From contig JAKVBQ010000004.1 in assembly GCA_022447205.1 (NCBI GenBank), positions 1 to 64,000 of the forward strand: a DNA stretch of 64,000 bases, in the 5' to 3' direction. The notes beneath the pieces were generated by a model. That model did not search any database, was not told where the DNA came from, and saw only the letters and a program-made list of their open reading frames with translations. Position 1 is the stretch's first letter; each line of letters begins with the position of its first letter. Source of the DNA: Phycisphaerales bacterium. Lineage in GTDB: Bacteria > Planctomycetota > Phycisphaerae > Phycisphaerales > SM1A02. Shown one piece after another: positions 1 to 64,000 of the stretch. Position numbers and translations under genes: made by a program.

Positions 1-140
1 CAGGCGATCGAGCCGTAGACGACTTCCGGTCGTCGCAGTGTGGTCCAGAGTTCCGCACCCGACCTCGGAAGGCGTCGACGGATCTCCTTGCGGCGATGCG
101 AGGAGCTGGACTTGCCGGGCTTGCCGGTGTTCGTGCTCAT
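1..140 (-). CDS. N-terminal fragment of an unidentified, probably membrane, protein
   Basis: Reading leftwards from an ATG at 140-138 there are 46 open codons running off the window edge. The peptide begins with a Ser/Lys/Arg-rich cytoplasmic-type stretch (MSTNTGKPGKSSSSHRRKEI...) and then turns hydrophobic (…RRPEVVYGSIA) just as the window ends, which fits the N-terminus of an integral membrane protein. I do not recognise the family. Only a weak ribosome-binding site (CGGAA) is visible. The start is plausible but unconfirmed because the rest of the gene lies outside the window. Confidence 0.45.
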   Translation of the reverse strand, partial: MSTNTGKPGKSSSSHRRKEIRRRLPRSGAELWTTLRRPEVVYGSIA

Positions 141-532
141 GCACTGGTTCCGTTTCGTCGCGGCTGTTCGTCACCACTGGACTTCATGGGACGAGGGGAG
201 AGCGACGGTCTCCATCAATCGGCTCGAAGCCTAGTCGCTTCATCGGCTTGAGAACACCCTCGGGATCAGGCTCCGGTCGAATTCGAGCAACGGGAATTCG
301 TGGTTATCGGCTGCTGGGGCGGCTGGGACCGTCTCAAGGGGATCCAGCTTCGAGGAACAGTCCTTCACGCCGCCTCGCCATCCGGGAGCGGGGACATCCT
401 GAGGTGCTCCCTGCCGGTCACGAACGGACCGGCTCCGAGGTGGGCACCTCACCGTTTCGGTAGGATCACCTTCGGACCGACCGGTCGGCGTATCTTCCGT
501 CGCTGGAAGAAGAAGCAGGGACCTGCATTCCA
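141..532. other. intergenic region, no gene recognised
   Basis: This 392-base stretch separates the leftward fragment from the rightward lipoprotein gene and should hold two divergent promoters. Open frames here have no family-like composition. A perfect 12-base palindrome, CCGACCGGTCGG, lies at 477-488, about 45 bases before the lipoprotein start, and could be an operator. A short inverted repeat (gaggtg/cacctc) lies near 436-449. I see no convincing -35/-10 pair and no tRNA. Confidence 0.4.
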
Positions 533-1063
533 ATGATCGCCCACGCAACCCGCATTTCGTTCCTGCTCATGGGGTCAGCCTGGCTGCTTGCCGGTTGTGC
601 ATCCAAGGTCAATCCGATCGAGACCAACATCTCCTACGGGCCTGATGATCGATTCGCGACCCGGATGCTTGATGCATCGGAACGTGCTGAAGTGATCACC
701 ATCATGCAGGACTCCGTCGATGGACCGACCGACGATCCGGCACGACCTGCTCCATATGGTGTCCGTTGGAGTGACGTCAGGCTCGCCGCCGTCAAGGCGG
801 GGGGGACCATGGAACTCGCCGTCCTCTCCCTGAGCGAGGAAGAGGGGGGCATGGTCAAGCGAATCGAACTGATCTCGATCGGCGATGTACCCGTCGAACT
901 CGTGGTGCGTCGCGTTCCCGAGCCCGAGATCTACGAGGCATCAGCCAAAGCCGGACTCTTTGATGATCGTGCCGAGCTTGCTTCGCGTCTGGTCGAGGCC
1001 TTCGATGTCGCGATGCGCGCCTACGGATCGAAGCCCGGGTGGAACCCACTGCCTGACGGGTGA
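533..1063 (+). CDS. lipoprotein of unknown function
   Basis: A 176-aa protein with a lipoprotein signal: a short basic N-terminus, a hydrophobic core (ISFLLMGSAWLLAGC) and a lipobox LAGC with the acylated Cys at about residue 22. The mature part is an acidic, mixed alpha/beta-looking domain without motifs I recognise. The ATG at 533 gives a complete signal peptide, which decides the start; the Shine-Dalgarno is weak. The gene converges on gatA, with only 17 bases between the two stop codons. Membrane anchoring is inferred from the lipobox; the function is unknown. Confidence 0.7.
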   Translation: MIAHATRISFLLMGSAWLLAGCASKVNPIETNISYGPDDRFATRMLDASERAEVITIMQDSVDGPTDDPARPAPYGVRWSDVRLAAVKAGGTMELAVLSLSEEEGGMVKRIELISIGDVPVELVVRRVPEPEIYEASAKAGLFDDRAELASRLVEAFDVAMRAYGSKPGWNPLPDG

Positions 1064-1080
1064 ACGGTTGCCGCCGTCAT

Positions 1081-2556
1081 TCAACCTGGAATCGAGTCGT
1101 CGAAGGCGAGGAGTCCCTCGATCGCCATCGATGCCTTGAAGAGCGTCGCTTCGGCGAATGCCGGAGCCTGCAGGTGGATGCCGATCGGCCTCCGCCTTCC
1201 ATGTTCATCGGGGGCGTCGAATCCGGCCGGGATCGAGATCCCGCAGATCCCGGCGATGTTGGTGCTCACCGTGTAGACGTCGCAGAGGTACATCGACATC
1301 GGATCCGGCTTGCCGCCAAGGGGGAATGCGGTGAATGGCGAGGTGGGGCCCAGCAGGATGTCGCAGGATTCGAAGGCACGATCGAATTCCTCCTTGATCA
1401 GCCTTCTGACCTGAAGCGCGCGCTTGTAGTAGGCGTCGTAGTAGCCTGAACTCAGCACGTACGTTCCGAGCATGATCCGCCGTTGCACCTCCGGACCGAA
1501 GCCCTCGGCACGTGTCCGCGCGTAGAGTTCCTCGAGACCAGAGCCATCGTCCTTCGCCCGGTGTCCGTAGCGGATCCCGTCGTACCTGGCGAGATTGCTC
1601 GAGGCTTCCGCGGGAGCGATCACGTAGTAGGTGGAGATGCTGGTGTCGGTCATCGGAAGATCGATGTCCACGACTTCTGCTCCAGCCGCGGTGATCCGTT
1701 CCACGACGTGCTCCAGGCAGCCGTCGACCTCCGGTTCGTTCGCGCCTGTCGCTCGATACTGTCGCGGCAGCCCGACCCGCATGCCCTCCATCGACCCGCT
1801 TTCGCCGTGGATGTCATCGATCGGTTCGTCGGCCGAGGTCGAGTCCCTGCGATCCTGGCCGCCGATCACCTCGAGGATGAGTGCCGCATCCTCGACGGTT
1901 CGGGTGAACGGACCGACCTGGTCGAGACTGGATCCAAAGGCCACCAGGCCGTAGCGGCTGACTCTTCCGTAGCTCGGCTTGAGGCCGACGCATCCACAGA
2001 AGGAGGCGGGTTGCCTGATCGATCCTCCCGTGTCGGAGCCGAGTGCGGCCGGTACCAGCCCTCCTCCGACCGCCGCGGCGCTGCCTCCGCTTGATCCACC
2101 CGGAACCCGCGTGGTGTCCCAGGGATTTCGGACCGCGCCGAATGCACAGTTCTCCGTCGAGGAGCCCATCGCGAATTCATCGCAGTTGGTGTGTCCGATC
2201 GGGATCGCTCCCGCTTCACGAAGTCGTTCCACGACGGTGGCATCGAACGGTGAACGATAGTTCTCAAGCATCCGCGAACCGCAGGCGGTGGTGCCTTCGG
2301 TGGTCGCGATGTTGTCCTTGATCCCGATCGGGACTCCCGCAAGAGGACCCGGGTCCTCACCTCTCGCGATCTTCTCGTCGATCAACCGGGCCTGCGCCCT
2401 TGCATCCTCGTCGAACGTCTCACGAAAGGCGTTCAGTTCGCCGTCGACCCTTGCGATCGTGCGAAGTGTCTCCTCGACCGTTTCAAGCGCAGTGCATCGT
2501 CCGTTCCTGACGGAATCCGCGATCTCGACGCAGGTCTTCCTGCCTGATTCGCTCAT
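1081..2556 (-). CDS. gatA: Asp-tRNA(Asn)/Glu-tRNA(Gln) amidotransferase subunit A
   Basis: GatA is the amidase subunit of the GatCAB complex. It releases ammonia from glutamine so that Glu-tRNA(Gln) (and usually Asp-tRNA(Asn)) can be amidated in organisms lacking GlnRS/AsnRS. The 491-aa product has the amidase-signature triad at the expected positions: Lys80 (GVPIGIKDN), cis-Ser155 (VPGGSSGGSAAAV) and nucleophile Ser179 (GSDTGGSIRQPA). Length and spacing match the family. It overlaps gatC by 4 bases (ATGA, 2553-2556), so the two are translationally coupled. gatB, often third in this operon, is not in the window. Confidence 0.97.
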   Translation of the reverse strand: MSESGRKTCVEIADSVRNGRCTALETVEETLRTIARVDGELNAFRETFDEDARAQARLIDEKIARGEDPGPLAGVPIGIKDNIATTEGTTACGSRMLENYRSPFDATVVERLREAGAIPIGHTNCDEFAMGSSTENCAFGAVRNPWDTTRVPGGSSGGSAAAVGGGLVPAALGSDTGGSIRQPASFCGCVGLKPSYGRVSRYGLVAFGSSLDQVGPFTRTVEDAALILEVIGGQDRRDSTSADEPIDDIHGESGSMEGMRVGLPRQYRATGANEPEVDGCLEHVVERITAAGAEVVDIDLPMTDTSISTYYVIAPAEASSNLARYDGIRYGHRAKDDGSGLEELYARTRAEGFGPEVQRRIMLGTYVLSSGYYDAYYKRALQVRRLIKEEFDRAFESCDILLGPTSPFTAFPLGGKPDPMSMYLCDVYTVSTNIAGICGISIPAGFDAPDEHGRRRPIGIHLQAPAFAEATLFKASMAIEGLLAFDDSIPG

Positions 2557-2867
2557 GATCCCTCACCCAGCACCTTGGGGACCGAGATGTAGTCACCCTC
2601 CACCGATGGAGCGTTGGCGAGGAGTGCCTCGATCGGCATCCCTTCGGTCGGGACATCATCATCCAGTCGATTACGAATCGGCAAGGGATGTGCCATCGGC
2701 TCGACGTCACCCAGGTCGATCTCCTGGAGCTTCTCGATGTGCATGAGGATCGCGGAGAGCTGTTCCACGTAGATCGGAATCCGCTCTTCATCGAGGGCAA
2801 GTCGTGACAGACGGGCGACCTTGCGCACTTCGTCCTCACCCAGCAGGCTGTTCGGTCGTTCTGACAT
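2553..2867 (-). CDS. gatC: Asp-tRNA(Asn)/Glu-tRNA(Gln) amidotransferase subunit C
   Basis: GatC is the small subunit that wraps around and stabilises GatA within GatCAB. The 104-aa product shows the family pattern: an N-terminal helix DEVRKVARLSRLAL, then EQLSAILMHIEKLQEIDLGD, then 'VEPMAHPLP', and a C-terminal 'YISVPKVL' segment. It is first in the gatCA operon and overlaps gatA by 4 bases. It faces an RND adaptor gene across a 145-base divergent spacer. Confidence 0.94.
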   Translation of the reverse strand: MSERPNSLLGEDEVRKVARLSRLALDEERIPIYVEQLSAILMHIEKLQEIDLGDVEPMAHPLPIRNRLDDDVPTEGMPIEALLANAPSVEGDYISVPKVLGEGS

Positions 2868-3012
2868 GCTTGCAGCGTACTAAGGATGCGGTCTGAAATG
2901 GGACTTTCGCCGATCTGGTGTGTAGACTGGTACTCCCCGCCGAGGTCGGATGGTGGGGATGCCGGCCCTCGGCTCGCGCTCTCCCGACAGTGTTCGCTCA
3001 AGACCAGGTGCC

Positions 3013-4329
3013 ATGACTCCATCCCAGACAACAGGACGAATCGTTTCCTTCTGTGTCCGATTCGGGGTGGTTCTCGTGCTCCTGGCCGGATCCATCGGCA
3101 TTCTCACCTGGCTGACCGGCACCCGTGTCGTCCCACCTTCCTCGGATGAGGCCGCCCCTGCGCGCACCGTGGAGGTCGTGAAGGTCTCTCCGCGTCCCGT
3201 CGCCCGGGTCTGGGTCGGCTACGGTGTCGCGGAGGCACTCGACAGCGCTGACATTCCTTCCGAAGTCTCATCGATCGTGGTCGAGATCCCCGACTCGATC
3301 GATGTCGGTCGGGTGGTGGAGGCCGGCCAGCTCCTGGTGCGTCTCGATGACACGGACTTCCAGCAGCAGCTTGAAATCGCCACTCGATCCCTCGTTGAAT
3401 TGAGCACTCGGCTCGAGAAGCTCGAACTCGACCTGAAGACCGCCACCGAGCTTGTCCAGCTCCGGGAGGAGGAGGTCGCCATCCTCGAGGACGAGCTCTC
3501 GAGGCTGGATGAGGCTCGCGCTGATGGTGCCGCCACGCAACGAGAGGTGGATCTCGTGCGCCAGAGATTGATCCAGTCTCGTTCCTCTGAGGTGGGTGCG
3601 CGTGAACAGCTGGATTCGATTCCCGTTTCTCGTCGTCTGCTCGAGGCCCAGATCGGGGCTCAGGAGTTCGCCCAGGAGTTGGCGCGACGGAATGTGGAAC
3701 GCTGCCTGATCAACAGTCCCATCAACGGCGTTCTCGAATCGATCGAGGTCGAGACCGGGGAGCGAGTCGATCCGCTCGGCCGGGTCGCCCGGGTCGTCGA
3801 TCCCAGGAAGCTCGTGGTTCCGATTCGACTGCCTTCCTCCGCTCGTGCCTCGGTTCGGGTCGGCAATCGGGTCGACATGGAATCCGGAGGTTCGGTCCCG
3901 AGGGTCTGGTCGGGCGAACTGGACAGGATTTCGCCGGTGGACGACTCCTCGACGCGCACCATGACGGTCTTCGTGGAGCTGGACCAGTCGGGGGAGTCGA
4001 AGGTCGATCCCATGGCACCGGGTACCTTCGTCTCCGCTCGGGTCTCGTCATCGGAATCGAGACCGAGATTGATCGTTCCTCGCAGCGCGGTCCGCAACGA
4101 AAGACTGTGGTACGTCGATTCCGAGGGTCGGGTCGCCTCGACTCGCGTCGACATCGACTTCGCCCTTGAATCTTCGGATGGTTCGAAGCGGGAGCTCGTG
4201 ATCGAGAGCGATCTGCCCGACGGATCCCTCGTCGTCATCGATGCCGGACGCTCACTGTCCCCTGGCACGTTCGTGGAGTCCGTGGTGATCGATGATCACT
4301 CCGATTCCCCGTCAGGTGAGCTGCCGTGA
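3013..4329 (+). CDS. RND efflux periplasmic adaptor (HlyD/MFP family)
   Basis: A membrane-fusion protein that links an inner-membrane RND pump to an outer-membrane channel. From the ATG at 3013 the 438-aa product has one N-terminal membrane anchor (about residues 13-35, FGVVLVLLAGSIGILTW). A split lipoyl-type domain follows (first half IVVEIPDSIDVGRVVEAGQ, second half around INSPINGVLESIEVETGER), flanking a long alpha-helical hairpin with coiled-coil heptads (about residues 120-225), then beta-barrel and membrane-proximal domains. An upstream in-frame ATG at 2950 has no signal-like sequence; 3013 has AGGTG six bases upstream. It overlaps the pump gene by 4 bases (GTGA). Confidence 0.9.
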   Translation: MTPSQTTGRIVSFCVRFGVVLVLLAGSIGILTWLTGTRVVPPSSDEAAPARTVEVVKVSPRPVARVWVGYGVAEALDSADIPSEVSSIVVEIPDSIDVGRVVEAGQLLVRLDDTDFQQQLEIATRSLVELSTRLEKLELDLKTATELVQLREEEVAILEDELSRLDEARADGAATQREVDLVRQRLIQSRSSEVGAREQLDSIPVSRRLLEAQIGAQEFAQELARRNVERCLINSPINGVLESIEVETGERVDPLGRVARVVDPRKLVVPIRLPSSARASVRVGNRVDMESGGSVPRVWSGELDRISPVDDSSTRTMTVFVELDQSGESKVDPMAPGTFVSARVSSSESRPRLIVPRSAVRNERLWYVDSEGRVASTRVDIDFALESSDGSKRELVIESDLPDGSLVVIDAGRSLSPGTFVESVVIDDHSDSPSGELP

Positions 4330-7300
4330 GCCTTCCCTCCTTCGGAGTTCGAAACCCGGTTCCCGCGAACCTGCTGATGCTCGCGGCGATCGCCGTGGGG
4401 CTCTTCTCCGCCGCGACCCTTCGGCGGGAGTTCTTCCCCGAGGTCGAACCGGACATGGCCCGGGTCTCGATCATCTATCCGGGAGCTTCCCCCGAGGAGA
4501 TCGAACAGTCCCTGGTCTTCAAGGTGGAGGATGCGATCGTCGATGTCGACGAGGTCAAGAGGGTCAGGACCTCGATCAGCGAGGGCTCCGCCAGTGTCAT
4601 GATCGAGTTCGATGACGGCACCGATGTCGACAAGGCGATCGATGATGTCGAACGAACCCTCGAGCGACTCGAGAACCTTCCCGCGGATGCGGAGCGATTG
4701 CAGGTCATCGAGGTCGTTCCGAACATGCCCGTCATCAACATCAACCTCTGGGGCGATGTCGACGAGGAAGTGCTCAAACGCGGCATACGGACGATGGCGG
4801 ACGACCTGAAGTCCCTGCCTCGGATGGGCTCCATGCTCGAGAGCGGGGTTCGGGACTACGAAGTCAGGGTCGATGTCGATCCGGTCAGCCTGCTCGAGCA
4901 GGGCATACCCCTGCCACGGGTCTCCCAGGCCATCGGGTCCTGGATGACCGAGATTCCAAGTGGAACCCTGAAGACCCGAGGCGGCAACATCAACGTGCGT
5001 GCCATCGGCGTGGATGATCGTGGCGAGGAGATCGGCAACATCGTCCTGAAGGCCAACCCCGATGGTTCGACGGTTCGGATACGCGATATCGCTCGCGTCA
5101 TCGAGGACTACGTGGAGATCGACGTCGTGCGTCGATTCAATGGTGCGCCATCCGTGGGTCTCACCGTCTTCCGTGAAGGCAAGCAGGACGCGATCGAGAT
5201 CTCCGCGATGGTCAAGGCCTACGTGGCCGGAAGGAATGGCGAGTCCTACGGTGGCGGCATGCTCGGACCGGTCCTCGAGACGCCGGAGTATCAGGCGTGG
5301 ATACTGGGGTCGAGCCGCACGGAGGCGCTTCCGGGTGAACTCACGACGAGCACCGACCTCGCACGCTTCATCGAGGGTCGTCTGGACCTCCTCTTCCGAA
5401 ACGCGATGCAGGGTGCGGTTCTTGTCTTCATGGCACTCTTCCTGGTCCTCAACATCAGGACTGCCACATGGGTGATGGTCGGCCTCTTCGGAGCGGTCTG
5501 CGGCACGCTTGCGATCATGTACGTCCTCGACATCACGCTCAACCTGCTGACCATGTTCGGGCTGCTCGTCACGCTCGGGATGCTCACCGATGATGCGATC
5601 GTCGTCGCAGAGAACGTCCAGGCCCGATCCGATGCGGGCGATCCACCGGATGAAGCGGCGATCAAGGGCGGAAACGAGGTTCTCTGGCCGGTCCTTGCCA
5701 CGGTGAGCACGACGATCGTCGCATTCCTGCCCCTGCTCTTCATCCAGGGGCAGATCGGCGAACTGATGGGCGCACTTCCCTGGGTCGTCTTCTGCGCGCT
5801 GCTTGCCAGCTACATCGAATCGGTGTTGATCCTTCCCACGCACATGGCCCATGCGCTCGGCGCCGCAGCCGGCAAGGTCAAGACGAGGATCGGTAGGACC
5901 CTCGGACGATGGTATGCCTGGAGGGATGAAGTCCTCATCAACGGCATCGTCAACCGCTACGCGTCGTTCACCCGATCGGCGCTTCGCTACCGGTACATCA
6001 CCACCGCTTGTGCCTTGTCGATCCTGATCGCCTCGATCGGCCTGGTCACCGGTGGCAGGGTGCCCTTCGAGTTCCTCCCCGTCAATGACGCGGAGAACAT
6101 CATGGTCGAGATCAGGATGCCGACCGGAAGCTCCCTCCGGAAGACTCTGGATTTCGCTCGTCGGGTCGAGGATGCCGCTCGCGAGCAGCCCGAGCTTGCG
6201 GCGATCTCCACGACGGTCGGGGGTCGCTTCGATCTCGAGTCCGGCATCGCCCTGAACAGCGAGACGAATACCGCACAGATGTTCATCGAGCTGCTCCCCA
6301 TCGAGGAGCGCCAGCGCGCGAGCGGTGAATTCATCGACTCGGTGCGTCTTGCCTCGGGGGATCTTTCCGAGGCGGATGACATCGCCTTCTCCGTCATGGA
6401 CGGTGGCCCCGGCGGCAAGGACATCACCATCGAGGTCTCCGGCGAGGGACTCGATGAGATGAGGGCGGCCGTCGTCGACATCGAGGCGGAGCTCAACCGG
6501 TTCGACGGTGTCTATGGTGTCGCCAACGATGATGTCGAGGGGCAGCCCGAGATCCGGGTGGAACTTCTTCCCGGTGCCGCTGCACTCGGGCTGAACGTCT
6601 CCGACGTCGCGATGCAGTTGCGTGGCTCGCTCTTCGGGATGGAGGCGCATGTCTTCAGCCGCAATCGCGAGGAGATCGATGTCAGGGTCCGCCTCGAGCG
6701 GGACGGCAGGAACAGGCTCCAGGATCTCGAACAGATGTGGGTCATCACACCTTCAGGTGACTCGGTGCCCCTCGCGGAGGTCGCGAGCCTCGAAGAGACC
6801 ACGGGCTACTCCGCTCTTCGTCGACTGGACCGTCGCCGCGCGATCTCGGTGACGGCAAGCACCGATGACGTCACCAGTCCCGAGGAGGTCTATCGGGAAC
6901 TGGTGCCCTTGATCGAAGGGGTCAGGTCGAAGCATGACCAGGTGCTGATCGAATCAGGTGGAAGGCAGCAGCGCGTCTACGAGGCGTTCTCGACCCTGCC
7001 CATCGCCTTCGCCGCGGCGGTGGTCATGATCTACATCATCCTCGCCTGGCTCTTTGCGAGCTACGTCCAGCCTTTCGCCGTCATGCTCGCAATCCCGTTC
7101 GGACTGATCGGAGTGATCTGGGGTCACCTGCTTCTCGGGTTCGATCTCACGTTCCTGAGCCTGATCGGAATCGTGGCTCTGGCGGGGATCGTCGTGAACA
7201 ACTCACTGATCCTGATCAACTTCTTCAACCGCTTCCGAGCTGAAGGACTCGAGTTGATCGACGCGCTGATCCTCGCCGGGAGGAAACGACTCCGCCCGAT

Positions 7301-7541
7301 CGTCCTGACCACCGCGACGACGGTGCTCGGGCTGTCGCCCCTGATGCTCGAGCAGTCCTTCCAGGCCCGGTTCCTGATTCCAATGGCGATCTCGATCACC
7401 GCGGGGCTCGTCTCCTCCACCGTGCTCACCCTGGTCGTCCTGCCCGCGATCATCGTGATCATCGATGACATCAGGGGTGCGATCCACTGGGCCTGGTACG
7501 GCCGCCCCCGGGATCTCGAGGAGCCTCGCCCACGATCTTGA
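4326..7541 (+). CDS. RND family multidrug/solute efflux pump (AcrB/HAE1-like)
   Basis: A 1071-aa inner-membrane proton-driven exporter partnered with the adaptor just upstream. Seen: an N-terminal membrane helix (NPVPANLLMLAAIAVGLF), two large periplasmic loops, the duplicated RND fold, and the membrane acidic pair of the proton relay in GMLTDDAIVVAEN (Asp422-Asp423). In the second half the AcrB relay Lys of TM10 appears to be Asn (GIVVNNSLILINF), a variant found in some RND subfamilies. Translation starts at GTG 4326, overlapping the adaptor stop. Substrates cannot be read from the sequence; no outer-membrane channel gene is adjacent. The C-terminus converges on a NIF3-family gene. Confidence 0.93.
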   Translation: MSLPSFGVRNPVPANLLMLAAIAVGLFSAATLRREFFPEVEPDMARVSIIYPGASPEEIEQSLVFKVEDAIVDVDEVKRVRTSISEGSASVMIEFDDGTDVDKAIDDVERTLERLENLPADAERLQVIEVVPNMPVININLWGDVDEEVLKRGIRTMADDLKSLPRMGSMLESGVRDYEVRVDVDPVSLLEQGIPLPRVSQAIGSWMTEIPSGTLKTRGGNINVRAIGVDDRGEEIGNIVLKANPDGSTVRIRDIARVIEDYVEIDVVRRFNGAPSVGLTVFREGKQDAIEISAMVKAYVAGRNGESYGGGMLGPVLETPEYQAWILGSSRTEALPGELTTSTDLARFIEGRLDLLFRNAMQGAVLVFMALFLVLNIRTATWVMVGLFGAVCGTLAIMYVLDITLNLLTMFGLLVTLGMLTDDAIVVAENVQARSDAGDPPDEAAIKGGNEVLWPVLATVSTTIVAFLPLLFIQGQIGELMGALPWVVFCALLASYIESVLILPTHMAHALGAAAGKVKTRIGRTLGRWYAWRDEVLINGIVNRYASFTRSALRYRYITTACALSILIASIGLVTGGRVPFEFLPVNDAENIMVEIRMPTGSSLRKTLDFARRVEDAAREQPELAAISTTVGGRFDLESGIALNSETNTAQMFIELLPIEERQRASGEFIDSVRLASGDLSEADDIAFSVMDGGPGGKDITIEVSGEGLDEMRAAVVDIEAELNRFDGVYGVANDDVEGQPEIRVELLPGAAALGLNVSDVAMQLRGSLFGMEAHVFSRNREEIDVRVRLERDGRNRLQDLEQMWVITPSGDSVPLAEVASLEETTGYSALRRLDRRRAISVTASTDDVTSPEEVYRELVPLIEGVRSKHDQVLIESGGRQQRVYEAFSTLPIAFAAAVVMIYIILAWLFASYVQPFAVMLAIPFGLIGVIWGHLLLGFDLTFLSLIGIVALAGIVVNNSLILINFFNRFRAEGLELIDALILAGRKRLRPIVLTTATTVLGLSPLMLEQSFQARFLIPMAISITAGLVSSTVLTLVVLPAIIVIIDDIRGAIHWAWYGRPRDLEEPRPRS

Positions 7542-7558
7542 TCGATGCTCGTGCCTCG

Positions 7559-8689
7559 TCAGCTGGTGCGCAGCGGATCACGATCCTTGCGGCTCACGAT
7601 GAACTCCGGGGCATCGCTTCCAAGACTTGCGGCGAGTCGCTTCGCCAGGACCGGCAGATAGCCTCGTTCGGTGTTGGTGTGGCCCGCGAGGATCACGCTG
7701 CACCCCGATGCCTGGGCCTTCAACACGTCGTGATGTCGCATCTCCCCGGTGACGAAGACCGTGCAGCCCTGACTGATGGCGGTATCGAGCATCGAGCCTC
7801 CGGCGCCCACGCAGACTCCGATGATCCGGTGCTTCTGGGGTCGTTCATGGGAGCGTGCGACCTGCAGCCTCTTCACGCTGGTCCGTGAACGCACCCGATC
7901 GACGAGGGTCCGCATGGAGACTGAACGGTCCAGGACCACTCGCCGTCCCGCGCCGGTCTCCCGCAAGGGCGCCGGTTCGAGTGCGTAGATGTCGACCGGT
8001 GGTTCCTCGTACGGGTGGAAGCTGCGCAGCGCCCTGACCGCGCCTCCGAGCGCATTGCTCGGACAGACCATCTCAAGACGCACTTCGCCGACCCGTTCCA
8101 GTCGTCCGCTCGTTCCGACGTTCGGCTGGCTCCTGCTGCTGCCATGGAAGGTGCCCGTCCCCGCGAGTTCGAACGAGCAGCGCTTGTACTCGCCGATGGT
8201 GCCCGCGCCGACCGCGGCGAGTCCGTCCCGGATCGTGTCCACCGAATCCTGCGGGCAGAAGGTCACGATCTTGCACATCGACCCGGTCTTTCCGTCCGCG
8301 GCCTGTTCGAGCGCTCGTCGATCTCCGCTCCCGAAACAGTCGGCAAGCCAGTCGTTCACCCCTCCGGGGGTCGCGTCAAGTGCGGTATGCGGGCTGTACA
8401 CGTGGAGACCGGCCCGGATCGCGCCGAGCGTGATCCGTCCCGTCGGCGTTCCTGCATCGATCCGCTGGAGCGGGCTGAAGATGGGCGGGTGGTAGGCGAT
8501 GACCGAATCCACGTTGGCATCGATCGCCTCCGCGAGGACCGGCTCGGTGAGGTCGATCGTCAGCAGCACCCGTTCGACCTTGCTGGTGACGCCGCTGATC
8601 AGCTCGCCCGTGTTGTCCCAGCTTTCGGCATGGCGGAGCGGGGCGATCTCCTCCAGGGCCTCATGCAGTTCGCTTGCGGTGATTGCCAT
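7559..8689 (-). CDS. NIF3/YbgI-family dinuclear metal-centre protein
   Basis: A 376-aa member of the NIF3 (GTP cyclohydrolase I type 2-like) family, which binds two metals in a toroidal hexamer; its cellular role is unsettled. Metal-binding motifs: IAYHPPIF, YSPHTALDATPGGVNDWLA, and C-terminal TGEMRHHD followed by AGHTNTERG. A PII-like insert domain of about 130 residues sits between the halves, as in the longer bacterial members. The ATG at 8689 (MAITASELHEALEEI) fits the family N-terminus; a longer frame to 8806 adds non-family residues. The wording of the first two motifs is closer to eukaryotic NIF3L1 than to E. coli YbgI (see findings). Confidence 0.92.
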   Translation of the reverse strand: MAITASELHEALEEIAPLRHAESWDNTGELISGVTSKVERVLLTIDLTEPVLAEAIDANVDSVIAYHPPIFSPLQRIDAGTPTGRITLGAIRAGLHVYSPHTALDATPGGVNDWLADCFGSGDRRALEQAADGKTGSMCKIVTFCPQDSVDTIRDGLAAVGAGTIGEYKRCSFELAGTGTFHGSSRSQPNVGTSGRLERVGEVRLEMVCPSNALGGAVRALRSFHPYEEPPVDIYALEPAPLRETGAGRRVVLDRSVSMRTLVDRVRSRTSVKRLQVARSHERPQKHRIIGVCVGAGGSMLDTAISQGCTVFVTGEMRHHDVLKAQASGCSVILAGHTNTERGYLPVLAKRLAASLGSDAPEFIVSRKDRDPLRTS

Positions 8690-8843
8690 CGTGACTCCAC
8701 GGCATGGGGGTGTCTTCTCGGTCCCGAGTGTACCGGCATCCGGCTCATCGGATGGAAACAGGACCTTCGCGCAATCCGTGATCCTCGGTTGACTTCCGGG
8801 GCCCACCCGGTCCTACAATCAGGCAGCGCAAAGGAGCAGCCGC

Positions 8844-10271
8844 TTGAGCACGAACCCCAAGGTGTCCTCCGACTCGTTCCCGACCCCTCGGATCGACATA
8901 GAGCGAAAGCATTTCGTGCTCGACACGAACGTCCTCCTCCACGATCCGACCGCGATCTTCCGATTCGACGAGCACGAGGTGGTCATTCCGCTGACGGTGA
9001 TCGAGGAACTCGACCGCTTCAAGAAGAACAACGATGAGACGGGTCGAAACGCCCGCCACGTGATTCGATCGCTCGACGAACTGCGGAGCAAGGGGCGCCT
9101 GTTCGAGGGGGTCTCCTGGAATGAAGAGGGTGGTCGTGTCCGGATCGACCGGTGCGACCGATCGCGTTCGTTCGCACTCGACCTGGCGCATGCGGACAAC
9201 CGGATCCTCGGCGTCGCCCATGCACTGCATGCCTCCGGCGCCGAGACGATGTTCATCTCCAAGGACATCAATGCCCGCGTGAAGTGCGATGCTCTCGGCA
9301 TACCCTGCGAGGACTTCGAGGCGGATCGGGTCGACACGGAGTGGCTCTACGGCGGTTACATCGAACTGGTCGTCGACGGTACGGTCATCGACGAGCTCTA
9401 CCAGGAGCGTCAGCTCCAGCTCTCGAGGGTGGTCGAGCTGGCCTCTGCCTCGAGGCTGGACGGCACTCCGGAACGTCTCGATCTCGTTCCGAACCAGTTC
9501 ATCGTGCTTCGGGACGCCTCGGATGAATCGCACACCGGTCTCGCTCGGCTGCTTGCCGACACCGGCCATCTGATCCCCGTCAGCGGTCCGCGCAAGCCCG
9601 TCTACGGCATCATGGCCAGAAACGTCCAGCAGACGATGGCGCTCGATCTCCTTCTCGATGACGAGGTCAAGATCGTGACGTTGATCGGCCCTGCAGGCAC
9701 CGGCAAGACCCTGCTCGCACTGGCCGCAGGACTCCAGAAGGTGATCAAGGAGGAGCGCTTCGACAAGCTGCTCACGGCTCGCCCGATCATGCCTCTGGGC
9801 CGCGACATCGGATACCTGCCCGGCGACAAGGACGAGAAGATGGCGATGTGGATGCAGCCCGTCTTCGACAACATCGCCTACCTGCTCTCGACACGAGGCA
9901 GTCACCTCAATGATGCCGAGAGTCGGAGTGCCGAGCAGCGGCTTGATCGACTCATGGCCACTGGTCAGGTCGTCCTGGAGCCCCTCACCTACATCCGAGG
10001 TCGTTCCATCCCGATGCAGTTCATCGTGGTCGACGAGGCGCAGAACCTCTCCCCGCACGAGGTGAGGACGATCGTCTCCAGGGTTGGTGAAGGAACCAAG
10101 ATCGTCCTGTGCGGCGACATCGGCCAGATTGACTCGCCCTACCTGGATTCATCAAGCAACGGGCTCACCCATGTCATCGATCGAATGCGCCCGCATCGCA
10201 TCGCAGGTCACGTCTCGTTGTGCAAGACCGAACGCAGCGAGCTTGCCCGGATCTCGGCCGAGCTGCTCTGA
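8844..10271 (+). CDS. PIN-PhoH fusion ATPase (PhoH2-type)
   Basis: A 475-aa protein joining an N-terminal PIN ribonuclease-like domain to a C-terminal PhoH ATPase domain, the arrangement called PhoH2 in other bacteria, where it acts as an RNA helicase/ribonuclease. The PIN acidic residue is Asp27 (HFVLDTNVLLHDP) with a later acidic cluster (HADNRILGVA). The ATPase has Walker A at 282-289 (GPAGTGKT) and Walker B at 393-401 (FIVVDEAQN). The start is TTG at 8844, supported by an excellent AAAGGAG seven bases upstream and by the lack of a better start before the PIN strand. Cytoplasmic. Confidence 0.93.
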   Translation: MSTNPKVSSDSFPTPRIDIERKHFVLDTNVLLHDPTAIFRFDEHEVVIPLTVIEELDRFKKNNDETGRNARHVIRSLDELRSKGRLFEGVSWNEEGGRVRIDRCDRSRSFALDLAHADNRILGVAHALHASGAETMFISKDINARVKCDALGIPCEDFEADRVDTEWLYGGYIELVVDGTVIDELYQERQLQLSRVVELASASRLDGTPERLDLVPNQFIVLRDASDESHTGLARLLADTGHLIPVSGPRKPVYGIMARNVQQTMALDLLLDDEVKIVTLIGPAGTGKTLLALAAGLQKVIKEERFDKLLTARPIMPLGRDIGYLPGDKDEKMAMWMQPVFDNIAYLLSTRGSHLNDAESRSAEQRLDRLMATGQVVLEPLTYIRGRSIPMQFIVVDEAQNLSPHEVRTIVSRVGEGTKIVLCGDIGQIDSPYLDSSSNGLTHVIDRMRPHRIAGHVSLCKTERSELARISAELL

Positions 10272-10281
10272 TCCGCAGGTT

Positions 10282-11031
10282 TCAGGCGGAATCCTCGAGG
10301 TCCTTGGCTTGCACGGTGCCTTCCGTGTTTCGTTCGGGCGGACCGGCCATGAACGCATCGGTTCCTGATGTCTCCGTCTCGTATGCCCAGCATGCGGGCA
10401 GCTCGACATGCAGGACGTTCTCGTTGACGGACAGTGAGCCTCCGGGCCGCTCAAGCAGTTCCGTGATGTGCGGCAGCCAGCCGTCATAGGGCCTGACGTC
10501 CGAGCTGATCTCGATCGTGACCTTCTCGAGACCCCGTTTCTCATGCTTCGCGAGTTCGACCTGAATCCGTCGTGCGGTGGGGAAGCAGGCGATCGAACGG
10601 ATCAGGAGCCGGCAGGGGAGTCCGATCGGAAGCCTGACCAGCGGGATGCGCTCCGAGCGCTTCACGATCTCCACGTCCGGTGATTGCGGGTCGATTCGCC
10701 GCAACATGGTCTTCGCCAGTGCGAACGTCCTGTCGATGTCCAGGTGCTCGATCGGTTCCAGGCCGGGCTTGGAGGATGTCAGCAGGACCAGCCCGGAGCG
10801 TGCGGCCTGGGAGATCGCGGTCCGCGCGGAAGCAAGTGCCTTCCTGGTCGCGGGACTCAGGGTCGGTGAGCAGGCCTCCGCGATGTGCGCGTCGGCTACG
10901 AACAAGGCGTTGGCGAGTGCTTCGCCAGCAAGCCTTGAGCAGAGTATGAACTCCTGCTGCAGGATCTCTCCGATCTCGTTGGAGAGATCATCCGATCGCT
11001 CGGATTGTCCGCCCGGACTTCGTGATCTCAT
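10282..11031 (-). CDS. unknown protein, possibly a degenerate histidine-kinase-like protein
   Basis: A 249-aa soluble protein with no clear family match. The first half is helical (EIGEILQQEFILCSRLAGEAL...). A segment SSKPGLEPIEHLDIDRTFALAK resembles the region after the phosphoacceptor helix in sensor kinases ('...PxLEPVDLNxLL...'). The end, RPGGSLSVNENVLHVELP, resembles the last strand of a HATPase domain. The canonical N and G1 boxes are missing and no phosphoacceptor His motif is convincing, so any kinase ancestry would be degenerate. It lies downstream of the FliN-like gene on the same strand (132-base gap) and ends 10 bases from phoH2. The kinase relationship is inference only. Confidence 0.5.
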   Translation of the reverse strand: MRSRSPGGQSERSDDLSNEIGEILQQEFILCSRLAGEALANALFVADAHIAEACSPTLSPATRKALASARTAISQAARSGLVLLTSSKPGLEPIEHLDIDRTFALAKTMLRRIDPQSPDVEIVKRSERIPLVRLPIGLPCRLLIRSIACFPTARRIQVELAKHEKRGLEKVTIEISSDVRPYDGWLPHITELLERPGGSLSVNENVLHVELPACWAYETETSGTDAFMAGPPERNTEGTVQAKDLEDSA

Positions 11032-11163
11032 GGTTGTCCCGGAAATGCCCTGTGAAGGGGAAAAAGAGGTGTTGCTACCTGAGAATACGAAAAAACAGCA
11101 TGGGGTCTGTCAGGAACGGCGGAAATTCGAGCCATGCCGGGAAGAAAGGTGGGGGAAACCGGC

Positions 11164-11466
11164 TCAGGACTCCGCTGGAGGGGTGGCTGGTGGCGGGAGG
11201 CACTCGTCCAGGTGGCCGATCGTCGAGATCCGCACGCCGAAGTTCTCACCGACCTTGACCGCGGTTCCCTGTCCGACCGGCTTGTTGTTGACCAGGATCT
11301 CGAGTTCCTCGTCCGCCGAGCGGGGAAACTCGATGATCGCTCCGTGTTCAAGCTCGACGACCTCCCGGACCGCCATGGTTCGGGAAGCGATTTGGACGAT
11401 GAGTGGCACTTCGAGATCAAGAATGGGGGTCATCTCCGGCTTCTTCATGACCTGAATATCGGCCAT
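11164..11466 (-). CDS. FliN/SpoA-domain protein (flagellar switch-like)
   Basis: A 100-aa protein that is essentially one SpoA (FliN/YscQ C-terminal) domain. It opens with ILDLEVPLIVQIASRTM, continues with the conserved VVELEHGAIIEFPRSAD, and ends LVNNKPVGQGTAVKVGENF. In flagella FliN forms the C-ring with FliM and FliG; in type III secretion the homologue is the sorting platform. No other flagellar or secretion gene is nearby. It starts 53 bases after fabF on the same strand, so it may be carried on the fab transcript. It could serve a dispersed flagellar regulon or be a single-domain SpoA protein with another role. Confidence 0.85.
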   Translation of the reverse strand: MADIQVMKKPEMTPILDLEVPLIVQIASRTMAVREVVELEHGAIIEFPRSADEELEILVNNKPVGQGTAVKVGENFGVRISTIGHLDECLPPPATPPAES

Positions 11467-11519
11467 GCAGGGCAGGAATGTTGAACCCGCCCTCCCAGAG
11501 AATCACTCGATATGGGGAT

Positions 11520-12779
11520 TCATTCGCCGGAATACGACTTCAGGATCAAACTGACGTTGTGCCCGCCGAACCCGAAGGAATTGTTGATCGCATAGCGAAT
11601 GGGGGCTTCTCGCGGCGTATTGGCCACGAAATCGAGGTTGAATCCCTCGTCCGGCTCATCCAGGTTGATCGTGGCCGGAACCACCTGCTCCTGGATCGCC
11701 TTGGTCACGAAGATCGTTTCCAGCCCACCTGCGGCCCCCAGGGTGTGTCCGGTCGAGGACTTGGTGGAGCTGACCAGGAGGTTTTCCGGCTGGTCGCCGA
11801 ACAGCCGCTTGATCGCCGCGACCTCTGCCGCGTCACCCAGAGGGGTGGAGGTGCCGTGGGCGTTGATGTAGTCGATGTCGGAGGGATCGAGTCCCGCCTG
11901 GCCGAGTGCACGCCGCATCGCTTCGTAGGCGCCGTCTCCGTTGGAGTCAGGTGCGGCGATATGTCCGGCATCACCCGTGGTGCCACCGCCCACGACTTCC
12001 GCGTAGATCTTCGCGCCGCGGGCGCGTGCGTGTTCGAGGTCCTCCAGGACCACGATGCCCGCGCCTTCGGCAAGCACGAAACCATCACGATCCTTGTCGA
12101 AGGGCCTGGAGGCCTTCGTCGGATCGTCGTTCCTCTTGGAGAGTGCCTTCATGCGCATGAAGCCGCCGAGGCAGAGTGGCGTGACGGCGGCTTCCGAACC
12201 GCCTGCCAGCATCACGTCCGCTTGTCCGAGCTGGATGAGGTTGTAGGCACTGACGATCGAGTGCGCGCCCGACGCGCATGCCGTCGCGGTGGCGGTGTTG
12301 GCACCTCGCAGGTTCAGGAGAATCGAGAGGTTGCCGGCCGCTGCGTTGATCATCAACTTCGGGACCGTGAACGGACTGACCTTGCGTGGCCCGTTGAGGA
12401 CCAGCTTCGTCTTCTGTTCCTCCATGGTCTGAACACCGCCGATGCCTGAACCGATCGCCACGCCACGGGAATACGGATCTCCCGCCGTGAAATCAATGCC
12501 GGAGTCTTCGGCAGCTTCCGATCCGGTCCACATCGCGTAGAGCGCGGTGGGGTCGACCTTCTTCGCTTCACGTTCGTCAAAGCGCTTGGTGCAGTCGAAG
12601 TCCCTGATCTCGCCGGCGATGTTGACGTTCCAGCTCTCGTCCTGCTCGAAGGCGGTCATCGGACCGATGCCCGAGCGCCCCTCGATCAGGGCCTTCCAGG
12701 TCGAGTCGACATCCTCGCCGAGGTTCGTCAGGGCTCCAAGGCCGGTGATGACTACTCGGCGCAGTTGCATGGTTTTCAT
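11520..12779 (-). CDS. fabF: 3-oxoacyl-[ACP] synthase II
   Basis: FabF condenses malonyl-ACP with acyl-ACP in fatty-acid elongation. The product has the Cys-His-His triad: Cys168 (TATACASGAHS), His308 (INAHGTSTPLGD) and His345 (SSTGHTLGAAGG), and the glycine-rich C-terminus NSFGFGGHN. From the ATG at 12779 it is 419 aa, near the family norm. In-frame alternatives are TTG 12788 and ATG 12770, and none has a strong Shine-Dalgarno. It is the last biosynthetic gene of the fab cluster, about 108 bases after acpP. Confidence 0.97.
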   Translation of the reverse strand: MKTMQLRRVVITGLGALTNLGEDVDSTWKALIEGRSGIGPMTAFEQDESWNVNIAGEIRDFDCTKRFDEREAKKVDPTALYAMWTGSEAAEDSGIDFTAGDPYSRGVAIGSGIGGVQTMEEQKTKLVLNGPRKVSPFTVPKLMINAAAGNLSILLNLRGANTATATACASGAHSIVSAYNLIQLGQADVMLAGGSEAAVTPLCLGGFMRMKALSKRNDDPTKASRPFDKDRDGFVLAEGAGIVVLEDLEHARARGAKIYAEVVGGGTTGDAGHIAAPDSNGDGAYEAMRRALGQAGLDPSDIDYINAHGTSTPLGDAAEVAAIKRLFGDQPENLLVSSTKSSTGHTLGAAGGLETIFVTKAIQEQVVPATINLDEPDEGFNLDFVANTPREAPIRYAINNSFGFGGHNVSLILKSYSGE

Positions 12780-12887
12780 TGAGGCCAACGCCAGGTTTGC
12801 GGTGATGAAGAGAGTTCGTCAGCCCTGGATCGACCAGCCAGCCTGGCTGCGAGCCGTTTGACTGCTCGGACGTTCAGGACGCGCGCT

Positions 12888-13148
12888 TCAGTCGCCCATG
12901 TGGGCCATGATGTAGTCAATCGCGCTACCGACGGTGTTGATCTTCTCAGCCTGCTCGTCAGGGATGGTGGTATCGAATTCGTCTTCGAATTCCATGACCA
13001 GCTCGACGGTGTCCAGGCTGTCGGCGTTCAAGTCGTTCGTGAAGCTGGTGTCACGAGTGATCTCACCCTTTTCGACACCCATCTGTTCGGCAACGATGTC
13101 GATCACCTTGGCTTCAATTTCGGCTTCGTTCACGTTCTTGGTCTCCAT
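12888..13148 (-). CDS. acpP: acyl carrier protein
   Basis: An 86-aa acidic carrier protein that holds growing acyl chains on a 4'-phosphopantetheine arm. The attachment serine is Ser44 in the signature [12 protein letters not shown]. The ATG at 13148 ([15 protein letters not shown]) gives the usual ACP N-terminus; the open frame extends upstream to 13304 but that part is not ACP-like and would reach the fabG stop codon. The 156-base gap after fabG and a possible -10 box (13189-13194) suggest acpP may have its own promoter, as expected for a very abundant protein. Confidence 0.96.
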
Positions 13149-13188
13149 CGATTTGAGCTTCCATAATGCCGGATCTGGCCGGCGCGCC

Positions 13189-13194
13189 ACTATA
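13189..13194 (-). promoter_or_regulatory. possible -10 box for acpP
   Basis: Reading leftwards the hexamer is TATAGT, ending about 40 bases before the acpP ATG in an otherwise GC-rich spacer. The -35 region (TTCCTG at 13217-13212, 17-base spacing) is poor, so this rests on the -10 match and on the fact that acpP often has a separate strong promoter. Confidence 0.25.
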
Positions 13195-13304
13195 CAACTG
13201 GCAATTGCCCTCAGGAAGCGGGCGCCTCCTGAAACCGTATGTTCGGGGATTCCGGGCAGAGCCGCAAGGCCCGTCGGAATTGTCCCCAAACCCTTGTCAT
13301 TCAA

Positions 13305-14039
13305 TCACATGGCGAGTCCGCCGTCCACGACCAGGACCTGCCCGGTGACGTATCCGGCTTCATCCGATCCCAGCCAGGAAACCGCGGCGGCGATTTCCTC
13401 GGGCCTGCCAAGGCGCCTGACCGGGATCCTCGGAGCGACCTCGTCCTTCAGGCCCTCTCCGAGCGCTGCGGTCATGTCGGTCTCGATGAAGCCCGGTGCG
13501 ATGACGTTGGCGGTCACGCCCTTCGCGCCCATCTCCTTGGCGATCGACTTCGTCATGCCGACCAGCGCGGCCTTCGAGGCCGCGTAGTTGACCTGGCCGG
13601 GGTTCCCCATGAGGCCGGAAACCGAGCCGATGTTGATGATTCGCCCGAACTTGCCGCGCATCATCGGCCTGGCTGCTGCCTTGCAGGAGATGAATGCCGA
13701 GCGCAGGTTCACGTTCAGGACATGATCGAAGTCCTCGTCATCCATCCTGAGGAGCAGGCCGTCCCGGGTGACCCCGGCGTTGTTCACGAGGATGTCGAGC
13801 CGGCCATGTCGGTCATGGACACCTTCGACGAGATTCGCGAGGTCCTCGCCCTTCCCGATGTCGCATGTGATGCATTCCGCCGAGCCACCCGCGGCCTCGA
13901 TCTCGGTGACGAGCTCCTGCAACGGTCCCTCGCTGCGTGCGACGCAGACGACATGTCGTCCGTCCGCGGCAAGGCGTGTCGCGATCGCCCGGCCGATCCC
14001 TCGGCTGGCTCCAGTGACTATGGCAACTCGCTTGTCGAT
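13305..14039 (-). CDS. fabG: 3-oxoacyl-[ACP] reductase, apparent ATC start
   Basis: FabG reduces beta-ketoacyl-ACP with NADPH. Reading from ATC at 14039 the product is 244 aa. It carries the Rossmann motif TGASRGIGRAIA at residues 9-20, NNAG at 86-89, catalytic Ser139 (INIGSVSG) and Tyr152-Lys156 (YAASKAAL), which are within one residue of E. coli numbering. No ATG, GTG or TTG lies in frame between 13922 (inside the cofactor domain) and far upstream of the expected N-terminus. ATC 14039 has GGAG seven bases upstream, exactly where a start is expected. Either a rare AUC start is used or a start codon has been altered. It sits between a lipoprotein gene and acpP. Confidence 0.9.
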   Translation of the reverse strand: MDKRVAIVTGASRGIGRAIATRLAADGRHVVCVARSEGPLQELVTEIEAAGGSAECITCDIGKGEDLANLVEGVHDRHGRLDILVNNAGVTRDGLLLRMDDEDFDHVLNVNLRSAFISCKAAARPMMRGKFGRIINIGSVSGLMGNPGQVNYAASKAALVGMTKSIAKEMGAKGVTANVIAPGFIETDMTAALGEGLKDEVAPRIPVRRLGRPEEIAAAVSWLGSDEAGYVTGQVLVVDGGLAM

Positions 14040-14058
14040 CGGACTGCTCCAGGTTGGT

Positions 14059-14075
14059 GCCCCTCGACGAGGGGC
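14059..14075 (-). promoter_or_regulatory. hairpin in the fabG leader
   Basis: GCCCCTC-GTC-GAGGGGC on the minus strand forms a perfect 7-bp stem with a 3-base loop, ending eight bases before the GGAG ribosome-binding site of fabG. Its position suggests an effect on fabG translation or mRNA processing; it lacks a U tract and is not a terminator. Confidence 0.5.
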
Positions 14076-14090
14076 AGGGTGGGGGAATGG

Positions 14091-14122
14091 AAAACGCCGC
14101 TCCGGAGGACCGAAGCGGCGCG
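14091..14122 (-). terminator. intrinsic terminator or attenuator between the lipoprotein gene and fabG
   Basis: On the minus strand GCCGCTTCGG-tcct-CCGGAGCGGC is followed by GTTTTCC. The stem is strong but the U run is short, so partial read-through into fabG-acpP-fabF is likely. It would allow the upstream fab genes to be transcribed at a different level from fabG. Confidence 0.5.
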
Positions 14123-14163
14123 AATTCTAACCAGAATCCGGTGGAAACGAGCGGATGCCCGGA

Positions 14164-14988
14164 TCACCCCGGAGCCGAGGGGTCAAAGCTCGGCGGATCG
14201 ATCGTCGGGCCTCTGCCTGGCTGCCGGCCCCTGCCGGGCCCTCCGGGTCCGCCGCCGCCGCGACCTTCGGAGATCGAGGCGTTGTTGCCCTTGTTGAGGT
14301 CCCGCTGTGGTGCCTTGACCTCTTCGTCGAGCTTCAGGGCGATTGCGAGCTCCTGTTCGAGCAGCTGGTACCAGCTCTGGATCCAGTTGTCGCCGGAGAG
14401 CTGTTCCATGACGTTCATCGGGGTCGGTGCGCTGTAGAAGGTGGTGCCACCGAATCCATCGGGTTCCATGCGCCAGAGCTGGGGCTGGAAGTCCTCGTAG
14501 GTCTGGATGATCGCGACTGCGGCTTCGTCCCCGAGCGGGGTCATGCCGGTTCGGATCTGGATCGTGCCGATCTCACTGGTGACCGCTTCGAACGTGCCGT
14601 CCTCGGAAAGTTCGCTGAGTTCGTCCTGGTCGGTGCTGCTGAGCATGCCGCCGAGACCGGTGCTGTCACCCTTGACCATCGCATCGAAGAACTTGAGGAC
14701 CGCGACGCGTGATTCATCGGTCGACGGCGCGAACTGTTCCGGCATCTCGATGCGTTCGTCGATGCCATGGGTCGCCATCAGCGCACTGACCGGCGTCACG
14801 GTGGGGACGATGACCCTCGGAGGGGGAGGCGGCGCCTTCTTCGCGATCGGGGCGGCGACTTCCTCGTCGTCGCTGTTGCCGCAGCCTGCCAGTCCGAGTG
14901 CCGCACCTGCTGAGACGAGCAGCACCGTCAAGGTGCCAGGGAGCCATCGCTCAGTTGCTCGAACGTGTCGTGGTCTCTGCTTCAGCAT
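14164..14988 (-). CDS. lipoprotein of unknown function embedded in the fab operon
   Basis: A 274-aa protein with a lipoprotein signal (LPGTLTVLLVSAGAALGLAGC) and a mature region starting with a Pro-rich linker (APPPPPRVIVP). The middle domain contains SRVAVLKFFDAMVKGDSTGL, like the NTF2/SnoaL-type or DUF4878-type small domains of secreted proteins. The tail is disordered and rich in Gly, Pro and Arg. The ATG at 14988 is chosen because CGGAG lies eight bases upstream; a longer start at 15009 is possible. It overlaps the 3' end of fabD by 38 bases, so it is co-expressed with the fab genes. Its link to lipid synthesis is unknown. Confidence 0.7.
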   Translation of the reverse strand: MLKQRPRHVRATERWLPGTLTVLLVSAGAALGLAGCGNSDDEEVAAPIAKKAPPPPPRVIVPTVTPVSALMATHGIDERIEMPEQFAPSTDESRVAVLKFFDAMVKGDSTGLGGMLSSTDQDELSELSEDGTFEAVTSEIGTIQIRTGMTPLGDEAAVAIIQTYEDFQPQLWRMEPDGFGGTTFYSAPTPMNVMEQLSGDNWIQSWYQLLEQELAIALKLDEEVKAPQRDLNKGNNASISEGRGGGGPGGPGRGRQPGRGPTIDPPSFDPSAPG

Positions 14989-15952
14989 GCTGTTGCTCCG
15001 GTTTGTCATGGGTTTGCACCTTGATTGACTTGTCGATCCTTCGGAAGAGTCCCCTGAGGACGCTTCCCGGTGCGAGTTCATGCCACTCGAGTGGCTTTTC
15101 GTCTTCATCTGTGCCCAGGGTCTGGGCCATCGATTCGCAGCACTGGCTCCATCGTACCGGGCTGGTCAGTTGTTGCACCAGCCTGGATTTGATGGAATCA
15201 ACGTCGTTTTCGTCATGTGGACGCCCGGTGACGTTGCTCCAGACCGGGATGGTCGGGGGAATGAGCTCGACCTCCTCGAGAGCATTCGCAAGACCCTCGG
15301 CAGCCGGTTCCATCAGGGGGCTGTGAAATGCGCCGGCAACCGCCAGGCCCTTGGCGCGCAGGCCCATGCCCTCCGCGACCTCGATCGCCCGTTCGCAGGC
15401 GCTTGATGCACCGGAGAGAACAACCTGGCCGGGTGCATTGAAGTTGGCGGGGACCAGGACCTCGCCTCGTGCCGCATCGTCACAGACCGCCTGGGCCTGT
15501 TGCTCATCTGCGCCGATCAGTGCGACCATCGATCCGTCGGATTGTTCCGCCGCGGCCTGCATCAGTCGCCCTCGCAGGGCGACCAGCCTGAGGCCTTCGA
15601 TGAAACCGATCGACCCTGCCAGGTGGAGTGCGGTCCATTCACCCAGCGACAGGCCTGCGCTGGCGCGCACGCCGATCGAACCATGTTCCTCGAGGAGGCC
15701 CTGGTAGGCGGCGATCGCACAGGTATAGAGCGCCGGCTGGCTGACGTCGGTCCGGTTGAGGAGATCCGCCGGTCCGTTGAAGCAGAGTTCGCTGAGGCTC
15801 GCGGTACTGCCTTCGATGTCAAGATTCACCGCACCGTCGGCTGCGGCGAAGGTCTGCGCCGATGCGGGATGGGTCTCCACCCAGAGTCTTCCCATCTCGA
15901 CCGCTTGTGCGCCCTGTCCCGGGCAGAGAAAGATCACGTTTGCATCACTCAT
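14951..15952 (-). CDS. fabD: malonyl-CoA:ACP transacylase
   Basis: FabD loads malonate onto ACP. Seen: the N-terminal LCPGQGAQ, the nucleophile Ser102 in AGLSLGEWTAL, His210 in VAGAFHSPLM, and the NVTGRP segment. The usual His before the nucleophile (GHSLGE) is Leu here, a replacement I recall from other planctomycete-type FabDs. From the ATG at 15952 the protein is 333 aa, with a C-terminal tail after the catalytic domain (LRGLFRRIDKSIKVQTHDKP...) that is longer than typical and overlaps the next gene. The gap to fabH is 94 bases. Confidence 0.95.
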   Translation of the reverse strand: MSDANVIFLCPGQGAQAVEMGRLWVETHPASAQTFAAADGAVNLDIEGSTASLSELCFNGPADLLNRTDVSQPALYTCAIAAYQGLLEEHGSIGVRASAGLSLGEWTALHLAGSIGFIEGLRLVALRGRLMQAAAEQSDGSMVALIGADEQQAQAVCDDAARGEVLVPANFNAPGQVVLSGASSACERAIEVAEGMGLRAKGLAVAGAFHSPLMEPAAEGLANALEEVELIPPTIPVWSNVTGRPHDENDVDSIKSRLVQQLTSPVRWSQCCESMAQTLGTDEDEKPLEWHELAPGSVLRGLFRRIDKSIKVQTHDKPEQQHAEAETTTRSSN

Positions 15953-16046
15953 GGTCGAACGTACCTCCATGGTCCTCCAGCCGGACGCCGGTTGCCATCT
16001 TGCATTCGTTCAGGATACCAGTCTTCATGTCGCGGAATCGACCGTC

Positions 16047-17054
16047 TCAGACGCGCCAGAGCGAGCTCGCCCAGGTCAGGCCGCCGCCGAAGGCCACGAA
16101 GAGGACGTTCTCGCCCTCTCGAATCCGACCGGCCTTGTTCAGTTCGTCCAGGCACAATGGAATCGAGCCCGCCGAGCTGTTGCCGATTCGATCTATGTTG
16201 ACGTATACCCGGTCCTTCTCGAGGCCCAGCTTCTCACGTGCGCTCTCGATGATCCTGAGGTTCGACTGGTGGCAGATCAGCTGGGAGATGTCGTCGATGT
16301 CGACGCCGGAGTTCTCGAGGGCATCCTCGATGACCTCCTGGAACTTCTTCACCGCGAACTTGAAGACCTCGCGGCCGTTCATTCTCAGCTTGCCCATCTC
16401 GATCGGGTTGTCACGGTCCGCTTCCGGGATGTCGACTTCACGTTTCGGGAGGTAGAGGCACTGCCAGTTCGAGGCGTCCGCGCCCATCGACTGGTAGAGA
16501 CAGCCTCGCGAGGGGTCGTCGTCCGCGGTCACGATCGCCGCGCCGGACGCGTCGCCGAACAGGATGGAGACCCCTCGTTCCGTGTAGTCGAGCACGGTCG
16601 ACATGGCGTCCGATCCGATGACCGCGATCGTCTTGTATCGACCCTGTCGAATGAGGGTGTCGGCGAGGTTGAGCCCGTACAGGAAGCCGGAACAGGCCGC
16701 TCCGAGATCGAATGCCGCGGCGTTCGTCGCACCGACGTGATGTGCGGCACGGCAGGATGCCGAGGGGCAGGTCATCTCCTGGGTGACGCTTGCGCAGATC
16801 ACCAGGTCGAGTTCCTTGGGGTCGATGCCACTGTCCTCGACCGCATTGGCAAGTGATTCACAGGCAAGACTGATCGTCCCCGCACCGGTCGACTGGTCGA
16901 CGACACGGCGGGTCTTGATGCCGGTCCGTTGCTGGATCCATTCGTCCGAGGTGTCGAGGATCTTCTCGAGGTCGAAGTTGCTCAGCGTGTTGTCCGGGGT
17001 GGATGAACCGGTGCCGGCAATTCGAATTCCGCGGCCCGCTGGGGGCTGTGTCAT
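16047..17054 (-). CDS. fabH: 3-oxoacyl-[ACP] synthase III
   Basis: FabH starts fatty-acid synthesis by condensing acetyl-CoA (or a branched acyl-CoA) with malonyl-ACP. The 335-aa product has the Cys121-His262-Asn292 triad (DLGAACSGF, ICHQSNLRI, GNSSAGSIP) and the N-terminal TSDEWIQQRTGI motif. The start is the ATG at 17054, which overlaps the plsX stop by 4 bases (ATGA). The frame remains open upstream through plsX, but that is only a shadow of the plsX reading frame. Confidence 0.97.
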   Translation of the reverse strand: MTQPPAGRGIRIAGTGSSTPDNTLSNFDLEKILDTSDEWIQQRTGIKTRRVVDQSTGAGTISLACESLANAVEDSGIDPKELDLVICASVTQEMTCPSASCRAAHHVGATNAAAFDLGAACSGFLYGLNLADTLIRQGRYKTIAVIGSDAMSTVLDYTERGVSILFGDASGAAIVTADDDPSRGCLYQSMGADASNWQCLYLPKREVDIPEADRDNPIEMGKLRMNGREVFKFAVKKFQEVIEDALENSGVDIDDISQLICHQSNLRIIESAREKLGLEKDRVYVNIDRIGNSSAGSIPLCLDELNKAGRIREGENVLFVAFGGGLTWASSLWRV

Positions 17055-18073
17055 ACGGTGACCTCTTCCTGCGCACGCAGGCGATCGACGATCGTCTCGT
17101 TCATTCCGATTTCGACCATTTGTCGCGCTCGCAGGATGGAGTTGCAGATCGTGCGGGCCTTGCTCGACCCGTGGCTGATGAAGCAGTACCCGTTGGCACC
17201 CATCAGCGGCGCGCCACCGTACTCGTGGTAGTCGTACTGGGTGTACAGGTTCTTGAGTACCGGCTTGACCCGTTCGGAGAGGTCGGGGTCGATCCTGCCG
17301 ACCTCGTGCGCGAGCGCCTGGATGATGCTCGTGGACAGCCCTTCGGCCAGCTTGAGCATCACGTTGCCGAGCACGCCGTCGGTGACGATCACGTCGGCCT
17401 CGCCGTTGAAGACGGCCCGGCCCTCGATGTAGCCCTTGAAGTTGATCGACGGGGTCGCGCGCAGCAGGTCGCGTGCCTGCTTCATGTCCGCGGTGCCCTT
17501 CTGTTCCTCGCCGCCGACGTTCATCAGCGCGACGCGCGGGTTCTCGATGCCGATCGCCTTCTCGGCGTAGATCGATCCCATCACGCCGTACTGCGCGAGG
17601 TGGTGGGGCTTCGGCTCGATGTTGGCGCCCACATCGACCAGGATGATCGGTCCCGCGAAGGTCGGCACGGTCACCACGATCCCGGGTCGGTGCACGCCGG
17701 GAAGTCTGCGCATGAACATCGCGCTTGCGGTGACGCATGCGCCGGTGTTGCCGGCGGAGATCCAGGCATCGAGTCGTTCTTCCGGGGGAGCCTTGCGCGA
17801 AGAGAGCTCGGCGAGCTTCACCACGGAGGAGTCGCGCTTCGAGCGGACCGCCTCGACGGGGGACTCCGCCATCTCGATCCACTCGGGGGTGTCGAGGATC
17901 ACCAGTCGGGGGTCGTCCACGCCATGGGCCTCGAGCAGATCGACGACGACCTGTCTGGGGCCAGCAAGGACAATGACGTCATCCGCCTGGATCCTGTCCA
18001 GAACGTCAACGCAACCCTTGACGATTTCTTCGGGGGCGTTATCGCCGCCCATGACGTCAACGCCGATGCGCAC
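17051..18073 (-). CDS. plsX: phosphate acyltransferase PlsX
   Basis: PlsX converts acyl-ACP to acyl-phosphate for the PlsY/PlsC route to phosphatidic acid. The 340-aa protein starts MRIGVDVMGGDNAPEEIV and contains ISAGNTGACVTA, IVTDGVLGNVMLK and YDYHEYGGAPLMG, all family signatures. Four bases separate it from rpmF and four bases overlap with fabH, giving the classic rpmF-plsX-fabH order seen in many bacteria. Confidence 0.97.
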   Translation of the reverse strand: MRIGVDVMGGDNAPEEIVKGCVDVLDRIQADDVIVLAGPRQVVVDLLEAHGVDDPRLVILDTPEWIEMAESPVEAVRSKRDSSVVKLAELSSRKAPPEERLDAWISAGNTGACVTASAMFMRRLPGVHRPGIVVTVPTFAGPIILVDVGANIEPKPHHLAQYGVMGSIYAEKAIGIENPRVALMNVGGEEQKGTADMKQARDLLRATPSINFKGYIEGRAVFNGEADVIVTDGVLGNVMLKLAEGLSTSIIQALAHEVGRIDPDLSERVKPVLKNLYTQYDYHEYGGAPLMGANGYCFISHGSSKARTICNSILRARQMVEIGMNETIVDRLRAQEEVTV

Positions 18074-18077
18074 GACG

Positions 18078-18266
18078 TCAGCCTTCCGGTCTCGTGGCCT
18101 TCACCTGGAGTCCGGGGCGGACGTAGCCGCAGGCCCGACAGGCGGTGTGGGGGCGCTTTGCGCCGCCACAGTTCGGACAGAGAACCACTGGCGTCTTGCG
18201 AAGAGCGTCATGCGCTCGTCGCCGTCGGGTGCGGCCGGGAGATTGTCGGAATGCGGGAACTGGCAT
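18078..18266 (-). CDS. rpmF: 50S ribosomal protein bL32
   Basis: A 62-aa basic zinc-ribbon protein of the large ribosomal subunit: MPVPAFRQSPGRTRRRRAHD followed by two CxxC knuckles at Cys30/33 and Cys43/46. The start is the ATG at 18266; the longer open frame upstream is not conserved. It leads the plsX-fab operon. The yceD (DUF177) gene that usually precedes rpmF is absent; rnhA diverges instead. Confidence 0.95.
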   Translation of the reverse strand: MPVPAFRQSPGRTRRRRAHDALRKTPVVLCPNCGGAKRPHTACRACGYVRPGLQVKATRPEG

Positions 18267-18412
18267 GGCCCGTTCACATCCATTTCTCTTGGTCTGTTCG
18301 CCGGTCGTCAGTCCCGAGGACTGAATTCTGCGCCGGACGCTCGAATCGCAAAAACTACGCTTGAGCGCCTCCAGTGTCAAGATGCACCAGCCCAAGGCGG
18401 TAGACTCCAGCC

Positions 18413-18988
18413 ATGGAGTTCGATTTTTCCATGCACGAGGATGACGCCCCCTTCGATCGAGAGGCCCTGCTTGCCGGGCTGCCCGATCAGTCGAGCGAGG
18501 AATTCAGCCTTGGGGCGCTTGAAATCGACTCCGATGGGGGCATGCCCGTCCTGAACCTCTATACCGACGGTGGCTGCAGCCCCAATCCCGGTCCCGGTGG
18601 TTGGGCGTTCATTCTTCGGGTTGATGGTCAAAAAGACGGTTTGGAGCACGCTGGGGCGGTTGAACACAGCACGAACAACCGCATGGAACTCATGGCGGTG
18701 ATCCGTGGCCTCCTGAGCCTCGATCAGCCGTGCCGAGTCCGCCTGGTTGCCGACAGCGAATACGTCGTGAAGGGCCTGACCGAGTGGATGGATGGTTGGA
18801 AACGCCGTGGCTGGGTCAATTCGCGGAAAAAGCCGGTCCTCAACGAGGAGCTTTGGCGGGTGCTCGACGTCCTTCGTGGTTATCACGCCCTGGAGGCCGA
18901 ATGGACGCGTGGGCACGCCGGACACGCCGAGAACGAGCGATGTGATGACCTGGTGAACCGGGTCCGGGCGCGTCTTGCCCGGAAGTGA
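18413..18988 (+). CDS. rnhA: ribonuclease HI
   Basis: Cleaves the RNA strand of RNA-DNA hybrids (R-loops, primers). The DEDD active site is visible: Asp52 ([17 protein letters not shown]), Glu92 ([10 protein letters not shown]), Asp114 (LVADSEYV) and Asp178 (ENERCDDL), plus the basic protrusion around [16 protein letters not shown]. An N-terminal acidic extension of about 45 residues precedes the catalytic fold and is of unknown role. The ATG at 18413 has no strong Shine-Dalgarno; Met7 (18431) could be an alternative. Divergent from rpmF. Confidence 0.94.
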
Positions 18989-19101
18989 TTTTCCAGCTTT
19001 CCGGCGCCTCCTCCATTCGGATGGGGCTTGCAGCGAGCGGCTTGAGAACATACCCTTTTCGGCTCGCCTCTCCCATCCAACGGCGGGGCCACGGAGACTT
19101 C

Positions 19102-19476
19102 ATGCCCACGATCAATCAGCTCATTCGGAAGCCTCGCAGGAAAGCGAACCCCAAGTCCAAGGTTCGTGACCTCGACGCATGCCCCCAGCGGCGTGGTGTC
19201 TGCCTGCAGGTTCGCACGCAGACCCCGAAGAAGCCCAACTCCGCGTTGCGCAAGGTCGCCCGTGTGCGCCTGTCCAACGGTCGCGAGATCAGCGCCTACA
19301 TCGGCGGCGAGGGCCACAACCTGCAGGAGCACTCGATCGTGCTTGTTCGCGGCGGCCGTGTCCGGGACCTTCCCGGCGTTCGCTACCACGTCGTCCGCGG
19401 TTCACATGACTCCCTCGGCGTCGACGGACGCGCGCAGGGTCGATCCAAGTACGGAGTCAAGCGCGCCAAGAAGTGA
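19102..19476 (+). CDS. rpsL: 30S ribosomal protein uS12
   Basis: A 124-aa decoding-centre protein: [14 protein letters not shown] at the N-terminus, then [20 protein letters not shown] and the [15 protein letters not shown] loop (streptomycin-resistance region in other bacteria). The start is ATG 19102 with GGAG six bases upstream; the frame is open further upstream but not conserved. It is followed by rpsG after an unusually long spacer (163 bases). fusA and tuf, the usual neighbours, are missing. Confidence 0.98.
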
Positions 19477-19639
19477 TCGCGCTCGACACTCACGATTCAT
19501 TCACCGATCCCAGGCGGATCACCACAACCAGGGCAAGTAATCGCGGGCACGACCTCCTCGGGAATGCCCATCTCCCACCCGCGATGAACGAAGCACGCCG
19601 GTCGAAGACGCGTGCAGACGAGCCCAGAAGGAGTTCCCC

Positions 19640-20134
19640 ATGGCGGGACGTATCACCAAGGCCGAACAGCAGCTCGAACCGGATCCTCGTCATGACGACA
19701 AGGTTCTTTCGCGATTCATCAACTGCCTGATGAAGGGCGGCAACAAGGCGACCGCGACCCGCGTCGTCTACCGCGCCCTCGACGAGATCCAGAAGCGCAT
19801 CGACAAGGAGAAGAGCGAGGAGCTCCCCAAGACCTCGATCGAACTCTTCCACCAGGCGCTCGATCGCGTTCGTCCCTCCGTCGAGGTTCGATCGAAGCGC
19901 GTCGGTGGTGCCAACTACCAGGTGCCGATCCAGATCAACCGTCGCCGCCAGCAGTCGATGACCTTCCGCTGGATCATCACCGCCGTCCGCGAGGAGAAGG
20001 GCAAGCCCGTCCACATGCGCCTCGCCAAGGAACTGATGGACGCCGCCCGCGGCGAAGGCAAGGCGGTCACCACCCGCGAGAACACCCACCGAATGGCAGA
20101 AGCGAACAAGGCATTCGCCCACTTCGCCTGGTGA
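19640..20134 (+). CDS. rpsG: 30S ribosomal protein uS7
   Basis: A 164-aa small-subunit head protein that nucleates 16S rRNA 3' domain assembly. Family motifs: LSRFINCLMKGGNKATA, RPSVEVRSKRVGGANYQVP, TFRWIITAVR and KRE-type C-terminal ENTHRMAEANKAFAHFAW. The start has AAGGAG eight bases upstream. It ends the rpsL-rpsG unit, which closes with a strong terminator at 20197-20231, so fusA is not co-transcribed. Confidence 0.98.
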   Translation: MAGRITKAEQQLEPDPRHDDKVLSRFINCLMKGGNKATATRVVYRALDEIQKRIDKEKSEELPKTSIELFHQALDRVRPSVEVRSKRVGGANYQVPIQINRRRQQSMTFRWIITAVREEKGKPVHMRLAKELMDAARGEGKAVTTRENTHRMAEANKAFAHFAW

Positions 20135-20196
20135 TTCGGTCATCCGAACGAAGACATCGGGGAACCGGCTGCGAGCCGGATTCCGACTCCGACGCG

Positions 20197-20231
20197 AAAC
20201 CGCCGCTCCCGGGAGGGGGCGGCGGTTTTTT
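20197..20231 (+). terminator. intrinsic terminator after rpsG
   Basis: AAACCGCCGCTCCC-ggga-GGGGGCGGCGGTTTTTT: a strong GC-rich stem followed by a six-U tract, 63 bases after the rpsG stop. Confidence 0.92.
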
Positions 20232-20298
20232 CATGCCATTCGGCGGTCCTGTCTGAACGACAAGGCCATCGACATCCCATCGAATCTAGACTGAAGAC

Positions 20299-21375
20299 AT
20301 GCGCGAGGTCCCACGACATCATCGACAGATGCTCCTGCCGGGGATCGGTGCGTCCGGACAGGAGGCGCTGGCCGCGGCACACGTGCTGGTCGTCGGGTGC
20401 GGTGCGCTGGGTTCGGTGGCGATCGACCAGCTGGCTCGGGCCGGGGTCGGGACCCTGACCCTCGTCGACCGCGACATCGTCGAGACCACCAACCTCCAGC
20501 GACAGACGCTGTACGTCGAAGGTGACGTGACCGCGGGCACCCCGAAGGCGGAGGCCGCGGCACGACGGGTGCGTGCGATCGATTCGAGTCTCGTCGCGCA
20601 TCCGGTGGTCGAACACCTCGGGACCGACAACGTGATCGAACTCCTGCGTGGGGTCGACCTCGTCGTCGACGGACTCGACAACTTCCCGACCCGCTACCTC
20701 CTCAACGATGCGTGCGTCCGCGAGGGCGTGCCGTGGATCTACGGTGGTGCGGTCGCGACCGGTGGGATGTCGATGCCGATCCTGCCCGAAGGTGCCGCGA
20801 ACATCGTGACACCCTGCCTGCGATGCGTCTTTCCCGAAGCGCCGCCGCCCGGTTCGACCCCGACCTGCGACACCGCCGGGGTCCTCGCGGCCGCGGTGGC
20901 GACCGTCGCGAGTCACCAGGTGGCCCAGGCGATCAAGCTGCTGGTCGGTGCGGTCGATGCCCTCGATCGGGATCTCGTCTCCTGGGAACTCTGGTCCAAC
21001 CAGGTCCGGAGGATGCGACTCGATGATGCCCGGCGTGCCGACTGCCCCTGCTGCGGAATCCGCTCGTTCCCGCACCTCGAGGCGGCATCCGAGGAACAGG
21101 CGGTCACCCTCTGCGGTCGCAACGCGGTCCAGGTGGTGCCAGGTCGACACTCGGGGCCCGTCGAGCTCGACCTGCCGGCCTTGTCCGAACGACTTGCCCC
21201 CCATGGTGATTTCGAGGTGGTCGCCGGCACCCTCAGGGGTAGGATTGACGGCCTCGAAGGGGAATCGGGCGACCCCGTCGAACTGACCGTCTTCCCCGAC
21301 GGTCGGGCGATCATCTTCGGATCGATCGAACCGGAATTCGCCCGGAGCACCTACGCCCGCTTCATCGGGCAGTGA
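20299..21375 (+). CDS. ThiF/MoeB/HesA-family adenylyltransferase
   Basis: An E1-like enzyme that adenylates the C-terminal glycine of a ubiquitin-like sulfur carrier (ThiS or MoaD). Seen: nucleotide-binding VVGCGALGS (residues 32-39), VDRDIVETTNLQRQ, the zinc Cys pairs at Cys173/176 and Cys249/252, and a Cys190 in the crossover position (STPTCDTAG). An extra C-terminal domain of about 90 residues ends ELTVFPDGRAIIFG...YARFIG. I recall this tail in ThiF-type proteins of several phyla. No carrier or thi/moa genes are adjacent, so thiamine versus molybdopterin synthesis cannot be decided. Confidence 0.88.
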   Translation: MREVPRHHRQMLLPGIGASGQEALAAAHVLVVGCGALGSVAIDQLARAGVGTLTLVDRDIVETTNLQRQTLYVEGDVTAGTPKAEAAARRVRAIDSSLVAHPVVEHLGTDNVIELLRGVDLVVDGLDNFPTRYLLNDACVREGVPWIYGGAVATGGMSMPILPEGAANIVTPCLRCVFPEAPPPGSTPTCDTAGVLAAAVATVASHQVAQAIKLLVGAVDALDRDLVSWELWSNQVRRMRLDDARRADCPCCGIRSFPHLEAASEEQAVTLCGRNAVQVVPGRHSGPVELDLPALSERLAPHGDFEVVAGTLRGRIDGLEGESGDPVELTVFPDGRAIIFGSIEPEFARSTYARFIGQ

Positions 21376-21420
21376 ACGCTCTTCGTCTCCTTGCTCTTTT
21401 CTTGCCGACCGGAACCAATC

Positions 21421-21936
21421 ATGACCACCGAAATCGCATCCACCCACGTCACCGGCCTCGCCAACGCACTCGAGAAGACGGTCGGCTACGGCCAGTCCCT
21501 CCTGGCCGACATCGAACCGGACACCTTCGCGCACATGCCTTCGCCCGGTTTCAACCACCCCGCATTCAACTACGGGCACCTCGCGCTCTATCCGAATCGC
21601 TGCCTGGAGATGGTCGGTCGTGCAGATGCGATGATCGAACTGCCCTTCGACGCCGAACACTACGAACAGGGTGCGGAGTGCGTCGAACAGGACGGTCGCT
21701 ACGCCTCGATGGACGTGCTGACCGGTACCTTCCTCGAGACCCACCAGCGGTTGATCGAGGTGCTGCCGGGCGTCGATCCCGACTCCCTGCGCGTCGAACT
21801 CCCGGAAGGTCGCTACCGCGACTTCTTCGGCACCGTCGGCAACGCACTCACCTTCATGACCTGCAGTCACACCATGATGCACCTCGGACAGGTGAGCATG
21901 TGGCGACGTGCGATGGGGCTCGGTTCGTGCATGTGA
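21421..21936 (+). CDS. DinB-family protein
   Basis: A 171-aa four-helix-bundle protein of the DinB/YfiT superfamily, whose members bind a metal with three His and often act as thiol-dependent transferases. The His candidates are in FNHPAFNYGHLALYP and SHTMMHLGQVSMWRR, the latter being the usual C-terminal HxxxH of the family. The start is ATG 21421. Its stop codon shares bases with the next gene's start (TGATG at 21934-21938), so the two are probably coupled. Confidence 0.8.
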   Translation: MTTEIASTHVTGLANALEKTVGYGQSLLADIEPDTFAHMPSPGFNHPAFNYGHLALYPNRCLEMVGRADAMIELPFDAEHYEQGAECVEQDGRYASMDVLTGTFLETHQRLIEVLPGVDPDSLRVELPEGRYRDFFGTVGNALTFMTCSHTMMHLGQVSMWRRAMGLGSCM

Positions 21937-24386
21937 TGGCGCTTCGCGCGCCCTGTTGCCTGTTTGCCCTGGTGTTCGCCATCCTGCTGGCGACGGCCGG
22001 GGTCCATGCACAGGGGACCCGGGGGCAGCTCCCCGATCCCGCGGACAGCCGGACCCTGAGCCGGCACCTCGAACGCTTCGTCGCGCCCACCGTCCAGCAG
22101 TGGCAACGGATCGAGGACCTGCACGAGGCCTACCTCGAACGATTCGCGGCGCTTCGGGAAGGGGACCTCGCTCGCTTCCTCGCGTTCGTCGAGCGTGAAA
22201 TGGCGGGCGTGCCGGATGCCGCGACCGCACGTGAATTCCTGCGCAGGCTCCAGAACGCCCGGCGAAGGATCGACGAGGAGGACGCCCGGCTCCATGCCGG
22301 GATCGACGAGCTCCTCGAGGAGGCGCAGCGACCCGGGCTGAACCGGGTCCGCCTCGCCCGACAACGCGAGAGCCTTGCGTCCGGACTCGCCGAATCCGGC
22401 AACAGCCAGGTCTTCGACATCTGGTCGATCCTCGACGAGCACGCCCATGTGCTCGGTGCCGAGGTGATCAAGGCGCTCGATCCGGTGATGATCGGGTACG
22501 AACAGGAACTGACCGCCGCCCTGCGTGTCTGGCGAGCTGCCCAGGAATCGATGTTCCTGGTCCTGGTCGAGGAACTCCAGGCGCGCGGGCTTGGTGAACT
22601 CTCGGCCGCCGATGCGACGCCCGAGCAGATGCAGGAGGCAGTCCAGGCGATTCGTCTCGCCTTCGACAGCGCGCAGGCGGAGAGTCGGGTCGCGCAGGAT
22701 CGCGTCCGCAAGCTCAACGACCGGACGATCAAGCGCCTCGAGGAGCTGCTCGGACCGATGCACGGCCGACGCATTCGCATGGCGCATGTCGAACGCGCCT
22801 CGAGGAAGACCATCCGTCGCGATCCGGGACGCATCGAGCGGACCATCGCCCGACTGCTCGCGCTGGAGGATCTCGACTCCGAGGTCAGGGACGGCGTGCT
22901 TTCGGTCCGCGGGACGCACCGTTCGATCGACGACCGTCATGTCGCCCGGATGCTGGAGGCCTGGCCTGAACTCGACAGGCAGCGGTCCGTGGTCGTCGAT
23001 GACGACATCGAGGCATTCGGGACGATCGCCGAGATTCGCGAGATCCTCGAGACCAGTGCCCGGCAACGAACGGAGCTCGCCGAATCGAGTCGTGATGCGC
23101 TGCTCGACATCATCGAGCCCACGGGTCGTCGCGACCTGGTCGCGATCATCGAGCGTGGGGGACTCGAGGTCGACGAGGACGCCGGATCGAAGGGGACCGA
23201 GGCGTTGTCCGAACGGGATCCGGAACGCGGCGGTCCCGGGGACTTCATGCCGAAGCGTCTTTCACGACGTGATCTCGAGCGCATCTGCCGCGGGCTCGGT
23301 CCGGAGCCCTGGCAGCAGGCGGTCATCGACACCATCCATCGTGACTACGTCGAGACGTGGCGTGCTGGTGTCGACCCGATCGTCCAGAGCGCTAGGAGCG
23401 CCCATGCTTCCGTGCATGGCGTCGACACCGAGACGATGCTGCCCACCACGGATGTCGAACAGCTCAGGCGCGCCTATGCACTCGCTCGGGATGCGGTGGA
23501 ACGGATCACGGTGATCGACGGCGACTTCTTCGATGATCTTGCGGTCGCCCTGAACGAGGACCAGCTTCCCGCCCTGCTCCGATCGCGCACGAGGCGTGCA
23601 CTGGATCGCTGCCTTCGGGGCACCGATCCGTTCTTCGATCCCGCCGGCATGGCGTTCCGGCCCGCGAACCTGATCGCGGTGCTTGATGGGATCGAGCTTG
23701 ATGACGATGAATCCGCCCGTGTCGACTCGTACCTTGCGGAGAGCGCTCCTGGGCTGATCGCCGCCGCCCGTGTCGCGCGGGACGTCAGGTTCGCCTCCGA
23801 ACTGAGGCTGCATGAACTGAACATGCGGATGGCCGCCGGCATGGCCGAGGGCACCCTGACCTCCTCCGACCACGGGATCGAGTATCGCCGTCTCTCTGAT
23901 GCGATGGCTCTTGAACACGGTGAACACGTGGAGGCCTGGCGGCGCATGCACGACCAGGTCGTTTCCGGACTGGTCGAACGGCTCGGCCCCGGCAGCCGGG
24001 AGAACTACACCCGCGCCTGGAAGCAGGCCTCCAATCCGTACGTCTACCGGGATGCCAACTGCGCGATCGCACCGATCGAGCAGGTGCTCCAGATCCCGGA
24101 TCTCAGCAGCGAGCAACTCGATGCCGTCGCCGCGATCCTCGCCGAATACGACGCCGAATGGTCCGCCCTGTGCGAGGACATGGTGGTGATCCGCGAGAAG
24201 ATGAAGATGTTCGGTGCTGACAGCAGCCCCGAGGACTACGATCTCTGGCGCACCCTCGACGCCGACTATCGTGCCCTCGAGTTCCGACGCGACGAGGCGA
24301 GCATCAAGGCCCTCCGCCGCGTGTCCCGGTATCTCGAACCCGAGCAGCGATCACGGGTCAGGGCTCTTCGTCGGCTCGAACAGTAG
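21936..24386 (+). CDS. exported helical-repeat protein, paralogue A
   Basis: An 816-aa protein with a Sec signal (CCLFALVFAILLATAGVHA, cleavage before QG) and a largely helical mature region. I recognise no known domain. Repeating elements are visible: a 'QWxxIxxLHxxYxxRF' helix near the N-terminus (QWQRIEDLHEAYLERFAALR), related helices in the middle (WQQAVIDTIHRDYVETW) and near the C-terminus (LSSEQLDAVAAILAEYDAEW), and a second element such as DGDFFDDLAVALNEDQLPAL followed by an Arg-rich stretch. It is colinear with the next gene's product. Periplasmic or surface location is inferred. The start is the ATG at 21936, overlapping the dinB-family stop. Confidence 0.8.
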   Translation: MALRAPCCLFALVFAILLATAGVHAQGTRGQLPDPADSRTLSRHLERFVAPTVQQWQRIEDLHEAYLERFAALREGDLARFLAFVEREMAGVPDAATAREFLRRLQNARRRIDEEDARLHAGIDELLEEAQRPGLNRVRLARQRESLASGLAESGNSQVFDIWSILDEHAHVLGAEVIKALDPVMIGYEQELTAALRVWRAAQESMFLVLVEELQARGLGELSAADATPEQMQEAVQAIRLAFDSAQAESRVAQDRVRKLNDRTIKRLEELLGPMHGRRIRMAHVERASRKTIRRDPGRIERTIARLLALEDLDSEVRDGVLSVRGTHRSIDDRHVARMLEAWPELDRQRSVVVDDDIEAFGTIAEIREILETSARQRTELAESSRDALLDIIEPTGRRDLVAIIERGGLEVDEDAGSKGTEALSERDPERGGPGDFMPKRLSRRDLERICRGLGPEPWQQAVIDTIHRDYVETWRAGVDPIVQSARSAHASVHGVDTETMLPTTDVEQLRRAYALARDAVERITVIDGDFFDDLAVALNEDQLPALLRSRTRRALDRCLRGTDPFFDPAGMAFRPANLIAVLDGIELDDDESARVDSYLAESAPGLIAAARVARDVRFASELRLHELNMRMAAGMAEGTLTSSDHGIEYRRLSDAMALEHGEHVEAWRRMHDQVVSGLVERLGPGSRENYTRAWKQASNPYVYRDANCAIAPIEQVLQIPDLSSEQLDAVAAILAEYDAEWSALCEDMVVIREKMKMFGADSSPEDYDLWRTLDADYRALEFRRDEASIKALRRVSRYLEPEQRSRVRALRRLEQ

Positions 24387-24426
24387 CGTTCACCAGGATC
24401 CGTTCTGGTCATCCGGAGGTTCCCGC

Positions 24427-26928
24427 ATGCAGTCCGAAGCGCATCGATGGACGTTCCTTGCCGTTCTCCTCGTCATGTGCGTCGTCCTTGGCTGTCATCC
24501 GAGATCACTTCAGGCCCAGGGCACGATGCAGCAGCTGCCCGATCCCATGGGCAGCAAGCAACTCCTCCGGCTCATCGACCGTCACCTGGATCCCGCGCCG
24601 GAGCAGTGGCTTCTCATCGATGAACTGCATGCGACCTACCTCGAGCGATTCAAGGCGCTCCGGGAAGGACCGATCGAGACGTTCCTGTCGGAGTCGAATC
24701 GGATGATGATGTCCGCTTCGATGCCCGATCGGAAGACGTTCGACCGGTTCATGCAGAAACTCGATCGCGTTGAATCGAGAATCAGGTCCGTCGACGACGA
24801 GCTGTTCGAGGCGATCATCCCGCTGCTCTCGGAAGAGGAGGTGCCGGAACTGCTTCGTGCACGCCAGGCTCGCGAGCGGATCCGTCTCATGTCCGGATCC
24901 GCCCGGAACATGGGGACCTCGCCCCCGGCACGCGACCTCTGGTCGACCATCGACTCCGCAGGACTCGACGACACGCAGCTGGATCTCGTCGACGAGGTGA
25001 TGCGCGACTACGAGGCGGGCATCACCGTCCTGCTCCGCAAGTGGCATGACGGCAGTGTGGGCACGATGGGCATCGTGCTCGACGAACTCGAGGCCCGGGG
25101 CTTCGGAGGGGTCGAGTTCGACCCGTTGGATGTCGACGATGAACTGATGAGGCGGATGATGGAAGCGGTGGAAGCGGCCAATCGAACGGCCATGGAACGG
25201 AACTTCGACCATTGTCGCCGTGCACGCGACCTCACCCAGCGCAAGCTGCTCGAACTCTGTGCACTGCTCGATCGGACATCGGCTCGACGGCTGAAGTTGA
25301 CGTACGTCGCCTCCGGACTCTTCCAGGGATTCTCGAGTGTCGTGGGTGAGGAGTTCGACCCCCCGCGAGGTCCCGATCTTCCCGGTGACATCGAGCGGGT
25401 GCTCGAGGACGGTGGACTCCCGTCCGAAGTCCGGAACGAGATCGAGCCTCTTCTCATGGCGGAGCTGAACGCCTACCTGGTCTCGGATCATGCCATCCTC
25501 GACGACCTCTGCAGGATCATCCGTGCGTACGACCCGATGGAGGCGATGGTGGACTTCGATTCGATGGTGATGGGCGAGGGCGAGGAGGAGCCTTCCGCCA
25601 CCGCGCTTCTCTCGAATCGATTCGATGCACTTCGCGAGGATCGCATCGCGCTCGACCGTCTGCATCGGTCGAGGATCCTGGACCTGATCCGTCCGCTTGG
25701 TTTCGAACGGATCAACACGATCATGGAGCAGGGCCCCGTGGATGAAGGGGATGCCCCGGACATCGCGGTGGAGTTCATCGATGGGAACCTGACCCTGCCC
25801 GGCGAGGGTTTCAACTCCCTGAACCGGAACTGGGTGATCGATCCGATCGATGTCCCGGCGCTCGCCCGCATCCGCCGGCTGCTCGGACTCGACGACTCCA
25901 TGGAAGCCGTCCTGGCCGCACTTCATGAACGGTACCTCGAGCAGTGGGCGGAGGATGTCCGGGGGGTGCTGGCGCTGGTCACCGCCGAGGACGATGAGAG
26001 CAGCGAGACCAGCCAGGCGCACCTTGCCCGGGCGATGTCGAGTGCCCGTTCCATCGACCTCGCCTTCTTCGAGGAACTCGCCCTCACCCTGCCCGAGACG
26101 TCCGGCGTGCTGGTCGAAGCGCTTCGCGAGGAACGCCGGTGCGACCATGCATTGCTTCGTGAGTGGTCGGTCGCTTCGAAGCCCGCTCTCTACGAACGAG
26201 TCAACGCCCTTCGCATCCTCCTCGACGCCGACCAGGATCCGGAGGCTCTCGAAGCCTCGCTTGCGGTCGTGTCGGAAGCGGGCTCGGCCCTCGTCGATGC
26301 ACTCGAGGCGCTTGCCACGAGGCGTTTCCTGGGCTGGCATGAAGGTCAGCGGGTGAGGATGCGCCTGTTCGAGGCGATCGAGGATGGCGGTGTGCCACGG
26401 GAGATGTCCCTCCAGTCGCTCGAGGAGGTCACGCGCACCGTCAATGACGGGATCCCGCCGCTCCTCGCGGAGGTGGACGCCGGCGCGAAGCTCTTCGAGG
26501 CGACACTCCTCGAATCCTGCGGTGAAGCTCGACTGGAGACCTTCACGTCCCGGATGCGGGAAGCGGCCCACCCCCGGATCTATCGAGACGCCTCCGACCT
26601 TCGTCCGGTCTTCGCACTCGTTCTCCGGTTGGACGATCTCACCGACGAACAGCGCGAGCGCATCGAGTCGATCGAGGATGACTTCGGTGACTCGTGGGGC
26701 GACCTTTCGCGTCGGATGTCGCGCATCGATCCCTTCGTGAGCTTCGTGATGACCGCCGACATGGAGGCGCAACGTGCGTTGCATGATTCGATGAACCGCT
26801 ACGAACAGCTCGACTTCCAGAGGCAGGAACTGGCCGGCAGGTTCCTTCGCAAGCTGGCCCGATCGCTCGGAGAGGAGCAGCGTGCTCGATTTCGGGTCTT
26901 CAAGGGCGTGCTCGATGGGGCCGGCTGA
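24427..26928 (+). CDS. exported helical-repeat protein, paralogue B
   Basis: An 833-aa paralogue of the preceding product, 40 bases downstream. The signal region (WTFLAVLLVMCVVLGCHP...LQAQG) could be cleaved at AQA-type LQA|QG, as in paralogue A, or lipidated at the LGC cysteine. Both mature proteins start QGTxxQLPDP and share LHxxYLERFxALREG, DLWSxID, LDELEARG-like and YRDA segments in the same order. Repeat helices include QWLLIDELHATYLERFKALR, MEAVLAALHERYLEQW and LTDEQRERIESIEDDFGDSW; the last resembles the LTxxQ helices of Spy/CpxP periplasmic proteins. The start is ATG 24427. Function unknown. Confidence 0.8.
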   Translation: MQSEAHRWTFLAVLLVMCVVLGCHPRSLQAQGTMQQLPDPMGSKQLLRLIDRHLDPAPEQWLLIDELHATYLERFKALREGPIETFLSESNRMMMSASMPDRKTFDRFMQKLDRVESRIRSVDDELFEAIIPLLSEEEVPELLRARQARERIRLMSGSARNMGTSPPARDLWSTIDSAGLDDTQLDLVDEVMRDYEAGITVLLRKWHDGSVGTMGIVLDELEARGFGGVEFDPLDVDDELMRRMMEAVEAANRTAMERNFDHCRRARDLTQRKLLELCALLDRTSARRLKLTYVASGLFQGFSSVVGEEFDPPRGPDLPGDIERVLEDGGLPSEVRNEIEPLLMAELNAYLVSDHAILDDLCRIIRAYDPMEAMVDFDSMVMGEGEEEPSATALLSNRFDALREDRIALDRLHRSRILDLIRPLGFERINTIMEQGPVDEGDAPDIAVEFIDGNLTLPGEGFNSLNRNWVIDPIDVPALARIRRLLGLDDSMEAVLAALHERYLEQWAEDVRGVLALVTAEDDESSETSQAHLARAMSSARSIDLAFFEELALTLPETSGVLVEALREERRCDHALLREWSVASKPALYERVNALRILLDADQDPEALEASLAVVSEAGSALVDALEALATRRFLGWHEGQRVRMRLFEAIEDGGVPREMSLQSLEEVTRTVNDGIPPLLAEVDAGAKLFEATLLESCGEARLETFTSRMREAAHPRIYRDASDLRPVFALVLRLDDLTDEQRERIESIEDDFGDSWGDLSRRMSRIDPFVSFVMTADMEAQRALHDSMNRYEQLDFQRQELAGRFLRKLARSLGEEQRARFRVFKGVLDGAG

Positions 26929-26994
26929 AGCCTCGGGATCCCGACGGTCACCCGCGGACGTGTTCGGGTACGCTTGCGGCTGAAAGGGACGCCC

Positions 26995-28512
26995 ATGTCA
27001 GCACGGCACATTCTTGCGCTCGATGAAGGCACGAGTTCGACCCGAGCGATCATCTTCGATGACCAGGGTGCGATCGCCGGGTCCGCCCAGCGGGAGTTCA
27101 GGCAGATCTTTCCCAGTCCGGGCCTGGTCGAGCATGATCCGGTCGAGATCTGGGACCATCAGCTCGAGGTGATTCGCGGGGCGATTCAGGATGCCGGCAT
27201 CGCGCCCGACTCGATCGCGGGCATCGGCATCACCAACCAGCGGGAGACGATCGTCCTCTGGGACCGCGCGACCGGCGAACCGCTGCACAACGCGATCGTC
27301 TGGCAGGACCGGAGGACGACCGCACGTTGCGAGCAGCTCCGTTCCGACGGGTGCGAGGAGATGATCACCGAACACACCGGCCTCGTGATCGATCCGTACT
27401 TCTCCGGGACCAAGCTCGAATGGCTGCTCGACAACGTGCCCGGTGCGCGGGAGCGCGCCGAACGAGGCGAGCTCGCGGCAGGCACGATCGAATCCTGGCT
27501 CCTCTGGAAGCTCACCGGCGGTCGGCGTCATGCGACCGACGTCTCGAATGCCTGTCGCACGATGCTCTACGACATCCGGACCGGATCATGGAGCGACGAA
27601 CTGCTCGATCTCCTCCGGATTCCCCGTTCGCTTCTGCCCGAAGTCGTCCCTTGCAGCCGGGTGCTCGGAGAGTGCGACCGCGACCTCTTCGGTGCCGAGG
27701 TACCGGTGGGCGGCATGATCGGCGACCAGCAGTCGGCGTTGTTCGGACAGCTCTGTACGCGCGAGGGCATGGCGAAGAGCACCTACGGGACCGGTTGCTT
27801 CCTCCTGATGAACACCGGGGAGCAGATCGTGCGCAGCAAGAACCGGCTCCTGACGACCATCGGTTGGCAGATCGGTGACGAGCCGGTCCAGCATGCACTC
27901 GAGGGTTCGGTCTTCATGGCCGGCGCGTCGATCCAGTGGCTTCGTGATGGACTCGGGATCATCGATTCCGCTCCGGAAGTGAACGAACTCGCCTCGAGCG
28001 TTCCCGACTCCGGCGGGGTCCAGGTGGTGCCGGCATTCGCGGGACTCGGGGCTCCGTACTGGGACCCGACCGCTCGCGGCGCGATCCTCGGACTCACCCG
28101 CGGAAGCACCGCGGCGCACATCGCACGGGCCACGCTCGAGTCGCTCGCCCTGCGTGGGTCCGACGTGCTCGGTGCCATGTCGGGAGACAGCGGCATCGAT
28201 CTCTCGATGCTTCGCGTGGATGGCGGTGCGGCGGCGAGCGATCTCCTGATGCAGATGCAGGCGGATCTCCTGGGCATCCCGGTCGAACGACCCAGGGTGC
28301 TCGAGTCGACCGCCCTGGGCGCCGGCTACATGGCGGGTATCGCGGTCGATGTCTGGAAGGACGTCGCGGAACTCGAATCGCACCGCGAGGTGGACCGCGT
28401 CTTCGAGCCGATGATGGATGAGTCGACCCGCCAGGGGCATCTCGATGCGTGGCGACGCTCGGTCGAACGTGCCCTTCACTGGGTCCGTGAGGATGAGAAG
28501 GAGCAGGCATGA
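26995..28512 (+). CDS. glpK: glycerol kinase
   Basis: Phosphorylates glycerol to sn-glycerol-3-phosphate with ATP. The 505-aa FGGY-family protein has the phosphate loop [63 protein letters not shown] and the C-terminal [14 protein letters not shown]. The start is ATG 26995 with AAAGGGA upstream; an in-frame start at 26974 adds non-family residues. It overlaps glpD by 4 bases, forming glpK-glpD-MFS. Confidence 0.97.
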
Positions 28513-30095
28513 ACAGGGAACGATTGAAGTCCGATCTCGCAGGCGACGTCTTCGACGTCGTCGTGGTCGGCGGGGGGGCCTCCGGTCTCGGTGTCGCCGT
28601 CGATGCCGCATCGCGCGGCTACCGAACCGCACTCTTCGAGTCGCATGACTTCGCGAAGGCGACCTCCAGCCGAAGCACCAAGCTCGTGCACGGCGGTGTT
28701 CGCTACCTCGAGCAGATGAACTTCTCGCTGGTGATGGAGGCGCTTCGAGAGCGCGGTCTCCTCTATGCGAACGCGCCGCACATCGTCACCGACCTCGCCT
28801 TCATCGTCCCGAGTTACAAGTGGTGGGAGGGTCCCTTCTACGGAGTGGGGTTGAAGCTCTACGACGCCCTTGCCGGGAAGCTCAATCTCGAGAAGAGTCG
28901 ACACCTCGGCCGGGAGGCGACGATCGAGGCGATCCCGAACGTCCAGCAGGAGGGTCTCGACGGCGGGACCATGTACCACGACGGGCAGTTCGACGACGCC
29001 AGGCTCGCGGTGACGCTTGCGCGCACCGCGGTCGATCATGGTGCGGTCGTCCTCAACCGGATGCGTGTCATGGAGCTCCTCAAGGAGGACGGTCACATCG
29101 ATCGGGTCCGGGTGCGTGACGAGGAGAGCGGCGAGATGCACGAGGTCCGTGCGTCGGTCGTCGTCAATGCGACCGGGATCTTCTCCGACGAGGTTCGCCG
29201 ACTCGATGATCCGGATGCGGTGGGCATGATCGAGCCCGCCCAGGGGGTCCACCTCGTCCTCGACCGTTCCTTCGGTCCCGGCGACAACGCGATCATGGTG
29301 CCGCACACCGATGACGGTCGGGTGCTCTTCGTCATCCCCTGGCACGACCGGGTGCTGGTGGGAACGACCGACACCCCGATGAAGACCGCCGAACTCGAAC
29401 CGCGGGCACTCGACGAGGAGGTGGAATTCATCCTCCGCAACGCCGCGCGCTACATGGCAAAGGATCCCACGCCGGATGACGTGCTCGGGGTCTTCGCCGG
29501 GCAGCGACCGCTCGTGCATCGTGGCGGCACCGACGCCAGCAGCAAGTCGATCTCCCGTTCCCACGAGGTCGTTGTCAGTGGCTCGGGCCTGGTTTCGATC
29601 ATGGGTGGCAAGTGGACGACGTTCCGGAAGATGGCCGAGGACACGATGGAACATGCGATCGAGGTCGGCATGCTCGAGCCTCGACCGTGCGTCACCGAGG
29701 GGCTTCACCTGCACGGGTGGATGGATCGTGAGGATCCCGACATGCCGGTCGACGACGTGCGTCGCTTCTACGGATCGGATGCCGCGGCACTCGAGGCCCT
29801 GGTCGCCGAGAATCCCGAACTCGGGAAGCCGCTCCACGAGCACCTGCCCTATCGAGGTGCGGAAGTGGTCTGGGCGGTGCGCCACGAGATGGCGTTGAGT
29901 GTCGAGGATGTCCTGGCGCGCCGAACGAGATCCCTGCTCCTCGATGCGCGCGCATCGATCGAGAGCGCACCGTCGGTCGCGTCGATCATGGCTGGTGAAC
30001 TCGGCAGGGACGCGGCATGGGAACGTGACGAGGTCGAGTCCTATCGTGCGCTGGCCTCGGGCTACGTCCTCGGGGACATGCAGTCGCAGGCGTGA
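28509..30095 (+). CDS. glpD: aerobic glycerol-3-phosphate dehydrogenase
   Basis: A membrane-associated FAD enzyme that oxidises glycerol-3-phosphate to dihydroxyacetone phosphate and feeds electrons to quinone. The 528-aa product has the FAD site [10 protein letters not shown], the family motif [17 protein letters not shown], and [15 protein letters not shown] with a C-terminal helical domain ([16 protein letters not shown]). ATGA overlaps join it to glpK, and a GTGATG junction joins it to the MFS gene. Confidence 0.97.
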
Positions 30096-31387
30096 TGACG
30101 AACAAGGCAGGCAATCAGGTGGTGGATGCGCGTGGCTGGGTCGCCTGGGGCGTCGCGTCCTCGTGTCTCCTCTTCCAGTTCGTGGTGCAGATCCAGCCCT
30201 CGGCGATGATCAAGCCGCTCGAGGTCTCACTGCAGGTCGATGCCGTGGAACTCGGCTGGTTGAGTGCCGCATACTTCCTGAGCTACCTGATCCTGCAGGT
30301 ACCCATGGGCTGGCTCCTGGATCGGTTCGGTCCTCGTCTGGTGCTCGGCACTTCCATGGTGCTTGGATCGATCGGACTGATCTGGTTCGGTACCGCCTCG
30401 ACGCTCGATTCCGCGATCGCGGCACGCGCCGGACTCGGCGTGGCCGGTGCCCCGGCCTTCGCAGCGTCCGCACTCGTCGCATCGCGGGAGTTTCCCGCGT
30501 CTCGCTTCGCACTCATGCTCGGATTGACCGAGGCGTTCACCCTCCTTGGCGGTGTCGCCGTCACCCTCGGCCTGCCGGTGCTCGATCGAGTGGTCAGTCG
30601 GGGTGGTTCCGGCGTGGTGCTCGCGGTGATCTCCGCGGTCCTCGCCCTGGCGTGCTTCCTCCTGGTCAAGGGGCGAACCGGTCCACGTGCCCCTGCACTT
30701 GCTCCAGCCGGACATGGTGATGGGGGAGCTCCCCGTTCCGTGGCCCGTACGATCTTCAATCCGGTGGTTCTCCTCGCCGGCGTGCATGCCGGGCTCTTCT
30801 TCAGCATCATCGCGGCCTTCGGCGGACTCTGGGCGGCTCCGTTCCTGCGCATGCGTCTCGGTCTCGAGGCCGCTGACGCCAGCCAGCCGGTCGCGATCCT
30901 CTTCGCGGCGGGGGTGCTGGGCGCGCCGCTCCTCGGACTGGTTTCGGGACGTGCCCGATGGCGAGGTCCGACCCTCCTCATCGCGTCGTTCATGTGCGCG
31001 GGATCCGCCGCCCTCCTGATCCACGCTCCGGGCGGAGCCTGGTTCGTGGTGTCCTTCCTCGCCCTGCTCGGGTTCTTCGCGGGCGTGTTCGCCGTCGACC
31101 TGGCTGCCGTACAGGATGTGATCGAACCTCGTCGTCGTGGTCTCGCGCTCGGGACGGCGAACATGATGCTCGGCGTGATCGGTGGACCGGTCGTCCTGAT
31201 GCTGGTCGCGGAGTCGCTCGACCGAACCGGTACGTCCGGTTCCGTCGAGGTGCTCGAGGCCTCCATCGACCAGCTCCGGGTCGCGCTTTCGTGGTTCATC
31301 GGGGGCCTGGTGCTCGCGATCCCGGTGGGGATCGCCCTGCTGGTGGCCCTGCGGCGCGAGGTTCTTTCACGTGAACCCATCAGGTAG
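30095..31387 (+). CDS. MFS transporter of the glp operon
   Basis: A 430-aa major-facilitator protein with about 12 hydrophobic segments and the MFS loop 2-3 signature MGWLLDRFGPRLVLG. Its start overlaps the glpD stop (ATG 30095, or GTG 30092 four bases earlier), so it is translated with the glycerol catabolic genes. No GlpF aquaglyceroporin or GlpT is present in the operon. The natural inference is uptake of glycerol, a glycerophosphodiester or a related compound, but it does not look like the OPA-family GlpT and specificity is unproven. Confidence 0.85.
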   Translation: MTNKAGNQVVDARGWVAWGVASSCLLFQFVVQIQPSAMIKPLEVSLQVDAVELGWLSAAYFLSYLILQVPMGWLLDRFGPRLVLGTSMVLGSIGLIWFGTASTLDSAIAARAGLGVAGAPAFAASALVASREFPASRFALMLGLTEAFTLLGGVAVTLGLPVLDRVVSRGGSGVVLAVISAVLALACFLLVKGRTGPRAPALAPAGHGDGGAPRSVARTIFNPVVLLAGVHAGLFFSIIAAFGGLWAAPFLRMRLGLEAADASQPVAILFAAGVLGAPLLGLVSGRARWRGPTLLIASFMCAGSAALLIHAPGGAWFVVSFLALLGFFAGVFAVDLAAVQDVIEPRRRGLALGTANMMLGVIGGPVVLMLVAESLDRTGTSGSVEVLEASIDQLRVALSWFIGGLVLAIPVGIALLVALRREVLSREPIR

Positions 31388-31396
31388 CATCTGTCC

Positions 31397-33448
31397 ATGC
31401 CCATCCTTCGATCCACCTTGATGTTCCTGCTCCTCCTCATCGCCCTCCTCGCCGGAACCGTTGTGCAGGCGATGCCGATCCGGGTGGACGCTGCACGGGC
31501 AACGGATGTTCAACAGGAGGAAGGCAGGCAGTTCGCCTTCGATGAACTGCCCTGGCAGTGCCAGCTGGGCGTGCGGAGTGCGAATCTGTCCGACCGGATC
31601 GCGATCGCGGATCGCGTGGTCCTGGTGCCGGACCTCGCGACGTGGCTGGACGAGATCTCGCGATGGAAGCCCGGTCTCCATTGGCCGGTCCTCATCGAGG
31701 ACGACCGCTACACACCGCTCTTCGTTCGTCGCTTCAAGCCCGCTCGACTGATCCGCCGGCCCTCGATCGGGACCGACCTGCCGACCGATGCCGTGGCACT
31801 TGAACGTGCCGTTCGGGACGCCGCGGTCATGGCCTGGGGTGGGGACCCTTCGTCCGACACCCTCGAGTCGATCTACGAATCGCTCCCATGGTGGACTCCG
31901 CCGGGGATCGTCGCGACGAGCTTCACCGATCCGGCCTGGCCCGCGGCGCTTGCGCTCACCATCGGACATGGCCAGTTGCTGCGCACGCTTGATGGGAGCT
32001 TCGGCAACGTCAACGATTCGCTCGATGAGGCGGGTCTTGCCAGGCTCCAGACCCGTGTGGGGGAGATGTTCTCCGAGTCCGGCTATCCCTGGGGCGGGTC
32101 GGGAGACGCACTGGACGCACTCACGATCTGCCGCGTCATGCCGGTTCGAACGACCGCACCTCTGTCGAAGACGTTGCGCCCGAACGTGCCCGCCGCCCCG
32201 CAGGTCGGTTCGAGGGATCCCCGATCGATCACCGACCTGCTCTGTCGGGACGAGGACGGTGTTCGCTGGGGCATGACCGGCTGGATCTGGGGGAAGAGCA
32301 CGCGTTCGATCTACATGGCGATGTGTTCACTCTTCATCGAGCGTGAGTCGGTCCTGATGGTCAGTGCGTACGAGGATTCCGGAAACTGGGGGGAATATTC
32401 GATCACCGCCGCGGCCGAGATCCTTCGCGAGGCGGAGTACGAGATCATCGGTGTCCAGTCGATGGGGAACGCGAGCGTCGAGGCGTGGCGTCGACTGGTG
32501 ATGAATGGACCCAACGCGGACGTCCTGATCCTGAACACCAGCGGAAGCACGACCAGGATGAACCTGTCGGGGGAGACGGTCGGGACCACCCGAGACATTC
32601 CCGCGCTGAACCGACCGCTCGCCCTGCACATGATCCATTCCTATTCCCTGAACGCACCTGGTTCGAACTCGACCATCGGCGGCAAGTGGCTCGATCGCGG
32701 TGTCTACGCCTACGTCGGCAGTTGCGACGAACCGTACCTGAACGCCTTCACGCCCCCGTCCGTTCTTGCGAGACGAATCGCGAACTACACGCCGTTCCTC
32801 GTCGCCTCCCGCGTCGACACCGGTCCGATGGCACTGCCCTGGCGGATCGTCACCATCGGTGATCCCCTCATGCTCGCGGAGTCACCGCCACGACGTGAAC
32901 GAAGGCGGGTCCGGGTTCCCCTCGAGGAACCACCCGGGTCGATCGACATCCGGCGGAGGACCCTGACGAGGCTGAGCTCGGTGATTGGCAATGACGAGGA
33001 GGTCGTCGATCCCGAGACCCTGCACGACCTGCACCTGCTCGGGCAGGATGAGCTCGCCATGAAGCTCTGGGAGCAGCTCGTGGAGAGGGATGGTGGCAAG
33101 CACTACACGCCTGAACTCGCCCGTGCGGTCCTTCCGGTTCTTCACGCACGCCGCGAGGCGACCGCCTACCTCGCTGCGTATCGAGCGGCCGGCGAACCAG
33201 CTGGTGACTGCCGGGAGATGCTTTGGTCTTTGTGGACCCCGAGATTCCCGGGTCTCCGTTCGCCGTCGGACCTGGCACTCTTCGAACGTGCGTTGCGAAC
33301 CAACCAGATGGGCGATGACCTCGAGGTGCTCCTGCCGGCGGCCGAGCGGATCCTCGGTGCCTCGCAACGCAACGCCGTGATCGCGCGTGCAATGGATCGC
33401 GCGACGATTCCCTACGATCGTGATCGGCTCAAGGCGCTGCTGAAGTAG
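31397..33448 (+). CDS. exported protein of unknown function
   Basis: A 683-aa protein with a clear Sec signal (STLMFLLLLIALLAGTVVQA). It is unrecognised overall. A central segment (about residues 310-500) has alternating strands and helices, including MVSAYEDSGNWGEYSITAAA, DVLILNTSGST and GGKWLDRGVYAYVGSCDEP followed by IVTIGDPLML. The GDPxM ending and the preceding Ser/Gly-rich turn recall caspase-fold C25 peptidase-like secreted proteins, but no certain catalytic His-Cys pair is seen (candidates are HMIHS and GSCDEP). The C-terminus is helical and repeat-like. It overlaps the 3' end of the SGNH gene tail to tail by 20 bases. Confidence 0.65.
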   Translation: MPILRSTLMFLLLLIALLAGTVVQAMPIRVDAARATDVQQEEGRQFAFDELPWQCQLGVRSANLSDRIAIADRVVLVPDLATWLDEISRWKPGLHWPVLIEDDRYTPLFVRRFKPARLIRRPSIGTDLPTDAVALERAVRDAAVMAWGGDPSSDTLESIYESLPWWTPPGIVATSFTDPAWPAALALTIGHGQLLRTLDGSFGNVNDSLDEAGLARLQTRVGEMFSESGYPWGGSGDALDALTICRVMPVRTTAPLSKTLRPNVPAAPQVGSRDPRSITDLLCRDEDGVRWGMTGWIWGKSTRSIYMAMCSLFIERESVLMVSAYEDSGNWGEYSITAAAEILREAEYEIIGVQSMGNASVEAWRRLVMNGPNADVLILNTSGSTTRMNLSGETVGTTRDIPALNRPLALHMIHSYSLNAPGSNSTIGGKWLDRGVYAYVGSCDEPYLNAFTPPSVLARRIANYTPFLVASRVDTGPMALPWRIVTIGDPLMLAESPPRRERRRVRVPLEEPPGSIDIRRRTLTRLSSVIGNDEEVVDPETLHDLHLLGQDELAMKLWEQLVERDGGKHYTPELARAVLPVLHARREATAYLAAYRAAGEPAGDCREMLWSLWTPRFPGLRSPSDLALFERALRTNQMGDDLEVLLPAAERILGASQRNAVIARAMDRATIPYDRDRLKALLK

Positions 33449-34343
33449 CGGCAGGCTCCGCCTCGGCTCCTGTTCCTTCCGGTCTTCGGATCCGTTCGGT
33501 CAGGCTGGCGCGATCGAGCACGAGCTCCGGCATGCGTCCCGTCATCCCAGAAGTTCGATCGGCCTCGAAGTCCGCGGACTGGAGCAGTGCGATCAGGCCT
33601 TCAAGCGTCGGGTGCAGCTTGTCCGGCAGGACCAGGGCGATCTCGTCCTCGGTCGGGTTCCACGTGGTGTCACCGACCAGGAAGGACTTTCCCGAACCCA
33701 GGTTCGAGGTCAGCTCGAAGAGGGGGACGACAGCGGTCCCGGGTCGCGCCTTCGCCCAGTCGTGTATCCGACGATTGGCGGCGTCCATCGTGGCTCGTGT
33801 CGGGACCTGACTTCGTCGGAGCATTCCGCCGATCGCCGCCGACATGTCGGGGATCTCGCCGATGATGAGTGGTGTCTCCAGCTGCGCGAGGAGATCGAGT
33901 CCCTGCTCGAGGCGGGCCAGCCGAGGGTGCACGCCTTCCGGCATGTCCTCGGTTCTCCCGGCCGATCCGTAGACGAACCAGAAGAGAAAGTCGATCGCGA
34001 CCACCAGATCCGGTTCCCACGAACGGACGCGCTCCACGCAGGAGGATCCGAGTGCGAGGGGGCGCATGAAGAAACCGCCGCTTGCGAGATCCAGGACGAC
34101 GAGGTCGTCTTCGGTCTCTGCCGCGACGAGGATGTCCCCGATGCTCACGCCTTCGATGCGGGTGCTTCCATCGGCGAGCGTGATCTCCTCGATCACCCCG
34201 AAGCCGGCGCTTGCGCTTGCGCCGATGACCGCGATCCGCTCGAAGGTCTCCTCCTCATCCGCGGCCCGGGCATCTCCGGTGACGATGCAGGCGAGCATGA
34301 GGGCCAGGGTGGTGGTCAGTGCGTGGATTCCGGTGGGGGGCAT
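33429..34343 (-). CDS. exported SGNH/GDSL-type hydrolase
   Basis: A 304-aa protein with a Sec signal (TTTLALMLACIVTGDARA) and an SGNH-hydrolase core. Block I is IAVIGASASAGFG (nucleophile Ser in GASxS), a Gly-containing block is near ASGGFFMRPL, and block V is LPDKLHPTLEGL (DxxH pair). It is probably an esterase or acyl hydrolase acting in the periplasm; the substrate is unknown. The disordered Ala/Glu/Pro-rich C-terminal tail is encoded where the gene overlaps the convergent upstream gene. Confidence 0.82.
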   Translation of the reverse strand: MPPTGIHALTTTLALMLACIVTGDARAADEEETFERIAVIGASASAGFGVIEEITLADGSTRIEGVSIGDILVAAETEDDLVVLDLASGGFFMRPLALGSSCVERVRSWEPDLVVAIDFLFWFVYGSAGRTEDMPEGVHPRLARLEQGLDLLAQLETPLIIGEIPDMSAAIGGMLRRSQVPTRATMDAANRRIHDWAKARPGTAVVPLFELTSNLGSGKSFLVGDTTWNPTEDEIALVLPDKLHPTLEGLIALLQSADFEADRTSGMTGRMPELVLDRASLTERIRRPEGTGAEAEPAATSAAP

Positions 34344-34448
34344 CCTGTATCCTCGTCATGGTGGTCTTGAAGGCCGGCCTCATTGTCGCGGTTCCCCGCG
34401 GAATGCCAAGCCCGTGTTCCTGCCTTCCTCAATCATGGAGCGAATGAC

Positions 34449-34892
34449 ATGGCCAGGACCCGCATGCAGCAGTTCAACCTCGTCCTCTTCACACTCTCGA
34501 TCATCATGGGCGTGGTGGTGACCGCGACCGCGATCATCGCGATCTGGTCCGAGGAGTTCCGGGTGATCTCGTCCCTGAGGGTCACCGGCTCCGCGGGCGT
34601 GGTCCTCGCGGCCTGCTTCATGAACTGGGTGATCAATGCCGCCTTCGCGCCCCGGCTGGGTCGGCTCTTTCCCAATCTGTGCTACGGGACGACCCTGGTC
34701 ACGATCTACGTGAGCCTCCTGCTGATCCAGCTCGCGATCTGGTCCTCGGTCAGCAGCGATTTCATCTGGAAGTCGATCGGCACCCTGCTGGTGCTGCTCT
34801 TCGCCTCGCTGATGACTTTGGTCTTCACGTCGGTGGCAACGTCCACCAGGCACGAGGAACCACCCGCCGGCAAGCCGGGCGGGTCCGACTGA
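34449..34892 (+). CDS. small integral membrane protein of unknown function
   Basis: A 147-aa protein with four predicted membrane helices (LVLFTLSIIMGVVVTATAII; VVLAACFMNWVINAAF; TTLVTIYVSLLLIQLAI; IGTLLVLLFASLMTLVF) and a polar tail EEPPAGKPGGSD. The ATG at 34449 follows GGAG at about eight bases. I do not recognise the family. It lies between the SGNH hydrolase (divergent) and sucD (convergent, 18 bases). Confidence 0.65.
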   Translation: MARTRMQQFNLVLFTLSIIMGVVVTATAIIAIWSEEFRVISSLRVTGSAGVVLAACFMNWVINAAFAPRLGRLFPNLCYGTTLVTIYVSLLLIQLAIWSSVSSDFIWKSIGTLLVLLFASLMTLVFTSVATSTRHEEPPAGKPGGSD

Positions 34893-34910
34893 CGGTCGGC
34901 AGACTCGTGT

Positions 34911-35867
34911 TCAGGCCGTCGCGACCTCGATGCCCAGGGCCGCGGCCATGGAGCTGCCGAGGTCCGCGGGGCTCTCGGCGACCATCACGCCGCATTCCCG
35001 CAGCTTCGCCATCTTGGCATCCGCGGTGTCGTCCGCGCCACCGATGATCGCACCGGCGTGCCCCATGCGCTTGCCCGGGGGGGCGGTGCGGCCGGCGATG
35101 AACGACGCGACAGGCTTCTTCATGTTGGACTGGATCCATTCCGCGGCATCCGCCTCGTCGGAGCCACCGATCTCGCCGATCATGATCACGCCGTCGGTCT
35201 CCGGATCCTCGTCGAACATCTGGAGCAGCTCGATGAAGTTCAGCCCCTTGACGGGGTCGCCACCGATGCCAACGCAGGTCGACTGGCCGATGCCCAGCTC
35301 GGAGCACTGCCAGACCGCCTCGTAGGTGAGCGTTCCCGAGCGGCTGATCACCCCGATCGCCTTGCCGGTCCTGCCGTCTTCGCGTGCGGTGTGGATGTAA
35401 CCGGGCATGATCCCGATCTTGCACCCGCCCTGGAAGGTCGCATCGGCACCCTCGCCGGCGACGCGCTTCCCGGGGGTGATCACGCCGGGGCAGTTCGGTC
35501 CGATCAGGAACGTCCCGGGGAAGTCGCCCAGGGCGGCCCTGACCCGGATCATGTCCTGGGTGGGGATCCCTTCGGTGATCGCGCAGATCACCCGGACGCC
35601 CGCTGCCGCGGCTTCCAGGATCGCATCACCCGCGAAGGGCGGGGGGACGAAGATCATCGTCGCATCCGCTCCGGTCGCCTCCACGGCGTCGGAGACGGTG
35701 TCGAAGATCGGGAGGCCGTTGACGTCCTTCTGTCCACCCTTGCCGGGGGTGGTGCCCCCGACCATCCGGGTGCCGTATTCCAGGCAGCCCTTGGTGTGGA
35801 AGGCACCGCTTGCGCCGGTGATTCCCTGACAGATGACCTTGGTGTTTCCATCAATCAAAATAGACAT
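34911..35867 (-). CDS. sucD: succinyl-CoA synthetase alpha subunit
   Basis: The alpha subunit of the TCA-cycle enzyme that interconverts succinyl-CoA and succinate with nucleotide formation. The 318-aa product has the CoA-binding Rossmann part ([17 protein letters not shown]), [12 protein letters not shown] and the phosphohistidine His270 in [10 protein letters not shown]. An insert, [12 protein letters not shown], lengthens it relative to the usual 290 aa. The start is ATG 35867; a longer frame overlaps purM's leader. sucC, normally adjacent, is not in the window. Confidence 0.95.
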
Positions 35868-35937
35868 GTTGTGGGTAAGGATAGCGATTTCCGCCGGGGC
35901 ACGCCTCGATTCCCTTCCGCCTCTACAATCTGGGGAG

Positions 35938-37032
35938 ATGACTTCCACCAGCACCAAGAAGAAGACCGCCAAGGGCCTGACCTATGCCGAGGCCGGTGTC
36001 GACATCGATGCCGGTGACAAGGTCGTCGACCTGATCAAGCCCGCACTCCGCAGGACCCACACCCAGCGAGTCATGGGACAGCATGGCGCCTTCGCCGGCA
36101 TGTTCCGACTGGACTTCAACGAGACCCTCTTCAAGAGGAACTACCGTGACCCGGTGCTGGTCGCCTGCACCGACGGCGTCGGGACCAAGGTGAAGATCGC
36201 CGCCGATCGCGGCATCCTCGACACCGTCGGCATCGACTGCGTGGCGATGAACGTCAACGACCTGATCGTCCAGGGAGCGGAGCCGCTCTTCTTCCTCGAC
36301 TACCTCGGTCTCAGTCGGGTGGATCCACCGGAGACCGCGGCGATCATCGAAGGCGTCGCCAAGGGGTGTGAGATCGCCGGTTGCTCGCTCATCGGGGGCG
36401 AGTGCGCCGAGATGCCCGACATCTACGAGCCCGGTGACTTCGACATCGCGGGATTCGCGGTCGGCGTGGTCGAGCTCGCGAGGGCGGTCGATCCCGCACG
36501 CGTCGAACCCGGCGACATCCTGATCGGGCTCGCTTCAAGCGGTGTCCACTCGAACGGATACTCCCTCGTTCGGCGGATCGTCGACGATGCCGGTCTCGAT
36601 CTCGACAAGGTGTATCCCGAGACCGGTGACGAGCGTCCGCTGATCGAGGTCCTGCTCGAGCCGACCCGGATCTATGCGAAGCCGATCGTGAAGCTTCTGT
36701 CGAGCTACAAGGTCAAGAAGGTCGTCTCCGGGATGGCCCACATCACCGGCGGGGGACTTCCCGGCAATCTCGACCGCGCGCTCCACGACGGAGTCGATGC
36801 CGTGGTCGACCTTGATTCATGGGAGATTCCGCCGCTCTTCTCCTTCCTGCAGGAGCAGGGGGGCGTCGATCTCGATGAGATGTATCGCGTGTTCAACATG
36901 GGGGTCGGTTACGTGTTGATCGTCCGACCCACCTTCGCCGACTCGGTCGTCACCAAGCTTCGGCGGTACGGCGAGGAGCCTTTCGTCCTCGGCCAGATCG
37001 CTCGTGGCAAGGGGAAGGTCCGATTCAAGTGA
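35938..37032 (+). CDS. purM: phosphoribosylformylglycinamidine cyclo-ligase
   Basis: AIR synthetase, the fifth step of de novo purine synthesis. The 364-aa product has [20 protein letters not shown], the ATP-binding [34 protein letters not shown] and [12 protein letters not shown]. The start is ATG 35938, preceded by GGGGAG; a longer frame to 35833 would overlap sucD. It is divergent from sucD with 70 bases between starts and lies 32 bases before an entericidin-like gene. purU, another formyl-transfer purine-related gene, is at 57.5 kb. Confidence 0.97.
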
Positions 37033-37064
37033 TCGCAAACCCGTTGCAAAGGAAGACAGTCGCC

Positions 37065-37244
37065 ATGATCGAACGAATCAATCGAATCGCATTGACATCC
37101 CTCCTGCTGGCCGGAGTCGGCGTTGCACTCGGCGGCTGCGAGACCTGGAAGGGTCTGGGCAAGGACGTCCAGGACGTCGGTGAGAGCATGGAAGGCGGCA
37201 AGAGCGAATCCGATGATGCCGAAGGAACCGAAGGCGAAGGCTGA
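37065..37244 (+). CDS. entericidin-like small lipoprotein
   Basis: A 59-aa peptide with a lipoprotein signal ending LGGC and the entericidin motif CETWKGLGKDVQDVGESM, followed by an acidic tail. Entericidin A/B family peptides are small membrane lipoproteins linked in enterobacteria to cell-lysis/stationary-phase control, although most family members are uncharacterised. The ATG at 37065 has AAGGAAG upstream. It may be co-transcribed with purM (32-base gap) and with the GNAT gene (2-base gap). Confidence 0.78.
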   Translation: MIERINRIALTSLLLAGVGVALGGCETWKGLGKDVQDVGESMEGGKSESDDAEGTEGEG

Positions 37245-37246
37245 CG

Positions 37247-37777
37247 ATGTCTTCGGACCTGGTGCTCGATTGCGGTATCGCGGTCCTGCGTCGGTATCGC
37301 GAGTCGGATCTCGAGGCACTGCTCCTGCAGGCTGACGATGCGGAAGTGTCGGCGAACCTGCGGGACACCTTTCCCTTTCCCTACACCCCCGAGGACGGGC
37401 TGAGCTGGATCGCACTGGCGACCGGTGAACTCATGGAGACGAACTGCGCCATCGAGGTGGAGGGTGTCTTTGCCGGAGGCATCGGCCTGCAGATGCTCGG
37501 AGCGCAGGCCCGGATCACCGCCGAGCTCGGGTACTGGCTCGGTCGTTCGTTCTGGGGTCGCGGGATCACGAGCGCGGTGATCGATCCCTTCGTCACCTGG
37601 GCGTTCGAGCGTTTTCCCGAGACCGTCAGGATCCAGGCCTGCGTCTACGAATCGAATCCCGCGTCGGCACGGATCCTCGAGCGCAACGGCTTCGAACGGG
37701 AAGGGACGCATCGGCGTTCCATCATCAAGCGGGGGCGCATCCTCGACCAGACGATGTACGCTCGTCTGCGGGATTGA
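37247..37777 (+). CDS. GNAT acetyltransferase (RimJ/RimL-like)
   Basis: A 176-aa GNAT-fold N-acetyltransferase. Seen: the N-terminal VLRRYRESDLEALL, the acetyl-CoA-binding region LGYWLGRSFWGRGITSAV, and the C-terminal VYESNPASARILERNGF. Many relatives acetylate ribosomal proteins, amino acids or antibiotics; the substrate here is unknown. It starts two bases after the entericidin-like stop codon. Confidence 0.85.
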   Translation: MSSDLVLDCGIAVLRRYRESDLEALLLQADDAEVSANLRDTFPFPYTPEDGLSWIALATGELMETNCAIEVEGVFAGGIGLQMLGAQARITAELGYWLGRSFWGRGITSAVIDPFVTWAFERFPETVRIQACVYESNPASARILERNGFEREGTHRRSIIKRGRILDQTMYARLRD

Positions 37778-37786
37778 CGGACGCAT

Positions 37787-38260
37787 CTAGTCCTCGCCGC
37801 GCCAGCCTCGATTCCGCTTCTTCTCGCCGTGTTCCTTCTTGTCCTTGAGACGGCGTTCCTTCGAGCCCCGGGTCGGCTTCGTCTTCCTCCGGATCTTCGG
37901 TGGGGCCTCGCATGCCTCGATGAGTGCCTTGAGTCGTGCGATGCAGGCGGTCCGGTTCTGTGCCTGCGATCGATGCTCCTGGGAGACGATCCGAAGTTCA
38001 TCGCTTGATTCGATCCTGAGGTGACCGGCCGCGTTCCGGATGCGGACGATCGCTTCGGGATGGACGCCTCCGATGTCCTCGAGGGCCACCCTGAGTTCCG
38101 CCCGGGTCGAGGCGGTGTTCACATGCTGCCCTCCGGGGCCGCCGCTCCGGGAGAACTTCCACTGCATCCGTCCCGGGCTGACCCAGGCCTTGCGGCCGAT
38201 CTCGACCGCATCGGCCGGGCGAGAGCGCTCTCTTGGATCTTCAGGGGTGCCTTCCGCCAC
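37787..38260 (-). CDS. arfB: peptidyl-tRNA hydrolase ArfB (ribosome rescue)
   Basis: A 157-aa single-domain release-factor homologue with the catalytic GGQ at residues 43-45 (FSRSGGPGGQHVNTASTR) and a basic C-terminal tail (KTKPTRGSKERRLKDKKEH) that in ArfB/YaeJ probes the empty mRNA channel of stalled ribosomes. It hydrolyses peptidyl-tRNA on non-stop complexes. The start is GTG at 38260 with CGGAG seven bases upstream. No tmRNA gene is in this window. Confidence 0.93.
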   Translation of the reverse strand: MAEGTPEDPRERSRPADAVEIGRKAWVSPGRMQWKFSRSGGPGGQHVNTASTRAELRVALEDIGGVHPEAIVRIRNAAGHLRIESSDELRIVSQEHRSQAQNRTACIARLKALIEACEAPPKIRRKTKPTRGSKERRLKDKKEHGEKKRNRGWRGED

Positions 38261-38316
38261 GGGTGATCTCCGTTCTCCATATCATCGACGCTTTCCAACC
38301 CCGCTCCATCCAATCC

Positions 38317-39198
38317 ATGCCATTTCCACTCCACATTCTTCTGACTTCCGCGGCGGTGCAGGCATCTCCCGCACCTCCTGAACCTCCGCAGGTCGATCGT
38401 CCGAGCGAGGATCTCCGGGTCGAGATCACGCCCACGGCCTGGTTCCCCCGACTGATCGGGACCTACGCCATCGGTCCCGAAGGAACCGAACTGAACGTCG
38501 AGACCGACACCTATCTTCATGAGTCCGAACTCGCCTTCCAGGGTGAACTCGACTACCGGTTCGATGCCTGGTCCCTTCGGATTCTCGGGACGGAATTCTC
38601 CACCAGCGGGTCCGGCATCCTCGAGGCGTCCGCTCGTGTCGCCGGCACCGATGTCGCCGCCGGGAGCGACTGGTCCTCGACCTACTCACAGTGGTCGATC
38701 GGTGCCGAGGTCGGACTCGCCCTCTGGCAGCCGTTCGCTGACCGACCGTTTCCATGGAGCGCACCGACCGAACGGGTCGACAACTCCGGCCCCGAGGCGG
38801 ACTACCTCGTCGAGTTCCGGATCGGTCCACGGCTCGGTTTTCGCTATCTCCACGTCGACCAGGTCTTCCAGTCCACGGCTGCCGACGTCGACTACCGGTT
38901 CGACGGTGGCGTGGCCGCGCTGGTCCTGGGCGTCGTCGTCGAGACCGAGGTCGATACCCGACCGATTGTTCCCTTCCTCGACTCGATCGCCATCGAGGCA
39001 GGGTTCACGGTCAGCCCGCTCCTCGCGGGCGGGTCCGGCAATCTCTCCTCGATCGAAGCCAGCCTCCGCGCCTATCTCACCCCGAGCGCCTCCCTCGTCT
39101 TCGGTTTCCGCCTTCAGAGAACCTCCTTCACCTCGGAGGAGTATGAACGTGAGGGTGCGGTGATGGGGGTCATCACCGGTTGCTCCTTCCGGTTCTGA
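38317..39198 (+). CDS. probable outer-membrane beta-barrel protein
   Basis: A protein of about 293 aa rich in alternating amphipathic strands (VEITPTAWFPRLIGTY, FRIGPRLGFRYLHVDQVF, YLTPSASLVFGFRLQRTSF) ending in an aromatic Phe (CSFRF), the usual outer-membrane insertion signal. A short N-terminal hydrophobic stretch (FPLHILLTSAAVQA) would serve as a signal peptide from ATG 38317; a longer frame starts at 38233. No ribosome-binding site is obvious. Function unknown; the strand pattern suggests a porin-like or OmpA-like barrel. Confidence 0.6.
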   Translation: MPFPLHILLTSAAVQASPAPPEPPQVDRPSEDLRVEITPTAWFPRLIGTYAIGPEGTELNVETDTYLHESELAFQGELDYRFDAWSLRILGTEFSTSGSGILEASARVAGTDVAAGSDWSSTYSQWSIGAEVGLALWQPFADRPFPWSAPTERVDNSGPEADYLVEFRIGPRLGFRYLHVDQVFQSTAADVDYRFDGGVAALVLGVVVETEVDTRPIVPFLDSIAIEAGFTVSPLLAGGSGNLSSIEASLRAYLTPSASLVFGFRLQRTSFTSEEYEREGAVMGVITGCSFRF

Positions 39199-39235
39199 AC
39201 ACCGTTCTCACCCGGATTCCCCAGGGGACGCATGC

Positions 39236-40123
39236 ATGGCACGATCTCGTTCAAGTGGCAAGTTCAAGCGCGCACGGCTCAGGCACGCGCTGTTCACCAG
39301 GGGGGCCGACAAGCTCCTCGGCGGACGGCTCCTCGAGCGGCATCTCGAGAACGAGATCGTGGTCCGTGAGCACTCGATCGCGTTGCCTTCCTGGCGTTCG
39401 TCGCATGACGGCCTTCGCATCGGTCACATGACCGACCTGCATCTCGGTGACCTCATGCCGATCGATCGAGCGGAGGCGACCGCGGAGCTCCTGAATGATC
39501 GAGAGCTGGACCTCGTCGCCTTCACGGGTGACGCCGTCGATCTGGAGCATGATGGTGTCGATCGTTTCTTCCGGACGCTCGCTTCGGTCCCCGCACCCCT
39601 CGGTCACTACCTCGTCCTGGGGAACCACGACCACCTCGATGATCCGGAAGCCGTGGTGGGTGCGGCGCGTGAAGCCGGCATCACCGTGCTTCTCGATGAA
39701 GCCGTCTCGGTTTCGACCGGACCGGATGCCTCGTTGCGGATCGGAGGGATCGACTGGGCGAAGCGTCCCTCCGAGTGTTCGGAGAAGGTCGAGCTGATCG
39801 CCGGTGACGGTGAGCCACCGTGCGATCTCCTGCTCTCTCACAACCCCAAGGGGTTCATCGAGGCCGCGCGTCTCGGCATCCCGCTGACCCTTGCGGGGCA
39901 TACCCATGGTGGGCAGGTCGCCATCAAGGGCCGACCCGATCGCAACCTCGCGGTCGCGCATCGGCTCAGTGCCGGGTTCTACGAACGTGATGGCAGCGTG
40001 CTCTTCGTGTCGACCGGAGTCGGCGCCTGGTTTCCGTTGCGGGTGCACTGTCCGGCGGAACTGGTCGTCCTCGAAGTGCGTTCGGGACCGTGGTCCGATC
40101 CCGACCGGCTTCCCGCCGACTAG
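39236..40123 (+). CDS. metallophosphoesterase
   Basis: A 295-aa calcineurin-like phosphoesterase. All metal-binding blocks are present: IGHMTDLHLGD, AFTGDAVD, LVLGNHDH, LLLSHNPKG and LAGHTHGGQV. The N-terminus is basic without a clear membrane helix. The arrangement matches the YkuE/YaeI-like family; related enzymes hydrolyse UDP-2,3-diacylglucosamine or other phosphodiesters, but the substrate is unknown. It overlaps the decarboxylase gene tail to tail by 4 bases. Confidence 0.88.
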   Translation: MARSRSSGKFKRARLRHALFTRGADKLLGGRLLERHLENEIVVREHSIALPSWRSSHDGLRIGHMTDLHLGDLMPIDRAEATAELLNDRELDLVAFTGDAVDLEHDGVDRFFRTLASVPAPLGHYLVLGNHDHLDDPEAVVGAAREAGITVLLDEAVSVSTGPDASLRIGGIDWAKRPSECSEKVELIAGDGEPPCDLLLSHNPKGFIEAARLGIPLTLAGHTHGGQVAIKGRPDRNLAVAHRLSAGFYERDGSVLFVSTGVGAWFPLRVHCPAELVVLEVRSGPWSDPDRLPAD

Positions 40124-41577
40124 CCTCCGGCGGCGTCCCGTGCCATCCGGTCGATGATCGACCAGGCGGCATCGACATGCTCCTCTTCGACCCTGGCCTG
40201 TCCGATCGACATGCGTGCCACGTAGCGGTCACCCAGTCGGGTGTGCGTCATGAACATGCGACCGGTCGCGTTCGCTCCCTCGAGCATCGCCTGCGTCGCG
40301 TCATCTCCGTCGACATGGTGGAAGCAGACCAGGGAGAGCGAGCGAGGTGTGGAGAGTTCGAGGAGCGGGTGTTCCTCGACCATCCTCTCGAATCGTTCCG
40401 CGAGGGCGACATGATGCCTGACCAGTGATTGGAGCCCTTCCGCGCCGTAGTGCCGGAGGACGAACCACAGCTTCAAGGCCCTGAAGCGTCGGCCGAGCGG
40501 CACCTGCCAGTCGCGGTAGTCGATGACCGCTCCGGATTCCGTCGCCGCATTGCGCAGGTATTCCGGCATCACGGTGAGGCTTCTGACGAGCGGTTCGCGA
40601 TCGCGAACCCAGGTGCAGTTGCAGTCGAAGTTGGTGAACAGCCACTTGTGCGGGTTGAACGTGAAGCTGTCCGCGTGTTCCAGACCTTCATGCATGCCCC
40701 TGAACTCCGGGCAGACCGCAGCGGATCCGGCGAAGGCCGCATCGACGTGCAGCCAGAGCCCGTGCTCGGCGGCGATCGGGGCGATCTCACGCACCGGGTC
40801 GATCGCGACCGAGGAGGTGGTGCCGACGGTGGCGCAGACGAAGCAGGGGGTCAGTCCCGCGGCGACGTCCGCTTCGATCGCTCGACGAAGTGCGTCCGGA
40901 TCCATCGCGAACCTGTCGTCGACGTCGATGGTGCGGAGGTTCGCCTCGCCGATCCCCGCCATCTTGGCGGCCTTGGCGATCGAGGAATGTGCCTGGTTCG
41001 AGGTGTAGGCGACGACTCTTTCGTCGACCGAGCCGAGTCCGAGTTCGTTGGACCGCCATCCCGTCGCACGTTCACGTGCTGCGAGGAGGGCGACGAACGA
41101 CGCACTCGACGCGGTGTCCTGGATGACACCGCACCCCGGTCCCGGTTTCGAACGGAAACATGCCGGTAGGTCGAGGAGTTCCGCCATCCAGTCGAGGACA
41201 TGGGTCTCGATCTCGGTGCAGGCGGGGCTTGTCGACCACAACATGCCCTGGACACCCATCCCGCTCGAGAGGAGGTCCCCCAGGATCGCGGGTCCGGAGA
41301 TGTTCGCGGGGAAGTAGCCGTGCCAGTTCGGGTTCTGCCAGTTGGTGAGGCCGGGGACCACGATGCGGTCGATGTCCTCGAGCATCGCTTCGAACGGCTC
41401 GCCTGCCTCCGGGGGGGAGGCGGGAAGCTGCTCGCGAATGCTGCCCGGTTCCGCGCGGCTCATCACCGGCAGGTCGTCGACTCGATCATGCAGGAAGTCG
41501 GCGATCCAGTCGATCACGGCATGGCCGTGCCTCCGGAACGTCTCCTTGTCCATGTGATGGTCGGTCGGCTTCTTCAT
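40120..41577 (-). CDS. PLP-dependent aromatic-L-amino-acid decarboxylase family protein
   Basis: A 485-aa group II decarboxylase. The PLP lysine is Lys311 (SFTFNPHKWLF); His197 (SNQAHSSIAKAA) stacks on PLP, and Asp279 (LHVDAAFAGS) binds the pyridine nitrogen. Family segments NWQNPNWHGYFPAN and SPACTEIETHVLDWMAELL are intact, so the enzyme should be active on tyrosine, tryptophan, phenylalanine or a similar amino acid; specificity cannot be read. AGGA lies upstream of ATG 41577; ATG 41553 is an alternative. Confidence 0.93.
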   Translation of the reverse strand: MKKPTDHHMDKETFRRHGHAVIDWIADFLHDRVDDLPVMSRAEPGSIREQLPASPPEAGEPFEAMLEDIDRIVVPGLTNWQNPNWHGYFPANISGPAILGDLLSSGMGVQGMLWSTSPACTEIETHVLDWMAELLDLPACFRSKPGPGCGVIQDTASSASFVALLAARERATGWRSNELGLGSVDERVVAYTSNQAHSSIAKAAKMAGIGEANLRTIDVDDRFAMDPDALRRAIEADVAAGLTPCFVCATVGTTSSVAIDPVREIAPIAAEHGLWLHVDAAFAGSAAVCPEFRGMHEGLEHADSFTFNPHKWLFTNFDCNCTWVRDREPLVRSLTVMPEYLRNAATESGAVIDYRDWQVPLGRRFRALKLWFVLRHYGAEGLQSLVRHHVALAERFERMVEEHPLLELSTPRSLSLVCFHHVDGDDATQAMLEGANATGRMFMTHTRLGDRYVARMSIGQARVEEEHVDAAWSIIDRMARDAAGG

Positions 41578-41614
41578 GCGTCCGATCCTATCTGGATCAG
41601 GGGGTCACCGTGCA

Positions 41615-41658
41615 AAACGACAGGACGGGACGCGTCGCCGCGTCCCGTCCTGTCGTTT
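41615..41658 (-). terminator. 20-bp perfect hairpin terminator after the oxidoreductase gene
   Basis: Left arm 41615-41634, four-base loop 41635-41638, right arm 41639-41658, with every base paired. On the minus strand it is followed by TTTTGC. It lies 16 bases past the stop of the Gfo/Idh gene and before the decarboxylase start, so it should end the oxidoreductase transcript. The outer AAAC/GTTT pairs make it work in both directions. Confidence 0.85.
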
Positions 41659-41674
41659 CGGTCGTGTGCGTGGT

Positions 41675-42970
41675 TCAGGTGAGCTTCCACTCGCCCGGCA
41701 TCGCGTATCCCGGGCTCTCCATGGCCTGGTCGATCGTGAGGTCGTGCTTGAAGGTGTCGAGTTCCGAGGTGTTCGTCATGAAGTCCCAGGTCATCTCCTT
41801 GCCGGAGTACGCACTCATGCGTCCCATCGCGGCGGTGAGTGAACTGTCAGCGGTCTGCTGAAGCTCCACGATCGGCTGTCCTGCGACGATCGAGTCGACG
41901 AGGTCCTTGTGTTCCTGGCGGTAGGCGGCGCCGATGTTCCCGCGCATCGCCCAGACGTCCTCGCCGTTCTTGTCGACGATGCTCGCTCCACCGTTGATCG
42001 CCTTGATGTAGCAGGCGCCTTCGGTGCCGTAGATGACGTTGTGCGGGTCGACCGTCGTGCCCGGCACCTGTCGGCATCGGAAGGAGATCAGCTTGTTGCC
42101 CGGGTAGTAGTAGTCCACGGTCATCTGGTCCCACATCTCGCTGTCTTCCGGACGGGTGAATCGACCGCCGGTCGCGAAGCATCGTTCCGGGTTGCCGAAG
42201 ATCCAGTTCATCACGTCGATGTTGTGGACCGCCTGCTCGCTGATCTGGTCTCCGGAGAGCCAGATGAAGTGCATCCAGTTCCGAAGCTGGTATTCGGCAT
42301 CGCTCATGCCCGGTTCCCTGTCCCGGTACCAGATGCCGGTCGAGCAGTATCGGGCGGTGGCCGACATCGGTTCGCCGATCATGCCTTCGTTGATGCGCTT
42401 GATCGCCTCGACGTAGTTCTTCTGCCTGCGGTACTGGGTGCCGGTGACGATGGCGGTGCCCTGGGCGATCGCCTGTTCCTGCGACCGACGGCAGGCGTGC
42501 CAGCCTGCCGGGTCGAGGCAGACCGGCTTCTCCGCGAAGACATGCTTGCCTGCCTGCACGGCACGTTCGATGTGCCAGGGTCGGAACCCCGGGGAGGTCG
42601 TGAGCATGACCAGGTCGACGTCGGGGTGATCGATCACCTTCTCGTAGGCATCGAGCCCGCCGAAGATGTTCTGGTCCTCCACGGAGACCTTCTCGCCATG
42701 GGCCTCCTTGAGGGCGTCCCGGGTCTTCATGGCCTTTTCCGCACGAAGGTTCCCCATCGCGACGAGTCGCACGTTGTCGTTGATGGTCAGGGTGTCGTTG
42801 CAGGCACCACTGCCGCGTCCGCCGGTACCGACCACGCCGATGTTCACGGTCTCCAGTGCGCGCCGTCCCTTGGGCGCACCGATCGAGAAGGGCACGATGG
42901 ATGCCGCTGCGGTCGCCGCGGTCGCTGCGGTCGCGGTCTTCAGGAACTGGCGTCGGTCGGGGGTGGGCAT
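41675..42970 (-). CDS. Tat-exported Gfo/Idh/MocA-family oxidoreductase
   Basis: A 431-aa NAD(P)-dependent dehydrogenase-like protein of the kind common in planctomycetes, where it is often tied to degradation of complex sugars. The N-terminus carries a twin-arginine signal (PDRRQFLKTATAATAATAAA). The Rossmann motif VNIGVVGTGGRGSGA follows, then the family Lys in FAEKPVCLDP and a C-terminal alpha/beta domain. The start is ATG 42970 with TGGAG nine bases upstream. It is monocistronic, with a terminator just downstream. Substrate unknown. Confidence 0.9.
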   Translation of the reverse strand: MPTPDRRQFLKTATAATAATAAASIVPFSIGAPKGRRALETVNIGVVGTGGRGSGACNDTLTINDNVRLVAMGNLRAEKAMKTRDALKEAHGEKVSVEDQNIFGGLDAYEKVIDHPDVDLVMLTTSPGFRPWHIERAVQAGKHVFAEKPVCLDPAGWHACRRSQEQAIAQGTAIVTGTQYRRQKNYVEAIKRINEGMIGEPMSATARYCSTGIWYRDREPGMSDAEYQLRNWMHFIWLSGDQISEQAVHNIDVMNWIFGNPERCFATGGRFTRPEDSEMWDQMTVDYYYPGNKLISFRCRQVPGTTVDPHNVIYGTEGACYIKAINGGASIVDKNGEDVWAMRGNIGAAYRQEHKDLVDSIVAGQPIVELQQTADSSLTAAMGRMSAYSGKEMTWDFMTNTSELDTFKHDLTIDQAMESPGYAMPGEWKLT

Positions 42971-43079
42971 CTTGTGTTCTCCAGTGGTTTCCGGCCGGTG
43001 CCGGTCGTCGTGCAATGGTCCGGTGCTCTCAAGCGTAGCCGTGGTCGGCCACGGGGGTTCGTCTCATCATCGATAAATC

Positions 43080-44777
43080 TCAGGCCGGGAGCGATTCCAG
43101 CTCCTCGGTGACGGCATCCATGAGTTCCCCGACGATTTCAGGTCCGAAATCGAAGCGGCAACCCGCGGCCTCGAAGAGCTGGGGAAGCGGCTTGCTGCCA
43201 CCCAGGCCGAGCGCTTCCTTGTAGGCCTTGATCGCGCTCGCCTCGCCGTTGCGCTTCGCGTTCAGCCAGACCTGGAGCGCGCCGAGCTGCGCGATCCCGT
43301 ATTCGATGTAGTAGAAGGGGATGCCGAAGATGTGCAGCTGGCGGTGCCAGGTGTGTTCATGGGCATCCTCGAATCCATCCCAGCTCGCCGTCCCGCCGAA
43401 GCGGTTCTCGAGGCTGATCCACTGCGCGCGTCGATCCTCCCGAGTGTGCGTCGGGTTGAGGTAGATCCAGTGCTGGAAGGCGTCGACCTGGGCGATCCAG
43501 GAAAGCGTGCGCGCCATCGCCTCGAGATGCTCGCGCCGTGCGCGGTTCGCCTCGTTGTCGTCGTAGAACTCGTCGAGATACGGATAGGTCAGGAGTTCCA
43601 TGCTCATCGATGCCACTTCCGCGAACTCGATCGGCGAGTGCCGGTACGCGAGGATCGGGTCGTGGTCGGAAAGGCAGGAGTGGAACGCGTGGCCTGCTTC
43701 GTGGACCATCGTCTCGAGGTCGCGGTGCAGTCCGGCGGCGTTCATGAAGATGAACGGCTTGCGGGAGAAGTCACGGTTGTACTGGTACCCGCCGGGTGCC
43801 TTGCCCTTCCTGGTCGCGAGATCGAGGCAGTCGCCCTCGCGAAGTGAATCGAAGTAGCCGGCGAGTTCCTCGTCCATCCGGTGGAAGGCGCGGCTGGACC
43901 GATCGACCAGTTCATCCGCGGTCTCGAAGGGGCGGAGCGGGTCACGGCCCTTCACGTCGACGGCGCCGTCCCAGGGGCGCATCGGATCGACGCCGAGCTC
44001 GGTCGCCCGCTCCTCGTCGAGCTTCCTGCGCAGGGGGACCACCACCTCCTCGATCGCCTGATGGAAGGTCGCGCAGTCGTCGGGGGTGTAGTCGTAACGC
44101 TGCATGGCGGCATGCTGGTAGTCGCGGAAGTTCTCGAAGCCCGCGTTCAGCGCGATCTGGTGTCGCTTGCCGATCATCTCGTCGAAGATCTCGTCGAGCG
44201 TGTCCTTGTCCTGCATGCGTCGGTCGCTGACGGTCTTCCATGCCCGCTCGCGGAGTTCACGGTCCTGATCCTCGAGGTACCGCTGCATCTGCGGCATCGT
44301 CCTGGTCTCGCCCTCGAAGTCGCAGGTCATCGCGCCGACGACCTGGCTGTACTTCTGGTCGAGAAGTGCGAGCTCGGTCTGGATCGGCACGTTCTCCTCC
44401 CGGAAGAGTTCCACGCTGGTCCGGGTGCCCCGGAGGAGCACGCCGTAGCGATCCTGATCCAGCTTTTCCGCATGGGGTGATTCGGCGACCTTCTTGTCGA
44501 GCTCGAACGAGGCCTTCTTGTGCTCCGGCTCGACGGACTGGACGAACGCCTCGTACGCCTTGTTGGCGGCTTCGTCATCCGTGTGTCGGGTCATCGTGAT
44601 GTAGAGGTTCGCACCCGCCTCGCTCACCAGGGCATCGAGATCGCTCCTGTCGAGCAGGAGTTTCTCGAGGCACTTCTGGCAGTTCAACGTCCGCTCGAGG
44701 AGGGACTGGTAGAGCGGTGCGAGGTTCTCCCACTTCGTGGCATCGAGATCCGCGGAAACAAAGGTGGCAGTGGTCAT
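43080..44777 (-). CDS. M3-family oligoendopeptidase (PepF-like)
   Basis: A 565-aa zinc metallopeptidase that cleaves short peptides in the cytoplasm. The zinc motif is HEAGHAFHS at residues 359 onward (His359, Glu360, His363), with the third ligand expected in the downstream IEFAEVASMSMELL helix. The C-terminal HIFGIPFYYIEYGIAQLGAL is typical of PepF. The start is ATG 44777 (GAGG upstream); an open extension to 44948 is not conserved. ispE lies 79 bases upstream on the same strand. Confidence 0.92.
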   Translation of the reverse strand: MTTATFVSADLDATKWENLAPLYQSLLERTLNCQKCLEKLLLDRSDLDALVSEAGANLYITMTRHTDDEAANKAYEAFVQSVEPEHKKASFELDKKVAESPHAEKLDQDRYGVLLRGTRTSVELFREENVPIQTELALLDQKYSQVVGAMTCDFEGETRTMPQMQRYLEDQDRELRERAWKTVSDRRMQDKDTLDEIFDEMIGKRHQIALNAGFENFRDYQHAAMQRYDYTPDDCATFHQAIEEVVVPLRRKLDEERATELGVDPMRPWDGAVDVKGRDPLRPFETADELVDRSSRAFHRMDEELAGYFDSLREGDCLDLATRKGKAPGGYQYNRDFSRKPFIFMNAAGLHRDLETMVHEAGHAFHSCLSDHDPILAYRHSPIEFAEVASMSMELLTYPYLDEFYDDNEANRARREHLEAMARTLSWIAQVDAFQHWIYLNPTHTREDRRAQWISLENRFGGTASWDGFEDAHEHTWHRQLHIFGIPFYYIEYGIAQLGALQVWLNAKRNGEASAIKAYKEALGLGGSKPLPQLFEAAGCRFDFGPEIVGELMDAVTEELESLPA

Positions 44778-44856
44778 CGTTGATCCTCGTGGTTCGGGGA
44801 ATGGTTCGAACGGTCCACGATACCGGCTTCGGAGCCGCGGGGGTGTTCTTCCCCGG

Positions 44857-45765
44857 TCAGGAAAGTGGAGCCCGGACCTCGCAGCTCCTGACATGGATCG
44901 CAGGCAGCCCCAGCCGCTCCTTCGCCGCTTCCGCAAGGGCTTCCGCATGGATCGCCTCGTCGCAGAGCACGAAGATGCCGCAGCCGCTGCCGGTCACGTG
45001 GGCCGGTCGTTCCGCCAGTGCGGACAGCGCCTCGAGGTGCTCGGCAAGCTTCGGCGCGGCCCTCAAGGCAGGCTGGTGGAGGTCGTTGAACGGTGCATCC
45101 GGCGTGAGGGGGTCGTTGGCCATCGTCCGAATCGCCTCCGACCTGAGGGCTGCACCGTCGCCATCCTCCGCCAGGTCGTCGAACCAGCCGTAGACCTCGG
45201 CGGTCGAGCAGTGCAGGTCCGGCAGGACGACCACCGCATCGATCGAAGGTGTCGATGCCAGAGGTTCGATCCGTTCGCCGAGTCCCTCGACCACCGCGCT
45301 GCCGCCGTGGACCAGGAAGGGGACGTCCGACCCGATCGAGCTGCCCACTTCCGCGAGTTCGTTCGCGTCCAGCCCGAGATCGAACAACGTGTTCGTGCCT
45401 CTCAGGACCGCGGCGGCATCCGAGCTTCCGCCGCCGAGCCCGCTTCCGAGGGGTATTCGCTTCTCGATCCTCATCCGGATCGGCAGCGGCCTGCCGACAT
45501 GGCGTTCCAGCGCCTGGTGCGCTCGTGCCGCGAGATCCCTCGACATCGGCCAGTCGATGTCCGGGGTTCGGATCGCGTCCTCATGCCAGCCGACCGCGTA
45601 CATCGACAGGGCTGGTTCCTCGAGCCGCAGCAGTTCCACCTCGTCATGGAGGTCGACCGTCACCATCCAGGACGCGATCGGGTGCATCCGGTCCGGTCCG
45701 GGTGGGCCCACGGAGAGGGCAAGATTCAGTTTGGCGGGTGCTTGGAGGTGGATCGAACTGGGCAT
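44857..45765 (-). CDS. ispE: 4-diphosphocytidyl-2-C-methyl-D-erythritol kinase
   Basis: A GHMP kinase of the MEP isoprenoid pathway that phosphorylates CDP-ME at the 2-position. The 302-aa product has APAKLNLALSV with the active-site Lys, the phosphate loop PLGSGLGGGSSDAAA, and IGSDVPFLVHGGSA with the catalytic Asp. The usual 'GRRADGYHEL' segment is replaced by GPDRMHPIASWMV, and the protein lacks the typical length of that loop; the rest fits well. The start is ATG 45765. Divergent from trkA. Confidence 0.9.
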   Translation of the reverse strand: MPSSIHLQAPAKLNLALSVGPPGPDRMHPIASWMVTVDLHDEVELLRLEEPALSMYAVGWHEDAIRTPDIDWPMSRDLAARAHQALERHVGRPLPIRMRIEKRIPLGSGLGGGSSDAAAVLRGTNTLFDLGLDANELAEVGSSIGSDVPFLVHGGSAVVEGLGERIEPLASTPSIDAVVVLPDLHCSTAEVYGWFDDLAEDGDGAALRSEAIRTMANDPLTPDAPFNDLHQPALRAAPKLAEHLEALSALAERPAHVTGSGCGIFVLCDEAIHAEALAEAAKERLGLPAIHVRSCEVRAPLS

Positions 45766-45990
45766 GGCCACAAGAGGATAGGACTTCGTTCGACTCGATG
45801 GGCACGCTTGCTTCGCCTTTGGGCGCGCTTCAGGGAGGCTATCGGCGGGTTCTTTTGTCAAACAAGACCTGATTTGGATTCTTCAGAGCGGATACTATCG
45901 GACTTTCTAGAGAACCCAGAGGGAGCACCGGTCGATGAGGTGTGCTGGCGGTACGCTTCACGGCAACTGGGAGTCACGGGACCACACCCC

Positions 45991-47331
45991 ATGCGAATCA
46001 TCATCTGTGGAGCAGGCGAGGTCGGAAGTCACGCTTCCGAAGTTCTCGATGGCAAGGGCCATTCGATCACCGTGATCGATGCGCATGCCGAACGTCTCGG
46101 TTCGATCGAGGATCGGCTGGACGCTTCGACGCTCGTCGGCAACTGCGCCCATGCGGATGTGCTCGTGGAGGCCGGTGCGGATGGCGCGGACCTGCTGGTC
46201 GCTGCGACGGACAACGACGAGGTGAACCTGCTCGCCGCTTCGATCGCCCGTCGGATCGGCGTGCAGAAGACGATCGCACGAGTCCATGACTACACCTATC
46301 TCGCCCAGCATTCGATCGACTACAAGCGATCACTCGGGATCGATCGACTGATCTGTCCCGAGTTCTCCACGGCGACCGCGATCGCCCAGTCCCTGCGGAA
46401 TCCCGCGGCCCTTGCCGTCGAGAACTTCGCCGGGGGGCAGGTCGAGATGCAGCAGTTCAGGACCTCCAAGGGCGCCAAGGCGGTCGGCCAGGCGTTGTCG
46501 GATCTGGCGCTGCCCTCGGGCGTCCGCATCGCGGCGGTGAGCCGGGGACGCGACGTCGTGATCCCCGATGCAACGACGGTCATCGAGGAGAAGGACGCGG
46601 TCTTCCTCGTCGCCAATGCCGACGTCTTCGATGCCGCCCATCGCCTGTTCGTCGGGAAGGCGCCGCCACGGCAGAAGGTGGTCATCAACGGAGGCACCAC
46701 CCTCGCGGAGTGGGTGTGCAGGTTCCTTCGAGGGCGGAACTTCGCGGTCCGGCTCTTCGAGCGCGATCCTGCACGTGCGGAGCGACTGGCGGCGGATCTC
46801 GAGTGGGTCACCGTTCTCAACGAGGATCCGACCGATGCGGCCGTCTTTCAGGAGGAGCGCATCGGGGAAGTCGATGATTTCGTCTCGCTGCTCGATGACG
46901 ACGAGGACAACATCATCGGGGCGGTCCTGGCGAAGAGCCGCGGCGTGAAGCAGGTGATCTCGATCGTCCAGCGTTCGCACTATCTGGACCTGCTCTACGA
47001 CATCGGGGTTGATCGTGCCTTCAGTCCGAGGATCGTCGCGTCCCAGGAGATCGAGGAGACCCTCGACGACTCCAGAGTTCGACGACTGAGTTCCCTCGAG
47101 CGGGGGGTCCTCGACATCTGGCGGGTCCGTCCCGGCGAGTCCTGCGACCTGCTCGACAAGCGACTTCGAACGATCAAGCTGACGCCGAACTGGTCGATCG
47201 TCGCGATCCAGCGTGGAGCGGAGACGATCGTTCCCACCGCAGATGACATGATCGAAATCGGCGATGTCGTCCTCGTCCTGGGCTGGCACGAGAACGAATC
47301 GGACCTGCGTCAGCTCTTCGACGCCCGCTGA
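45991..47331 (+). CDS. trkA: Trk potassium uptake regulatory subunit TrkA
   Basis: A cytoplasmic nucleotide-binding ring subunit that gates TrkH. The 446-aa protein has two RCK modules: the first starts MRIIICGAGEVGSHASEVL (Rossmann GxGxxG), the second KVVINGGTTLAEWVCRFL, each followed by an RCK_C domain. The ATG at 45991 fits the family N-terminus; the frame is open far upstream but that is antisense to ispE. It is followed 11 bases later by trkH. Confidence 0.95.
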   Translation: MRIIICGAGEVGSHASEVLDGKGHSITVIDAHAERLGSIEDRLDASTLVGNCAHADVLVEAGADGADLLVAATDNDEVNLLAASIARRIGVQKTIARVHDYTYLAQHSIDYKRSLGIDRLICPEFSTATAIAQSLRNPAALAVENFAGGQVEMQQFRTSKGAKAVGQALSDLALPSGVRIAAVSRGRDVVIPDATTVIEEKDAVFLVANADVFDAAHRLFVGKAPPRQKVVINGGTTLAEWVCRFLRGRNFAVRLFERDPARAERLAADLEWVTVLNEDPTDAAVFQEERIGEVDDFVSLLDDDEDNIIGAVLAKSRGVKQVISIVQRSHYLDLLYDIGVDRAFSPRIVASQEIEETLDDSRVRRLSSLERGVLDIWRVRPGESCDLLDKRLRTIKLTPNWSIVAIQRGAETIVPTADDMIEIGDVVLVLGWHENESDLRQLFDAR

Positions 47332-47342
47332 GAGACCGCCTC

Positions 47343-48893
47343 GTGAACTATCTCCTGATAGCGAGAAACCTCGGGAAGTTCGTGAGCGTGCTCGCGATGG
47401 TCATGGTCGCATGCGCCATCCTGTCCCTGATCTGGGCCTATCGAGGTCAGCCCCACGAAAGCTGGGCGTTCGAGGCGTTGCTTTCCTGCGGTATCACCGG
47501 ACTCGTCGTCGGCGGGGGCGTGCTCATCGGCACGCGAAAGGCGGAACGACGACTGGGGAGGCGGGATGCGGTCCTGCTCGTCACGCTCGCCTGGTGCGTG
47601 GGCGCGCTCTTCGCCGGCCTTCCGTACTGGGTCTGGAGTTCCATCGGTGATCCGGATCTCATCGAACCGTCCCTTCATTCCTTCACGTCCTGCTTCTTCG
47701 AGGGGATGAGCGGTCTCACCACGACCGGGGCGACCATCATCGACGACATCGAGGCGATGCCGCGGGGGCTCCTGGTCTGGCGTGCGATGACGCAATGGAT
47801 CGGCGGTCTCGGGATCGTGGTGCTCTTCGTCGCCGTGCTGCCGTCGCTTGGCGTCGGTGGCAAGCGGCTCTTCATGACCGAGTCCACCGGCCCGGCACCG
47901 GTCGGCCTTCGTCCTCACATCCGGGAGACGGCCCGAATTCTGTGGATGACCTATCTCGTGCTGACCTTCGCGGCATTCGGCACGTACATGTTCTTCGGCA
48001 TGCCTCTCTATGAGGCCGCCTGCCAGTCGCTCACGACGATCGCGACCGCCGGCTTCAGCACCAGGAACGCGAGCTTCGCCTCGTTCCAGTCCCCCGGGAT
48101 CGAATGGGCCGCGATGCTCTTCATGTTCCTGAGCGGGATCAGTTTCGCCCTCTACTTCAGGGCGATTCGCCGTGGCTGGCGTGCCCTGCTTCGTGACACG
48201 GAACTTCGTGTCTACATCGGGCTCTTCATCTTCGCCGTCGTCCTGGCGACCGCGGCCCTGATGGGGCGGGGCACACCGATCCAGTTGGTGGGGGCACCGG
48301 AACTCCCGCCGCTCGAAGCGAACTTCTCGAACTCCCTGCGCAGCGCCGCCTTCTCGGTGGTGTCGCTTCAGACGACCACCGGCTATTGCACCGCCGACTT
48401 CGACTACTTCCCGCGCATCGCGATCGCCGTCCTGCTCCTGCTCGGTTTCGTCGGCGGCTGCTCCGGATCGACCGCCGGCGGGGTCAAGGTCATCCGTGCG
48501 CTGATCGGGGTCCGCATCCTCAGGAACTCGATCGAACGGGAGCACCGCCCGTCCGTCGTTCGACCGCTCAAGATCGGTCGAAGCCTCGTCGACGCCACCG
48601 CCAAGATCGAGGTGCTGTCGATCCTGATCGCCGCCTTCCTCGCGATCTTCCTCGGAGCCTGCCTGCTGATGCTGCTCGAAGGTCCCGGCTTCGATCTCAA
48701 GACCGCGCTCGCAGCCTCGTGGGCGATCGGCCTGAACATCGGTCCCGGCTTCGGCGAGGTCGGTGCGATCGAGACCTACGCCCAGATCAGTGTGGCAGGC
48801 AAGTGGCTGCTGAGCGGACTGATGCTCCTCGGCCGCCTCGAGTTCCTGACGGTGCTCGTGCTGCTGAGTCGACGCTTCTGGGATTCGGATTGA
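47343..48893 (+). CDS. trkH: Trk/Ktr potassium transporter membrane subunit
   Basis: A 516-aa K+ translocation subunit of the TrkH/KtrB superfamily with four membrane-pore-membrane repeats. Selectivity-filter-like segments: EGMSGLTTTGATI, TTIATAGFSTRNA, VVSLQTTTGYCTADF and IGLNIGPGFGEVG, each with the conserved Gly. It starts at GTG 47343, just after trkA. With TrkA it makes a complete uptake system; K+ import pairs logically with the MscS channel at 58.5 kb in osmotic adaptation. Confidence 0.95.
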   Translation: MNYLLIARNLGKFVSVLAMVMVACAILSLIWAYRGQPHESWAFEALLSCGITGLVVGGGVLIGTRKAERRLGRRDAVLLVTLAWCVGALFAGLPYWVWSSIGDPDLIEPSLHSFTSCFFEGMSGLTTTGATIIDDIEAMPRGLLVWRAMTQWIGGLGIVVLFVAVLPSLGVGGKRLFMTESTGPAPVGLRPHIRETARILWMTYLVLTFAAFGTYMFFGMPLYEAACQSLTTIATAGFSTRNASFASFQSPGIEWAAMLFMFLSGISFALYFRAIRRGWRALLRDTELRVYIGLFIFAVVLATAALMGRGTPIQLVGAPELPPLEANFSNSLRSAAFSVVSLQTTTGYCTADFDYFPRIAIAVLLLLGFVGGCSGSTAGGVKVIRALIGVRILRNSIEREHRPSVVRPLKIGRSLVDATAKIEVLSILIAAFLAIFLGACLLMLLEGPGFDLKTALAASWAIGLNIGPGFGEVGAIETYAQISVAGKWLLSGLMLLGRLEFLTVLVLLSRRFWDSD

Positions 48894-48912
48894 GTGTGAG
48901 CCGAAGGCTCGA

Positions 48913-49470
48913 TCACATCGGCTTCTCTTCGATGGTCCGATCGTAGATCTCGAGGAGCTTCTGCTTGTCGAAGATCATCTCCTGGCGGGAGAGTCCGGTG
49001 ACCTCGTAGTGGGGGGTCAGCTCGATCGCGTCGCAGGGGCAGGCTTCCTCGCACATCCCGCAGTAGATGCAGCGCAGCTCGTCGATGTCGAACTGCTTGG
49101 GGTACTTCTCGCGATCCTCCCAGGGGGATTCCTCAGCGACGATGTGGATGCAATTCGCCGGACAGGCTGTCGCGCACATGAAGCAGGCCACGCAGCGCAC
49201 CCGCTCGTCCTCGTCACGGTTCAGTCGGTGGACGCCCCGGAAGTACTCCCGGAACTGGCCGCCGTCCTCGACCGGGCGATCGTCGCGCTTCTCCTCGGGG
49301 TACTGGACCACCCACATGGTGTTCTTGTTCTTGCCGTTCCGGCCGAAGTTCTGGAAACAGTGCCGCATCGTGGTGCCGAGCCCCTTGAACACATTGGCCA
49401 CGAAGAGGCTCTCGTTGGTCGAGAGGGCCTTCGGGGTGACGTCAATGATGTCTTCTTCGGGGATGCTCAC
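48913..49470 (-). CDS. nuoI: NADH-quinone oxidoreductase subunit I
   Basis: The 185-aa ferredoxin-like subunit of respiratory complex I carrying clusters N6a and N6b. Two 4Fe-4S motifs are complete: CVACFMCATACPANC and CIYCGMCEEACPCDA. The N-terminal amphipathic stretch (VANVFKGLGTTMRHCFQNF) fits NuoI. The start is GTG 49470 with GAGG upstream. No other nuo gene is within the window, so complex I genes are dispersed, or this is an isolated copy. Confidence 0.9.
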   Translation of the reverse strand: MSIPEEDIIDVTPKALSTNESLFVANVFKGLGTTMRHCFQNFGRNGKNKNTMWVVQYPEEKRDDRPVEDGGQFREYFRGVHRLNRDEDERVRCVACFMCATACPANCIHIVAEESPWEDREKYPKQFDIDELRCIYCGMCEEACPCDAIELTPHYEVTGLSRQEMIFDKQKLLEIYDRTIEEKPM

Positions 49471-49504
49471 TGGGGCCTCGCTGTTTCAGTCGAGGGAGTC
49501 TAAC

Positions 49505-49828
49505 TTGCCAGACGCCTCTCGCGCGATACCCTCCGCTGATATGAAACGGATTGGTCCCGGCAGCAACGACGACAAGGAGACCCGGGTCGGGTGGCGAATG
49601 GCCGGCCTGGGGGGTGAAACCGTCTCTCACGTCCTGGCGGGGGGAGCCATCGGCTGGTTCCTCGACAACTGGTTCGGCACCGACATCTGGTTGGGGATCG
49701 GCTTCATCGCGGGGATTGCGACCGGGCTCCTGGCCCTCATCCGAGGTGGGATCAAGCTCTACCGGACGATCGATGCCCCCAGGAAACCGTCTCAGGAGCC
49801 TCCCAGAGGGGATGAGGGTGGCCGATGA
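49505..49828 (+). CDS. atpZ: AtpZ/AtpI-family small membrane protein
   Basis: A short two-helix protein (hydrophobic segments GETVSHVLAGGAIGWFLDNWFG and IWLGIGFIAGIATGLLALIRG) of the AtpZ/AtpI type that heads many F-ATPase operons; relatives have been proposed to help Mg2+/Ca2+ supply or c-ring assembly. The TTG at 49505 is preceded by GAGGGAG at six bases and gives 107 aa; the first ATG is at 49541 (95 aa) and has no Shine-Dalgarno. I prefer TTG on that evidence. It overlaps the next gene by 4 bases. Confidence 0.75.
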   Translation: MPDASRAIPSADMKRIGPGSNDDKETRVGWRMAGLGGETVSHVLAGGAIGWFLDNWFGTDIWLGIGFIAGIATGLLALIRGGIKLYRTIDAPRKPSQEPPRGDEGGR

Positions 49829-50280
49829 GCCCTGAGACGCCTCCTCAGCCCATGTTCACCCTGCCATTCCGCACGCTGGTCGGGGCCTGGTGCCTGCTCC
49901 TCCTCGTGTTCGTGGCGGCGGCCTGGATCGCTCCCGGAAGCGGAGCCACGGAGGATCAGGCGGTTTCGGCCCTGATCGGAGCCCTCACCGCCCTGGCGGT
50001 CGGGGTCGGCTCGGTGCTGGCGATCCGCCCCTGGGCCCCGAGGCCCTCCGGCGATCTGCCCACCATTTGGCTCTTCGTGACGGTCGCCCGGCTTTTCGCC
50101 ACGCCGGTCTTCGCCCTCCTGATATACTTCGCCGCTCGTTTGTCGACGGGCGCTTTCGTCCTCGGCATCGGTGCGGCGTACATCGCCCTGCTGTTCTTGG
50201 AGACTGCAGCCATCGTCGTCGACATGCGTCGGCAGCTCGCGCAGGTTCCGGCCCCTGAGAACAACGGTCGCGAAAGCTGA
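49825..50280 (+). CDS. atpI: ATP synthase protein I-like membrane protein
   Basis: A 151-aa protein with four hydrophobic helices (LVGAWCLLLLVFVAAAWIA; LIGALTALAVGVGSVLAI; IWLFVTVARLFATPVFALLI; FVLGIGAAYIALLFLETAA) and the position of AtpI. AtpI assists c-ring assembly but is not part of the final enzyme. Sequence similarity to characterised AtpI is low and the assignment rests partly on its place between atpZ and atpB. It overlaps atpZ by ATGA. Confidence 0.7.
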   Translation: MSPETPPQPMFTLPFRTLVGAWCLLLLVFVAAAWIAPGSGATEDQAVSALIGALTALAVGVGSVLAIRPWAPRPSGDLPTIWLFVTVARLFATPVFALLIYFAARLSTGAFVLGIGAAYIALLFLETAAIVVDMRRQLAQVPAPENNGRES

Positions 50281-50407
50281 TGTGCACGCCCGGTGTCGTC
50301 CGAAGGATCCGACTGCAGCGAGTGTGCTCCACTCGTTTCTCCAACGGGAGAGGTGGAGCGCAGTTGGTCGGCACGTGTGCGCGCCGTGACTCAGGAGTTC
50401 CGTTCTG

Positions 50408-51364
50408 ATGAATCTTCTTCTCGCAGAAAGCGGCGCGCCGCACACTCCGCTCGGCCACGTTCTCGACAAGCCCGTGTTCGCCGAATGGCTGAGCGTTGGT
50501 GAGATCGGGACGATGTCCACCCAGATCCTGACCATGTTGCTCGGTGCGGCCCTCCTGCTCTTCATCATGCCTCGGGTCGCTGGTCGCATCGCGACCGGTC
50601 CGGAGTCCGCGGGACACGATCGATACATCACCAGGGGCCGGCTCAGCCAGGTCGTCGAGGTCATGATCCTCTACCTCCGGGACACGATGCTCGTTCCCGT
50701 GATGGGCGAGAAGACCACCCGCAAGTACCTCCCGTTCCTGATGTCGCTGTTCTTCTTCATCCTCACGATGAACCTCATCGGCCTGGTTCCCATGGCCGAC
50801 GCGCAGAACATCATCGGCAAGTTCGGCTGGGGCGACGATCACTGGTCCGTGATCGGCGGCACGCCGACGAGCAACATCAACATCACCGCGGGCCTGGCCC
50901 TGATCAGCTTCATCGTGATCCAGGTCCACAGCTTCCGCGAGCTGGGCGTGCGCGGTTTCCTCGAGCACCTGACCTGCGACCTCACCAAGGGGCCGAAGTT
51001 CCTCTGGCTCGTCGTTCCCGTCATCTTCGTGGTCGAGGTCGCAGGCGTCTTCATCAAGCCCGCCGCCCTCGCCATCCGCCTCTTCGCCAACATGGTCGGT
51101 GGGCATGTCCTGCTGGCGACCCTGATCCTCCTTCCCGGCTTCCTCCCCATCGAGGGGCTCGGACGCACCGGAGTGATCGTCGTCAGCGCCGGCGCCGCCG
51201 TCCTCATCACCTTCATGGAGATCTTCGTGGCCTTCCTGCAGGCCTTCATCTTCATGTTCCTGACCGCGGTCTTCATCAGCCTGATGAGCCACCACGACGA
51301 CCATGAAGAGCACGAATCACACGACGCGCACGGTGAGGTCACCGACCTTCAGCCTGCGCACTGA
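50408..51364 (+). CDS. atpB: F1Fo ATP synthase subunit a
   Basis: The 318-aa stator channel subunit of Fo. The essential Arg is Arg224 in LAIRLFANMVGGH, followed by the C-terminal helix hairpin (MEIFVAFLQAFIFMFLTAVF). TM segments such as FLMSLFFFILTMNLIGLVP fit the family. The His/Asp/Glu-rich tail (HHDDHEEHESHDAHGE) is unusual and may bind metal. The N-terminal region is extended relative to E. coli. A 127-base spacer separates it from atpI. Confidence 0.96.
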   Translation: MNLLLAESGAPHTPLGHVLDKPVFAEWLSVGEIGTMSTQILTMLLGAALLLFIMPRVAGRIATGPESAGHDRYITRGRLSQVVEVMILYLRDTMLVPVMGEKTTRKYLPFLMSLFFFILTMNLIGLVPMADAQNIIGKFGWGDDHWSVIGGTPTSNINITAGLALISFIVIQVHSFRELGVRGFLEHLTCDLTKGPKFLWLVVPVIFVVEVAGVFIKPAALAIRLFANMVGGHVLLATLILLPGFLPIEGLGRTGVIVVSAGAAVLITFMEIFVAFLQAFIFMFLTAVFISLMSHHDDHEEHESHDAHGEVTDLQPAH

Positions 51365-51442
51365 ACCAATCCCTGACCGTCTTACAGGGAACGATCCACC
51401 AAACCTGACGCAACAGCGTCACTCTAGGAGACACGGAGTCCA

Positions 51443-51775
51443 ATGACCAAGTTCGTAAAGATGGCTGCTTTCGCCCTCTTCGCAATGCTGCTTGCCGACC
51501 AGGCGACCGCATTCGCCGCAGATGACTCAGCTCTTGCCGCCGCTGCTGCGGGTGCAAGCTGGGGCAAGGGTCTCGGTGCAGGTCTCGCCGCAGGCATCGC
51601 CGTCGTTGGTGCCGGTATCGGCATCGGCCTCGTCGGTTCCGGCGCTTGCAACGCAACCGCACGTCAGCCCGAAGTGGGCGGCAAGATCTTCGTCAACATG
51701 ATCCTCACCGCCGCCCTCATCGAAGGTGTCGCACTGTTCGCAGTCGTCGTCGGCTTCCTGATGGGTACCGCCTGA
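51443..51775 (+). CDS. atpE: F1Fo ATP synthase subunit c
   Basis: The rotor-ring hairpin. The mature part has the Gly-rich first helix (GAGLAAGIAVVGAGIGIGL), the polar loop ATARQPE, and the proton-carrying Glu94 in ILTAALIEGVALFAVVV. No Ser/Thr follows that Glu and no Gln is at the usual first-helix position, so the ring looks H+- rather than Na+-specific. A Sec-like leader (VKMAAFALFAMLLADQATAFA) precedes it, lengthening the protein to 110 aa; cleavage by signal peptidase is likely. Confidence 0.95.
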   Translation: MTKFVKMAAFALFAMLLADQATAFAADDSALAAAAAGASWGKGLGAGLAAGIAVVGAGIGIGLVGSGACNATARQPEVGGKIFVNMILTAALIEGVALFAVVVGFLMGTA

Positions 51776-51856
51776 TCAGTTCATCTCATCGGCCTGCTGA
51801 CTGTCTCCGGTCCTCCGGTGGCGCACGGGTCGCATTCAAGTTCGCTGGAGTGAACG

Positions 51857-52402
51857 ATGCTTAGGTTGATGAACATCATCGCCGCCGCCGGTGAAGGCGG
51901 GTCCGAGCCCAGTCTCATGGACCCCAATCTGCTGGCCAACGTCACCGGTATCGTGGTCTTCCTGGTCGCGCTGGTGGTCCTCTGGCTCTTCGTCTGGCCG
52001 AAGATCACCCAGGGACTCGATGATCGGAACGACAAGATCATCTCGGAGATCCAGTCAGCCGAGGAGGCTCGCGAGCAGGCGAAGTCCGCGCTTGCGGACT
52101 ACGAGCAGGAGCTTGCCAAGGCTCGCGAGGAATCCTCCCGGATGATCAACGATGCTCGTGCGCAGGCCAAGGAGCTTGCTGACGAACTTCGTGCCAAGAA
52201 CGAGCAGGAGCTTGCGGAGCGAATGGCTCGCGCCAACGCCGACATCGAATCAGCGAAGTCGGCCGCGGTCGCGGACATCCACTCCCAGGCTGCGGTTCTG
52301 GCCACGACGATCGCCGGGAAGATCCTGCAGCGTGAGATCAACCCGGGTGACCAGCAGCAGTTGGTCGAGGAGTCCCTCAACGAACTCGGCAGCAGGAACT
52401 GA
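51857..52402 (+). CDS. atpF: F1Fo ATP synthase subunit b
   Basis: The 181-aa peripheral stalk subunit: one membrane helix (GIVVFLVALVVLWLFVWPKI) followed by a long charged coiled coil (AEEAREQAKSALADYEQELA...) and a C-terminal ATTIAGKILQREI segment that contacts delta. Only one b gene is present. Several Mets near the start (51857, 51869) are possible; the first is used here. Confidence 0.95.
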   Translation: MLRLMNIIAAAGEGGSEPSLMDPNLLANVTGIVVFLVALVVLWLFVWPKITQGLDDRNDKIISEIQSAEEAREQAKSALADYEQELAKAREESSRMINDARAQAKELADELRAKNEQELAERMARANADIESAKSAAVADIHSQAAVLATTIAGKILQREINPGDQQQLVEESLNELGSRN

Positions 52403-52413
52403 GGCAGGACCCC

Positions 52414-53025
52414 ATGGGTCAGCAGTACGACGAACTCGCCTACGTGTATGCCCGCAGTCTCTACGAGCTTGCGGATGCTGCCGGCGGCCTCGAGAAGGTC
52501 GGCGAGGTCCTCGACGAGCTTGGAGCGATCGTGGAGCTGTCGCGCACCGACGCGCAATTCCACGAGTTCCTCGCCTCGCCGATCATCGGCCTCGGCCGTC
52601 GACGTGAGGCGCTTCGGGCGATCTTCGACGGACGGATCTCCGATCTTGTCCTGCGTTTCCTGCTCGTTGCCAACAGCAAGGGACGTCTGGGCCATGTCGA
52701 TCAGATCGCGGGGGCGTTCGACGCCCTCGTTCAGGAGGCACACGGTCGAATCGAGGTCGACGTGATCACCGCTTCCGCGGATGGTGCCGGCCCCGAGGTT
52801 CTCGAAGCGGTGAAGCAGCGGGTCCAGGCCGTCCTCGGCAAGGAGCCGGTCTTCCATCAGCACGCCGACCCGGCGATGATCGGTGGGATCAAGTTGCGCA
52901 TTGGAGATCAGCTCGTGGACGGGTCCGTGGCGACCCGCCTGCGAAGAATGAAGGAAGACATCCTCGGCAAGGGCGCGACCGTGGTCCGTTCCGAAGCCGA
53001 GCGTTTCCTCGAGGGTGCTTCGTAA
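52414..53025 (+). CDS. atpH: F1Fo ATP synthase subunit delta
   Basis: The 203-aa stator subunit joining subunit b to the top of F1 (OSCP homologue). Family pattern: YAYARSLYELA-like N-terminus (AYVYARSLYELADAAG), SPIIGLGRRREALRAIF, and the C-terminal DPAMIGGIKLRIGDQLVDGS. It starts 12 bases after atpF and is followed by an 90-base leader before atpA. Confidence 0.95.
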   Translation: MGQQYDELAYVYARSLYELADAAGGLEKVGEVLDELGAIVELSRTDAQFHEFLASPIIGLGRRREALRAIFDGRISDLVLRFLLVANSKGRLGHVDQIAGAFDALVQEAHGRIEVDVITASADGAGPEVLEAVKQRVQAVLGKEPVFHQHADPAMIGGIKLRIGDQLVDGSVATRLRRMKEDILGKGATVVRSEAERFLEGAS

Positions 53026-53064
53026 ACAGCACCTTCGTGACCGGATACGAAATCAAGTACACAT

Positions 53065-53083
53065 CGGCACGACGATCGTGCCG
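53065..53083 (+). promoter_or_regulatory. hairpin in the atpH-atpA spacer
   Basis: CGGCACGA-cga-TCGTGCCG forms a perfect 8-bp stem with a three-base loop, 32 bases before the atpA GTG. It has no U tract. It could set mRNA stability or atpA translation relative to the Fo genes. Confidence 0.4.
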
Positions 53084-53115
53084 TTCAGATGAATCGGACG
53101 AACCGAGGAACAGCC

Positions 53116-54669
53116 GTGAAGATCAAGACCGACGAGATCACTTCCGTCATCAAGCAGGAGATCGAACAGTTCGGAAGCGAACTGGAGATTTCCGAAGTTG
53201 GACAGGTCGTCGAGGTGGGCGACGGTATCGCCCGCGTCTACGGACTCAGCAAGGTCATGGCGGGCGAACTGCTTGAATTCCAGGGCGAGCAAGGCTCGGT
53301 CATGGGACAGGCGATGAACCTCGAGCAGGACACCGTTGGTGCCGTCCTCTACGGTGACCCGACCAGCATTCGTGAAGGCGACACCGTTCGCGCGACCGGA
53401 CGCCTCCTCGAGGTGCCCGTCGGCGAGGGCATGCTCGGCCGCGTCGTCGACCCCCTGGGCAACCCCATCGACGGTGGCGGTGACATCGAGGCTGCAGGCA
53501 CCCGCAAGGTCGACATCGTCGCCCCCGGCATCGCCTACCGACAGCCCGTGAACCAGCCGCTTCAGTTCGGCATCAAGGCCGTCGACTCGATGATCCCCGT
53601 GGGCCGAGGCCAGCGTGAGCTCGTCATCGGCGACCGCAAGACCGGCAAGACCGCGGTCTGCATCGATGCGATCATCAACCAGAAGGAGTTCTGGGGCACT
53701 GATGACGCGGTGGTCTGCATCTACGTCGCCGTCGGCCAGAAGGAATCGACCATCGCCGGCGTCGTCGACTCGCTTCGCGAGCATGGCGCACTCGACTACA
53801 CGATCATCGTCTCCGCAGGCGCCGCTTCCGCCGCACCGCTCCAGTACATCGCGCCGTATTCCGGCACCGCGATGGGCGAGTACTTCATGTGGAAGGGCAA
53901 GGAGGGCAAGACTCCGAAGCACGTCCTCTGCGTCTACGACGACCTTTCCAAGCAGGCCGTCGCCTATCGCGAACTGTCGCTCCTGCTTCGTCGCCCCCCC
54001 GGTCGTGAGGCCTACCCCGGCGACGTCTTCTACCTGCACAGTCGTCTCCTGGAACGAGCCACGAAGCTCTCCGACGAGAACGGCGGCGGTTCACTGACCG
54101 CACTTCCGATCATCGAGACCCAGGAAGGCGACGTCTCCGCCTACATTCCGACCAACGTGATCTCGATCACCGACGGTCAGATCTACCTCCAGCCCGAACT
54201 CTTCGCGGCGGGTGTCCGTCCGGCAATCAACGTCGGCATCTCGGTGTCCCGCGTGGGTGGCAGCGCACAGATCAAGGCGATGAAGGAGGTCGCCGGTTCA
54301 CTGCGACTCGACCTCGCCGCCTTCCGTGAGCTCGAGGCGTTCGCCCAGCTCGGCACCGATCTCGATGCCGCCTCCCAGCGTCAGCTGGACCGTGGCGCGC
54401 GCATGGTCGAACTCCTCAAGCAGGGTCAGTACACCCCGTTCGAGGTGATCGATCAGTGCATCGCGATCTTCGCCGGTTCGAAGGGTGTGCTCGATGACAT
54501 CGACCTCGACAAGGTGGATGACTTCGAACAGTCGCTTCTCGAGCACTTCCGCGGTCCCAAGGCGGACCTCAGGGCGAAACTCGCCGAGAGCAAGTCCTTC
54601 AAGGGGATCGAGGACGAGTTCCTCGAAGCCGTGCGCGACTTCAAGGCCAACTGGGTGCCCAGCACCTGA
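53116..54669 (+). CDS. atpA: F1Fo ATP synthase subunit alpha
   Basis: The 517-aa non-catalytic nucleotide-binding subunit of F1. The P-loop is at 172-179 (GDRKTGKT), with [34 protein letters not shown] and the arginine-finger region [12 protein letters not shown] 53116 is preferred because GAGGA stands six bases upstream and the product then begins [16 protein letters not shown] 53089 in frame lacks a ribosome-binding site. It is the last gene of the operon: an intrinsic terminator follows and atpG/atpD/atpC are absent. Confidence 0.97.
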
Positions 54670-54694
54670 TTCGCGCGAACAGCACGCTTTATCA

Positions 54695-54732
54695 CGCGCA
54701 CCGTCCTCTTGATGGCGGTGCGCGTTCTTTTT
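54695..54732 (+). terminator. intrinsic terminator after atpA
   Basis: CGCGCACCG-tcctcttgatgg-CGGTGCGCG followed by TTCTTTTTG, 26 bases beyond the atpA stop: a perfect 9-bp GC-rich stem with a U-rich tail. Confidence 0.9.
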
Positions 54733-54789
54733 GACTCCTTACCGCGAGAGCAGGGCGGTCTGCCGGCAAGGATTCGGTAGGCTGAAGGC

Positions 54790-56676
54790 ATGAGAACGAT
54801 CGTGCTGCTGCCCCTGGCCTTCGTGTGTTCCCTGTCACTGACCGTCATGGCGGACCATCCGGTCGAGGCAAAGGACATCGCCTCCGGGCCGGAGGACATC
54901 CTTTCTGGTCGGGTCCGGCTCCCCGAGCCCGGCACCGTCGGCGCGACATCCTGCACGGCGCTCCTGCGTTGCGATGAGGTCTCCCCTTCGCTGCTCGAAT
55001 TCACGACCGGTCCCGGAAAGTCGATGGCCGCGCTGCTCGCGGCTGACGTCGAGGCGTGGTCCCTTGACGCCCGCGTCGAGGGCGTGGACAAGCCGCTCGA
55101 AGGTGACCTGCACGGAGCGGATGCCCTCGTTCCCGGTGCGCTGGCTCGCGTGGTGACCTTCCCTTCCGATGCGGGAGAGGTTCGTGTCTCCTTCGACCGA
55201 CCGAAAACCGGTGGTGCCGGCTGGCTGCTGCTTGCGGATGGAGAAGAGGAGCTCAGGTTGTTCTCCCACTTCGGTGGCCATGGGGCGATCGTGGGTCGGC
55301 AGGTCTCGCTGCACACGAGTCTCGAGGGAGGAACACTCATCGAAGGGCGTGTCGACCTGACCGCTCCTGACGGTGTCATCCACCAGCGTGTGCTTGGTGT
55401 TGAAGGCGCATCGAGCGTTGCCACGTTCACTCCCGGACTGGTCGGGGACTGGACGGTTCGCACCATCGTTCATGCACGTGATCATCAGGGCGTCGAGCGG
55501 GTCCGGACGAACCAGCAGATCATGCGTGTCGTTCGCCCTGAACTGACCTTTGTCGGAGACGTGCGGATCATGCAGGAGGCCGACGGACGGATCGGACTGA
55601 CGATCCCGGTCACGCTCCTCCCCCAGGGTGAGCTCGGCGGCCCGCGACGTGTCGCCGTCGGCTGCGAGGTCTGGGGTCGAGACGGTTCGGGTGAGCTGGT
55701 TCCGGTCTGCTGGGTGGCACGCATGCATCAGCTGCCTGCAGCCGGAGGTCCGGCGTCGTGCGGTCTTCGTTTCGATCCGAGATGGATTGCGCTTGCGGGC
55801 ATCGATCCCATGTCGATCGAGCTTCGGGAACTTCGTGCGCATGGTGCGGAAGGTTTCGTGCTCCTTGACCACGACCTCGAGCCACGGGTGCTCGTTCCCG
55901 AGGTGATCACCGCATCGGAGACCGTGCCCGAGGGCATCGAGCCGGGCATGCAGGCGGGTCATTCCGGCGAGGTCGTCAGTGGGGGGGCGCCACCTGTCGA
56001 CTCCCTGGTGTCCGCCGCCGGTCATGTCCTGCTCATCTCCCACGGCTACTGCACCGACATCTTTCCCTGGCAGACCAGTGACTTCTCCGGTGACTTCGAG
56101 CTGTTCGAGGACTACGAGCAGAACCTTTCGCACGACACCTTCGCCCTTCGCTTCGAGGCGTACGGTCGCAACTTCAAGTCGATGGGGATCGCGGGTCATT
56201 CCCAGGGCGGGAATGCCGCCGCGCATCTCTTCACCTTCTACTGGAGCGCACTCGACTGGCCCACCGGCGATCGACGGATCCAGGGTGTCGGGGTTCCCTG
56301 GCAGGGAACCGCCCTTGCCGGGAATGCCGCGGTCCTCGGGGAGGTGTTCGGAGTCGGTTGCGGCACGAACTACGACATGACCTACGAGGGGTCGGCCGCG
56401 TGGTTGTCCTTCATCCCCGGTTGGGTTCGGGAGGATGTCTGGTTCTGGACCACCTCCTTCACCGACGGCTGGTTCTACGACTACTGCCAGATCGTGACGG
56501 ACATCCTGCTCAGCGATCCGGATGATGGCACCGTGGAACGTTATGCAGGGCAGCTCGACGGTGGGAACAACGGTGGGCACAAGACCGGCTGGTGCCACAC
56601 CCGTTTGATGCGAGATCCTCCCCAGTGCAAGGATCCCGACCGAAACGTGGAGCTCAGCGCGGAGGCCGCACGATGA
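54790..56676 (+). CDS. exported alpha/beta-hydrolase
   Basis: A 628-aa secreted protein. After the signal (TIVLLPLAFVCSLSLTVMA) come about 370 residues of beta-rich domains (Ig-like or CARDB-like appearance, e.g. GLVGDWTVRTIVHARDHQG). The C-terminal third is an alpha/beta-hydrolase fold with the nucleophile elbow GIAGHSQGGNAA (Ser471) and an oxyanion-type VLLISHGYCTD. The C-terminus carries conserved-looking Cys (TGWCHTRLMRDPPQCKDPDR). It is probably a lipase or esterase acting outside the cell. It overlaps the next gene by 4 bases. Confidence 0.78.
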   Translation: MRTIVLLPLAFVCSLSLTVMADHPVEAKDIASGPEDILSGRVRLPEPGTVGATSCTALLRCDEVSPSLLEFTTGPGKSMAALLAADVEAWSLDARVEGVDKPLEGDLHGADALVPGALARVVTFPSDAGEVRVSFDRPKTGGAGWLLLADGEEELRLFSHFGGHGAIVGRQVSLHTSLEGGTLIEGRVDLTAPDGVIHQRVLGVEGASSVATFTPGLVGDWTVRTIVHARDHQGVERVRTNQQIMRVVRPELTFVGDVRIMQEADGRIGLTIPVTLLPQGELGGPRRVAVGCEVWGRDGSGELVPVCWVARMHQLPAAGGPASCGLRFDPRWIALAGIDPMSIELRELRAHGAEGFVLLDHDLEPRVLVPEVITASETVPEGIEPGMQAGHSGEVVSGGAPPVDSLVSAAGHVLLISHGYCTDIFPWQTSDFSGDFELFEDYEQNLSHDTFALRFEAYGRNFKSMGIAGHSQGGNAAAHLFTFYWSALDWPTGDRRIQGVGVPWQGTALAGNAAVLGEVFGVGCGTNYDMTYEGSAAWLSFIPGWVREDVWFWTTSFTDGWFYDYCQIVTDILLSDPDDGTVERYAGQLDGGNNGGHKTGWCHTRLMRDPPQCKDPDRNVELSAEAAR

Positions 56677-57431
56677 CCTGCTTCAACGGTCCAGTACTCG
56701 TCCTTGCAACCGCCTTCCTTGCGACTTCGAACGCGCATGGATCCGAGTTGCATGCCTGTTCCGGCTCGGGCTTCCCGATTCCCGATGGGAGTGCTTCCGG
56801 CTCGGTCGCTCCCCTCGTGATCGGTCAGTCCGAGGACCCGCTCGTGGTGGTGGGTGCCCGGCTCGAGCTCGAGATCGAACACCCCTGGGTGGGTGATCTC
56901 GTCGTTGAACTGACGTCACCCTCCGGTGCCGTCACGCTCGCTCTCATCGATCGTGCGGGTCAGGTTCCCTACGGGTTCCCGGGCCCCTTCGGTTGCGGTG
57001 GTGACGACATGCTGGTGAGTCTCGAGGACGAGGCAGCCCTCTCGATCGAGGAGGTCTGCACCACGACCGGTACCCCCGTCTTCTCGGGTGTCCTTCGTCC
57101 CCAGCAGTCACTTGCCGGTTTCAACGGCGTCGATCCCGTCGGCACCTGGAGCCTTCGTCTGATCGACGTGCAGTCCGGGGATGCCGGCAGCTTCGTGTCC
57201 GCCTGTCTCAGGCTCGACGTGGAGACCGACTGCGACCGCGATGGTGTTCCCGATGACTGCACCAGCTGTGCCGGTGACCTCGATGGTGACGGCACGGTCG
57301 ACGGATCCGATCTCTCGGCCATGCTTGGTTCCTGGGGCACTTCGAACCAGTCTGCGGACATCGACGGTGATGGCGTGGTGGGAGGGTCCGATCTCTCGGT
57401 CCTGCTCGGCAACTGGGGCGCCTGTCCCTGA
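56673..57431 (+). CDS. exported P-domain protein with dockerin-like C-terminus
   Basis: A 252-aa secreted protein: signal peptide (PVLVLATAFLATSNAHG), a proprotein-convertase P/Homo B-type beta domain (LELEIEHPWVGDLVVELTSP ... GTWSLRLIDVQSGDAGS), and two C-terminal EF-hand-like repeats, GDLDGDGTVDGSDLSAMLGS and DIDGDGVVGGSDLSVLLGN. This dockerin-like ending is typical of Phycisphaerae exported proteins; its partner, if any, is unknown. ATG 56673 overlaps the hydrolase stop (ATGA), so both proteins are produced together. Confidence 0.85.
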   Translation: MTCFNGPVLVLATAFLATSNAHGSELHACSGSGFPIPDGSASGSVAPLVIGQSEDPLVVVGARLELEIEHPWVGDLVVELTSPSGAVTLALIDRAGQVPYGFPGPFGCGGDDMLVSLEDEAALSIEEVCTTTGTPVFSGVLRPQQSLAGFNGVDPVGTWSLRLIDVQSGDAGSFVSACLRLDVETDCDRDGVPDDCTSCAGDLDGDGTVDGSDLSAMLGSWGTSNQSADIDGDGVVGGSDLSVLLGNWGACP

Positions 57432-57485
57432 GTTCTGTTCGACGTCACTGCAGCGCTCGAATCGACCCGTTCCGAGCAAGGCCCA

Positions 57486-58343
57486 TCATTCGAAGACGAC
57501 GACCTGGTCTCCCTGGACCAGCAGTTTCCTGTCGAGATGGCATCGGACCGCCCTGGCGAGGGTGGTGCGTTCCACATCCCGTCCCTTGCGCGTGAGTTCG
57601 ACGACTCCGTCTCGGTGCGAGCAGTCGATGACCTGCTGGCTGATGATCGGCCCGGCATCGAGCTCCGCCGTCACGTAGTGAGCGGTCGCTCCGATCAGCT
57701 TCACGCCTCGCTCGTGGGCCTGACGATAGGGGGATGCACCTGCGAAGGCCGGGAGGAACGAATGGTGGATGTTGATGATCCGGTTCCTCCATCCCTCCAC
57801 GAACTCCGGGGAGAGGACCTGCATGTAGCGGGCCAGGACCATGAGGTCGATGCCGTGTTCCTCGAGGGCGGACTGCAGCCGCCCCTCGCTTTCGGCCCTG
57901 GTGGCAGGATCGACCGGTATGTGCAGGAAGGGAATCCCGAAGAACTCGGCAGTCGGGCGGAGCGTCTCGTGGTTGGAGATCACGATCGGGATCTCACACT
58001 CGAGCTCCCCCGATTCATGGCGCTGGAGGATGTCGTGGAGGCAGTGAGGCTCCCTGGTGCAGAGGATCGCCAGTCGTGATCTCTCTTCACCGAAGTGGAG
58101 CGTCGAGGCCATGCCATGTCGCTCACAGAGTCTGGAGAGCGCCTCGAGGAACGTGCTCCTGTCGAGGTCCGGCTCCCCCTTCTCGATCGCCATCCGCATG
58201 CGGAATGCACCATGCTCGACGTCCACCGACTGGTCGACCCTCGTGATGTTGCAGCCCTGCTGGTGCATGAAGCCTGCGACTTCCGCGACGAGACCGGGTC
58301 GGTCCTGGCAGCTGACGAGCAGGATGGCATTCGAGTCGGGCAT
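57486..58343 (-). CDS. purU: formyltetrahydrofolate deformylase
   Basis: Hydrolyses 10-formyl-THF to formate and THF, supplying formate for PurT-type purine synthesis and balancing one-carbon pools. The 285-aa product has an N-terminal ACT domain (AILLVSCQDRPGLVAEVAGF) and a formyltransferase-like catalytic domain with INIHHSFLPAF, TAHYVTAELDAGPII and the catalytic Asn/His/Asp set. The start is ATG 58343; the frame extends to 58400 without family residues. Divergent from mscS. Confidence 0.95.
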   Translation of the reverse strand: MPDSNAILLVSCQDRPGLVAEVAGFMHQQGCNITRVDQSVDVEHGAFRMRMAIEKGEPDLDRSTFLEALSRLCERHGMASTLHFGEERSRLAILCTREPHCLHDILQRHESGELECEIPIVISNHETLRPTAEFFGIPFLHIPVDPATRAESEGRLQSALEEHGIDLMVLARYMQVLSPEFVEGWRNRIINIHHSFLPAFAGASPYRQAHERGVKLIGATAHYVTAELDAGPIISQQVIDCSHRDGVVELTRKGRDVERTTLARAVRCHLDRKLLVQGDQVVVFE

Positions 58344-58490
58344 GGGTCTCCGGAGGCCATCATGCACTCCTGCAGGGAATCCGCAACCACTCGGGCTCAT
58401 GCGGGACCGGTGGTCTTGCAGTCACATGCAGTTTGGCTAGCATCCTCGACGTCATTCGGATCCTCTCGGGCACGTACGGAGAATGAATTC

Positions 58491-59474
58491 ATGTTCAGCA
58501 GTCTCATGGCCACCTTCATCGGCATCGGAGGAGCGGAGGACGATCCGGCCCCGGAATCGACCGACACCGAAGCTGCGAAGGGATCGCTCGAGAAGATCGA
58601 GGAGCTCCGCTCGCTCGGTGATGTCCAGGACCTCCTCTCGCTCCTGCTCGATGGACTCAAGGACTACATGGTCCTCTATGCCCCGAGGGTCCTTCTGGCC
58701 CTGCTCTGGCTGATCGTGGGACTCTTTCTCGTCAAGCTGATCGTGAAGCTGGTGGGACGCGGTTTCAAGGTCCGTGACGTGAACGAGTCCGTTCAAATCT
58801 TCGTCCTCAGCGTCCTCAGGGTCGGTCTTCGGATCATCCTGGTCATCATGGTGCTCGGCATCCTCGGGGTGCCCACCGCCAGCCTCGGTTTCATCATCGG
58901 CGCCGCATCGCTGGCGATCGGCTTCGCGCTGAAGGACACCCTCCAGAATTTCGCGGGAGGCATCATCGTCCTCCTGCTCAAGCCCTACGAGGTCGGCCAT
59001 TACATCGAGGCACAAGGATTCAGCGGAACGGTTCGCGAGATACAGATCTTCAACACCATTCTCGCGACTTCCGACAATCGACGGGTCATCATTCCCAATG
59101 GAAAACTCTCGACCAGCTCCCTGATCAACTATTCGATCGAGTCGACCCGCAGGGTCGAAGTGATGATCGGCATCGGATACGAGGACGACATCGAGCAGGC
59201 GCGCTCGGTTCTCCTCGGGCTCATCAACGATGATGAACGGACCCACCACGATCCGGAACCCGTCGTCAAGGTCGGAGCTCTCGGCGACAGTTCCGTCGAC
59301 ATCCTGGCCAGGGTCTGGGTTGATCGTTCCGATTTCTGGGCCTACCGAGTCGAATTGCTCGAAAAGGTCAAGCAGGCCTTCGACCGCGAAGGGATCTCGA
59401 TACCGTATCCGCAGACTGAAGTCACCGTCCGGCAGGACGGATCCATGGACAACAACAAGGGCAATGTCGAATGA
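58491..59474 (+). CDS. mscS: small-conductance mechanosensitive channel (MscS family)
   Basis: A 327-aa membrane channel that opens on hypo-osmotic shock. Seen: three membrane helices with the Gly/Ala-rich pore helix GAASLAIGFALKDTLQNFAG, then the beta domain (GHYIEAQGFSGTVREIQIFN, RRVIIPNGKLSTSSLINYS) and the C-terminal cage. A cytoplasmic acidic N-terminal segment (about 50 residues) precedes TM1. ATG 58491 has CGGAG about 10 bases upstream. It overlaps the sigma-factor gene by 4 bases. Confidence 0.95.
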   Translation: MFSSLMATFIGIGGAEDDPAPESTDTEAAKGSLEKIEELRSLGDVQDLLSLLLDGLKDYMVLYAPRVLLALLWLIVGLFLVKLIVKLVGRGFKVRDVNESVQIFVLSVLRVGLRIILVIMVLGILGVPTASLGFIIGAASLAIGFALKDTLQNFAGGIIVLLLKPYEVGHYIEAQGFSGTVREIQIFNTILATSDNRRVIIPNGKLSTSSLINYSIESTRRVEVMIGIGYEDDIEQARSVLLGLINDDERTHHDPEPVVKVGALGDSSVDILARVWVDRSDFWAYRVELLEKVKQAFDREGISIPYPQTEVTVRQDGSMDNNKGNVE

Positions 59475-60427
59475 GCGAGCACGTCCTCAAGCTTGAACCG
59501 GATGGTTGGGACGGGGACATCCTCCTCATCACCGGGCTCCGCTCCACGGTCGGACGTGGCTCCGATTCCGATGTCATGGTGGCCGAGCCGAGCATCTCGC
59601 GTGAACACGCCGTCGTGCATCTCGCTGAGAAGGGATGGGAGCTCGAGGACGCCGGAAGCAGCCAGGGGACCGGGGTCAACTGGATGAGACTCGACAAGGG
59701 TGAACGGGTTCGTCTCGACAAGGGGGATCGGGTGGAGTTCGGCGGCATGGCCTACATGGTCGAGCTGGATGGCGACCCGTTGCCTCGACCGGAACTTCCT
59801 CCGAGACCGAAGCGGATCTCGCACGGTTCCGTCAGCGCCGCGGAGTTCAAGACCCGGGGCACGCTCCTGTTGCGCCTGAAGGAGGGGGACACCGAGGCTC
59901 GAGAGGTCTCCTGGGAGGACTTCTACAAGGTCTACTCCCCGATCATCGCGGGATTCGCGCGTCGATCGGGTTGTCCGGGTTCGGAGATCGACGACATCGT
60001 CCACGAGGTCATGGCCGGTTTCTTCAAGGCCGCACATCGGTTCGAATATGACCCGAAGATGGGGCGGTTCCGTGGCTACTTGAAGACCGCGACCTTGAAT
60101 GCGATGCGACAGCGCTACCGGAAGAATCGCGGGAAGACCACCTTCGACCCTGCCTGGATGGAGCAGCAGCCCCACAGAACGGAGACGCTCTGGGCACGTG
60201 AGTGGCTCGGACAGCTGATCGTCCGCGCGCTCGATGCCGTGCGAGCGGGGACCAGCATCGAGCAGCGAAGTTGGGATGCCTTCGAACTCTACGGACGAAG
60301 AAACGTGCCCATCGAGGAGGTCTCCGAGCGCCTCGACATGGCACCGACCGCCATCCGGAAGGCGAAGAGCAGGATCTCACAGTTGGTCCGCGACGAAATC
60401 GAACGGCTGCGTCTCGAGGAAGGCTGA
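59471..60427 (+). CDS. FHA domain-ECF sigma factor fusion
   Basis: A 318-aa cytoplasmic protein. Residues about 5-100 are an FHA phosphothreonine-binding domain: STVGRGSDSDV (Gly28-Arg29), SISREHAVVH (Ser43, His46) and GSSQGTGVN. After a Pro-rich linker comes an ECF sigma factor: region 2 FYKVYSPIIAGFARRSG...FRGYLKTATLNAMRQRYRK and region 4 VPIEEVSERLDMAPTAIRKA with its helix-turn-helix. FHA in place of a separate anti-sigma suggests control by a Ser/Thr kinase. Coupling to mscS by ATGA implies a link to osmotic or envelope stress; that is inference. Confidence 0.88.
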   Translation: MSEHVLKLEPDGWDGDILLITGLRSTVGRGSDSDVMVAEPSISREHAVVHLAEKGWELEDAGSSQGTGVNWMRLDKGERVRLDKGDRVEFGGMAYMVELDGDPLPRPELPPRPKRISHGSVSAAEFKTRGTLLLRLKEGDTEAREVSWEDFYKVYSPIIAGFARRSGCPGSEIDDIVHEVMAGFFKAAHRFEYDPKMGRFRGYLKTATLNAMRQRYRKNRGKTTFDPAWMEQQPHRTETLWAREWLGQLIVRALDAVRAGTSIEQRSWDAFELYGRRNVPIEEVSERLDMAPTAIRKAKSRISQLVRDEIERLRLEEG

Positions 60428-60859
60428 CGCCCCCTTGGGTCGCTTGAGTTTGAGCCATGGTCTCGATGGTCCCGCTGAATCACGATTTTATCTGCTCGAG
60501 ACCCCTCTAAATGCCCAAAATCGAAGATTTGAGGCTTCCCAAACCCCATACATGCTGCCATGATGATTTCAGAGAGAGTTCCTGGGGGCGGTCAAAAGGG
60601 ATTTGAGAGAGAGCGTGGCCAAGCCGACGCTCGTGGTGGATTGCCGGCTGACTTCGTGTCGGTCGAACAGCAGGATGTTCCGTCATGCTCCCGCTGAGAT
60701 GACCGGACGAATGCAAGCACCACGAACTGACGCACCAAACGGGCGCTGCGCGAATATGGAGTCGTGGGAAGGTCGATTCGGATGTCGTTCCGAATCCTGG
60801 CGGCCTCGGGGTCGTGCCAGGGTTCTATCAAGAACGCACATTCGGATCGCAAGACTCTT

Positions 60860-60894
60860 GGGAGCCGCGGGTGACCGCGGCTCCCGGTTTTTTT
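60860..60894 (+). terminator. strong intrinsic terminator upstream of the epimerase gene
   Basis: GGGAGCCGCGG-gtga-CCGCGGCTCCC followed by GGTTTTTTT: a perfect 11-bp stem with a seven-U tract. Confidence 0.93.
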
Positions 60895-60897
60895 GTC

Positions 60898-60903
60898 TAT
60901 CCT
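60898..60903 (+). promoter_or_regulatory. possible -10 box of a leaderless epimerase transcript
   Basis: TATCCT lies seven bases before the ATG at 60910, directly after the U tract of the terminator, and there is no Shine-Dalgarno before that ATG. Together these fit a transcript beginning at or near the start codon. The hexamer matches TATAAT at only four positions. Confidence 0.25.
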
Positions 60904-60909
60904 CATCGA

Positions 60910-61857
60910 ATGAAGTCCAGCTCGGGAATGCAAGGAGCGGTGTGCGTCACCGGTGGTGCCGGGTTCATCGGCTCGCATCTCGTGGCCGCCCTGGTCGAAT
61001 CCGGTCTTGATGTCCGGGTCCTTGACGACCTCAGTACCGGCAGTCGGGAGCATCTGGTCGACGTGCTCGATCGAATCACCTTCATCGAGGGCTCGATCCT
61101 GGATGAAGGGGCACTTGACGAGGCGGTGTCGGGGGCAGGCCTCGTCTTCCACCATGCAGCGCGAGTGTCCGTCTCCGAAAGCCTCGAGGATCCTCTTCGG
61201 TACTGTCGTACGAACGTCGATGGGACCGTTGCCGTGCTCGAGGCCGCAAGGCGGCATGGCGTGCGAAGACTGGTCTACGCTGGAAGCTGCAGCGCCTACG
61301 GGGATCTGGAAGGCCTGCCCAAGCGCGAGACCGATCCGGTTCAGCCCACTTCGCCGTATGCAGCCACCAAGCTTGCTGGAGAGGATTTCGTCGCTTCCTA
61401 TGCAAGCTCCTACGACCTGGATACCGCGCGCCTTCGCTACTTCAACGTCTATGGTCCTCGTCAGGCCCACGACTCCCCGTACGCAGCCGTCGTGCCACGT
61501 TTCCTGCACGCACTCTCATCCGGTGGTCAGGCTGTGATCTTCGGCGATGGGGGGCAGACCCGGGACTTCGTGCATGTCGAGGATGTCGTCCAGGCGAACC
61601 TGCTGGCCGGTGGCCATGCGGGTCCGCTCGATGGGGCGGTCTTCAACATCGGTTCAGGCACGAGGCGTTCGATTCGGTCGGTGCTGGATGACGTGGCCTC
61701 CGCACTCGGTCTTGACGTGAACGTGCGTCACGAACCTGCCCGACCTGGTGAGGTCCGGGACAGTGAAGCCTCGATCGAGCTGGCTTCGACATGCCTTGGC
61801 TACCGGCCGGGACATGACTTCCGAGAGAGTCTCCTGGCGATGGTCCCCGCTTCCTGA
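60910..61857 (+). CDS. NAD-dependent sugar-nucleotide epimerase/dehydratase
   Basis: A 315-aa extended short-chain dehydrogenase. The NAD site is TGGAGFIGSHL; the active site is SCSAYGD (Ser) with PYAATKLAGE (Tyr-x-x-x-Lys). RYFNVYGPRQAHDSPYAAV and IFGDGGQTRDFVHVEDV are typical of UDP-GlcNAc/UDP-glucose 4-epimerase relatives such as WbpP/GalE. It would feed surface-polysaccharide synthesis. Start choices are ATG 60910 (no ribosome-binding site) or ATG 60928; both keep the NAD motif. No other glycan genes are adjacent. Confidence 0.88.
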   Translation: MKSSSGMQGAVCVTGGAGFIGSHLVAALVESGLDVRVLDDLSTGSREHLVDVLDRITFIEGSILDEGALDEAVSGAGLVFHHAARVSVSESLEDPLRYCRTNVDGTVAVLEAARRHGVRRLVYAGSCSAYGDLEGLPKRETDPVQPTSPYAATKLAGEDFVASYASSYDLDTARLRYFNVYGPRQAHDSPYAAVVPRFLHALSSGGQAVIFGDGGQTRDFVHVEDVVQANLLAGGHAGPLDGAVFNIGSGTRRSIRSVLDDVASALGLDVNVRHEPARPGEVRDSEASIELASTCLGYRPGHDFRESLLAMVPAS

Positions 61858-61879
61858 CGGAAAGCTCGGCCCATGTGGA

Positions 61880-62329
61880 TCATCCCCCGATGTCTTCCGC
61901 CCAGAGATCAGCCCTGGTCTCCTGGAGTCGCTTCATCAGTGCGATGCATCGTTCATCATCAAGGACGATCGTCTCGATCCCGTGTTCCGCGAGCCAGTGT
62001 TCCGCGCCCATGAAGGTCGTGTGCTCTCCGATCACGACCTGCCTGATGCCGTAGAGGACCGCCATGCCCGAGCACATCGGACAGGGGCTCAGCGTCGATG
62101 CCAGGATGAGCGAACCCCAGTCCCGTCGTCGTCCGGCATTTCGAAAGCAGACGGTCTCCGCGTGCGCCGTCGGGTCTCCACGCTGCACCCTTTCGTTGTG
62201 CCCGGCGGCCACGATCGTTCCATCCGCAGTGGCGAGTGCCGCCCCGATCGGGATCCCGCCTTCGCTCCAGGACTTCTCCGCCTGTTCGATGGCCGCTTCA
62301 AGGATCCTGTCTGCCAGCTCGACGTCCAT
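61880..62329 (-). CDS. cytosine deaminase-like nucleobase deaminase (yeast FCY1-type)
   Basis: A 149-aa zinc deaminase of the CDA fold. Zinc and proton-shuttle residues are His56/Glu58 (DPTAHAETV) and Cys83/Cys86 (LSPCPMCSG). Beyond the shared motifs the C-terminus VLDDERCIALMK...WAEDIGG matches what I recall of Saccharomyces cytosine deaminase (VDDERCKKIMK...WFEDIGE), as does GIPIGAAL near the N-terminus, so cytosine is the likeliest substrate; guanine or tRNA adenosine deaminase relatives are less likely. It lies downstream of a tiny ORF and hairpin on the same strand. Confidence 0.85.
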   Translation of the reverse strand: MDVELADRILEAAIEQAEKSWSEGGIPIGAALATADGTIVAAGHNERVQRGDPTAHAETVCFRNAGRRRDWGSLILASTLSPCPMCSGMAVLYGIRQVVIGEHTTFMGAEHWLAEHGIETIVLDDERCIALMKRLQETRADLWAEDIGG

Positions 62330-62438
62330 GTCCCGCTCCTTCTGCCATGATCAGGGGCTTGGTGCCTGAGCTTGATTCGGCATTCGAGTGGTTTCTCCTT
62401 TGGAATCGAGCCCTCGCAAACCATTGTCAAAAGAAAGA

Positions 62439-62464
62439 GCCCGCCAGCGATGTCGCTGGCGGGC
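62439..62464 (-). terminator. intrinsic terminator/attenuator before the deaminase gene
   Basis: GCCCGCCAGCG-acat-CGCTGGCGGGC on the minus strand is followed by TCTTTCTTTTG. It stands 52 bases after the stop of the tiny ORF and 110 bases before the deaminase start, so it either ends the tiny gene's transcript or attenuates transcription into the deaminase gene. Confidence 0.85.
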
Positions 62465-62515
62465 ACGAATTTCCTGGGCCGCGCACTTGCTGCACGCACC
62501 CGTCAGGTACGTGTG

Positions 62516-62554
62516 TCAGGCGCTCAGGCCCTCGAATTCGCAGTACTTGCTCAT
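62516..62554 (-). CDS. 12-codon ORF with near-perfect Shine-Dalgarno
   Basis: ATG at 62554 opens a 12-residue frame, MSKYCEFEGLSA, ending in TGA. Upstream, AAAGGTGGTGATC (62569-62557) matches 11 of 12 bases of the full anti-Shine-Dalgarno complement AAGGAGGTGATC, with the core seven bases from the ATG; this is the strongest ribosome-binding site in the window. A hairpin terminator follows. It may be a leader peptide regulating the deaminase gene or an independent micropeptide. No similarity is recognised. Confidence 0.45.
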   Translation of the reverse strand: MSKYCEFEGLSA

Positions 62555-62879
62555 GTGATCACCACCTTTCGGGAATGCGCACCAGCCAGCCGTCGCGGTG
62601 TCCTTCTCTCATGGGTTCACCATGAGCCGCCGCCGGCGAATCTGTCGCTCCGGTCGGTCCCGAAGCGTGCCACGCCGTCGGAAACGTCCGTCGGCGCCCA
62701 CAGGGACACGAGCGGCATGCAGCCACTCTTGGCTCCCGAATCGCCCGCAGGCGTCTTTTCGCGGTGCGTTCGGGGACCCTGCACCAGAATCGTTGCCCGG
62801 ATTTCTCGTCCAGTCAAGGGTGAATGCACGATGATTCCCCATAGGAGCCTTCGATGAGGTTCCTGACGAGGTGCATTGC

Positions 62880-63740
62880 ATGCGACGACTCCTGGACAGC
62901 CACGTTCATGTCTGGGATCTGGATCGGTTGAACCTGCCATGGCTCGGCTCGGTTCCCCGACTGGATCGGAGCTATCTCACCGAGGACTACCTTGCGGCGC
63001 TCCCCGAGATCGAGTCGATCCAGGCGGTGTATCTCGAAGTGGATGCGGCATCCGGTGATGAGGAGCGTGAGCTCGAGCTGGTCGATGAACTGCTCCGGGA
63101 TGAAGACGGTCCGTTCATGAGTGCGGTGGTTCGCGGGGATCCCGCAGCCCCGGATCTCGCGGAGTGGATCGCACGGACCAGTTCGGTGCGGGGTGTGAGC
63201 GGGTTCCGAACGGTCCTGCACACGCCCGACCAGCCTCGAGGGATCTGCCTCCTGCCCACGTTCATCGAGGGTGTCCGGAGCATGGGGGAGGCCGGCATGC
63301 ACTTCGAGCTCTGCATGCGCGAGGTCGAACTTGCCGATGCAGCCGAACTCGCGAGGGCCGCGCCCGGTACCCGGTTGGTCCTCGATCACTTCGGCAACGC
63401 CAGTCCCGGTGGGGAGAGCCATCTCCATTGGCGCGACGACATCTCGAGGATCGCCGAGCAGGAGAACGTCTTCTGCAAGGTCTCCGGGTTCTTCCAGAAT
63501 GCGCATCCGGACTGGTCCGTCGCCGAGGTCAGCGCACTCATCGATCATGTCCGGAACTGCTTCGGTGTCGAACGCCTGATGTTCGGTGGGAACTGGCCGG
63601 TGTGCACGCTGGTCGGAAGCCTTCGTCTGTGGATCGAGGTGGTCGACGAAGTGACCAGGCACTGGTCGGATCGGGACAGGGACGCCCTCTTCCACGAGAA
63701 CGCCGATGCCTTCTACGGATCTCGAAGCGGAGCCGGCTGA
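62880..63740 (+). CDS. amidohydrolase-2 family protein (sugar-lactonase-like)
   Basis: A 286-aa TIM-barrel metal hydrolase. It opens LLDSHVHVWDLDRLNLPWL (HxH metal site with the 'HVHVWD' wording typical of L-fuconolactonase/rhamnonolactonase relatives), then GVSGFRTVLHTP, LVLDHFGNASPGG and MFGGNWPVCTLVGS, which carries the conserved C-terminal GSNWP-type motif. A role in deoxy-sugar or lactone catabolism is likely by family. ATG 62880 is preferred (GAGG eight bases upstream) over GTG 62871. Confidence 0.87.
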   Translation: MRRLLDSHVHVWDLDRLNLPWLGSVPRLDRSYLTEDYLAALPEIESIQAVYLEVDAASGDEERELELVDELLRDEDGPFMSAVVRGDPAAPDLAEWIARTSSVRGVSGFRTVLHTPDQPRGICLLPTFIEGVRSMGEAGMHFELCMREVELADAAELARAAPGTRLVLDHFGNASPGGESHLHWRDDISRIAEQENVFCKVSGFFQNAHPDWSVAEVSALIDHVRNCFGVERLMFGGNWPVCTLVGSLRLWIEVVDEVTRHWSDRDRDALFHENADAFYGSRSGAG

Positions 63741-64000
63741 TCAGGCGAGGTGCTCGCCGTGGTACTCCTCGGGCACCGCGTCGTCCTCGGAGGACTCTTC
63801 GTCGATTTCATCGGCGGCATAGCCCTCTTCGAGCTCGCCTGCCTCCATCGCTCGCATCCTGCGCCAGTCCTCGAGCGTGAGCATCACTTCTCGAGCGACC
63901 GAACCCTTGTGTTCACCCAGAATCCCGGCGAGTCCCATCTGGTCGACGAGCCTCGAGGCCCGGCTGTAACCGATGGCAAGGCGGCGTTGGAGGAGGGAGA
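63741..64000 (-). CDS. ftsK: DNA translocase FtsK, C-terminal gamma domain (partial)
   Basis: The leftmost 86 codons of a minus-strand gene that enters from beyond the window. The visible part begins with the winged-helix gamma domain, SLLQRRLAIGYSRASRLVDQ followed by MGLAGILGEHKGSVAREV, which reads KOPS polarity sequences and activates XerCD in other bacteria. The tail is an acidic low-complexity extension (EEGYAADEIDEESSEDDAVP) past the usual FtsK end. The motor domain lies outside the window. Confidence 0.9.
   Translation of the reverse strand, partial: SLLQRRLAIGYSRASRLVDQMGLAGILGEHKGSVAREVMLTLEDWRRMRAMEAGELEEGYAADEIDEESSEDDAVPEEYHGEHLA

Follow-up and report, generated by a model that had tools for sequence, protein, structure and literature searches.

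Two tandem, predicted exported proteins of a Phycisphaerales bacterium, each very probably a chain of six Spy/CpxP-fold units

From profile comparisons, homologues and structure models, we propose with high confidence that two adjacent genes of a Phycisphaerales bacterium, here called A and B, each specify a protein composed of six chained units of the Spy/CpxP fold. The window analysed is a stretch of 64,000 nucleotides (GenBank assembly GCA_022447205.1, contig JAKVBQ010000004.1, positions 1 to 64,000), and all coordinates below refer to it. Gene A (21936..24386, + strand), defined by its open reading frame, its homologues and an AlphaFold2 model, codes for a predicted exported protein of 816 amino acids. 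Gene B (24427..26928, + strand), identified by its open reading frame and BLASTP, codes for a predicted exported paralogue of 833 amino acids with the same six-unit architecture. Both genes are intact and codirectional, with 40 bases between the stop of A at 24386 and the ATG of B at 24427; the stop of B lies at 26928. The first base of the ATG of A (21936) doubles as the final base of the stop codon of its upstream neighbour (TGATG). A promoter and terminator scan gave nothing above expectation.

The two products are colinear over their full length (27% identity, E 3e-54, BLASTP), and the C-terminal half of A also matches the N-terminal half of B off the diagonal (E 1e-4). They share the motifs AQGTxxQLPDP, LHxxYLERFxALREG, D[LI]WSx[IL]D and YRDA. 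The original prediction of tandem exported paralogues, with the same coordinates, is borne out by the end-to-end alignment and the signal peptides, and the motifs that it quoted (QGTxxQLPDP, LHxxYLERFxALREG, DLWSxID and YRDA) are all present, the third reading FDIWSILD in A. The signal peptide of A (21936..22010, + strand) ends between VHA and QGT, where Q26 is invariant in 26 homologues; that of B (24427..24516, + strand), assigned from its sequence and the alignment, ends between LQA and QGT. A signal-peptide-like N terminus was seen in every full-length member examined, the site being AxA followed by the invariant Q, and A and B are predicted to be exported. A lipobox-like VLGC is located upstream of the LQA-QGT site of B and is not conserved in the alignment.

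The repeat was studied with hhalign. Profiles of the N- and C-terminal halves, drawn from 26 homologues, aligned over 364 columns with an E-value of 7.8e-44. Within one module the three units matched each other with E-values of 1e-7, 2e-9 and 6e-9, against 1.3e-3 to 0.03 for reversed profiles and scores about four times lower for column-shuffled ones; the repeat is thus well past chance. With the units taken separately, U1 matched U4 (E 7e-23), U2 matched U5 (E 2e-18) and U3 matched U6 (E 8e-16), while pairs of different types gave 1e-9 to 2e-4. These matches indicate that A and B each have the form (U1-U2-U3)x2, that is, two modules, each of three helical units of about 115 amino acids, for a total of six units per protein. 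Exactly two modules, never three, were present in 15 of the 15 long homologues examined. The two internal elements described in the original prediction are both real, being U1/U4 copies, but the full period is larger and comprises six units (2 x 3). The stretches VDDELFEAIIPLLSEEEVPE (B) and IDGDFFDDLAVALNEDQLPA (A) represent the equivalent part of units 1 and 4, one lying in the N-terminal module and its copy in the C-terminal one.

In A, all on the + strand and placed by model and profile, the N-terminal module consists of U1 (22041..22385), U2 (22413..22805), in which the motifs are degenerate, and U3 (22809..23159). The C-terminal module holds their respective copies, U4 (23253..23621), U5 (23664..24044) and U6 (24048..24377). 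Conservation further supports U1, which has both LxxxQ positions at a spacing of 76 with the Q about 95% conserved, and U6, which reads LSSEQ ... LEPEQ. The corresponding units of B, also on the + strand, are U1 (24547..24897), U2 (24934..25374), U3 (25378..25800), U4 (25840..26136), U5 (26200..26580) and U6 (26584..26922), the last carrying LTDEQR ... LGEEQ.

Against the Pfam family LTXXQ (PF07813), A scored 12.9 bits and B 15.5 bits, below the gathering cut-off of 24.3. Some relatives found in genome scans exceeded it (27.4, 26.3, 25.9 and 26.0 bits), with these matches falling at U4- or U6-type positions. The family is therefore best described as a remote LTXXQ relative and not a curated member. 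LTXXQ was the only Pfam family with matches in many members (10 of 25 proteins; 9 of 23 modules, best E 1.2e-7; 14 of 22 U6 units), and Metal_resist (PF13801) was also matched by three U6 units. AlkA_N, Syntaxin, Mst1_SARAH and AAA_lid_7 were each hit by only one or two members and were dismissed as helical noise. NCBIfam returned nothing meaningful for A or B, and the PDB searched with single sequences gave no match. With profiles, ZraP (3lay) was the second PDB sequence match of U1/U4 (E 0.035); U6 matched PDB sequences only weakly, namely ribosomal L29 and other helical proteins.

A superfamily profile was built from Spy, CpxP and ZraP of E. coli MG1655 together with LTXXQ proteins of the host's own planctomycete order. 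In profile-profile comparison it matched U6 (E 5e-9), U1 (8e-9), U3 (5e-7) and U4 (2e-5), and weakly U2 (9e-4) and U5 (2e-3). Reversed units gave E-values of at least 0.058 (0.06-0.25) and 60 shuffles at least 0.006. A lone column-shuffle with a raw score of 131.4 is taken as an artefact, being absent from 60 new shuffles, the highest of which scored 10.9. Spy possesses two LTxxQ motifs (PMC4791398); U1 and U6 each carry two LxxxQ motifs, 76 and 77 residues apart respectively, with a near-invariant Q (25/26 and 24/26 members in U1, 22/26 and 25/26 in U6). The motifs are largely lost in U2-U5, the terminal units being the best conserved and the inner ones eroded. There is strong evidence that U1, U3, U4 and U6 belong to the LTxxQ superfamily (Spy/CpxP/ZraP/CnrX). 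U2 and U5 are placed in it less firmly, through their similarity to the remaining units and the predicted structure of A. The resemblance of the first helix to the LTxxQ helix of Spy/CpxP, proposed from the sequence at the outset, is thus recovered by the superfamily profile in U1, U3, U4 and U6, and each protein has about six such Spy/CpxP-like units. What did not survive is the description of an apparently undescribed helical repeat, since the unit represents a diverged version of the known LTXXQ (PF07813)/Metal_resist (PF13801) superfamily.

The AlphaFold2 model of A, made with eight sequences, is an all-helical chain (mean pLDDT 78, pTM 0.65) with six short-long-long-short helix repeats at residues 36-150, 160-290, 292-408, 440-562, 577-703 and 705-814; at this pTM the arrangement of the six units relative to each other is of moderate confidence only. 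Foldseek with the whole 816-residue model found no significant match, and it took the model of one unit to obtain informative ones. This model, of U6 of B by itself (pLDDT 89, pTM 0.79), forms four helices with the CnrX/CpxP fold. Its top ten PDB matches in Foldseek were all CnrX/NccX (prob 0.97-0.99, TM up to 0.73), followed by CpxP (3itf, prob 0.94), STV and Spy; the VIA Z-scores were 11.1 for CnrX, 8.3 for CpxP, 7.5-7.9 for Spy and 7.5 for ZraP. Within the full model of A, U5 superimposed by VIA on CnrX (4wwf) over 109 of 111 residues at 2.6 A, and the STV protein on U1 (99/104 residues) and U5 (100/105) at 2.6-2.7 A. The short-long-long-short four-helix Spy/CpxP/CnrX fold is therefore present in the model of U6 of B and in U1 and U5 of the model of A. 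Since the Foldseek E-value exceeded 0.1 for every match of U6 of B, and helical bundles without any relation can also reach a Z of 11, structure supports the relation and does not prove it. The plant transcription factors TGA3/TGA7 also align to U6 (Z 9-10); they rank below CnrX in Foldseek and lack the shared motifs. Regular helical repeats with Spy-like units, as had been anticipated, were found by profile comparison, AlphaFold2 and the fold search alike.

Of 41 related genomes, 24 yielded relatives in tblastn-type searches, and with a 25-member profile the family was located in 78 of the 81 genomes sampled from the host's own family, covering 44 of 45 genera. Searching genome contigs with B alone found no relatives. 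The working search alignment contained five sequences, those of 25 and 8 sequences being too divergent. Full-length members are colinear and of some 800-900 amino acids. Tandem pairs, which the original prediction had suggested seeking across Planctomycetota, are present in nine or more of the genomes sampled; one genome has three genes in a row. In the tree A groups with L023:7901 and L024, and B with L023:5037 and L022; this tree puts the probable A/B split in the common ancestor of the host genus and one neighbouring genus.

Smaller relatives are present as well. One-unit LTXXQ proteins occur in the host's order, as do two-unit ones (L090, 314 amino acids; L094, 430 amino acids; L102 and L112). 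The host genome itself has three-unit modules (L049, 491 amino acids, E 1e-28; L050, 671 amino acids, E 2e-20), and a three-unit paralogue in it carries Gly-rich and EF-hand-like segments. Further three-unit modules include L064-L070, three-unit tandem genes are found in a second family (f2), and three-unit relatives occur in sister families too. Triplication of the unit, and duplication and fusion of the module, are shown by sequence together with the predicted structure. That relatives have proteins of one, two and three units further suggests an order of unit duplication, module duplication/fusion and gene duplication: an LTxxQ-type unit may have been triplicated into a three-unit module, which would then have been duplicated and fused into a six-unit protein, the gene for which would finally have been duplicated in tandem to yield A and B.

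Upstream of A lie a ThiF-family gene (20299..21375, + strand; Pfam 1.8e-71, synteny), the upstream neighbour in most loci read, and a DinB_2-family gene (21391..21936, + strand; Pfam, synteny), whose stop overlaps the ATG of A and which is the upstream neighbour in about half of the loci. The common order is rnhA-rpsL-rpsG-thiF-(dinB), one or two copies of the family gene, and then (glpK-glpD or panB-htrA). In about seven loci the second gene downstream codes for an HtrA-type protease; other genomes, the host's included, have glpK-glpD instead. Over 45 genome pairs the mean identity was 50% for ThiF and 22% for the six-unit protein taken at its best match, the latter being lower in 45 of the 45. 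The gene is thus held in place yet diverges fast. No matches to the three-unit relatives of sister families were found at the thiF locus, so that the synteny does not reach these families.

The most likely function of A and B, which we put forward at somewhat below even confidence and read from superfamily membership alone, is that of a client-binding array or a CpxP-like adaptor. Predicted to be exported, elongated and all-helical, with six chained Spy/CpxP/CnrX-fold units, each protein would present an array of linked Spy-like surfaces that binds unfolded or partly folded envelope proteins independently of ATP. Alternatively, it may act like CpxP in delivering such clients to a further component of the envelope, for example a protease of the HtrA type. 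Residue R56 of CpxP, which is required for interaction with CpxA (PMC4160245), sits directly past the first LTxxQ, and an equivalent Arg occurs in 17/26 U6, 16/26 U3 and 12/26 U1 units. CpxP also cooperates with DegP (PMC4160245). This Arg, the HtrA-type protease near about seven loci and the near-universal presence of the family were counted in favour of the array or adaptor. Counted against it were the acidic pI (5.1 for A and 4.6 for B; family median 4.9), set against the positively charged concave (inner) surfaces of Spy and CpxP, as well as the erosion of the motifs in U2-U5, the lack of a recognised stress-regulator neighbour and the absence of HtrA from the host locus. The more specific proposal of a concatenated six-unit Spy-type chaperone, serving as main envelope chaperone or DegP-adaptor and encoded at the ribosomal-protein/thiF locus in nearly all genomes of the family, is possible but doubtful.

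The main rival, which we regard as rather unlikely, is an envelope scaffold or spacer in which the six units would make a long semi-rigid rod, spectrin-like, that links or spaces envelope components and does not fold clients. The fixed length (two modules throughout the long homologues), best-conserved termini such as binding ends would have, an architecture retained while the sequence changes fast, and an acidic, soluble composition all suit such a rod. Against this, neither a transmembrane nor a cell-wall anchor was recognised, there is no recurrent partner gene on both sides, and the conserved residues (LHxxY, RxxR, LxxxQ) are those of the superfamily motifs. A secreted or surface-exposed protein (an adhesin, a matrix protein or one related to predation) would account for the rapid divergence at a conserved locus, and both the signal peptide and the Gly-rich, EF-hand-like segments of the three-unit paralogue fit it; yet no surface anchor or sorting signal was recognised in A or B and near-universal presence at a single locus better suits a housekeeping role, which makes this reading improbable.

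Equally improbable is a sensor of metal or envelope stress, like CnrX, NccX or ZraP, that regulates a membrane signalling partner. CnrX is the nearest solved fold and three U6 units match Metal_resist, but among His, Met and Cys H63 alone reaches a conservation of at least 70% across the family, which has no conserved Cys, and this absence of conserved metal ligands lowers the metal reading. Moreover, no sigma/anti-sigma or kinase gene was identified at the locus, and among the annotated recurrent neighbours at about 20 loci no stress kinase (CpxA-type included), sigma factor or anti-sigma factor was recognised. Finally, the likeness to Spy might be a generic resemblance between helical hairpins that reflects no common descent. 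The Foldseek and VIA values given above would permit this, as would the scores of A and B themselves below the Pfam cut-off. It is already contradicted by the profile-profile match (E 5e-9 against 0.06-0.25 for reversed controls), by relatives whose U1-, U4- and U6-type positions or single modules score over the LTXXQ threshold, and by paired LxxxQ motifs conserved at the superfamily spacing; we give it very little credence.

Characterised members of the superfamily are single-unit, oligomerising proteins, Spy and CpxP forming dimers and ZraP a decamer. The titles and abstract openings of the open-access literature revealed no description of multi-unit or planctomycete LTXXQ proteins. The fixed concatenation of six units is the new element; the fold itself is known, here in a divergent form. 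A lineage that links three or six units per chain would make the effects of avidity and array length on ATP-independent chaperoning addressable, and would point to uncharted protein quality control in the envelope of Planctomycetota. A widespread family of "hypothetical proteins" is now placed beside a well-studied one.

With Spy, the ATP-independent periplasmic chaperone of E. coli (PF07813), A and B share the unit fold, two LTxxQ motifs and a signal peptide. Spy is a dimer of one unit of about 138 amino acids with a positive cradle, whereas A and B each join six units in a single acidic chain of about 790-800 amino acids, the charge difference being read from the overall pI of A and B. CpxP, the accessory protein of the Cpx pathway, resembles them in fold and in its LTxxQ-R, the R56 equivalent often being Arg; unlike them it is a single unit, forms an antiparallel dimer and has a cognate kinase, CpxA, none being recognised near A and B. 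The periplasmic Ni/Co sensors CnrX/NccX (Metal_resist-like) are the nearest solved fold to the units (TM 0.65-0.74); A and B differ in having six units and in lacking both the conserved metal ligands (His/Glu/Met set) and recognised sigma/anti-sigma neighbours. The zinc resistance-associated ZraP is a homo-decamer of single units with a role in Zn, while the units of A and B are covalently linked. Closest in plan are the two-unit LTXXQ proteins L090 and L094 and the three-unit modules L049 and L064-L070, which likewise carry several LTXXQ-type units per predicted exported chain, but have two or three of them and are encoded at other loci.

On the strand opposite gene B, the downstream member of the tandem pair, there is an open frame of 759 aa (window 24505-26784, minus strand). 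Such a frame is expected from the high G+C content, and homologues support only gene B on the plus strand, none of them the antisense frame. At L044, the locus of a relative, the second six-unit copy is split across two frames, 4652-5308 (219 aa) and 5053-7203 (717 aa), which is a frameshift or an assembly error. In about seven genomes the six-unit gene is followed by panB and then, as the second gene downstream of it, by a gene for an HtrA/DegP-like protease with Trypsin_2 and PDZ domains (L030:380-1903, minus strand; equivalents in L031, L038, L039, L041, L042 and L046).

Three-unit paralogues are found elsewhere in the host genome. The first, of 671 aa (L050:1261-3276, minus strand, contig G000:C52), has long Gly-rich stretches and, at its C-terminus, the EF-hand-like motif DTDGDGELSESE (sub-threshold Pfam match); a serine acetyltransferase-like gene, assigned by eye, adjoins it. 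The second, of 491 aa (L049:1279-2754, plus strand, G000:C25), carries a Pro/Gly-rich C-terminal tail. In a sister family, three-unit genes form tandem runs of two or three (G025:C1, L064; G034:C1, L065 and L066) at loci unrelated to thiF. Two large, adjoining, exported-looking host proteins (L051:415-2334, minus strand, and G000:C7:26751-26963) are weakly similar to the module start (E 1e-4 to 3e-5) and are possibly more distant members. Within the host's order, L090, L094, L102 and L112 encode single chains of 314-447 aa with two LTXXQ domains each, that of L090 also scoring above the Metal_resist and DUF3826 cut-offs.
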